Below, in pieces: positions 1-47,904 of a DNA stretch of 47,904 bases. The notes under the pieces are model-generated. The model searched no databases, had not been told where the DNA came from, and saw only the letters and a program-made list of their open reading frames with translations. Each line of letters opens with the position of its first letter. Position 1 is the stretch's first letter. Both the position numbers and the translations under genes were made by a program. This DNA is from Acidobacteriota bacterium (lineage in GTDB: Bacteria; Acidobacteriota; UBA6911), in NCBI GenBank assembly GCA_016934555.1, contig JAFGSS010000120.1, forward strand, positions 1 to 47,904. The letters are read 5' to 3'.

Positions 1-326
<326 letters not shown>

Positions 327-339
327 TAATTCGAAGAGT

Positions 340-361
340 CCCGGATTTCGAAAAATCCGGG
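340..361 (-). other. 9-bp hairpin with TTCG tetraloop in the pre-16S leader
   Basis: Minus strand CCCGGATTT-TTCG-AAATCCGGG, about 15 nt upstream of the mature 16S 5' end. Confidence 0.7.
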
Positions 362-413
362 TTACTGGTTTACTATGTGTTATGGAATGGATGTTTCGGA
401 CACGCACTATCTA

Positions 414-426
414 GTTTTCAAAGATC
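414..426 (-). promoter_or_regulatory. boxA-like antitermination element in rrn leader
   Basis: Minus strand ATCTTTGAAAACT resembles the rRNA boxA core (CTTTGAAAA); between P2 and 16S. Confidence 0.45.
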
Positions 427-439
427 TAGGCAGTTATTC

Positions 440-468
440 ATCATAGTATGTGCAACCCGGTTTGTCAA
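440..468 (-). promoter_or_regulatory. rrn promoter P2 (sigma70-type)
   Basis: Minus strand TTGACA-17 bp-TATGAT. Confidence 0.85.
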
Positions 469-579
469 CCGCTACCGAAGTTTCACTCGACCTATGATTG
501 ACGAAGGATTTGCCCAATCAGAAGACTGAGAGAATCCAGCCTCTCGACTTCAATCTCTTGTCGTCTCGAAGCGTGCTGC

Positions 580-608
580 ATATTAGCCGCAACCGTTTCG
601 CTTGTCAA
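580..608 (-). promoter_or_regulatory. rrn promoter P1 (sigma70-type)
   Basis: Minus strand TTGACA-17 bp-TAATAT, with AT-rich sequence upstream. Confidence 0.85.
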
Positions 609-810
609 GAGAGTGAAGCAAAATCTTTCAAATAAGCTGCACAAACTCAATCTCAATGACTGAGGATCCGAATAGTACCCGCAGGGTCGGGGATTGTAAA
701 GGCCAAAGTGATTATTTTTTGCATCCTCTTCTCTTTTTTTTGGTTGCGGCGGCCCGGAGGCCGCCGGAACGGTCGTCCGAATAATCCATATCTAATTAAG
801 AAAAAAGGAT

Positions 811-1395
811 TTATGACGCCGAGGTCAGCCTGGCGAGCATCAGGGCGATGGCTCGCCAGTAAAGCTGGTGCTCCTCGGCCAGGATGCGGGCGGAAAGGGT
901 TTCCTCGGTGTCGCCGTCCTCGACCTCCACCGCCCGCTGCATGAGGATGGGCCCGCTGTCCACGCCCTCGTCAGCCAGGTGGACCGTACACCCCGAGATC
1001 TTCACGCCATACTGCAGCGCCTGGCGCTGGGCGTGGAGCCCGGGAAAGGAGGGGAGCAGGGAGGGGTGGATATTCAGGATGCGCCCCGGGTAGGCGTCCA
1101 GCAGCACCGGAGTGACGATGCGCATGAAACCCGCCAGGCAGACGAGCGCGGGCCGGAAAGGCTCGAGCGCCCGCCCCAGCAGCCGGTCGTATTCCTCGCG
1201 CCCCATTCCGCGCGACGGCAGGCAGACGGCGTCCAGGCCGAACTCCCGGGCGCGCTCGAGACCTTCGGCGTCGGCACGGTTGCTGATCACACAGCAGATC
1301 TCGGCCTCGAGGTCCCCGCGCTCAATCGCCTCGTGGATGGCCACGAAGTTGGACCCCCGGCCCGAAAGAAGTACCGCGATTCTCCTGTTGTCCAT
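811..1395 (-). CDS. purN: Phosphoribosylglycinamide formyltransferase
   Basis: MDNRRIAVLLSGRGSNF..., ...ILNIHPSLLPSFPG..., ...GCTVHLADEGVDSGPIL: PurN signatures. Confidence 0.96.
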   Translation of the reverse strand: MDNRRIAVLLSGRGSNFVAIHEAIERGDLEAEICCVISNRADAEGLERAREFGLDAVCLPSRGMGREEYDRLLGRALEPFRPALVCLAGFMRIVTPVLLDAYPGRILNIHPSLLPSFPGLHAQRQALQYGVKISGCTVHLADEGVDSGPILMQRAVEVEDGDTEETLSARILAEEHQLYWRAIALMLARLTSAS

Positions 1396-1438
1396 CCGCC
1401 TCCTTCCGCGCCGTCGGGCGCACCCCCACGGGCTCGGT

Positions 1439-2845
1439 TTAATCCTCTTCCCTTTCGAACAGGCTCTTCTGCTTTTCCTCGGGCGCCACCTCGATCGGAT
1501 AGCGGTCGGTAAAACAGGCCGAACAGTACTGTTTCCGGTCGTCGACCGCCCGGAACACCGATTCGAGGCTCAGGTAACCGAGCGAATCGGCGCCGATGAA
1601 ACCGCAGATCTCCTCCACCGATTTCATCGAGGCTATCAGTTCGTGCCGGGTGGGGATATCGATGCCGTAATAGCAGGGGGCGATGACGGGCGGGGAGGTG
1701 ATCCGCATGTGGATCTCGCGGGCGCCCGCGGCACGGACGATCTGTACGATCTTCCGGCTGGTGGTTCCCCTGACGATGGAGTCGTCGAGCAGGATGACGC
1801 GCTTCCCCCGGAGAATCTCGCGCACCGGGTTGAGCTTCACCTTGACCCCGAAATTGCGGATCGACTGCCTGGGTTCGATGAAGGTGCGCCCGACATAGTG
1901 GTTGCGGATCAGCCCGAACTCCAGGGGAATGCCGCTCTCCCGGGAAAACCCGATGGAGGCCGACACCCCGGAATCGGGTACCGGCACCACGACATCCGCG
2001 TCCACCGGGTGTTCCACGGCCAGGTACCGCCCCATCTCCCTCCGGCTGCTGTTGACCGTCCTGCCGAAGACGATGCTGTCGGGGCGGCTGAAGTAGATAT
2101 GCTCGAAAACGCAGAAGGCGGGCTTCTCCTTCGGCAGCGGCATCTCGGATTCCAGGCTCTTTTCCTCGATCCGCACCACTTCCCCGGGCTCCACATCCCG
2201 GACATACTCCGCGTCGATCAGGTCGAAGGCGCAGGTCTCGGAAGCGATGGCGTAGGAACCGTTGACGCGCCCCAGGCACAGGGGACGAAAGCCGTGCGGG
2301 TCCCGGGCCGCGAGAAGATACTCCGGTGTCAGCAGCGCCAGCGAGTAGGCCCCCTGGACCATCCTGAGCGCCTCCACGAAAGCCTCCGGGAGGGTGCGCC
2401 GCCGGGACCGGGACATCAGGTGCAGGATGACTTCGCTGTCGCTCGTGGAATGGAAAATCGCGCCGTCGCGCTCCAGTTCCCGGCGCAACTGCGGCGCGTT
2501 GGTCAGGTTGCCGTTGTGAGCGAGCGCTATCGGCCCGCGCCAGCAGTCGATCAGAATCGGCTGGGCGTTCCAGGCGGCACTCTCGCCGGCCGTGGAGTAG
2601 CGCACGTGCCCCAGAGCGGAATCTCCGGGCAGGCGCCCCAGCCGGTTCTCGTCGAAAACGTCCGCCACGTATCCCATCCCCTTTTCCATGTGGAGCTTGT
2701 GACGGTCCGAGGTGGCGATCCCGGCGGATTCCTGACCCCGGTGCTGAAGGGCGTAGATGCCCAGGTAGGCAATCCTGGCGGCCTCAGGGTGGGAAACGAT
2801 GCCGAAGACGCCGCACTCCTCTTCCAGTTTGTCCCAGGGTTCCAT
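1439..2845 (-). CDS. purF: Amidophosphoribosyltransferase
   Basis: Propeptide then CGVFGIV, YALQHRGQESAGI, VILLDDSIVRGTTSRKIV (PRPP loop). Confidence 0.97.
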   Translation of the reverse strand: MEPWDKLEEECGVFGIVSHPEAARIAYLGIYALQHRGQESAGIATSDRHKLHMEKGMGYVADVFDENRLGRLPGDSALGHVRYSTAGESAAWNAQPILIDCWRGPIALAHNGNLTNAPQLRRELERDGAIFHSTSDSEVILHLMSRSRRRTLPEAFVEALRMVQGAYSLALLTPEYLLAARDPHGFRPLCLGRVNGSYAIASETCAFDLIDAEYVRDVEPGEVVRIEEKSLESEMPLPKEKPAFCVFEHIYFSRPDSIVFGRTVNSSRREMGRYLAVEHPVDADVVVPVPDSGVSASIGFSRESGIPLEFGLIRNHYVGRTFIEPRQSIRNFGVKVKLNPVREILRGKRVILLDDSIVRGTTSRKIVQIVRAAGAREIHMRITSPPVIAPCYYGIDIPTRHELIASMKSVEEICGFIGADSLGYLSLESVFRAVDDRKQYCSACFTDRYPIEVAPEEKQKSLFEREED

Positions 2846-3147
2846 AGACAGGGTCCAGATCCGTTCTTTTTGTCAGCGCCGCGGTCCCGCCGGGCGCAAA
2901 CCCGCAGGGCCTCCATTCCACCCCCGGTACCCCCGGGAGGCTTCCGGCGTTCCGGCAATATTATACACAATCCCTCCCGCGGCACCCGGCCAAAACCAAG
3001 GGGAAAACCGGGGCGCGCCGCATCTTTGGCTTCGCCTTCGGCGGGCCTTGATATACCATAAGGGTTGGCCCCGAAATCGGACGGCGCGGCGCGGAGCCGA
3101 CTGTCACCGACGCGGCGCGCAATCAGGCACAGAAAGGATATTGGCTC

Positions 3148-4032
3148 ATGGCTGACATGGATGGGAGCATCGAAACCAAGGATTTCCACCCGGACATTCC
3201 GTCGCGCAACACCCCCTTCTTCCTCAAGGGTTCGGGCGCGCTCGACTGGGGCATGCAGAGCCGCCTCGCCAGGATTTTCAGCGCCTCCTCGGGCAGGACG
3301 GTGATGCTGGCCATCGATCATGGATATTTCCAGGGGCCGACGACGGGGCTGGAACGGGTGGACGTCAACATCGTCCCCCTGCTCCCATACGCGGACGCTC
3401 TCATGCTGACCCGCGGCATCCTCCGCACGACCATCCCGCCCTCCTTCCCCCGGGGGACCGTGCTGCGGGCGAGCGGCGGCCCCAGCATCCTCAAGGAGCT
3501 TTCCAACGAGCAGATCGCCCTGGACATCGAGGACGCACTGCGGCTCAACGCCGCGGCCATGGCGGTGCAGGTTTTCGTCGGCGGGGAATTCGAAACGCAG
3601 TCCATCCACAACATGACGCGCCTCGTGGACCTCGGAAACCGGCACGGGGTCCCGGTGCTCGGAGTCACCGCGGTCGGGAAAAACATGACGCGCGACGCCC
3701 GGTATTTCCGCCTCGCCTGCAGGATATGCGCGGAACTGGGGGCGCATTTCGTGAAGACCTACTACGTGGCGGACGGGTTCGAAACCGTCACCGCCTCCTG
3801 CCCCGTCCCCGTCATCATGGCCGGAGGGAAGAAACTCCCCGAGCCGGAGGCCCTTGAAATGGCCTACCGCGCCGTCAGCGAGGGGGCGGCCGGAGTCGAC
3901 ATGGGAAGGAACATCTTCCAGTCGGAGGCCCCCGCCGCCATGATCCAGGCGGTGAGGATGGTGGTCCATGAGAACGCAAGGCCCGCGGAGGCTTTCGAAC
4001 TGTTCCAGGACCTGAAAAACCGGCAGGCGTAG
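3148..4032 (+). CDS. lsrF: LsrF-like class I aldolase/thiolase (DhnA/DeoC superfamily)
   Basis: [66 protein letters not shown]: very close to remembered E. coli LsrF. Confidence 0.85.
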
Positions 4033-4106
4033 CCGGCGTGCCGGGCCCGGGCGGGGCCCCTCCGCCCCCGGCGCGTCCAAGAGGGGATCACCCAGACGAG
4101 GACAGC

Positions 4107-6215
4107 ATGATCAACCGCTGGTCGGACGACAAGGCCGCTCAATTCATCGAACAATACCGCAAGAAATACGGGGAGGATCTGGCCGTCGGCCTCTACGTGG
4201 CCTCCCTGATCGGCGCTGAGACCCGGCTGGTGCTTCACGGCGGGGGCAACTCCTCCGTGAAAACGGTCCGGACCAACCTCCTGGGCGAAACCGTCCGGAC
4301 CCTGTTCGTCAAGGCCTCCGGTTACGACATGGCGTCCATCGAACCGGACGGGTACACCGGCCTGGAACTGGACTACGTGGAAAAACTCCGGTCCCTGGAA
4401 AAGCTGTCCGACGAGGACATGGTCAACGCTTTCCGCACCCATTGCCTCGACGCGCGGGCGGCCACCCCGTCCATCGAGACCCTCGTCCACGTTTTCGTCC
4501 CGGGTAAATTCGTCGACCACACCCACCCCGATTCCATCCTGGCGCTCACGAACCAGGCGGAGGGGGAAAAGCATCTGCGCGCCGCACTGGGCGAAGGCGT
4601 TTCGATCCTCCCTTACGCCCATCCCGGGTTCCCGCTGGCCAGGGCCGTGGCCGCCGAACTCGAGCGGAACCCGGGGGCACGGGCGATGGTCCTGATGCGG
4701 CACGGGCTTCTCACCTGGGGGGAGACCGCCAGGGAATCGTACGACACCACCATCGCCCTGGCCTCCCGGGCAGAGAAGTACGTGGAGCAGCATGCCCGGA
4801 AACCGGTGATCACCGAGGCCGCCACCCCCCTGCCCCTGGCCCGGCAGCGCCTGGCCGCGGCGGCCCCCGTGATCCGGGGCCTGCTGGCCCGGCCCACCGG
4901 GAATCCCGACCACCCCTGGGACCGCGTCATAGTGCGTCCACTGATCAACCGGAAGATCCTGGATCTCGTCGATTCGGGATACGCACGGGAGTTTGCCGCG
5001 ACGCCCCCCCTGACGGCGGACCATCTCATCCGGACCAAGCCCTCCTACCTCTGGATCGAGAATCCCCCGTTCGAGGACCCCGCGGCGTTCGGCGAAAAGG
5101 TGGCACACGGAATCCGCGATTACGCCGCCGCCTACGACGCCTATGTCCACAGGTTTTCGCGCAACCGCCCGGAAGGGATCGAGGCGGCCGATTCCCTGCC
5201 CCGGGTGATCCTCCTCCCCGGCCTCGGGGCGATCGCCGCGGAAGGGAGCGCGGCCTCCGCCGACATCGTCAGGGACATCGCCGAGCACACGCTGGAGGTC
5301 AAGGCCCAGATCGCGGCCATGGGCGAATACCGGGGGATGGAGGAAAAGGATCTCTTCGAAATGGAGTTCCGGGCGATCCAGCGCCGGAAACTCCACGCGC
5401 GCCCTTCTCCGCCGCTGGCCGGGCACGTGGCACTGGTCACCGGCGCCGCGGGCGCCATCGGCGCCGGCATCACCCAGGAACTGCTGGAACAGGGATGCCA
5501 CGTCGCCGTCACCGACCTGGACGGGGACCCGCTGCACCAGTTCACCGAGGAGATGCAGTCCCTGTACGGGCCGCGCGTCCTGGGGATCGCGCTCGACGTC
5601 ACCGACTCGCAATCGGTTGCGGACGCCTTCGGCTCCGTGATCAGCGCCTGGGGCGGCATCGACCTCGTGGTGCAGAGCGCGGGCATCGCCCACGTAGCCC
5701 CGATCGAGGACATGGACCTCGAAACCTTCAGGAGAACCGAAAGAATCAACATCGAGGGGACGCTCCTCATCCTGGCCGAATCGGCGCGCCTGTTCAGGAG
5801 GCAGAACACCGGGGGGGACATCGTCGTGGTCTCGACCAAGAACGTTTTCGCCCCGGGGGCCAACTTCGGCGCCTACAGCGCGACCAAGGCCGCCGGGCAC
5901 CAGCTGGCCCGCATCGCGAGCCAGGAACTGGCGCCGATGGACGTGCGCGTGAACATGGTCGCGCCCGACGCGGTGTTTTCCCACGGCACCCGGAAATCGG
6001 GGTTGTGGATGGAGGTCGGCCCCGAAAGGATGAACGCCCGGGGACTGAGCGCGGAAGGGCTGGAGGAATATTACCGGAACCGGAACCTGCTCAAGGCGAA
6101 GATCACGGCGCGGCACGTGGGCAGGGCCGTCCTTTTCTTCGCCACGCGCCAGACCCCCACGACCGGCTGCACCCTTCCGGTCGACGGCGGGCTTCCGGAC
6201 GCCACGCCACGGTAG
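4107..6215 (+). CDS. Bifunctional class II aldolase / short-chain dehydrogenase (RhaD/YuxG-type)
   Basis: N-terminal class II aldolase (LVLHGGGNSSVK, HTHPDSILALTN); C-terminal SDR (ALVTGAAGAIGAGI, YSATKAAGHQLAR). ATG at 4107 preferred over the ORF start 4038. Confidence 0.9.
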   Translation: MINRWSDDKAAQFIEQYRKKYGEDLAVGLYVASLIGAETRLVLHGGGNSSVKTVRTNLLGETVRTLFVKASGYDMASIEPDGYTGLELDYVEKLRSLEKLSDEDMVNAFRTHCLDARAATPSIETLVHVFVPGKFVDHTHPDSILALTNQAEGEKHLRAALGEGVSILPYAHPGFPLARAVAAELERNPGARAMVLMRHGLLTWGETARESYDTTIALASRAEKYVEQHARKPVITEAATPLPLARQRLAAAAPVIRGLLARPTGNPDHPWDRVIVRPLINRKILDLVDSGYAREFAATPPLTADHLIRTKPSYLWIENPPFEDPAAFGEKVAHGIRDYAAAYDAYVHRFSRNRPEGIEAADSLPRVILLPGLGAIAAEGSAASADIVRDIAEHTLEVKAQIAAMGEYRGMEEKDLFEMEFRAIQRRKLHARPSPPLAGHVALVTGAAGAIGAGITQELLEQGCHVAVTDLDGDPLHQFTEEMQSLYGPRVLGIALDVTDSQSVADAFGSVISAWGGIDLVVQSAGIAHVAPIEDMDLETFRRTERINIEGTLLILAESARLFRRQNTGGDIVVVSTKNVFAPGANFGAYSATKAAGHQLARIASQELAPMDVRVNMVAPDAVFSHGTRKSGLWMEVGPERMNARGLSAEGLEEYYRNRNLLKAKITARHVGRAVLFFATRQTPTTGCTLPVDGGLPDATPR

Positions 6216-6237
6216 GTGGCGCCACGCTAAAGGATAT

Positions 6238-6843
6238 ATGATCGGTCAATTGAGAGGAAAGCTGCTGGCCAAGAGCCCGAACCTTCTGCTGGTCGACGTG
6301 GGGGGGGTGGGCTACGAAGTGATCATCCCCCTCACCAGCTTCTACGAACTCCCGGACGAGGGGAACGAGATCACGCTCAAGATTCACACCCACGTGCGGG
6401 AAGACGCGCTCCTCCTTTTCGGTTTCCGGTCGCGGAGCGAGAAGAGCCTTTTCCTGAAGCTGATCTCGACGAGCGGCATCGGCCCCAAGCTCGCGATCAC
6501 GATCCTCTCCGGAGCCCGGGTGGAAGAGCTGGCCGCGGCCGTGGCGGAGGGGAACGTCTCCCGCCTCACTTCCATCCCGGGCGTGGGGCGCAAAACGGCG
6601 GAGAGGATGATCCTCGAACTCCGGAGCCAGATGACGCCGTTCTTCCTGCCCGAGCAGGCGGAGGCGGCCCGGCAGGGAACGGCCGGCGGCGCCCTGGAAG
6701 AGGACGTCGTTTCGGCGCTGACCAACCTGGGCTACCCCCGGGCGGCGGCTGAGAAGGCCCTGTCCCTGACGTTGCGCGAGCCCGAATGCGGGCGGACGTT
6801 CGAGGAAATCCTGCGCAACACGCTCCGGCGGCTTGCCGGTTGA
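6238..6843 (+). CDS. ruvA: Holliday junction branch migration protein RuvA
   Basis: MIGQLRGKLLAKSPNLLLVDVGGVGYEV; HhH motif ISTSGIGPKLAI; IPGVGRKTAERMILEL. Confidence 0.96.
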   Translation: MIGQLRGKLLAKSPNLLLVDVGGVGYEVIIPLTSFYELPDEGNEITLKIHTHVREDALLLFGFRSRSEKSLFLKLISTSGIGPKLAITILSGARVEELAAAVAEGNVSRLTSIPGVGRKTAERMILELRSQMTPFFLPEQAEAARQGTAGGALEEDVVSALTNLGYPRAAAEKALSLTLREPECGRTFEEILRNTLRRLAG

Positions 6844-6857
6844 CACGGTTTTAGGCT

Positions 6858-7889
6858 ATGACAGAACGCACTTTCACACACGCCCTGCTGAACCCGACCC
6901 CGGTTTCCGACGAGAAAACCTACGAGCAGAGCCTTCGGCCCCAGACCCTGGCCCAGTACATCGGCCAGCAGAAGGTCAAGGACAACATCGAGATCAGCAT
7001 CCAGGCCGCGCTCAAGCGCCGGGAGGCGCTGGACCACGTCCTGCTCTACGGTCCCCCGGGCCTGGGGAAAACCACCCTCGCGACCATCATCGCCGGCGAG
7101 ATGAACGTCAACGTCCGCACGACCAGCGGCCCCGTCATCGAGAAGCGGGGGGACCTCGCCGCCATCCTCACCAACCTGCAGGCCAGCGACGTGCTGTTCA
7201 TCGACGAGATCCACCGGCTGCACCCTTCCATCGAGGAGATCCTCTACCCGGCGATGGAGGACTTTTACATCGACATCGTGATCGGCGAGGGGCCGGGCGC
7301 CCGCAGCATCAAGATGCCGCTCCCCCGGTTCACCCTCGTGGGCGCCACCACGCGCGCGGGCCTGCTGACCGCCCCCCTGCGGGGGCGCTTCGGCATCATC
7401 CACCGCCTGGAGTTCTACACCCACGCGGACCTGTGCACCATCGTCGAGCAGTCGGCCCTGACGCTGGGGGTCCCGGTCGAGCATGAGGGCGCGATGGAAA
7501 TCGCCTCGCGGAGCCGGGGGACCCCCCGCATCGCCAACCGCCTCCTCCGTCGCGTGCGGGATTTCGCCGAGGTAAGGAGCGACGGCCGGATCACCCGCCC
7601 CGTGGCCATGCAGGCGCTGGAGATGATGGACGTCGACACCTACGGCTTCGATGAAATCGACCGCAAGCTGATGCTGACGATCCTGGAAAAATACAACGGC
7701 GGGCCGGTGGGGGTGGGATCGCTTTCCGCCGCCATCAACGAGGACGAGGATGCCATAGAGGACATCTACGAGCCGTACCTCATCCAGATCGGCTTTCTCG
7801 ACCGCACCCCCCGGGGGAGGATGGCGACCCGGAAGGCCTACGAGCATTTTCAGATCACGCTGCCCGGGAACCAGAAGAACCTCTTCTAG
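6858..7889 (+). CDS. ruvB: Holliday junction ATPase RuvB
   Basis: [49 protein letters not shown]. Confidence 0.98.
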
Positions 7890-8021
7890 CGGCGGCCCCG
7901 CCGCCGGCTCCGTCAGGAAGGGGATTGATCTCGGCCCGCGGGTTGTGGTATCGAACCTAGCCTGGGAATCAGGCGCTATTATAAACCAGGGGGCCCCGGG
8001 CTTCCTGAAAGGAGACAGGAT

Positions 8022-8930
8022 ATGACAGCAAAGCTCATCAAGGGAACGGAGATCCGCGAGGAGATCCTGAAGGAAATCGAACAGGAAGTCAAAGACATCA
8101 AGGCGAAGCACGGCAAGGTCCCCGGCCTGGTCACCATCCTCGTGGGAAGCAACCCGGCTTCGATCTCCTACGTCACCCTGAAGATCCAGACGGCGGAGAG
8201 GCTGGGCTTTCACGAGATCCAGGACAACCAGCCCGAGACCATCTCCGAGGCGGACCTGCTGGCCCTCATCGACAAATACAACCGGGACGAGTCGATCCAC
8301 GGGATCCTGGTCCAGCTCCCCCTGCCCAAGCACATCGACGAGAAGAAGGTGATCAACGCCATCGACCCCGACAAGGACGTGGACGGCTTCCATCCCGTGA
8401 ACGTGGGGCGCCTCATGATCGGCGGCTCGGAGCTGAAGTTCCCCCCCTGCACCCCGGCCGGAATCCAGGAGATGATCGTACGCGCCGGCATCGAAACCAA
8501 GGGCGCGGAGGTCGTCGTCGTGGGACGTTCGAACATCGTCGGCAAGCCGATCGCCAACCTGATGCTGCAGAAGGGCCCCGGCGCCAATTCCACGGTAACC
8601 ATCGCCCACACCGCCACCAGGGACCTGGCCTTCCACTGCAAGCGGGCCGACATCCTGATCGTGGCCGCGGGCGTCCCCGGCCTGGTGAAGCCCGAATGGA
8701 TCAAGCCGGGCGCGTGCGTCATCGACGTGGGCGTCAACCGTGTGGGGGAAAAGAAGAGTGAAAAGACGGGCAAGATGGTGGCCATCCTCAGGGGGGACGT
8801 CGACTTCGACGCCGCCAAGGAAATCGCGGGCTTCATCACGCCGGTCCCCGGCGGGGTCGGCCCCATGACCATCACCATGCTGATGAAGAACACCCTGAAA
8901 TCGCTGAAGTACGCCTTGGGGATCGCCTGA
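8022..8930 (+). CDS. folD: Bifunctional methylenetetrahydrofolate dehydrogenase/cyclohydrolase
   Basis: GILVQLPLPKHID, DVDGFHPVNVGRL, VVVGRSNIVGKPIANLM, ITPVPGGVGPMTITMLM. Confidence 0.97.
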   Translation: MTAKLIKGTEIREEILKEIEQEVKDIKAKHGKVPGLVTILVGSNPASISYVTLKIQTAERLGFHEIQDNQPETISEADLLALIDKYNRDESIHGILVQLPLPKHIDEKKVINAIDPDKDVDGFHPVNVGRLMIGGSELKFPPCTPAGIQEMIVRAGIETKGAEVVVVGRSNIVGKPIANLMLQKGPGANSTVTIAHTATRDLAFHCKRADILIVAAGVPGLVKPEWIKPGACVIDVGVNRVGEKKSEKTGKMVAILRGDVDFDAAKEIAGFITPVPGGVGPMTITMLMKNTLKSLKYALGIA

Positions 8931-8951
8931 TCCCTCGCGGCGGCACGCGCG

Positions 8952-8988
8952 AAAGGGGCCGGGGCCACCCGGCCCCTTTTTGTTTTTC
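8952..8988 (+). terminator. Rho-independent terminator downstream of folD
   Basis: AAAGGGGCCGGG-GCCA-CCCGGCCCCTTT followed by TTGTTTTT. Confidence 0.9.
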
Positions 8989-9023
8989 CCCGGCGCCGGG
9001 CGATCGATAGTATACTGGGGGCC

Positions 9024-9977
9024 ATGGCAGAACCGGGAGAACCGCAGGATCAGGCCCGCCGGCTGCAGGCCGCGATCGAAACCGTAGTGCGCGGCAAGCC
9101 GGACGCCGTCCGGCTCGCCCTCGTCTCTCTTTTCGCCGAAGGGCACCTCCTCATCGAGGACGTCCCCGGGGTCGGGAAAACCACCCTGGCCCAGTCGCTC
9201 GCCCGCGCGGTCGATTGCTCCTTCCGCCGGATCCAGTTCACGAGCGACCTCCTCCCCTCGGACATCATCGGCGTCTCCATATTCGACCGGGAGGAACGTG
9301 ATTTCACCTTCCGCCGGGGGCCGCTGTTCGCCAACATCGTGCTCGCGGACGAGATCAACCGCACCACCCCCAAGACCCAGAGCGCCCTGCTTGAAGCCAT
9401 GGGGGAGGGGCGCGTGAGCGTCGACAACCGGACGCACCCCCTGCCGCAGCCGTTCATGGTGATCGCCACCCAGAACCCGGTGGAGTTCCACGGTACCTAC
9501 CCCCTCCCCGAATCGCAGCTCGACCGCTTCCTGCTCCGGATCCGGATGGGCTACCCCGAAGCGGGCGCCGAAAAAGAGATCCTCCGCCTCGGGCACGGCA
9601 CCCCGTCCGCGCCCCCGCTCCCTCCCGTGATGACGGCCGAGGACCTTATGCGCTGCCGGAAGGCGGTCCGTAGCGTCCGGGTCGACGACTCCCTGCTCGA
9701 TTACATCCTGGCCCTGGTGGACTCCACGCGGCGGTCGGAGTACCTGCTCACGGGGGCGAGCCCCCGGGGGTCGCTCGCACTCCTCGGCGCGGCGCGGGCC
9801 GAGGCCTTTCTCGACCGGCGCGACTACTGCACCCCCGACGACATCAAGCGGCTGGCCCTGCCGGTGCTGGCCCATCGCGTGGTGGTCAGTTCCAGCTATT
9901 CCTCTCCCCATGAAAGGAGCCGGGAGGCCGAGGCGATTCTTGCGGAAATACTCGAGAGCATCGAAATCCCGCTGTGA
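9024..9977 (+). CDS. MoxR-family AAA ATPase
   Basis: HLLIEDVPGVGKTTLAQSLA, VLADEINRTTPKTQSALLEAM, ATQNPVEFHGTYPLPESQLDRF. Confidence 0.95.
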   Translation: MAEPGEPQDQARRLQAAIETVVRGKPDAVRLALVSLFAEGHLLIEDVPGVGKTTLAQSLARAVDCSFRRIQFTSDLLPSDIIGVSIFDREERDFTFRRGPLFANIVLADEINRTTPKTQSALLEAMGEGRVSVDNRTHPLPQPFMVIATQNPVEFHGTYPLPESQLDRFLLRIRMGYPEAGAEKEILRLGHGTPSAPPLPPVMTAEDLMRCRKAVRSVRVDDSLLDYILALVDSTRRSEYLLTGASPRGSLALLGAARAEAFLDRRDYCTPDDIKRLALPVLAHRVVVSSSYSSPHERSREAEAILAEILESIEIPL

Positions 9978-11205
9978 CGGGGTCCCGGGAGCGTCCGGGG
10001 ACGGCGCGGACCGGAGAATTTTCCCCCTTTCCTTCTCCGTCACCGCGACGGGCGCGCTGTACATCCTTCTCCTGCTGCCGCTCTCCCTGGCGGCCATCCG
10101 GACGGGAAACAACCTGCTCGTCATCGTCCTGGCCGCCATGCTCGCAGCCCTCCCCGTTTCAGGCCTTGTTTCCCGCTCCTCCCTCAAGCGCCTGTCGCTT
10201 TCGCTCGAGATGCCCGAAAACGTCTTCGCGGGTGAACGGGTGGCCCTCAAGGTCGCCGTGAAAAACCGGAAAAGGCTGTTGGCCTCCTTCTCCCTCCGGG
10301 TGGAGGAGCGGGGGATCCCCGGCGCACCCTCCCTGCTCCGGCGCCTCCGCGCCGCGCTGCCGCGACAACGGATGCGGGTGGGGGCGGCCGAAACGCCCGA
10401 CGGCCTCATGGACCGGCCGGCCTATTTCCCGGTGGTGGGGCCCGGCGAAAGCCGGACCGCGCTGGTCCCCCGGTCCTTCCCCCGCCGCGGCCGGTACACC
10501 CTTCACGGCTTCCGCGTGTCCACCCGCTTCCCTTTCGGGCTCCTCGAACGGGCCATGCTCGCCCGCGCAGAGGGCGAAGTCTTCGTCTACCCTTCGCCGC
10601 GGGCGATCTCCCCCTTCTTCCATCTCCTCCCCTTCCTCCCGGGCGCGCTGGAAAGCGTCCGCCCGGGCCCGGGGGAGAACCTCCGCTCGATACGCCGATA
10701 CCGGGAGGGGGAAAGCGCCCGGATCATCGACTGGAAAGCCACCGCCAAAACGCTCCGGCTCATGGCACGCGAGTATGCGCGCGAGGAGGAGAGCAGGTTC
10801 TGCCTGATCCTGGATACGCGCGCCCTTGCGCCGCGCACTGCGGCGGGCGACGAGGCCTTCGAAAAAGCCGTGTCCATGGCCGCCGGAATCGCGGCCCATT
10901 TCATCGAGGAGGGGACCGCCATCTCCTTTCTCTCCCCGGCGGCCTACATCGCCCCGGGCGGAGACGCGCGGCATCTGGACCGGATCCTCCGGGCGCTGGC
11001 CGTGATCGCCGAGGACGCGGCGCCTGCCGCGGAACCCGTCGGGCCCTGGGAGCCCCGGGCGTTCCGGGACGCCGCCCCGCTGCCGGAATTGGGAAAGATT
11101 TTTTCCGACAAGCACTACAAGATCATCCTGACGCCCCACCCCAGGGGGACCTTCCCGGCGCCCGTATGGCGGTCGGCGCACGTGATCTTCTTCGACCAGC
11201 TATGA
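9910..11205 (+). CDS. DUF58 domain-containing protein
   Basis: Two N-terminal TM segments and the DUF58 core LRSIRRYREGESARIIDWKATAKTLRLMAREY. Start uncertain (9910 ATG overlaps moxR). Confidence 0.9.
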   Translation: MKGAGRPRRFLRKYSRASKSRCDGVPGASGDGADRRIFPLSFSVTATGALYILLLLPLSLAAIRTGNNLLVIVLAAMLAALPVSGLVSRSSLKRLSLSLEMPENVFAGERVALKVAVKNRKRLLASFSLRVEERGIPGAPSLLRRLRAALPRQRMRVGAAETPDGLMDRPAYFPVVGPGESRTALVPRSFPRRGRYTLHGFRVSTRFPFGLLERAMLARAEGEVFVYPSPRAISPFFHLLPFLPGALESVRPGPGENLRSIRRYREGESARIIDWKATAKTLRLMAREYAREEESRFCLILDTRALAPRTAAGDEAFEKAVSMAAGIAAHFIEEGTAISFLSPAAYIAPGGDARHLDRILRALAVIAEDAAPAAEPVGPWEPRAFRDAAPLPELGKIFSDKHYKIILTPHPRGTFPAPVWRSAHVIFFDQL

Positions 11206-13361
11206 CCTTTTCGCGCTGTTTCAAGCTGTCCTCCTATGGCCTGGCCGGATCCGGTTTCGGCGCGCTGGCCTCGACCGGGGCCCTCCACCCCGCCGCCGTC
11301 GCGCTCTTCTCGGCCGTCTTCGCCCTCAGCTGGTTTGTGGACCCCGGTGCGGTCCGCCGGTCGCTCCCGCCCTGGATCGCCGGCAGCCTCCTGCCGCTCT
11401 GCATCGCGTTCGCAGCGATCGACGGCGCCTGGCTGTCGCGCTCGTGGCCGGCTGCGCTGGTGCACCTGCTGCCGCTCGTCACGGCGGTGCGCCTCCTCGT
11501 CCGCACGCGGGGGGGGGACCACGGCGTCCTCGCCCTCCTCGGCCTCGGCCAGCTCCTGGCCGCCGCCACGCTGACGGGGAACCTCACCTTTCTCTTCTGG
11601 TTCCTCCTTTTCCTGCCTTCGGCCACCGCCTTCCTGATCCTCCTGGAAATGCACCGGGGCCACCGCAGGAGCCTCCGCCGGACCCCGGTCTCCCCCGCCG
11701 TCCCCGCGCCGGCCCTGCAGCGGCCCGAACCGGACATCGTCGTCCCCTTCCCTGCCGGCGCCTTTGCCGCCGCCCTCATCGGGATCGCGCTGCTGGTTCT
11801 GGCCGGGGCGGTCCCCCTCTTCTTCCTGCTGCCGCGGGTCACCCTCGGACTTTACCGGCAGCCGGCCGGACCGACCCGTTTCGTCACCGGGTTCTCGGAC
11901 CGGGTGCAGCTCGGCCGGGACGGCCGGCTCGAGCCCTCGGACACCCTGGTGATGCGCGTGAGAACGGACCCGCCGGACGGAGACCCGCGGCGGGAGCTGC
12001 GCTGGCGGGGTCTGGCGTTCGACCATTTCGACGGCTGGGCCTGGACCCGCAGCGACACCGCAGCCCGGCCCGTCCCCGTCCAGGGCCGCTTTTACAAGCT
12101 GGAGGAGACCGCGCAGGGGACCCGGTGGATCGAGCAGACCTACTTTCTGGAGTCGCTCGACACCCCCGTGGTTTTCCTCCTCGGCCGGGCCCTGGCCATA
12201 GGCCGCGAGGCGGGCGCCCTCGGGCGCGACGCGGCGGGCAACCTGTACGCGCACCGCCCCCGCGGCTCCAGGTTGAGCTACACCGTCCTCTCCGATGCCG
12301 TCGAGCCCGATCCGGCGGTGATCTCCGACCTCTTCCCGGTCCCGGAGGAGATCCGGAGAAAATACCTGCAGCTGCCCGAGCTGGACCCCGCGATCGCACG
12401 CCGGGCCCGGGAGGTGACGCGCGCCGCCTCCGGCCGCTACGCGCGGGCGCGCGCCCTCGAGGAGCACCTGCGCCGCCGGTACACCTACTCCCTGGAACTC
12501 GACGGGCTTGCCGGTCCCGACCCCCTGGCCGCATTCCTGTTCCAGGTGGGGGCGGGCCACTGCGAATATTTCGCCTCGGCCCTGGCCGTCATGATGCGCC
12601 AGGAGGGAATCCCCTCCCGCCTCGTCAACGGGTACCGCGCCGGGGACTACAACCCCTTCGGCGGCAACTGGACCGTCCGGCAGCGGCATGCGCACAGCTG
12701 GGTCGAGGCCTGGTTCCCCCCCTACGGCTGGATCGAATTCGATCCCACCCCCTCCCCCCCTCCCCCCGCCCGTCATGCGTTCATGCGGGCGCTCACCGAT
12801 TTCGGGGACGCCGTCGGCCTCTGGTGGTGGGCGGGCGTCGTCCACTACGATTCCTCCAGACAGCACCGCGCCGCCGGCCGGGTGTCGATCTGGATGACAG
12901 ACCTCGGCGGCAGGGCGGCGGCGGCCGGACGCCTGGTCCGCGACCGCTGGCCCGGCCCCCTCCTTTCGCGCTCCCCCGGCCGCCCGCCCCGGATCCCCTG
13001 GCGGTGGGCATTATGGCTGGCACTCCCCCTCCTGCTGGCGGCGCCTCCGGTCCGCGACGCCCTGCTTCGCGCCCGGGCGCGCCTCCGGCGCCGGAAACTC
13101 CCGCGCGCCACCGCCGTCTACCTCGAGGCCCTGGACCTGCTTTCGGCGCGCGGGTTCGGGCGCCGGCGGGGGCAGACACCCATGGAGTTCGCCCGCAGCA
13201 TCGGACCGCATCCCGCAGCCGCCCCGCTCGTCGACCTGACTCGCCTCTACTACGCCGCGCGCTTCGGGAATCCCGCCCCCCCGGAGCCCGGACCCGATTT
13301 AGCCCCCCCGCTCCGCTCTCTCCGGAGCGCCCTGAAAAAAAACCGGGAATCTCCGGAATAA
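11202..13361 (+). CDS. TgpA-type membrane transglutaminase (DUF3488 + transglutaminase core)
   Basis: Multi-TM N-terminus; GHCEYFASALAVMMRQEGIPSRLVNGY; HAHSWVEAWFPPYGWIEFDPTP. ATGA overlap with the DUF58 gene. Confidence 0.93.
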   Translation: MTFSRCFKLSSYGLAGSGFGALASTGALHPAAVALFSAVFALSWFVDPGAVRRSLPPWIAGSLLPLCIAFAAIDGAWLSRSWPAALVHLLPLVTAVRLLVRTRGGDHGVLALLGLGQLLAAATLTGNLTFLFWFLLFLPSATAFLILLEMHRGHRRSLRRTPVSPAVPAPALQRPEPDIVVPFPAGAFAAALIGIALLVLAGAVPLFFLLPRVTLGLYRQPAGPTRFVTGFSDRVQLGRDGRLEPSDTLVMRVRTDPPDGDPRRELRWRGLAFDHFDGWAWTRSDTAARPVPVQGRFYKLEETAQGTRWIEQTYFLESLDTPVVFLLGRALAIGREAGALGRDAAGNLYAHRPRGSRLSYTVLSDAVEPDPAVISDLFPVPEEIRRKYLQLPELDPAIARRAREVTRAASGRYARARALEEHLRRRYTYSLELDGLAGPDPLAAFLFQVGAGHCEYFASALAVMMRQEGIPSRLVNGYRAGDYNPFGGNWTVRQRHAHSWVEAWFPPYGWIEFDPTPSPPPPARHAFMRALTDFGDAVGLWWWAGVVHYDSSRQHRAAGRVSIWMTDLGGRAAAAGRLVRDRWPGPLLSRSPGRPPRIPWRWALWLALPLLLAAPPVRDALLRARARLRRRKLPRATAVYLEALDLLSARGFGRRRGQTPMEFARSIGPHPAAAPLVDLTRLYYAARFGNPAPPEPGPDLAPPLRSLRSALKKNRESPE

Positions 13362-13383
13362 GGCCTTCTCCCCGGATCGCCCG

Positions 13384-14061
13384 ATGTGCCATTATTCGCG
13401 GTCCCGAGGGGAGGGTTCTGCCGTGGAAAAGGATTTTGGCGGGAAAGGGTCCCGGCGCTCCGACGCTCCGGTGGAGGCCGTCGACGCCGGCCGCCGGGCG
13501 CTCCTGGTCCGGGGGGTCGTGCAGTCGGTCCACCCGGATGACGCCGCCACGGGGTACTGGAGCCGGATGCTCCCCGGCAGCGCGCCCGGGAGCGCCCTGC
13601 TGCTCGGCATGGGGGGCGGAACCGTGGCGCGGCTGATCGAGAGGACCTTCGGCCCGACGGCCATCACCGGGGTCGACGAGTCGGCCGAAATGCTCTCGGC
13701 CGCGGCCGCTTTCGGGGCGCCCCCCGATCGGACGCGCATCGTCGAGGCCGATGCCTTCGTCTTTCTCCGCGCCGACGCCGCCCGCTACGGCTTCATCGCC
13801 GTGGACCTTTACCGGGCCGAACGGCTCGACCGGGGCGTCCTCGCCCTCCCTTTCCTGCGCGCGCTTTGCGACCACCTGCGGCCGGACGGAACGGCCGCCT
13901 TCAACCTGATGGAAGACCGGGCGCTGGCCCGCTCGCTCGCCCGCATCGAGCGCGTGTTCGAGCGCCTGCGCCTGTCGGCCGCCGGAGGCAACGTCGTCTT
14001 CCACGGCCGGCCCCGGCCGCATGCGCGACCGCCGAAAAAGCGCCCCCCCTATTGTTCTTGA
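13384..14061 (+). CDS. SAM-dependent methyltransferase, spermidine synthase-like
   Basis: LLLGMGGGTVARLIERTFGPTAITGVDES: Rossmann SAM-binding motif. Confidence 0.7.
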   Translation: MCHYSRSRGEGSAVEKDFGGKGSRRSDAPVEAVDAGRRALLVRGVVQSVHPDDAATGYWSRMLPGSAPGSALLLGMGGGTVARLIERTFGPTAITGVDESAEMLSAAAAFGAPPDRTRIVEADAFVFLRADAARYGFIAVDLYRAERLDRGVLALPFLRALCDHLRPDGTAAFNLMEDRALARSLARIERVFERLRLSAAGGNVVFHGRPRPHARPPKKRPPYCS

Positions 14062-14108
14062 ACCCGCCCCGCGCGCGGCTTACACTTTCACCTCCCGGAG
14101 ATCGAGCA

Positions 14109-15455
14109 TTGGCCAGAATCGGTTTCATCAGCCTGGGGTGTCCCAAAAACCTCGTCGACAGCGAGGTCATGATCGGTCTGCTCGAGCGGGAGGGGCACAC
14201 GATCACCCCGGATGCGGAGCGAGCCGAAATCCTCATCATCAACACCTGCAGCTTCATCGGGGACGCCAGGCGCGAATCGATCGACGCCGTCCTCGCCGCC
14301 GGCGAGCTGAAGAAATCGGGCGGCAGCCTGCACCGGCTGATCGTCACCGGGTGCCTCCCGGAACGGTATGCGCGCGAAATCCTGGAGGAGTTGCCCGAAA
14401 TCGACGCCATCCTGGGGGTCAACCAGATCCCCCTGATCGCGCGCGCGGTCGCCGGGGAACCGGTGCCTCCCCCCGACTCGTTCGGCCGGCGCGACGCCGG
14501 TCTCTACCTGTACGACCACACGACCCCCCGGACCCTGTCGGGCCCGCCCCATGCCGCCTACATGAAGGTGTCCGAGGGGTGCGATCACCGCTGCGCTTTC
14601 TGCGTCATCCCCAGGATACGCGGGCGCTTCCGGAGCCGCAGCCTGCCGTCGCTCGTGAGAGAGGCCGAACAGCTCGCCGCGCGCGGGGTGCGCGAGATCA
14701 CGCTGGTTTCCCAGGACACCACCGCCTACGGCTCCGACCTGGGGATGAAGGACGGGCTGGCCCGGCTCCTGCGGAAACTCGGCCGGGTCGACTCCATCGG
14801 CTGGATCCGTTTCCTTTACATCCACCCCGACCGCGTCAGCCGGGAGTTGATCGAGGCCGTCCAGTCCAGCCCCAAAATCTGCCGCTACATCGACATGCCG
14901 CTGCAGCACGCCAGCGGCGCGGTGCTGCGGGCGATGCGGCGCGGGGGGAACCGTTCGACCTTCACCCGCATCATCGAGCGGTTGCGCAAGGGGATTCCCG
15001 GGGTCACGCTGCGCACGACCCTGATCGTCGGTTTCCCGGGGGAGACGCGGGCCGATTTCCTCGAACTGAAGGATTTCTGCCGCGAAATGGAATTTGACCG
15101 CCTGGGAGTCTTCACATATTCGGATGAAGAGGATACGATAGCGTGCGGCCTCGAGCCGAAGATCTCCCGGAGGACGGCCGAGCGGCGGCGCCGGATCCTC
15201 ATGGAGCAGCAGGCCGAAATCTCCCGGCGCAAAAACCGGGAGCTGGTCGGCAGGCGGCTGGAGGTGCTGGTCGAGGGGCCGTCGGAGGAAAGCGAACTGC
15301 TGCTGGAGGGAAGGCTCCAGTCCCAGGCGCCCGGAATCGACGGCGTCTGCCTGATCAACGATTCCGAGGCGGGCGAGGTCCGCGCCGGCCAGTTCCGGAC
15401 TCTCCGGATCACCCGCGCCCTGGAACACGACCTGCTGGGCACCGTCGTCGTCTAG
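14109..15455 (+). CDS. rimO: Ribosomal protein S12 methylthiotransferase RimO
   Basis: ARIGFISLGCPKNLVDSEVM, INTCSFIGDARRESID, SEGCDHRCAFCVIPRIRGRFRSR (CxxxCxxC). Probable TTG start at 14109. Confidence 0.95.
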   Translation: MARIGFISLGCPKNLVDSEVMIGLLEREGHTITPDAERAEILIINTCSFIGDARRESIDAVLAAGELKKSGGSLHRLIVTGCLPERYAREILEELPEIDAILGVNQIPLIARAVAGEPVPPPDSFGRRDAGLYLYDHTTPRTLSGPPHAAYMKVSEGCDHRCAFCVIPRIRGRFRSRSLPSLVREAEQLAARGVREITLVSQDTTAYGSDLGMKDGLARLLRKLGRVDSIGWIRFLYIHPDRVSRELIEAVQSSPKICRYIDMPLQHASGAVLRAMRRGGNRSTFTRIIERLRKGIPGVTLRTTLIVGFPGETRADFLELKDFCREMEFDRLGVFTYSDEEDTIACGLEPKISRRTAERRRRILMEQQAEISRRKNRELVGRRLEVLVEGPSEESELLLEGRLQSQAPGIDGVCLINDSEAGEVRAGQFRTLRITRALEHDLLGTVVV

Positions 15456-15656
15456 ATGAGGAAACGAATGATAGTCCGCTGTCCCCGCTGCGGGAAGGAA
15501 ACGGAAATGACGGGAAACCCGTATCGGCCCTTTTGCAGCGAGCGCTGCAAACTGGTGGACCTGGGAAACTGGATCACCGGGGCCTACCGGATCGCCGGGA
15601 AAGAGGACGAAGACGAGGACGGCAATCCACCGGCGCCTCCGGAAGGCCTGGAATGA
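15456..15656 (+). CDS. yacG: DNA gyrase inhibitor YacG-like zinc protein
   Basis: CPRCGKETEMTGNPYRPFCSERCKLVDLGNW. Confidence 0.92.
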   Translation: MRKRMIVRCPRCGKETEMTGNPYRPFCSERCKLVDLGNWITGAYRIAGKEDEDEDGNPPAPPEGLE

Positions 15657-16114
15657 AAAACCGCCTGGCGTTCATCATCGGAACCGTTTTTTACATCGGG
15701 CGGATTCCCGGGGCTCCGGGAACCTACGCCTCCATCGCCGCGAGCCTGGCCTTTTACCTGATCCACGCGCCGTCGCACTGGGTCCGACCGGAACTTCACG
15801 TCAGCGCCATCTGCCTCGTCACCTTCGCCGGCATCCTGGCCTCGGATGTGATCAGCCGGTCCACCGGCATCGAGGATCCCCAGTTCGTGGTGATCGACGA
15901 GGTTGCCGGGCAGTTGATCGCCTTCCTGTTCCTCCCCTTCGGGATCGTCAACCTCATTCTCGGAACGCTCTTTTTCCGCCTGTTCGACATCTGGAAGCCC
16001 TTCCCGATCCGCAGGCTGGAATCGCTCGGGAGGGGGGTCGGGGTCATGGCCGACGATGTGCTGGCGGGCGTCTACGCCAACCTGCTCCTGCACGCCGTCA
16101 ACGTGGTCCTATAG
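15653..16114 (+). CDS. pgpA: Phosphatidylglycerophosphatase A
   Basis: GTVFYIGRIPGAPGTYASI, EDPQFVVIDEVAGQLIAF, FDIWKPFPIR; ATG at 15653. Confidence 0.92.
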   Translation: MKNRLAFIIGTVFYIGRIPGAPGTYASIAASLAFYLIHAPSHWVRPELHVSAICLVTFAGILASDVISRSTGIEDPQFVVIDEVAGQLIAFLFLPFGIVNLILGTLFFRLFDIWKPFPIRRLESLGRGVGVMADDVLAGVYANLLLHAVNVVL

Positions 16115-16131
16115 GAGACCGTACCGCCGCC

Positions 16132-17379
16132 ATGAAAGCCGAGATCATCGCCGTCGGATCGGAGATGCTGACGCCGGACAACATCGACACCAACTCCCTC
16201 TACCTGACCCGGCGGCTCTGGGAAGCGGGCTGCAGCGTCCACCTCAAGACCGTGGTAGGGGACGAACCCGGGGAGATCGTCGACGCGCTCCGTGCGGCGC
16301 TGGACCGCTCCGACTTCATCCTCGTCAGCGGCGGGCTGGGACCGACGGAGGACGACCGGACACGCGAGGCCGCCGCCCGCGCCCTCGGCCGCCGGATCCG
16401 GATCGACCCTCACCTGCTCGAGGCCCTGAAACGGAAATTCGCCGCCCGCGGTTTCCGCATGAACAAAAACAACGAGCGCCAGGCGGAGGTGATCGAGGGG
16501 GCCGAAGTTCTCGACAATCCCTTCGGAACGGCGCCCGGGATGTGGCTGGAGGAAAGGGGGCGCCTGCTGGTTCTGCTCCCCGGCCCCCCCCGCGAGCTCG
16601 AGTCCATGTTCGAGGCGTCGGTGGTGCCGAAGATCGGGGAGGCGGGCGCGGGCGAACGGCTCGTCTGCCGGTCGCTTTACGTCACCGGGATCCCCGAATC
16701 GGAACTGGACGCCCGGATCGCCCCCCTGTACACGCGGTATCCCCGGGTGCAGACAACGGTCCTGGCCGGCACGCGGCATATCGCCGTCCGCCTCTACCGG
16801 TGGGTGCCGGCCGGAGAAGGGGCGGGGGATCTCGATGAACTGGCCGCCCGGATCCGGGCGGAATTGGGGGACACCGTTTTCTCCACCGCGGGGGAAACGA
16901 TGGAGGAAGTGATCGGGCGCCTGCTCGGCGGTTCGGGCAGGACCCTGGCCGTGGCCGAATCGTGCACGGCCGGGATGCTGGGGATGCAGATCACGCGCGT
17001 CGCGGGGAGTTCGGCCTGGTTTTTGGGCGGCGTCCTCTGCTACAGCAACCCATCCAAACGGGATCTTTGCGCCGTACCGGAGGAAGTGCTCCGGCGGTAC
17101 GGCGCCGTGAGCGCCGAAACCGCGGAGGCGCTGGCCCGGGGGGTGCGCCGGGCCTTCGGGAGCTCGATCGGGCTGTCGATCACCGGGATCGCGGGACCGG
17201 GGGGCGGGTCGGAGGAAAAGCCGGTCGGCCTGGTCCATGTCGGATACTCCGACGGGGAGAGGACGGAGAGCCTCTCCCGGATCCTGCCCGGAGACCGGGA
17301 ATCGATCCGGGAGCGTTCGGCCGCCCTCGCCCTCTCCTGGCTGCGCCGATTCCTGCTGCGCCCCGGGGAAGACGGCTGA
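16132..17379 (+). CDS. cinA: CinA family protein (competence/damage-inducible; nicotinamide-nucleotide amidase)
   Basis: MKAEIIAVGSEMLTPDNIDTNSLYL, SGGLGPTEDDRTRE; C-terminal AESCTAGMLGMQITRVAGSS...GIAGPGGGSEEKPVGLV. Confidence 0.95.
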   Translation: MKAEIIAVGSEMLTPDNIDTNSLYLTRRLWEAGCSVHLKTVVGDEPGEIVDALRAALDRSDFILVSGGLGPTEDDRTREAAARALGRRIRIDPHLLEALKRKFAARGFRMNKNNERQAEVIEGAEVLDNPFGTAPGMWLEERGRLLVLLPGPPRELESMFEASVVPKIGEAGAGERLVCRSLYVTGIPESELDARIAPLYTRYPRVQTTVLAGTRHIAVRLYRWVPAGEGAGDLDELAARIRAELGDTVFSTAGETMEEVIGRLLGGSGRTLAVAESCTAGMLGMQITRVAGSSAWFLGGVLCYSNPSKRDLCAVPEEVLRRYGAVSAETAEALARGVRRAFGSSIGLSITGIAGPGGGSEEKPVGLVHVGYSDGERTESLSRILPGDRESIRERSAALALSWLRRFLLRPGEDG

Positions 17380-17382
17380 ACC

Positions 17383-17943
17383 ATGCGCACCTTCATCGCC
17401 ATCCCGCTTTCGGCCGAATGCCGGGACACGCTCGGCCGGATGCAGCAGCCGCTCCGGGAAACCGGGGCCGACGTCCGATGGGTGGCCGTCCCCTCCATTC
17501 ACCTCACCCTCAAGTTCCTGGGGGAGGCCGACAGCCTGGCGATTCCGGCCCTCGCCCGGGAGCTGCGGTCGGAGGCGGGGACATCCCCCCCTTTCCGCCT
17601 CCGCATGCGGGGCCTGGGCGCATTCCCCCACCCCGGCAACCCGCGCGTCCTGTGGTGCGGCCTGGACGGGGAAACCGGCGCACTCAACATTCTGCAGCGG
17701 CGCGTGGAAGCGGCCTCTGTCCGGCTCGGGTTCGCACCGGATCATCGGCCCTTCCGCCCCCACCTGACGCTGGGGCGCGTCATGGGAAAAAGAAATTTGT
17801 CCCCCCTCGCCGACTGCATTAAGATGGGGGCGGAGCTCGAGGCCCCCCTCCGCGTGGACCGGTTTCACATCTATCAGAGCACCCTGAAACCGCAGGGGGC
17901 GGTGTACACGGTGCTCGAGACCATCTCTTTGACCGGGGATTGA
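17383..17943 (+). CDS. thpR: RNA 2',3'-cyclic phosphodiesterase (LigT/ThpR family)
   Basis: MRTFIAIPLS; HLTLKFLGE and HLTLGRVMG (two HxTx motifs). Confidence 0.93.
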   Translation: MRTFIAIPLSAECRDTLGRMQQPLRETGADVRWVAVPSIHLTLKFLGEADSLAIPALARELRSEAGTSPPFRLRMRGLGAFPHPGNPRVLWCGLDGETGALNILQRRVEAASVRLGFAPDHRPFRPHLTLGRVMGKRNLSPLADCIKMGAELEAPLRVDRFHIYQSTLKPQGAVYTVLETISLTGD

Positions 17944-17945
17944 AA

Positions 17946-18542
17946 ATGCGACCTGAATACTGGATCCCGCTCCTGGCCTACCTCCTCGGTTCCATCCCTT
18001 TCGGCTTCCTCCTGGTGCGCCTGGGCGAGGGGACCGACATCCGCGGGTACGGAAGCGGCAACATCGGGGCGACCAACGTCTACAGGAGGAGCCGCGCGGC
18101 CGGCATCCTGACGCTGGCCCTGGACGCCGCCAAGGGAACCTTGGCGGTGCTGGCGGCCGGGTGGCTCGGGGGGGGCATGGAGTGGCAGGCGGTTGCGGCG
18201 CTCTTCGCCATCGCCGGCCACATCTTCACCCCCTGGCTTCGCTTCAAGGGGGGAAAGGGGGTCGCCACCGGGTGCGGCGCCTTTCTGGCGCTCTCCCCGC
18301 TGGCCGTGGCGACCGCCCTCGTGGTGTTCGCGCTCGTTCTCGCCCTCTCCCGCTACATTTCAGCCGCGTCGATGGCGGCCTCGGCCCTGTTCCCCCTCTT
18401 CGCCTGCTTCTACGGGGCGCCCGCCCCGGTGCTTCTCTGGGCTTCACTGGGGGCGGTGTTGATCATCGTCCGGCATCACGAAAACATACGGAGGCTCCGG
18501 GCGGGAACCGAGAACCGGTTCCGGCCCGGGCCGCGGTCCTGA
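17946..18542 (+). CDS. plsY: Glycerol-3-phosphate acyltransferase PlsY
   Basis: YLLGSIPFGFLLVRL, GSGNIGATNVYR, FKGGKGVATGCG, RHHENIRRLRAGTE. Confidence 0.96.
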   Translation: MRPEYWIPLLAYLLGSIPFGFLLVRLGEGTDIRGYGSGNIGATNVYRRSRAAGILTLALDAAKGTLAVLAAGWLGGGMEWQAVAALFAIAGHIFTPWLRFKGGKGVATGCGAFLALSPLAVATALVVFALVLALSRYISAASMAASALFPLFACFYGAPAPVLLWASLGAVLIIVRHHENIRRLRAGTENRFRPGPRS

Positions 18543-18558
18543 GACCAAGGAGGGATTC

Positions 18559-18732
18559 ATGCCGATCAGCAAGGAGTTACTGGACATCCTCGCCTGCCCG
18601 CTCTGCAGGAAGGCGGTCGAACCGACCCCGGACGCTACCGGCCTCAAGTGCGTCGAATGCCACCGCGTCTATCCGATCCGCGACGACATCCCGGTCATGC
18701 TGGTCGACGAGGCGAGGATCGAAAAACCCTAG
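18559..18732 (+). CDS. Trm112 family / YcaR-like small zinc protein (57 aa; absent from the supplied ORF track)
   Basis: Translated by hand: MPISKELLDILACPLCRKAVEPTPDATGLKCVECHRVYPIRDDIPVMLVDEARIEKP*; CPLC...CVEC and YPIRDDIPVML are family signatures. Confidence 0.93.
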   Translation: MPISKELLDILACPLCRKAVEPTPDATGLKCVECHRVYPIRDDIPVMLVDEARIEKP

Positions 18733-19053
18733 CAGTCGGTTGCATCGACCGCAGGGCGGCCGTCAGTTCTTCCGGCATCAGCATCCCCCTGGCGTAGTCG
18801 GACACGACGACCGCATCCGCCGACGGGACCCGGCCGCGGAACTTCCGGACCGCATCCCGTTCCGCGGCCGGGGAAAGCGGGGAGCGGTCTTCCCGGTCGG
18901 TGCGGCACACCTGCTGATGGTTGGCGCTGATGCGCGAAACCGAACCGAAAACGAAGCGGTCCAGCATCAGGTCTCCCAGGACCAGGATGCGTTTCCTCGG
19001 AAGAGCCCCACCGCACGGATCAGAATCTCAGGATCGCAGCCGGTGCGCTTCAT
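18695..19053 (-). pseudogene. Decayed remnant of an RfaE/HldE-type D-glycero-beta-D-manno-heptose-7-phosphate kinase
   Basis: Two frames together read MKRTGCDPEILIRAVGLFRG / KRILVLGDLMLDRFVFGSVSRIS..NHQQVCRTDREDRSPLSP...PSADAVVVSDYARGML; family order kept, but with a frameshift, an internal deletion and loss of the C-terminus. Confidence 0.75.
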
Positions 19054-19060
19054 ACCCCCC

Positions 19061-19699
19061 TTATGGCGCCAGGATGGCGCCGCCAGTCTCTTCCCCGGGG
19101 AAGAACCTGGCGAGAAAATCGACATAGGCGGAATCCGCGCCGTATTCGGCCCCGAAAGCGTCGATAAGGGCCCGGACGAACGCCAGGCACTCGACGACGG
19201 CGCCGGAGGGGAAGCCGGAATCCCGGAGCCCCGGCATCCCCTCTCCCTCCCGGGGACGGCGCACGGACTCGACCGCGGCCCGGATCTCGCGTCGCACCCC
19301 CTCTACGCGCGGATCTTCGGAGGTCCGTTCGTACACGATCCCCGCGTCCTCGGCCCGGCAGCTTTCGAGCAGGAGGTCGACCGCATCCCGGGCGTGCCGG
19401 TCGGCCAGGTCGCGCTGCCGGATCCTCTGGCGCGCGAGCGTGTATTCGAGGCGCGCGATCGCTTCCGGATAACGCTCCAGGACCCGCTCGTGGATCTCCC
19501 GATCGCGCGCCGGAAGCCGGCCGAGCACCTTCCGGTAGGAGCGCGCATCGCGCTCTCGCCCCGCCTCGAGAAAGGGGCAGGAGTCCGGGCACGCAATCTC
19601 CAGGACCCGCTTTTCACCGCAGCACTGGGGACAGATACGCGCCCGCCCGGCGGGGCACTCCCGCTTCGCCTTCCTCTCGCCGCACAGGATGCATTTCAC
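19061..19699 (-). CDS. Conserved hypothetical protein with N-terminal zinc ribbon
   Basis: [50 protein letters not shown] start at 19699 overlaps the stop of the upstream gene (GTGA). The ORF track starts at 19729. Confidence 0.7.
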   Translation of the reverse strand: MKCILCGERKAKRECPAGRARICPQCCGEKRVLEIACPDSCPFLEAGRERDARSYRKVLGRLPARDREIHERVLERYPEAIARLEYTLARQRIRQRDLADRHARDAVDLLLESCRAEDAGIVYERTSEDPRVEGVRREIRAAVESVRRPREGEGMPGLRDSGFPSGAVVECLAFVRALIDAFGAEYGADSAYVDFLARFFPGEETGGAILAP

Positions 19700-20454
19700 G
19701 CGCCCCCCTCCCGCCTCCGCCGGCGGCAAAACTCCCGGAGAAACCCCCGGGCGCTCCCGTAATCCGGATGCGCCCTCTCCGCCCTGCGGAATTCGGGAGG
19801 GTGGTGGCCGGCCGCCCCCACCCCCTCGAAGACCGCGTGCAGCATCTCATGATACACGATAAATTCCAGCACGCAGCGGGGGACTTCGGGGGAGTCGAGG
19901 ACCGGGCTCACGGTGACCGTGTGGTGCGCCGGGTCGTAATGCCCCAGCCGGGTGCGGCTCCGGCGCAGCCCCCACCCGATCCGCGCGACCTGGACCTGGC
20001 CGTTGAAAAAACGGCGGTTGACCTCCGCGTAGATGTCGGGCAGGCGGTGGTGGAAACCCGCATGGGGGGCGAAACGCTTTTTCCCCTTCTCGATGCGGCG
20101 CAACCGGACAGATTCCACGACCGATTCCCGGCGGCGGAAGCCCTCATACGCCTCCAGGGCCTTCGGGGGGGCCTTCCGGCGCAGGATCTTGCATGCCAGG
20201 ATCCTGATGACGGCCTCGAGCACCGCCGGCGGCGCCAGGCGGCAATGGTCGCTGATGCGGATCTCCCAGTCCCCCGATCGGTTCCGGCGGATGGTGTGCG
20301 TCAACCCGATGTAGGGATAAAAGCGGGCGTGCACCCGTGCGTTCCCGAGCGCGGGGATGCAGCTTGCGAGGACGGAGCGGCAGAACCGTTCGAGATCCAT
20401 CCCGTCCGTCCGCTCGCCGGGAATCCCCCCCGGCGCGGGAACGCCGCCCGTCAT
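19696..20454 (-). CDS. SprT-like zinc metallopeptidase domain protein
   Basis: [32 protein letters not shown]: HExxH plus a downstream H..EF. Confidence 0.8.
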
Positions 20455-21485
20455 GCCGTGCCCGGGGTGCCCCTGAGCCGAGCCACTTCCTTTTTCAGGG
20501 ATTCCAGTTCGGCCTTCATTTCGGGCAGCCTCCCGAAAAGGGCGTTCAGGCGCTTGTAGTCGCCGAGCGGCCGGACCGGCACGCCCCAGTAGACCCCCCC
20601 GCTGCGCACGATCTTCCCGGGGAGGACCCCGGCCTTCGACCCGATCACGACACCGGGTTCGACCCGGACGTGGTCCCCGAAACCCACCTGCCCCCCGATC
20701 ACGGCATGGTCTCCGATGACGGTGCTCCCCGAGATCCCGGTCTGCGCGGCGATCACCACGTGCCGCCCTATCTCCACGTTGTGCGCGATCTGGACCAGGT
20801 TGTCGATCTTCGATCCGGCGCCGACGCGCGTCGTCCCGAGCGAGCCCCGGTCGATGGTGGTGTTGGCGCCGATTTCGACGTCATCCTCGAGGACCACCGA
20901 CCCGACCTGCGGAAACTTCCAGTAAGCTTCGCCGTCACTCACGTAACCGAACCCGTCCGCACCGATGACGGCCCCGGCGTGCAGCACGACGCGGCTGCCG
21001 ATCCGGACCCCCGGATAGAGCACGACGCCGGGATGCAGCACGCACCCGGCGCCCAGGACACACTCCCTCCCGACCACGACCCCGGCGCCCAGGATGGTGC
21101 CGGGACCGATGCGGACCCCCGGCTCCACGACGGCGCGGGGGCCCACGTCCACCAGGGCGCCGAGCTCGGCGTCCGGGGCGATTTCGGCCGACGGGTGGCG
21201 CGTCCCCCGCCCCTCGGGCCTCGGGTGGAGCCACCCGGCGGCCCGGGCAAAATCAAGCTTGGGCCGGGGGGAGTAGATCACGTTGACGCCGGCGGGAGAG
21301 CAGTCGGGGGAGGCGATGACGCACCCGAACCCGGACAGGGACACGCTCCCCTTGGCCCCCTCCAGGAAAACCAGGGAGGAGGCGCCGGGGGATTCCCAGC
21401 CCGACACCGATGTTATCAGGCGCGCGCCGTCCCCCTGGAATTCGCGGCCAAGGCGCGCGGCAAGCTGCTGGATCGTGTAGCTCAT
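20451..21485 (-). CDS. lpxD: UDP-3-O-acylglucosamine N-acyltransferase
   Basis: Left-handed beta-helix hexapeptide repeats; [44 protein letters not shown]. Confidence 0.96.
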
Positions 21486-21524
21486 CGATACCTTCCCGAA
21501 AAGGACGCCCCGGCGGGTCGGGCT

Positions 21525-23414
21525 TCAGGGCAGGATGAGGTCGTGCTCCGCCGTCTCCAGCTCGACCCGCTTCCCGTTGGCGTAGATGTCGTGCCTGCCC
21601 CGCTCCCGGTTCCAATCAGCCAGGTCCGCGGTGCGGTGGACGCTCTCGACGATCTGCCGCCACCCGATGCCGGTGTTGTAGGCGCAGAAGGAGATCTCCC
21701 CTTCCTGGGTGCCGTAGGGGATGACGCACATTTCGGTGCGGCGGAAGTCGTAGGTCCAGAGGTCCTGGAACCACATCCCCTCCACGCAGAGCACGCGCCA
21801 CTCGTCCCCGGCCGCGCGCGTTTTCATGCGATCGGTCCGGTCACCGTCCGAACGCTCCGAACTCGGCCGGAACAGGCGGATGATGCGGGACACGCCGAAT
21901 CCCGGGGGCGCCAGTTCCGGCCGGCTGTTGCGCAGGACGGCCAGGGCGAGCTGCGCTTCGGTGAGCCGGCGCCCGCGCGCGGCATTGGTGATGACGTGCA
22001 CGTCGCGGATGAAGCGTTCGTAGTCGAAGAACCGGAACACCGGCATCCATTCCTTGGTCCGGCGGTTGACCAGCAGCAGGGTGAAAACGCCGCAGTCGGG
22101 GTGGCAGTTGCAGGCGCTCCAGCCCCAGGGGGCTTCCGGCCCCTGGAGGATGTCCATGATGGTCGTGAATGCACTGTAGGTCGACAGCGGGAACCAGTCG
22201 CGCATCGGTTCCGGGCGGCCGCCGAGCTGCCGCTGGAGATCCTCCACGAGCTGGGTCAGGGTGTAGCGGCGGGCGGCGCGCGAAGCGTCGTCGATCGTCT
22301 CGTCCCGGCCGGTGAAGGAGACCGGCTGGAAGACCACGGTCTGCACCTTGTCGGCGTTCCTGATGGCGAAATCCACGATCGAGCCGACGGCGTCCTGGTT
22401 CACAGTCCGGATCACCGTGGTGACCAGCGTCGTCTTCATCCCGACCCGGGCCATGTTCTCGATCGCCCGCGCCTTGACGTCGAAGAGGTTCCCCACGCCG
22501 CGGTGCCGGTTCCGTTCGTTGCCGATGCCGTCGAACTGCAGGTAGGTGCCGTCGAGCCCGGCATCCCGCGCCTGGCGGGTGAATTCGGCGCTCTGGGCGA
22601 AGCGGATGCCGTTGGTGGCCGCCAGGATGCGATAGAACCCGATCTTCCTGGCGTAGGCGACCGCCTCCAGAAAATGGGGCGACAGGGTGGGTTCCCCCCC
22701 GGAAAACAGGATGATGGTCTGCCGGCGCGGCTTGAAGGAAACGGCGCGGTCGAGGATCGCGCGGATCTCCCCGAGGGAGGGCTCGTGGACGAACCCCACC
22801 TGGTTGGCGTTGGTGAAACAGGGGTTGCACATCATGTTGCACCGGTTGGTCAGATCGACCGTCAGCACCGTGCCCCGCCCGTAGCGGATCGACGAGGAGC
22901 CGTGGTGGTGGACGGGGTCCTCCTCGGGACACTCGAAATCGCGGCCGAAGAAGAGTCCTTCGATCCTGCGGGTGAATTCCGGCCGGGTGGAGATCACGTC
23001 CTCGAAATCCCCGTGAACGGGACAGGTCTTTCGGATCAGGATGCGTCCGTCCTCCTCGACCAGGCGGGCCTTGATTTCCCCGGGACGGTCCCGGAGCAGC
23101 GCCTCGAGCGGCATCTCACCTTCAACCACCCTGCGCCGGATTTCGGGTACGCAGACGGGGCAGAGCGAATCGGTTTCTCTGGGAAAACCAAGCGGCGGGG
23201 CCGAACGCTCCCGGCTCTTCGGAATTCTGCCCGGCGCCCAGTTCGGCTCCGGCAGCCGCCCCTCGGGGATCGTGCGGTTGACCGCCTGCAGCACCTTCCA
23301 GGCCGCATCGGCCGCAGACTTGAGGAGTACGCCCCCGCTCCGGCGGAGGAAGGGATTTTTCGGAGGCATGTCCGGCGGCGGGCCGTCCCCCCGCATCGGT
23401 GGCTTCGGTTCCAT
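21525..23414 (-). CDS. Radical SAM protein resembling the tetraether lipid synthase (Tes/MJ0619) family
   Basis: Radical SAM motif CNMMCNPCF; rubredoxin-like N-terminal CPVC...KTCPVHGDFEDVIS; SGGEPTLSPHF; extra Cys clusters CNCHPDCG and MCVIPYGTQEGEISFCAYN. Confidence 0.85.
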   Translation of the reverse strand: MEPKPPMRGDGPPPDMPPKNPFLRRSGGVLLKSAADAAWKVLQAVNRTIPEGRLPEPNWAPGRIPKSRERSAPPLGFPRETDSLCPVCVPEIRRRVVEGEMPLEALLRDRPGEIKARLVEEDGRILIRKTCPVHGDFEDVISTRPEFTRRIEGLFFGRDFECPEEDPVHHHGSSSIRYGRGTVLTVDLTNRCNMMCNPCFTNANQVGFVHEPSLGEIRAILDRAVSFKPRRQTIILFSGGEPTLSPHFLEAVAYARKIGFYRILAATNGIRFAQSAEFTRQARDAGLDGTYLQFDGIGNERNRHRGVGNLFDVKARAIENMARVGMKTTLVTTVIRTVNQDAVGSIVDFAIRNADKVQTVVFQPVSFTGRDETIDDASRAARRYTLTQLVEDLQRQLGGRPEPMRDWFPLSTYSAFTTIMDILQGPEAPWGWSACNCHPDCGVFTLLLVNRRTKEWMPVFRFFDYERFIRDVHVITNAARGRRLTEAQLALAVLRNSRPELAPPGFGVSRIIRLFRPSSERSDGDRTDRMKTRAAGDEWRVLCVEGMWFQDLWTYDFRRTEMCVIPYGTQEGEISFCAYNTGIGWRQIVESVHRTADLADWNRERGRHDIYANGKRVELETAEHDLILP

Positions 23415-23470
23415 ACAGCCGTAAAGCTACCAGCATTTTCCGGCAGCGTCCATCCAATTATCGGACACGC

Positions 23471-24031
23471 CTACAGGTACCGCTCGAGCCACAGCCGCCC
23501 GACGAGGATCGCCAGCACGACGAGCAGGCTGGCGCTGTTACGGTGCTCGCGGTTGCGGACCACGCGCGACCAGAGGAAGGTGGAGCCGTCCCCCCGGGCC
23601 CCCGACCAGCGGGGGAAGAACAGGGGCACCCTGTCGGCGTACCGGAGGAACCGTTCCCCGTGGGTACGCTGCAGGTCCCCTTCTTCGGCCCGCATGACGG
23701 GGAGGTAGAAAACCAGGAAGAAGGCAAGAAAGAAGGGGAGGAGCCAGTATCCCTGGCCGGCGAGGATGACGCCCAGGGCCATGACGAAGGAACCCACGTA
23801 GAGGGGGTTGCGGGAGAAGGCGTAAGGCCCCCCCTGGGCCAGAACCCGCCCCTTTTCGATGTACCCCGCGGCCCACAGGCGCCAGAGCCCCCCGGCGACG
23901 GCGAGCGCGCCGCCGATCCAGAGCGACCGGACCGAGGGGTGCATGAAGGCGAGGAACACCACCCCCAGGACGGTACCGACGGGGACCCGGAACCTCTGGG
24001 CCGTTTTCTTCCAGGAACGGGTTCCCTTCAT
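23471..24031 (-). CDS. Isoprenylcysteine carboxyl methyltransferase / PEMT-like membrane methyltransferase
   Basis: Several TM segments; GPYAFSRNPLYVGSFVMALGVIL and EEGDLQRTHGERFLRYADRVPLFFP. Start at 24031 preferred over the ORF-track 24061. Confidence 0.82.
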   Translation of the reverse strand: MKGTRSWKKTAQRFRVPVGTVLGVVFLAFMHPSVRSLWIGGALAVAGGLWRLWAAGYIEKGRVLAQGGPYAFSRNPLYVGSFVMALGVILAGQGYWLLPFFLAFFLVFYLPVMRAEEGDLQRTHGERFLRYADRVPLFFPRWSGARGDGSTFLWSRVVRNREHRNSASLLVVLAILVGRLWLERYL

Positions 24032-24044
24032 GCCCGTTCCCCTG

Positions 24045-26057
24045 CTATGGCTCGGGCGCATCCATGACGGTGCGCTCGCGGGTGAAGGGGGTGGTAAGCC
24101 ACCGGGCCGCTTCCATCTGCGCGCCGTCGGTGTCGTCGTTGGTGTTCAGGGCCTTGGTGTACTCGGCCATCGCCCTCTGCCGCTGCCCCAGGATATCGTA
24201 GATCTTGCCCAGATAGATGTAGCACCACACCTCGATCCATTTCGGGTCCAGGTCCCCGTTCAGGGCATCCCGGAAGGAGTTGGCCGCGGACTGCAGGCTG
24301 AACTGTTCGTAGAAAACTTCGGCGAGCCGGAAGTGGGCCAGCGACCTCCGCGGGGACAGCTTGAGCGCCGCTTCATAGGCCCGGATCGCTTCGACGAAAT
24401 TCTGGACCCGTTTCAGGTCGTCGCCGAGCGAGATCTGGACCGCGGTCTTCAGTTCGCCGGAATCCCGCAGCAGTTTGTTGCGGGGGTCCACCACCAGCCG
24501 GTCGGGCCGGGTGAAGACGTCGATGTCGAAGGGGGTCGAGGTCCCGGACAGTTCCACGGTCTGCACGGTCTCCCGGTCCTTGGTGACGACGGCGACCTCC
24601 ACGGGCATCCGGAACAGGTCGCGCTCCTGCCGGAGCGATCCCGAAATCCGGAAGCCGTCGATCGTCTTGAGCAGGACGTAATCCGCCTCGAGCGTGGGGA
24701 TGCCGACGGAATCGATCCACTGGGAGAAAAACCACCCGAGTTCCCCGCCGTGGATCTCCTCGGCGATTTTCCGGAACATCTCCCGCCCCCCCCCGCCGGC
24801 GGCGGTCCCGGCGCGGCCGTATTCCCGCACCAGGCGGTCGAACTTCTCTTCCCCCAGGATCCCCTGAAGCATATGGAGAATCCATGCCCCTTTGCCGGCC
24901 ACCACCGATTCGTACCGGTCGGACCGGTACCCCAGTTCGATCCCCGAGCGTACGGCCGCCTGCTTTTCGAACTTGAGCGCCAGCACGGCCAGCCGGTCGA
25001 TCTCCTCCTTGAAGGCGGCGTCGGCACCCACGCTCCCCAGGTACCGGGCCGCGGAGTAATACGCCATCCCGTCGGCAAGCCACAGATCCTCGACGCCCCG
25101 GACCCCGACTGTTTCCTGCCACCACTGGCCGGCGATGCGGCGGGCCAGTTCGCGCGGCTCGGGGGGGGACTGGGCCAGTTCGCGCCGGGTAACCAAAAGG
25201 GTTCCGTACATTCCGTGCTGCCCCGCCTGCACCTCGTCCACCTCCACCAGGCGGAAATGCTTCCCCGCCCCCGCGGGGCCGAACGCCGCCGCGTACCAGG
25301 AGAGAATCTTCCCCGCCTCTCCCGCCATCCGCTCCATGGCTTCGAGATTGCTTTCCCGCGCGAAACACTCGATTTCAAATTCCCCCGCCGGCACCGTGCG
25401 GAGGAAATACTGCCCCGCGATGAAGGACCCGGGCAGGATCGGGGTCTCCGATTTCCAGACGAAGGTTTCGCCGGCTCCCCGGGTGACGACGGGGAGCCGC
25501 TTCCCGGGGCCGATGACCGTCATCCCCAGGGGGACGGTCACGGACAGGGTTCCCGTCGCCCGGTCGGCCAGAAACCGGTTCAGGGGAAACCATTTCGCCG
25601 CGTACATCAGGGCGGTCCCTTCCATCCCGATGTAGGCCGACCCGAGGTCCCGGGAAAATATCCGGCTGTACCGGTCGCTGTCGAACCCGCCATCGTATTC
25701 GATCCGGATCGTGGCCGCCCTCCCCGCCTCGAGCCCCCGGGGGAAATACACCGTGAGGGTCTCCGGACCGGCCCGGTTCCGGTCGAATTCCAGTTCGACC
25801 CCGTCCTCGCCGAGCACCTTCGACACGAACAGGTTGTCGCTCAGTTCGAAGGCCGCGTAGTCCGCCTGTTCGAGCGCCTGGAACGTAATCGCGGCGACGG
25901 CCTCCAGTTCATGCACATCCGGAAGGAGCGTCACCTCGAGGTCGCAGTTCTTTACATCGATGCCCGGGGCTTTGCCGGGCGCCTGCGCCGACACGGACGG
26001 CACGATCAGGACGAGGCCCAGGACGATCCCGGCGGCCCATGAGTGTATTCGATACAT
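24045..26057 (-). CDS. Secreted M1-peptidase-like protein with C-terminal TPRs, zinc site not conserved
   Basis: Signal peptide MYRIHSWAAGIVLGLVLIVPSVSAQA; M1-like fold text (AQAGQHGMYGTLLV, ELARRIAGQWWQETVGVRGVEDLWLADGMAYYSA); C-terminal TPR repeats. Confidence 0.8.
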   Translation of the reverse strand: MYRIHSWAAGIVLGLVLIVPSVSAQAPGKAPGIDVKNCDLEVTLLPDVHELEAVAAITFQALEQADYAAFELSDNLFVSKVLGEDGVELEFDRNRAGPETLTVYFPRGLEAGRAATIRIEYDGGFDSDRYSRIFSRDLGSAYIGMEGTALMYAAKWFPLNRFLADRATGTLSVTVPLGMTVIGPGKRLPVVTRGAGETFVWKSETPILPGSFIAGQYFLRTVPAGEFEIECFARESNLEAMERMAGEAGKILSWYAAAFGPAGAGKHFRLVEVDEVQAGQHGMYGTLLVTRRELAQSPPEPRELARRIAGQWWQETVGVRGVEDLWLADGMAYYSAARYLGSVGADAAFKEEIDRLAVLALKFEKQAAVRSGIELGYRSDRYESVVAGKGAWILHMLQGILGEEKFDRLVREYGRAGTAAGGGGREMFRKIAEEIHGGELGWFFSQWIDSVGIPTLEADYVLLKTIDGFRISGSLRQERDLFRMPVEVAVVTKDRETVQTVELSGTSTPFDIDVFTRPDRLVVDPRNKLLRDSGELKTAVQISLGDDLKRVQNFVEAIRAYEAALKLSPRRSLAHFRLAEVFYEQFSLQSAANSFRDALNGDLDPKWIEVWCYIYLGKIYDILGQRQRAMAEYTKALNTNDDTDGAQMEAARWLTTPFTRERTVMDAPEP

Positions 26058-26066
26058 AGCCCATCC

Positions 26067-27224
26067 TTATAGAAAGCCGTTGACGGCCGCGGCCGCTCTC
26101 TCCGATGCCCGGTGCGCACCCAGCAGCTGCCTCACCCTGCGGAGCCGGTCGCGCATCGCGGCGCTCTCCGCGGGGCTTTCCAGGTATTGCAGCGCCACCC
26201 GCGCGAGCGCCTCCGGGCTGGCCTGGTCCTGGAACAGCTCCGGGACGATCCGTTCCCCGGCGATCAGGTTGACCAGCCCCTTCGTGCAGCCGCGGATCAG
26301 CAGCGATCCCACCAGCCAGCTCAGCCGGGATATCTTGTACATGGTCAGGAAAGGGACTCCGGCCAGCGCGGCTTCTAGCGTGCTCGTCCCGCTCTTGACG
26401 AAGGCGAAGTCGGCCCCGGCGACAATGTCCCGGGAACTGCCCGTGAGCATGTGAAAATGGCTCCTGCCCTCCCTCCCCCCGAGGGTTTTTTCGACGATCC
26501 TTTCGACCTGCCCGGCATCGACGGTGGGCGCCACGGACACCAGGAACCGGACCGGCATCCTCTTCATCAGTTCGCACCCGGCCAGCAGGAGGGTGGGCAG
26601 GATATGGTCGACCTCCCGCCGCCGGCTCCCGGGCAGAAGGGCCACGGTCCGGCGTTCCGGGTCGGGGGCCACGGCCGGGGGGCGGTCCGGGCCCGGGGAT
26701 CCCTCAAGCAGGGGGTGGCCCACGAACTCGGCCTCGACGCCGCGCTCGCGGTAGTAGGCCTCTTCGAAGGGGAGGATCACCAGCATCCTGTCCACGCACT
26801 CCCGGATGGTCCGGATACGGCCTTTGCGCCACGCCCAGATCTGAGGGCTGATGTAGTAAACAACGGGAACCCCGAGCCGCTTCATCCTTTTGGCCAGCCT
26901 CAGGTTGAACTCCGGAAAATCCAGGAGCACCGCGACCCGGGGCGGCTCCGCGGCCGATGCCCTGAGGAGCAGTTTAAAGGTTCTGAAGTAGGTGCGCAAC
27001 CCCGTGAGCGCTTCCTTCGGGCCGATGTGCCCCAGCTCGCGCACGTGGCACAGCAGCTCCACGCCGGCCGCCTGCATGGCGTCCCCGCCGGCCCCGTAAA
27101 ACCGGAGGTCTCCGTTCCCGGGAAGCGCGCCGAGGCGCCGCACCAGTTCCGCCCCGTACCGGTCGGCCGAGGCCTCCCCCGCCACGATGAGCACCCTCGC
27201 GGATTTCGCGCCCGCCCCCTTCAT
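26067..27224 (-). CDS. lpxB: Lipid-A-disaccharide synthase
   Basis: VLIVAGEASADRYGAELVRRL, FYGAGGDAMQAAGVELL, VVYYISPQIWAWRKGRI, LLPGSRRREV; start at 27224 (ATGA overlap with mnmA). Confidence 0.95.
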   Translation of the reverse strand: MKGAGAKSARVLIVAGEASADRYGAELVRRLGALPGNGDLRFYGAGGDAMQAAGVELLCHVRELGHIGPKEALTGLRTYFRTFKLLLRASAAEPPRVAVLLDFPEFNLRLAKRMKRLGVPVVYYISPQIWAWRKGRIRTIRECVDRMLVILPFEEAYYRERGVEAEFVGHPLLEGSPGPDRPPAVAPDPERRTVALLPGSRRREVDHILPTLLLAGCELMKRMPVRFLVSVAPTVDAGQVERIVEKTLGGREGRSHFHMLTGSSRDIVAGADFAFVKSGTSTLEAALAGVPFLTMYKISRLSWLVGSLLIRGCTKGLVNLIAGERIVPELFQDQASPEALARVALQYLESPAESAAMRDRLRRVRQLLGAHRASERAAAAVNGFL

Positions 27225-28345
27225 CTCCCCTCCGCCGCCGCGCCTGACGGCCCGGGCGGACGGGCGCCGGTGGCGGGCTTTCGGATCCACCCTCCCCCGA
27301 CAACGGCCCCGTCCCGGTAAAACACGCACGCCTGGCCCGGGGTGACCGCCGGCTGCGGCGCATCGAAAACCACCTCCACGCCGCCGTCTTCGATCGGCGC
27401 GATGACGGCCGGGGCGGCCTCGTGCCGCGACCGTATCCTGGCCCGCACGGCGAGGGGCCCATCGAGCGAAGGGATGGCGATCCAGTTGGGCCGGATCACG
27501 CGGCAGCGGCGTGAACCGAGCAGCGCCCGTTCCCCCACGACCACGGTATTGTCCCCGGGCCGCAGCTCGATGACGTAGAGCGGCTCCCGGTGGGCGATGC
27601 CCAATCCCCGCCGCTGGCCGACCGTGTAGCGGTGCAGCCCCCGATGCCGCCCCAGGACGCGGCCGTCGACGTCCACGACGGGGCCGGCTCCGGGCGTCTC
27701 CGGTCCTTCCCCCGCGCCGCCCGGAGCGCCGTGAGTCTCCACGAAGGAGGCGTAGTCCCCGTCGGGGATGAAGCAGATCTCCTGGCTCTCCGGCTTTTCG
27801 GCGACCGGGATATCATGGGCGCGCGCGATCCGGCGCACCTCCTCCTTTTCCAGGTCGCCGAGCGGGAACAGGGCCCGGGAGAGCTGTTCCTGGGTGAGTT
27901 CGAACAGATAATAGGATTGGTCCTTGTTCCGGTCCCGGGCCTCGGCGAGCACGAACCGCCCGCTCGAGGGGTCGCGCCCCAACCGCGCGTAATGGCCGGT
28001 GGCGATGCGCCCGGCGCCCACTTTCCCCGCAAGCCGGAACAGCCGGTCGAATTTCATCAGGGAATTGCAGCGGACGCAGGGGGAGGGGGTCAGGCCTCTG
28101 CGGTAATCCTCGACGAAGGGGCGTACTATCTCCCGCTCGAACTCCTCCCTCAGGTCGGCCACGTGAAACGGTATCCCGAGCCGGGCGGCTACTGCGCGGG
28201 CGTCCCGCAGGTCCCCGGGGACACCCGGGACCTGGTCCCGGAACTTCAGGGAAAAACCAACCAGGTCGCAGCCGGAATTCTTCAGGATGACGGCGGCGAC
28301 CGAACTGTCCACACCGCCGCTCATGGCAATGGCCACCCTTTCCAT
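27221..28345 (-). CDS. mnmA: tRNA-specific 2-thiouridylase MnmA
   Basis: VAIAMSGGVDSSVAAVIL, PSPCVRCNSLMKF, KDQSYYLFELTQEQLSRALFPLGDLEKEEVR. Confidence 0.96.
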   Translation of the reverse strand: MERVAIAMSGGVDSSVAAVILKNSGCDLVGFSLKFRDQVPGVPGDLRDARAVAARLGIPFHVADLREEFEREIVRPFVEDYRRGLTPSPCVRCNSLMKFDRLFRLAGKVGAGRIATGHYARLGRDPSSGRFVLAEARDRNKDQSYYLFELTQEQLSRALFPLGDLEKEEVRRIARAHDIPVAEKPESQEICFIPDGDYASFVETHGAPGGAGEGPETPGAGPVVDVDGRVLGRHRGLHRYTVGQRRGLGIAHREPLYVIELRPGDNTVVVGERALLGSRRCRVIRPNWIAIPSLDGPLAVRARIRSRHEAAPAVIAPIEDGGVEVVFDAPQPAVTPGQACVFYRDGAVVGGGWIRKPATGARPPGPSGAAAEGR

Positions 28346-28348
28346 GGG

Positions 28349-29245
28349 TCATGCCCCCCGGAGCATCCACAAAACGCCGCTTCGGACAAAATGGATGTCC
28401 TTCAGATTCGGATGGAGCCGGTATTCGTCCAGGGCGCCGGCCTTTTCCTCGTATTGCGCCCGCAGCGCGGCGACTTCGCGGCGCGCATCCCCCTCCAGCC
28501 CCCGCAGCCGCTCCTCCTGCTCCGAACCGGCGGTCCGAGTGGGGGACGCGGCCGCCGGAAGGGGGGGGAGATCCCCCCGCAGGAAGAGCCCGGCGATCCG
28601 CTCCGAAAACCGGGAGAAGAGGTCCCGGCTGCGCGATTGCAGCCGCGCCTCCGCCAGGTCCTCCGACCCGGACGCGAGCGCGTATTTTTCCCTCAGCTGC
28701 TCGAACCTCCGGTTGTAGCGATCGCGCAACCGGTCCAGTTCCCCCCGCATCGGCCCCTCGGCAAGCTCGAGGCAGCGGGCGACGAACTCCGGGACGGCTT
28801 CGCCGGAGGCGGACCAGACGCCCAACTCGGAATTCCGGTAGATGCACACCGCGAAAGAACGAAGGAGGTACCGGACACACTGCGTCTCCATGAGAGACAG
28901 AAACGGGGCGTCCACGAAAGCCGGAAGCGGGCGCGGAAGGGCCCCTTCGGGAAGGGAGGTGCCGATCCGGGAGGGATCGACATCGACCGTCATATCGTCG
29001 ACCCACGGCAGTTCGGCTGCGCCGGTGGAAAGATCCACGGCTTTGGCCAGGTCGATGCTGGCCCGGAAACCGGTCCGTACATCGCTGAAGTCGATCCGCA
29101 CCTGCGCATAATAGCGGGGGACGTAGTCCCCGGCCCCGGAGGAGAGGTACAGGCAGTCGATATCGCCGCGGGATTCCGGCCGCCGCCCCGGTTCGTCATC
29201 GCCCCATTTCCCGCCGGTCATACGCCCCCGATCAGCTCCATGCAA
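28349..29245 (-). CDS. Hypothetical protein with coiled-coil C-terminal half; possibly related to the C-terminal region of HerA/DUF87-type ATPases
   Basis: Long ORF on the coding strand of the neighbouring operon; no Walker A/B; YVPRYYAQVRIDFSDVRTGFRASIDLAK ... EERLRGLEGDARREVAALRAQYEEKAGALDEY. Alternative start at 29221. Confidence 0.55.
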   Translation of the reverse strand: MHGADRGRMTGGKWGDDEPGRRPESRGDIDCLYLSSGAGDYVPRYYAQVRIDFSDVRTGFRASIDLAKAVDLSTGAAELPWVDDMTVDVDPSRIGTSLPEGALPRPLPAFVDAPFLSLMETQCVRYLLRSFAVCIYRNSELGVWSASGEAVPEFVARCLELAEGPMRGELDRLRDRYNRRFEQLREKYALASGSEDLAEARLQSRSRDLFSRFSERIAGLFLRGDLPPLPAAASPTRTAGSEQEERLRGLEGDARREVAALRAQYEEKAGALDEYRLHPNLKDIHFVRSGVLWMLRGA

Positions 29246-29315
29246 AAACCAATTTTATCATGAAGATAAAACGATTCACAAATGCCGATCGCGGACCGGG
29301 GGGATCGCGGCGGAC

Positions 29316-29933
29316 CTAATTCAGGCTGGGCGCGGGAGTCCGCCCGCCCCCCCTCGTCAGGGAGCGGAAAATGCCCTTGAATTCCTGCCGACCGTAAAAC
29401 AGCCGCGACTTGACGGTGCCGGCGGGACAGGCGAGGATTTCGGCGATCTCCTGGATAGTGTTTCCCTCCATGTCGTGCAGGCGTACGACATCCCCCTGTT
29501 TGCCCGACATGCGCCGGAACGTCTCCCCGACCAGCGAGCGCAGCTCCGCGAGCGAAGTCGAAGCCAAGGGATCGGTGAAGGGCGTGGGCTGCGCCGGGAG
29601 ACGGCGCGCCATATCCTCGTCGAGGTCCACCTCCCGGTGGTTTTTCCCCTTGCGCAGCATTCCCAGGCAGACGTTGATCGTGATGCGGCTGATCCAGGTC
29701 GAGATTTTGGAGTCCCCGCGGAAACTGGAAATCCCCCGCAAAACATTGATCAGGGTCTCCTGCAGGGCGTCTTCGGCCGAGGCCTCCTCGCCCAAAATCC
29801 GGTAGGCGGTATTGAAGATCCTCCGGTTGTAGCGCGAGAAGAGCTCGCTGCAGGCGTCGGGGTCGTTGGATTTGCAGCGGCGAAGCAGGGCCATGTTGGC
29901 TTCTTCGTTTCTCTGGATTGCGATTGCCGGCAT
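29316..29933 (-). CDS. ECF-type RNA polymerase sigma factor (sigma-70 family)
   Basis: SELFSRYNRRIFNTAYRILGEEASAEDALQETLINVLRGISSFRGDSKISTWISRITINVCL (region 2) and GNTIQEIAEILACPAGTVKSRLFYGRQEFK (region 4). Confidence 0.93.
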   Translation of the reverse strand: MPAIAIQRNEEANMALLRRCKSNDPDACSELFSRYNRRIFNTAYRILGEEASAEDALQETLINVLRGISSFRGDSKISTWISRITINVCLGMLRKGKNHREVDLDEDMARRLPAQPTPFTDPLASTSLAELRSLVGETFRRMSGKQGDVVRLHDMEGNTIQEIAEILACPAGTVKSRLFYGRQEFKGIFRSLTRGGGRTPAPSLN

Positions 29934-29995
29934 AACCTTCCTCCATTTCTCCATCGGGTGCCCGGGGACAGATCGCCGGGCTCGCCCTTCTATCC

Positions 29996-30010
29996 GCAAA
30001 TGGAGGACCA
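29996..30010 (-). promoter_or_regulatory. Candidate sigma54 (-24/-12) promoter of the ECF sigma gene
   Basis: Minus strand TGGTCCTCCATTTGC: GG-N10-GC spacing with TTGC at -12. Confidence 0.5.
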
Positions 30011-30085
30011 GACTTTGCCTGAAACCCAATTCATTTATTTACAATACGTTATAGAATACGCGCCGAACGCCGATTCTGGCCGGAG

Positions 30086-30102
30086 TGTCCACATTTTGGA
30101 CA
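30086..30102. promoter_or_regulatory. Palindrome site A, candidate enhancer (UAS) for the NtrC-type regulator
   Basis: TGTCCA-CATTT-TGGACA, perfect 6-5-6 palindrome. Confidence 0.7.
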
Positions 30103-30150
30103 GTTTCCCGCGCCTAATCTCCAAGTGCATTAGATACAGAAGATATGGGA

Positions 30151-30167
30151 TGTCCAATAAGTGGACA
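30151..30167. promoter_or_regulatory. Palindrome site B, candidate enhancer (UAS) for the NtrC-type regulator
   Basis: TGTCCA-ATAAG-TGGACA, perfect 6-5-6 palindrome with the same arms as site A. Confidence 0.7.
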
Positions 30168-30191
30168 CTCATTGGAATGGAACTGGACAGA

Positions 30192-31601
30192 TCAGGTCAT
30201 CCGCCGGAGCTTTTCCAGCAGGGACTGGCGGCTGATTCCCAGCGCACGGGCCGTACGGGACCGGTTCTGGTTGTGGCGCGCCATGGTTTCGCGGATCATC
30301 GCCTCTTCCAGGTTCCGGACCGCCGATTTGAGATCTCCGCCCGCGGGCACGGGAGGCGCCTGGCGCCGGCGGATGTGGTCGCCGAGCAGTTCCGGGCCGA
30401 TGGGCTTCAGCGCCTCGGCCATCAGCACGAGCCGCTCCACTTCGTTCTGGAGTTCCCGCACGTTGCCGGGCCACGAGTAGGCCAGAAGCCGCTGCCGGGT
30501 CTCCTCCGTGAAGCGCCCGGCCGGACGGTTCAGCTTGAGCGAAAAGTGCCGCAGGAAAAATTCGGCGATGGGGAGAATGTCCCCGGTGCGCTCCCGCAGG
30601 GGGGGGATGGTGACGGAGAAGACGTTGATCCGGAAGAAAAGGTCCTGGCGGAAACGGCCGGACTCGACCTCGGCCTTCAGGTCCCTGTTGGTCGAGGCGA
30701 TCAGGCGGACGTCCACCTTGCGGGGCTGGTGCGTGCCCACGGGCATGATCTCGTTCTCCTGGATGACACGCAGCAGCTTCACCTGGAGTTCCGGAGGCGC
30801 CTCGCCGATCTCGTCGAGGAAAATGGTGCCCCCCTCGGCCATTTCGAAGTATCCCTTCCTTTCCTGGGTGGCCCCGGTGAAGGCCCCCTTCGCGTGCCCG
30901 AAAAATTCGCTTTCCACCAGGTCCTTCGGAATGGCGCCGCAGTTGACCGGGATGAAGATCCGGTTGCTCCGGTTGCTCTCGGCGTGGATGAAACGGGCGA
31001 TCAGCTCCTTCCCCGTGCCGGTCTCCCCCTGGATGAGGACCGTCGTCTCCGTCCCGGTTACCCGGCGCAACAGGGCGAGGATGTGGTCCATCTCGGGACT
31101 GCCGTGGATGATGTCCCGGGGATAGGCCTGTGTTTCCATTTCGCGGCGCAGGAGGATGTTCTCGGTCCGGAGCCTTTCGTTGACCGATTGGAGTTCGGAG
31201 GCGAGGCGCTCGTTTTCCCTTACGAGTTCCATCTTCTCGAGCGCGTCCCGGACCGCCAGCCTCAGGCTGTCGGGCTCCCACGGCTTGGTGATGTACCTGT
31301 GGACCTTGCCGGTGTTGATGGCGGCGATGAGATCGTCCACCTCCGTGAACCCCGTAAGCACGATCCGGACGATGTCCGGCCGGTTCTTCTGGGACAGCTC
31401 CAGCAGTTCGATGCCCGTCATTCCGGGCATTTTCTGGTCGGTGATGATCGCGTCGACGGGCACCCGGCCCAGAATTTCCAGCGCTTCCTCGCCCGACCGC
31501 GCCCGGTGGACAGCGTACCGGTCCATGAAGGTCCGCTCGAGCTTCTGCAGGTTGGCCAGTTCGTCGTCCACGAGCAGAAGCTCGTATTTCTTCGGGGTCA
31601 C
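30192..31601 (-). CDS. Sigma54-dependent response regulator (receiver + AAA+ + Fis-type HTH; NtrC family)
   Basis: LLVDDELANLQK, IITDQKMPGMTG; VLIQGETGTGKELIARFIH, SEFFGHAKGAFTGA; C-terminal RTARALGISRQSLLEKLRRM. Confidence 0.96.
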   Translation of the reverse strand: MTPKKYELLLVDDELANLQKLERTFMDRYAVHRARSGEEALEILGRVPVDAIITDQKMPGMTGIELLELSQKNRPDIVRIVLTGFTEVDDLIAAINTGKVHRYITKPWEPDSLRLAVRDALEKMELVRENERLASELQSVNERLRTENILLRREMETQAYPRDIIHGSPEMDHILALLRRVTGTETTVLIQGETGTGKELIARFIHAESNRSNRIFIPVNCGAIPKDLVESEFFGHAKGAFTGATQERKGYFEMAEGGTIFLDEIGEAPPELQVKLLRVIQENEIMPVGTHQPRKVDVRLIASTNRDLKAEVESGRFRQDLFFRINVFSVTIPPLRERTGDILPIAEFFLRHFSLKLNRPAGRFTEETRQRLLAYSWPGNVRELQNEVERLVLMAEALKPIGPELLGDHIRRRQAPPVPAGGDLKSAVRNLEEAMIRETMARHNQNRSRTARALGISRQSLLEKLRRMT

Positions 31602-33772
31602 CGGGACTTCTCCTGAATGACGGGGAGGCGCACGGTGAAGACGCTCCCGCCCCCGGGGGCGCCGCTCACCTCGATTTTGCCCTGGTGCTGCTCGATGATG
31701 CCGTAGCTGATGCTCAGGCCCAGCCCCGTTCCCTGGCCGACCGGCTTGGTCGTGAAGAACGGCTCGAAGATCCGCTTGAGATTCTCCGCGGGGATGCCGA
31801 CCCCGTTGTCCTCGATTTCGATCTCCACCCCGTCCCCCTGCCGGCGGGTGCGGATCCAGACGTCCCCCTTCTCTTTGACGGCGGCAAAAGCGTTGGAGAG
31901 GAGGTTCATCATCACCTGGTTCAGCTTGCCCGCGTAGCCCTGGATCCTGGGAAGGTCGCCGTATTCCTTGTGGATCTCGATCCGGTTCCTGTACTGGTTG
32001 CGCAGCAGGTTGAGCGACATCTCGATCGACGCGTGCAGGTCCACGTCCGAAACGGCGTCCGTATCCATGCGGGAGAAGGTGCGCAGGTCGGAAACGATCG
32101 TGTTGATCCTGCGCGCCCCCTCGGCAAAATTGCCGATCAGGATCTTCAGGTCCTCCTTGATGAAGGCGTAGTGGATCTCTTCCTTCCGGCGGGCGATTTC
32201 CTCCCGGTCCTCCTCGGAAAGGCTGGGGAGACGGTCCAGGCCCTCGACCAGCGACTGGAGCTTCTCGGTGTATTCGCCCAGAAAGCCGGTGTTGCCGTAT
32301 ATGAAGTTGAGCGGGTTTTTGATTTCGTGCGCGATCCCGGAGACCAGCTGTCCCAGGGACGCCATCTTCTCCGTCTGGACCAGCTGCTCCTGGGCGCTCT
32401 GGAGATCGAAATAGGCCCGCTTCAGGGCTTCATGGGAATTCTCGAGCTCCAGCGTGCGCTCCCGCACCATGGCTTCCAGGTTCCGCGTCAATTCCTGCAG
32501 TTGCACCTCCCTGGCGGACAGGGCGTCCCCCATTTCGTTGAAGGTGACCGCCAGGATCCCGAGTTCATCCGAGGAACAGAGCGGCACCCTCTGCCGGAGG
32601 TCGCCCCGGGCCATCGTCCTCGCGGAACGGATCAGGGTCCTGAGGGAAAGCGTGATGCCCCGCGCCGTCATCCAGGTGAAGAAAACCACCGGCAAGGCCA
32701 GGGCCCCGGTGGTCAGCGCCAGCCAGAGGCCCAGTCTCCGGAGCGGCCGGAGGACGTCGGTCTCGTCCACTTCGACCCCCACGTTCCAGCCGAAGGCCGT
32801 GTCGGAGACCGGTGCGATCCCGGCGAGCCTGCGCCTTCCGTCGGGCATCCGGTAACCGGCGCCGCGTTCCCGGCTGCGCACGGCATCGCCGAGGGCGGGG
32901 ACCCCGAGATCTTCCACGAGCCGCGCCCCGTAATAATCGGCGGGGGACGCGGACCCGGGCCGGTTCTTCCGGTCCCGGTGGCCGATGACGGTATTGGCGT
33001 CCCCGGCGGTCAGGAAGCCGAACCCGGTCGGAAGCTCCCTGCCGGCCAGATCCAGCTCCACGTTGTCGAGCACGTTCTGGAAGAGGGACCAGTTCACGAT
33101 GTTGATCCAGACCCCCGTGATCGCGCGCGTCGCGGGGTCGCGAAACGGCTCCGAGAGCGCGATGTTGTGCCGGTAGCTTCCGTCCTCGTCCTCGTAATCG
33201 CAGAGGACCCCCGCAATCGCCGACGCGTACCAGTCGGCATGGGAATGCTGCCCCTTGATCGAGGCCTCGAACAGTTTCCGCTCCTCGGGAAATTCCGAAA
33301 TATTCCGTCCCCGGACCCTCTCGAGCCTCGCCCGCGGGATGGGGGCCATGTTCCGGTCGGTGGTGTTCATCGCGACGACGGCACCCGTGGCGTCGACGAC
33401 CAGCAGCGCATCGTAGCCCTCGTGGTTGAAGCAGTAATTGTTCAGGAGCGGAATCATGCGATCCCACTCGGGGGGACTCGCGCGGCGCAAAACCAGCGGC
33501 GACGTCGTCGCCATGGAATGGAGCTCCTCCTTCTTCGCGCGCAGGAGCAGGTCCATCTTGTCGGCCGTGTCCTGGGCCATCTTTTCGAGTGAAAACCGGA
33601 TGCGGGCCCGGATCTGATTCCCGCCGGCGACATAGGAGAAGACCGACAGGCCCGCCAGGGGCAGCAGGGTGAGCACCGTCACCAGCAGCAGGAGCTTCTG
33701 CCGGACGCTGTGGAAAAAACGGATTTTCGGCTCTTCCGGCGCTGCGCTCCTTCCGGCGTATGCCTGTCGCAC
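31598..33772 (-). CDS. Membrane sensor histidine kinase (extracytoplasmic sensor, HAMP, HisKA, HATPase)
   Basis: Two TM segments around a large sensor domain; [49 protein letters not shown] overlap with the regulator. Confidence 0.95.
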
Positions 33773-33842
33773 CTGTCCCCCCGGATGAACTGTTCAGACG
33801 GCCGTGTCGCGATGGTCTCCTTGCTGAAACCCCGAGCCGCAA

Positions 33843-33859
33843 TGTCTACTTGTTGGACA
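33843..33859. promoter_or_regulatory. Palindrome site C (one mismatch)
   Basis: TGTCTA-CTTGT-TGGACA; same architecture as sites A and B. Confidence 0.6.
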
Positions 33860-33866
33860 TGCCGAT

Positions 33867-33883
33867 TGTCCATATTTTTAACA
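33867..33883. promoter_or_regulatory. Palindrome site D (degenerate right arm)
   Basis: TGTCCA-TATTT-TTAACA; 24 bp centre-to-centre from site C. Confidence 0.45.
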
Positions 33884-33983
33884 GGGATGTCAAGTCCCCG
33901 CCCCGGACGGCGTCCCGCCGATTCTGCCGGATCGGCATTTATCTATTCCCAAGAATCCCCCCAAAATAGTATGTTGATAGGGC

Positions 33984-35309
33984 ATGATGCGGAAAGATCC
34001 TCTCGCTCTCTCCCGGAGTTTCTGTGTCCTGGTCGTTTTCCTGACCGGATTGTCCGGATCTGCCGGGGCTCAATCCTATTTCGCGTTTCCCGTCCCCTAT
34101 GGAAAAATCGTGCGCGAAATCAGGATCCGGGGCCTGGTGCAGACCCAGGAATCCACCGTCATCCGGATCCTGGCATCCAAGGTGGGGAAACCCTACACCG
34201 AGGAGACGGAAGACCATGACCGCCGCTTCCTGGACCGCCTGGGATTTTTTGCCGCGGTGCAGGCCGATCCCGTGGTTGTCGGGGACGAGGTTTTTCTCAC
34301 CCTCAGCATCCGCGAACTCCCCCATTTCGTCCCCTTCCCCAAACTGACCATAAGCGACACCAACGGGACTTCCGGGGGGATGGGCGTCAGGATGGCCAAC
34401 CTCCTGGGACGCACAATCTCCCTCTCGGGGTCGTTCAAGCTAGGGGGCGCGACCCATGCGGACGTTTCGCTCGAGACCCCGTGGCAAGCGCCCGGGGAAA
34501 AATCGTACGGCGTGCAGTACAACTACCGCGACCGGAGGGACAAGCATGACGTCCACCGCGAGAATTCGCACGAACTGGACCTGCGCTTCGGGGTGAACCT
34601 CCATTCCGACTGGATGCTGAGCGCCAGGGGGGGGTATCTTTCCTTCGGAAGCGACACCCCCGGGATCACGCTTTCCCCCGCCAACCGGGATCACACACCC
34701 TATCTCGGAGCGATGCTCGAGTACGACCACCTCGATTCCGCGACCGTTCCCCGCAACGGCTGGAGGGGCATATTCGACGTGACGCAAAGCGGAGGCTTTC
34801 TGGGGGGGGAGGGCGATTTCATCACGGCCCAGGTCGATCTCCGGCGCTACCAGTCCCTCGCTCACCGCCACGGCCTGGCTCTCTTCACCTTCGCCTCCCT
34901 GCAGAGCGGGCGGGTCGGGGACGACATCCCCGTTTACCGCGATTTTCACATCGGAGGCACGAACACGGTGCGGGGCTGGGAATCGGGCGCCCGCCAGGGA
35001 AAGAACCAGTTCATCAACACGGTCGAGTATCGCTACGACCTGCTCCACCCCCGGCTGTTCCGGGTGCGGAAATACAGCCTCTATTACGGCCTGCAGCTGG
35101 CGGCCTTCGCCGACCTGGGAACCGCGTGGAGCGAGGGGGGGGATTTCACCCGGAACGTGATCGCGGGGGGAGGGGTGGGCATCCGGTTCCTCGTCCCGTT
35201 TCTGGACGTCATCCGCCTGGATTTCGGTTTCGGGCAGGCGGGCGCGGGGATCCAGCCGCACGTGCATATCCACGAAAAGGCGCACTACACCCGCAAGCGG
35301 ATCCGCTAG
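33984..35309 (+). CDS. Short Omp85/BamA-family outer membrane protein (POTRA-like N-terminus + surface antigen barrel)
   Basis: Signal peptide; [32 protein letters not shown] (POTRA-like); barrel motif [15 protein letters not shown]. Confidence 0.85.
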
Positions 35310-35363
35310 AGCGCGCCGTTTCGGGCGGCACGATTGCAGGGGATCGGGGGGCCGAATGGAGGG

Positions 35364-35397
35364 GGCGTGCGACCGGCGCCTGCGCCGGTCGCACGCC
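35364..35397. repeat. Perfect 15-bp stem inverted repeat with 4-nt loop between convergent genes
   Basis: GGCGTGCGACCGGCG-CCTG-CGCCGGTCGCACGCC. Confidence 0.85.
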
Positions 35398-35403
35398 TAC
35401 GGC

Positions 35404-39594
<4,191 letters not shown>

Positions 39595-39692
39595 TGGACT
39601 CCCCCAATCGTGGATGAAGTTTCCTTCAATTCCCTTTCGCCCCTGTCCGGCGATCCCTTCCCGCTCTCACCGGGGATCGCGCGCGGCGCCCT

Positions 39693-44000
<4,308 letters not shown>

Positions 44001-44186
44001 TGAAAAATTTACCTCGAAAAGCTCATTTAGGTTTTGACGTGCCTTTAGGGAGAGCCCGGACTGTGGGGTAGAGGACGGAAGACACACCACTGCCTCTACC
44101 CTCCTGAGAGAGCAAGACCTGTTCTTTCAGTTTCCCCGGATCTGAAGGCCTGTGCACATTGACCTCAAATGGGGTTGGCAACGCAA

Positions 44187-44210
44187 AAGCCTGCCGTAGC
44201 CGGCAGGCTT
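44187..44210 (-). terminator. Intrinsic terminator/attenuator-like hairpin between rplL and rpoB
   Basis: Minus strand AAGCCTGCCG-GCTA-CGGCAGGCTT followed by TTGCG. Confidence 0.6.
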
Positions 44211-44287
44211 GACCGGGTAAAACCAATGCGCGCGGAGAGGTCTGCTGGAGCCCTCTCCGCACGCACGCATCGGCAGGAACCCGACGT

Positions 44288-44671
44288 TTACTTGATCTCC
44301 ACGGTCGCGCCGGCTTCTTCGAACTTCTTCTTGACAGCCTCGGCTTCTTCCTTGGCGATGCCTTCCTTGACCGCCTTGGGAGCGGCTTCCACCAGGTCCT
44401 TGGCTTCCTTCAGCCCGAGACTGGTGACTTCGCGGACGACCTTGATCACGTTGATCTTTTTGTCGCCCACGGCGCTGAGAATGACGTCAAATTCCGTCTT
44501 CTCCTCGGCCACCGCCGCTTCGCCGCCGCCCGCGCCGCCGGCGACAACCATGGGCATGGCCGCCGCCGCGCTGATGCCGTATTTCTCCTCGAGGTTCTTG
44601 ACCAGATCGGAGATCTCCAGCATGGTTGCCTGATCGATCCATTCTAAAACTTCAACCTTTGTAATCGCCAT
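44288..44671 (-). CDS. rplL: 50S ribosomal protein L7/L12
   Basis: [49 protein letters not shown]. Confidence 0.98.
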
Positions 44672-44726
44672 CATAGACTCCTGTGAGGAATGGGTAGAGA
44701 TGTATTGCCGAATGTACCTGGACTCC

Positions 44727-45233
44727 CTACTTCGGGACCTGTTTCAGAACCAGGCCCAGATCTCGTAATGGAGCGTTCAGAACCGAGGCAAGCTTCTGCA
44801 GAGGCGCCGTGAGAAGGAAGACCAACTTGCTCAGCATCACCTCCCTGGAAGGCAGCGAGGCTATCGCCTGGATTTCGCTCGGCGACACCAGTTTACCTTC
44901 GACCAACGCCGCCTTGAACTCAAAGTGGGGGTTGCCCTTGCCGATATCGGAGAGCAGTTTGGCCAACCCCACGACATCATTGGGATGAAACGCGATGGCG
45001 GTCGGCCCCTGGAAATACGGCGCCAGCTGTTCGAGCGCCGTCTCCTTGGCCGCCCGCAAAGCCAGGGTGTTCTTCACCACCACGTAGTTTCCATCCATCG
45101 CCCTGATCTTTCGCCGGACCTCCGTCGCCTCCACCACCTTCAGCCCGCTGTAATTGATCAGGAAGGCGTTGCTGGTCGACCGGAACTGCTCGTTCAGGAA
45201 TTCCACGTTCTGCTGCTTTTCGTTTCTATTCAT
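44727..45233 (-). CDS. rplJ: 50S ribosomal protein L10
   Basis: [44 protein letters not shown]...; ATG at 45233. Confidence 0.95.
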
Positions 45234-45300
45234 GAGCTCAGACCTTTGGGGCGCCCTTTCGCGCCGCGGATCGTCTCCGCGCCCGCCGGGCGCCAGGCTT

Positions 45301-45318
45301 GTCCGGCACGGGCCGGAC
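45301..45318 (-). promoter_or_regulatory. Hairpin in the rplJ leader (candidate part of an L10-type leader)
   Basis: GTCCGGC-4 nt-GCCGGAC in the rplA-rplJ gap. Confidence 0.4.
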
Positions 45319-45334
45319 ACGATTTAGCATGTGT

Positions 45335-46021
45335 CTACAGCGCAGCCTCGTCCACCCAGATACCGGGACTCATGGTGGAGGAAATCGAGATACTCCGGAC
45401 GTACTTCCCCTTGCTGCTGGCGGGCTTCGCCCGGAGGACCGCATCGATCAGGGCCTTGGCGTTTTCACACAGGTTCTTTTCCTCGAACTGGATTTTCCCG
45501 CAGGGAGCGTGAATGATCCCGGTCTTGTCCACCCGGAATTCCACCTTCCCGGCCTTGATCTCCTGGACCGCCTTGCCCACGTCAAACGTCACGGTTCCCG
45601 TCTTGGGGTTCGGCATCAGCCCCCGGGGGCCCAGCACCTTCCCCAGCTTGCCGACGCTCCGCATCATGTCCGGGGTGGCCACGACGGCGTCGAAGTCCAT
45701 CCAGCCCCCCGAAATCCGCTCCACGATATCGTCCCCGCCGACCTCTTCCGCTCCGGCATCCCGCGCTTCCTTCACCTTGTCCCCGGAAGCGATGACCACG
45801 ACCCTCTTGCTCTTCCCCAGGCCGTTGGGAAGGATCACGGTGCCGCGCACCATCTGGTCCGCGTGCTTCGGATCGACCCCCAGCTTCATGGAAACCTCGA
45901 CGGTTTCGTTGAACTTGGCGAAGGAGATCTTCTTGAGCAGCGTCACCGCCTCGTCCAGACTGTAAACCTTCTTCTCCACGGCAGCGGCAGCCTTGGTATA
46001 GTTCTTTCCCGCCTTAGCCAT
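45335..46021 (-). CDS. rplA: 50S ribosomal protein L1
   Basis: [18 protein letters not shown]...; [25 protein letters not shown] at 46021. Confidence 0.97.
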
Positions 46022-46040
46022 TGCTTTATACCTCGCAAAC

Positions 46041-46119
46041 AATTTACGACTCAAGATCGACGATCGACGATTGATGGCCCCGCGGGGCCCCGTCAACCGC
46101 GAACCGCAAATCGCTAATT
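46041..46119. repeat. Two degenerate heptanucleotide arrays in inverted orientation, rplK-rplA gap
   Basis: aatttac gactcaa gatcgac gatcgac gattgat ... gtcaacc gcgaacc gcaaatc gctaatt, with GGCCCCGCGGGGCC between them. Confidence 0.6.
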
Positions 46120-46542
46120 TCCCTCGACCTCTACCCCCATGCTGCGGGCCGTGCCCATGACGATCTTCACGGCGGCGTCGATGTCCGAGGCGTTGAGGTC
46201 GGGCATTTTCAGCTGCGCGATTTCCCGCACATCCTTCATCGTCACCTTGGCCACCTTGTTCTTGTTCGGCTCGCCCGATCCCTTGGCGATGTTGGCCGCC
46301 TTCTTGAGCAGGATGGCCGCCGGGGGCGTCTTGGTCACGAAGGAATAGGTGCGGTCGGCGTATACCGTAACCACTACGGGGATGATCAACCCCTCCTGCT
46401 TGGCCGTCTTCGCGTTGAACGCCTTGCAGAAATCCATGATATTGAGCCCGTGGGGCCCCAAGGCCGACCCTACCGGCGGCGCGGGAGTCGCCTTTCCCGC
46501 CGCGACCTGCAACTTGACATTTGCCACAATCTTTTTAGCCAT
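46114..46542 (-). CDS. rplK: 50S ribosomal protein L11
   Basis: [41 protein letters not shown]. Confidence 0.98.
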
Positions 46543-46560
46543 CGAACAACTCCATCGAGC

Positions 46561-46634
46561 GAATTCCGAATAACGACTTACGAATAACGAACAGGACCCG
46601 CCCCTTCGTAATTCGTCATTCGTAAACCGTCATT
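46561..46634. repeat. Two degenerate heptanucleotide arrays in inverted orientation, nusG-rplK gap
   Basis: gaattcc gaataac gacttac gaataac gaacagg ... cgtaatt cgtcatt cgtaaac cgtcatt. Confidence 0.65.
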
Positions 46635-46636
46635 TT

Positions 46637-47173
46637 TCAAGCCTTTTCCACCTGCTCGGTTTCCAACTCCACCGGCGTCGCGCGCCCGAGGATGGTGAGC
46701 ATCACCTTCAGGGTGTTGCGTTCGGGGTTCACGTCCTCGACCACGCCCGTAAAATCCTTGAACGGTCCATCGTTGATCTTGACCGCCTCGCCACGGTCGA
46801 AGCTGAACCTCGGCTTCGGCTGTTCCGCCGTGATCGAAACCCGGTTGACCACCTCGTTGATCTCCTCATCCGTCAGAGGAGTGGGTTTCTTCCCGGTACT
46901 GATAAAACCCGTCACCTTCGGCGTTCCGCGCACGATGTGCCAGGCCTGGTCGGTCATGTCCATTTCCACCAGGATGTACCCGGGGAAGGTCAACTTGGTG
47001 CTGATGACCTTCTTGCCCCCCTTCATCTCCACCACGTCTTCCGTGGGAATCAGGATCTGCCCGATACACTCCCCAAGTTCGTACGCCTGGATGCGGTTCA
47101 TGAGGCTTTCCGCCACCTTGCGTTCATATCCGGAGTAGGTGTGAATGATGTACCACTTTTTCGTGCTATCCAT
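46637..47173 (-). CDS. nusG: Transcription termination/antitermination protein NusG
   Basis: KKWYIIHTYSGYERKVAESL; FPGYILVEMDMTDQAWHIVRGTPKVTGFI; KOW motif DGPFKDFTGVVEDVNPER. Confidence 0.98.
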   Translation of the reverse strand: MDSTKKWYIIHTYSGYERKVAESLMNRIQAYELGECIGQILIPTEDVVEMKGGKKVISTKLTFPGYILVEMDMTDQAWHIVRGTPKVTGFISTGKKPTPLTDEEINEVVNRVSITAEQPKPRFSFDRGEAVKINDGPFKDFTGVVEDVNPERNTLKVMLTILGRATPVELETEQVEKA

Positions 47174-47244
47174 ACATCCGTTTCAAGGTAGTGCCGACAG
47201 CGCACTGAAAATGCAGGTCCTTCCGCCTCTGACGGCGGGATTCC

Positions 47245-47472
47245 CTACAAGAAGGATGAACTGAGAATGTAGTTCATCCCGGTTCGAACGAAAAGATCCA
47301 CGACAAAGAGAAAGAGCCCGAAAAAAAACACCGACACGAGCACCACGATGGTGGTCCCGGTCACTTCCCGCCGCCCCGGCCACGAAACGTTATTCAGCTC
47401 TTTCCGCGTATCCTTGAGGAACTCGACGATGCCCCGAATCCTGTTCCCAAGCCTGGCAAAAAATTGTTTCAT
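47245..47472 (-). CDS. secE: Preprotein translocase subunit SecE
   Basis: VEFLKDTRKELNNVSWPGRREVTGTTIVVLVSVFFFGLFLFVVD; ATG at 47472. Confidence 0.95.
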   Translation of the reverse strand: MKQFFARLGNRIRGIVEFLKDTRKELNNVSWPGRREVTGTTIVVLVSVFFFGLFLFVVDLFVRTGMNYILSSSFL

Positions 47473-47538
47473 TCGCTTGACTCCGCAGACATTCAGCCGA
47501 CTGTAACGACTCCGACGTTCGGAGCGCCGGACCGGATC

Positions 47539-47615
47539 TGGCAGGCCAGGAGGGACTCGAACCCCCAACATGCGGTTTTGGAGACCGCCGCTCTACCAAT
47601 TCGAGCTACTGGCCT
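47539..47615 (-). tRNA. tRNA-Trp (CCA anticodon)
   Basis: AGGCCAGTAGCTCGAATTGGTAGAGCGGCGGTCTCCAAAACCGCATGTTGGGGGTTCGAGTCCCTCCTGGCCTGCCA; anticodon loop CTCCAAA; encoded CCA. Confidence 0.96.
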
Positions 47616-47642
47616 GTGTGTCCGATCCGATCGCCCGGGGCC

Positions 47643-47792
47643 TCACCGCGTTTCCTTGTGCGGCGTATGCGCACGGCAGTGGTTGCAGAACTTCTTGAGT
47701 TCCAACCGCTCCGTGGTGGTCTTCTTGTTCTTGGTCGACGTGTAATTACGGCGTTTGCACTTCGTACACTCAAACGTGATGATGTCTCGCAT
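47643..47792 (-). CDS. rpmG: 50S ribosomal protein L33 (Zn-binding form; absent from the supplied ORF track)
   Basis: Translated by hand: [49 protein letters not shown]. Confidence 0.95.
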
Positions 47793-47804
47793 GGCTGCCT
47801 CGGA

Positions 47805-47904
47805 TTACTCCAGGATATCCGAAATGGTGCCGGCGCCCACGGTCCTGCCACCCTCGCGGATCGCGAACCGCAAACCCTTTTCCATCGCTATCGGAGTGAT
47901 CAGC
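47805..47904 (-). CDS. tuf: Elongation factor Tu, C-terminal end (partial, runs off the right edge)
   Basis: Minus strand [32 protein letters not shown]. Confidence 0.97.

Follow-up and report, generated by a model that had tools for sequence, protein, structure and literature searches.

Widely used soil palaeothermometers are based on iso-diabolic acid and branched GDGTs, which are produced by Acidobacteriota. According to the accessible literature, proof that an enzyme couples lipid tails is lacking for this phylum, and its homologues of the archaeal enzyme Tes are candidates only. A role in brGDGT synthesis has been suggested, without proof, for Tes homologues of bacteria, Acidobacteriota among them (PMC8941075, PMC10087280, PMC11868695). 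A gene for a Tes-like radical SAM enzyme that is embedded among lipid A genes of an acidobacterial chromosome raises the question whether it encodes a tail-coupling activity and on which envelope lipid such an enzyme would act. The window, i.e. the entire stretch of DNA analysed here, comprises 47,904 nucleotides (contig JAFGSS010000120.1).

The gene, its neighbourhood and its family

The gene is an intact open reading frame on the minus strand (Table 1). A first-pass annotation had given its length, its exact span and its acidobacterial host correctly, while leaving the strand unstated, and all the motifs quoted there are present: CPVC (C85, C88), CPVH (C131, H134), CNMMCNPCF (C192/C196/C199), CNCHPDCG (C435/C437/C441) and MCVIPYGTQEGEISFCAYN (C563, C577). 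Relatives in other genomes share 94, 87 and 62-77% identity, dN is 0.029 versus a dS of 0.142 against the closest relative, and a 76% relative is found in the same genus (JAFGTD010000002.1, 'Acidobacteria bacterium isolate Zod_Metabat.95'). Thus, the open reading frame is a real gene and is under purifying selection. An open frame of 1123 aa on the plus strand (20337-23708), antisense to the Tes-like gene and lpxD, is a GC-rich shadow ORF and no gene.

The Tes-like gene is the fifth in a tight run of genes on the same strand, in the order mnmA, lpxB, M1-peptidase/TPR gene, PEMT/ICMT-like methyltransferase gene, Tes-like gene, lpxD, SprT-like gene and Cys-rich ORF. Its direct neighbours are therefore those named in the first-pass annotation. 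The best score of the methyltransferase is obtained with the Leptospira lipid A 1-phosphate methyltransferase LmtA, far under the cut-off, and the methyl acceptor of the enzyme may be a lipid A phosphate instead of phosphatidylethanolamine.

Table 1. Genes of the run and sites of the Tes-like enzyme in the window.
Feature	Position	Strand	Basis
mnmA, first gene of the packed run	27221..28345	-	
lpxB, with the internal ATG at 27224 as its likely start (ORF listed from 27329)	26067..27224	-	TIGR00215, 253 bits, cut-off 190
M1-peptidase-like protein with TPR	24045..26057	-	
PEMT/ICMT-family methyltransferase, 56 nt upstream of the Tes-like gene	23471..24061	-	NCBIfam best Leptospira LmtA, 63.6 bits, cut-off 325
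A1-type Tes-like radical SAM enzyme, 629 aa	21525..23414	-	NCBIfam Tes 292.5 bits; PDB 7tol, E=1.5e-63; Foldseek best 7tol/7tom
N-terminal helix, residues 21-46, unaligned in canonical Tes	23277..23354	-	AF2 model and alignments
Rubredoxin-like Fe site C85-x2-C88 ... C131-x2-H134 (MJ0619 C9, C12, C33, H36)	23013..23162	-	PF23545 zinc ribbon, 50.4 bits, and homology
Former N-terminal [4Fe-4S] cluster position, HxHGSSxIxxGRG in place of CPxxCGxCxxH	22872..22910	-	alignment
Radical SAM cluster CX3CX2C (C192, C196, C199)	22818..22841	-	motif and alignment
QPVSFTGR, residues 363-370 (MJ0619 Q268/S271/T273/R275, contacting 5'-dAH and closing the active site)	22305..22328	-	homology
CxCHPxC: C441, catalytic [4Fe-4S]C ligand; C435 and C437, extra Cys of the subfamily	22092..22112	-	alignment
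M547 (MJ0619 labile cluster ligand Met439)	21774..21776	-	homology
C563 and C577, other [4Fe-4S]C ligands; Y567 (Y459)	21684..21728	-	homology
lpxD, 39 nt downstream of the Tes-like gene	20451..21485	-	TIGR01853, 309 bits, cut-off 242.5
SprT-like metalloprotease (19696-20454) and Cys-rich ORF (19061-19729), after lpxD	19061..20454	-	

Among the NCBIfam profiles, the protein matches Tes (NF045702) best, although its score stays below the equivalog cut-off of 450; the profile for TrsS (NF045646) ranks second with 207.9 bits (cut-off 490), and all others score far lower. In a PDB sequence search, the protein matched the archaeal Tes/GDGT-MAS structure 7tol across 490 residues. An AlphaFold (AF2) model calculated from 27 homologues (pLDDT 81, pTM 0.86) is matched end-to-end by 7tol/7tom in Foldseek (E=2.9e-35, TM on target 0.82-0.85), and the next structures, MoaA, SkfB and viperin, fit the barrel only. 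The protein is a full-length relative of MJ0619 beyond the radical SAM barrel, with low sequence identity to it. Profile, PDB and Foldseek comparisons hence agree with the Tes-like fold and family proposed in the first-pass annotation, and the phylogeny does not place the protein in a radical SAM family with an unrelated substrate.

A plain Tes orthologue is ruled out by the score under the cut-off, the tree and the missing N-terminal cluster described below; the protein is also not Tes itself because a canonical Tes gene is present elsewhere in the same genome. TrsS has a related N-terminal module and the radical SAM core in common with the window enzyme. It was rejected as an assignment on account of the low score and the absence of an in-frame TGA, and the true TrsS of this genome (535 bits) is a separate gene that keeps the N-cluster motif and contains selenocysteine, neither of which is present in the window enzyme. 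A pterin methyltransferase was likewise dismissed, since this annotation of MJ0619 is deemed incorrect in PMC9433317. A supposedly similar reaction, tail-to-tail coupling, is carried out by Mss, the proven bacterial membrane-spanning lipid synthase of other phyla (Thermotogota/Bacillota), whose models are said to have the Tes architecture (PMC13274423). In Thermotoga maritima, no match to the Tes or the TrsS profile was found at E<=1e-20; by these profiles, Mss is probably no close relative.

The A-type subfamily and its metal sites

The window enzyme belongs to a group of bacterial proteins, here called A-type, that is split from canonical Tes by a branch with a length of 1.1 changes per column. 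As judged from the sequences, the A-type is a separate bacterial subfamily, apart from canonical Tes, that lost the N-terminal cluster and gained the motif C435-x-C437-H-P-x-C441. The window enzyme, the Pyrinomonas methylaliphatogenes protein and L108 fall into one clade, A1 (mixture-model tree, SH-aLRT 100, one change); no root was drawn from the MJ0619 row, which is a long branch. A1 comprises the family f1, which includes the window, Pyrinomonadaceae including P. methylaliphatogenes K22 (69% identity) and a few others, with L108 from a MAG labelled Planctomycetota at its base. The A2-type homologues (~49-56% identity), acidobacterial as well as from other bacteria, show the same cluster loss and CxCHPxC gain, but they are widespread sister forms outside the A1 clade and are devoid of lpx linkage. 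They are a more obvious candidate than A1 for general iso-diabolic acid synthesis. The canonical-type bacterial homologues share ancestry and the catalytic ligands with the window enzyme, yet have a length of ~535 aa and keep the N-cluster motif. The bacterial Tes homologues can thus be divided into two types, the canonical one and the A-type, which is sharply delimited and lacks one cluster.

In MJ0619, the rubredoxin site is formed by C9/C12/C33/H36, the [4Fe-4S]N cluster by C73/C77/C80 and a His, and the radical SAM cluster by a CX3CX2C motif; in the [4Fe-4S]C cluster, Met439 is the labile ligand, and the substrate carbon is held there as a C-S bond (PMC9433317). The three Cys ligands of the latter cluster (C338, C455, C470) were assigned here from conservation. 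The numbering of the ligands was verified, and conservation was followed over a 117-row alignment (47 A1, 59 A2 and 10 canonical-type proteins). Archaeal Tes and the window enzyme share the fold, the rubredoxin-like site, the radical SAM cluster, the C-terminal catalytic [4Fe-4S] cluster with its labile Met and the SAM contacts. In contrast to archaeal Tes, the window enzyme is bacterial and encoded in a lipid A block, lacks the N-terminal [4Fe-4S] cluster, and has the extra C435/C437, ~22 more residues within the rubredoxin loop and an added N-terminal helix that might contact the membrane.

The rubredoxin-like site proposed in the first-pass annotation is supported, its Cys residues being invariant across the 106 A-type rows and its His being present in 104. 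The N-cluster motif CPxxCGxCxxH occurs in 0/47 A1, 0/59 A2 and 10/10 canonical-type proteins, and by this alignment the N-terminal [4Fe-4S] cluster is lost throughout the A-type subfamily (106/106). The second auxiliary cluster of Tes is therefore absent, which the first-pass annotation had overlooked: of the auxiliary ligands that it wanted to see aligned, those of [4Fe-4S]C are kept and those of [4Fe-4S]N are lost in all members. What it described as two further Cys clusters is present as Cys motifs, but by homology to MJ0619 these form one cluster, composed of C441, C563, C577 and M547. These residues together with Y567 correspond to C338, C455, C470, Met439 and Tyr459 of MJ0619, and the SAM contacts Q363/S366/R370 (Q268/S271/R275 of MJ0619) are also present. 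With few exceptions or truncated rows at most, the radical SAM, rubredoxin and [4Fe-4S]C ligands and the three SAM contacts are kept across the 106 relatives.

Next to the catalytic-cluster ligand, the extra Cys C435 is found in 105/106 and C437 in 106/106 A-type proteins. The selenoprotein TrsS of the window genome (C101:3545-4837, L003; in-frame TGA, PPGUEESHCSF) carries its selenocysteine five residues ahead of the catalytic-cluster Cys, in the same stretch as the A-type Cys pair, which suggests that this stretch matters chemically.

Linkage to lipid A genes and co-occurring Tes genes

The lipid A neighbourhood noted in the first-pass annotation is conserved in other lineages. Among loci flanked by at least 3 kb in both directions, an lpx gene was found within 6 kb in 15/27 A1 loci versus 0/36 A2 loci (Fisher p=1.4e-7, relatedness of rows ignored) and in 0/10 canonical-type loci. 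Three gene orders occur: lpxB-M1-ICMT-TES-lpxD in the window; lpxB, lpxD and lpxA on the opposite strand and divergent from TES in Pyrinomonas and its kin; and lpxD - lpxC/fabZ - lpxA - lpxB - TES in L108. The lpx names were checked by profiles, in L108 those of LpxD and LpxC/FabZ, in Pyrinomonas those of LpxA, LpxB and LpxD. As the association recurs in three arrangements, a gene-order artefact was rejected. Besides the window, lpxD directly follows in 11/11 f1 loci at a distance of 34-350 nt, including those with altered upstream genes. On the tree, the lpx-linkage label undergoes five changes, a pattern compatible with one gain at the base of A1 and later losses. A1 genes away from lpx are those of a derived Pyrinomonadaceae branch and of L102/L092. 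In L083/L084, a weak lpxD-like match (35-38%) is located ~5 kb off, and the A2 locus L143, which has a short flank, shows an lpxC-like match, so that A2 is not strictly lpx-free.

Approximately 100/217 sampled acidobacterial genomes contain an A-type gene, mostly A2 alone (counted by hand). All A1 carriers that are at least 90% complete (22/22) also possess A2 or a canonical-type Tes, and the window genome combines A1 with canonical Tes and TrsS in the absence of A2. Because A1 genomes also carry other Tes-family genes, A1 seems to be an additional copy that serves a purpose of its own.

More than 40% of the membrane lipid of P. methylaliphatogenes K22 consists of ether analogues and membrane-spanning iso-diabolic acids (PMC4644332). 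At E<=1e-20, the Tes profile matches only two proteins of this cultured strain, the A1 orthologue and a single A2 paralogue, and no canonical Tes. An absence of membrane-spanning lipids from strains with close orthologues, which the first-pass annotation had named as a counter-argument, is thus contradicted by K22, but as the A2 paralogue is also present, the lipids are credited to neither gene. The N-cluster-free subfamily, the lpx-linked clade and the paralogue pattern were not found described in the accessible literature. With its place among lipid A genes in three gene orders, A1 is a testable candidate for membrane-spanning lipid synthesis in Acidobacteriota.

Predicted reaction, substrate and further Tes-related genes

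With family, fold, ligand pattern, gene context and paralogue pattern established, reaction and substrate can be predicted. We consider it probable that this Tes-type radical SAM enzyme couples two saturated tails of an envelope lipid by an sp3-sp3 C-C bond. By homology to MJ0619, SAM at the C192/C196/C199 cluster would give rise to a 5'-deoxyadenosyl radical, which would abstract a hydrogen close to the terminus of one acyl tail; the C-terminal [4Fe-4S] cluster (C441/C563/C577, M547) would hold the resulting carbon radical in a C-S bond, until the other tail has been activated by a second SAM and both tails couple. The tails would be iso-branched acyl chains, yielding a membrane-spanning chain of the iso-diabolic acid type. 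The A-type enzyme would work without a surface N-terminal [4Fe-4S] cluster, and the A1 branch would represent an additional, lpx-linked copy. The earlier interpretation was largely right with respect to the Tes-like family, the rubredoxin-like site, the catalytic auxiliary cluster and the lipid A context, but not with respect to [4Fe-4S]N.

Tail coupling is opposed by the Tes score under the cut-off, the missing auxiliary cluster and the low identity to MJ0619, and the iso-diabolic acid of K22 may stem wholly from its A2 paralogue. The cluster loss by itself is no argument against coupling, because in MJ0619 the N cluster is located at the surface and the other metallocofactors have no clearly assigned role (PMC9433317). 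The same scaffold could instead catalyse another acyl-chain reaction, such as dehydrogenation, ring formation, sulfur insertion or methyl-branch chemistry. The long A-type branch, the lost [4Fe-4S]N and the C435/C437 gained by the catalytic cluster would fit such a change, and TrsS with its selenocysteine in that stretch indicates that the chemistry there may differ; however, the catalytic-cluster ligands including the labile Met and the SAM contacts are all kept, and the gene co-occurs with iso-diabolic acid in the cultured K22, which renders a different reaction rather unlikely. Very improbable is a maturase or cofactor enzyme without a lipid role, either TrsS-like or a pterin methyltransferase as once annotated for MJ0619. 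Although TrsS is the second-best profile (208 bits) and the Pfam zinc ribbon is named after HMPTM, the Tes profile scores 85 bits above TrsS at full length, a separate true TrsS is present in the genome, the pterin annotation did not hold, and the gene is located in a lipid A context.

As substrate of tail coupling, a glycerophospholipid is slightly favoured, if only tentatively. The crystal of MJ0619 held bacterial phosphatidic acid, and the head groups made no direct contacts (PMC9433317), which makes bacterial acyl lipids plausible substrates. Lipid A or its precursors, suggested only by gene context and paralogue pattern, would be a more doubtful choice. From the lpx linkage of A1, a distinct question arises, namely whether lipid A itself is tail-coupled in Acidobacteriota: A1 might couple tails of lipid A or acylated precursors, mutually or to phospholipid, with the phospholipid form being left to an A2 or canonical paralogue, and the product of A1 would be a macrocyclic, cross-linked or membrane-spanning lipid A. 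This reading would agree with the lpx linkage in three gene orders, whose five changes allow a single gain plus losses, with the constant position of lpxD in f1 and with the observation that A1 never occurs alone. Lipid A is moreover assembled at the cytosolic face, where a Tes-like enzyme would meet it. However, Tes tolerates many head groups, so that context need not equal substrate, and some A1 genes are no longer close to lpx genes. Operon neighbourhood is, moreover, no proof of a shared substrate. The literature search also found no Acidobacteriota lipid A structure and no acidobacterial lipid A with long diacids, and we regard the lipid A reading as a minority possibility. The specific proposal that A1 is a lipid-A-directed coupler on a Tes scaffold minus one cluster, producing such cross-linked, macrocyclic or membrane-spanning lipid A, is still more speculative; to our knowledge, covalently cross-linked or membrane-spanning lipid A has no prior description. 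An incidental lpx neighbourhood, compatible with any of these reactions, would follow if the run were an ordinary housekeeping block, and mnmA and the SprT-like and M1-peptidase genes in it have indeed no relation to lipid A. As the neighbourhood recurs in three gene orders over a deep clade and A2 and canonical-type loci with the same flanks show no association, mere coincidence appears unlikely.

Several further genes were observed in the sampled genomes. The canonical-type Tes of the window genome (C143:2803-4278; L001, L069) scores 557 bits, over the cut-off, carries the N-cluster motif and adjoins ORFs of 197 aa and 2272 aa. The same genome (G000) contains a PF09989 (PlsA/Ger-like) gene in a 1114-aa open frame (C33:2195-2881, L159), and the host may therefore make ether lipids. 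In another genome (G043 C4:78614-80110, L073), a Tes homologue is reported to carry one in-frame TAG, and a second copy is intact. Further A-type genes (49-56% identity) are found in MAGs labelled Myxococcota, Gemmatimonadota, Latescibacterota, KSB1, Calditrichaeota and Deltaproteobacteria (L114-L158, the last group with the label Desulfobacterales), and these bacteria are possible unrecognised makers of membrane-spanning lipids.
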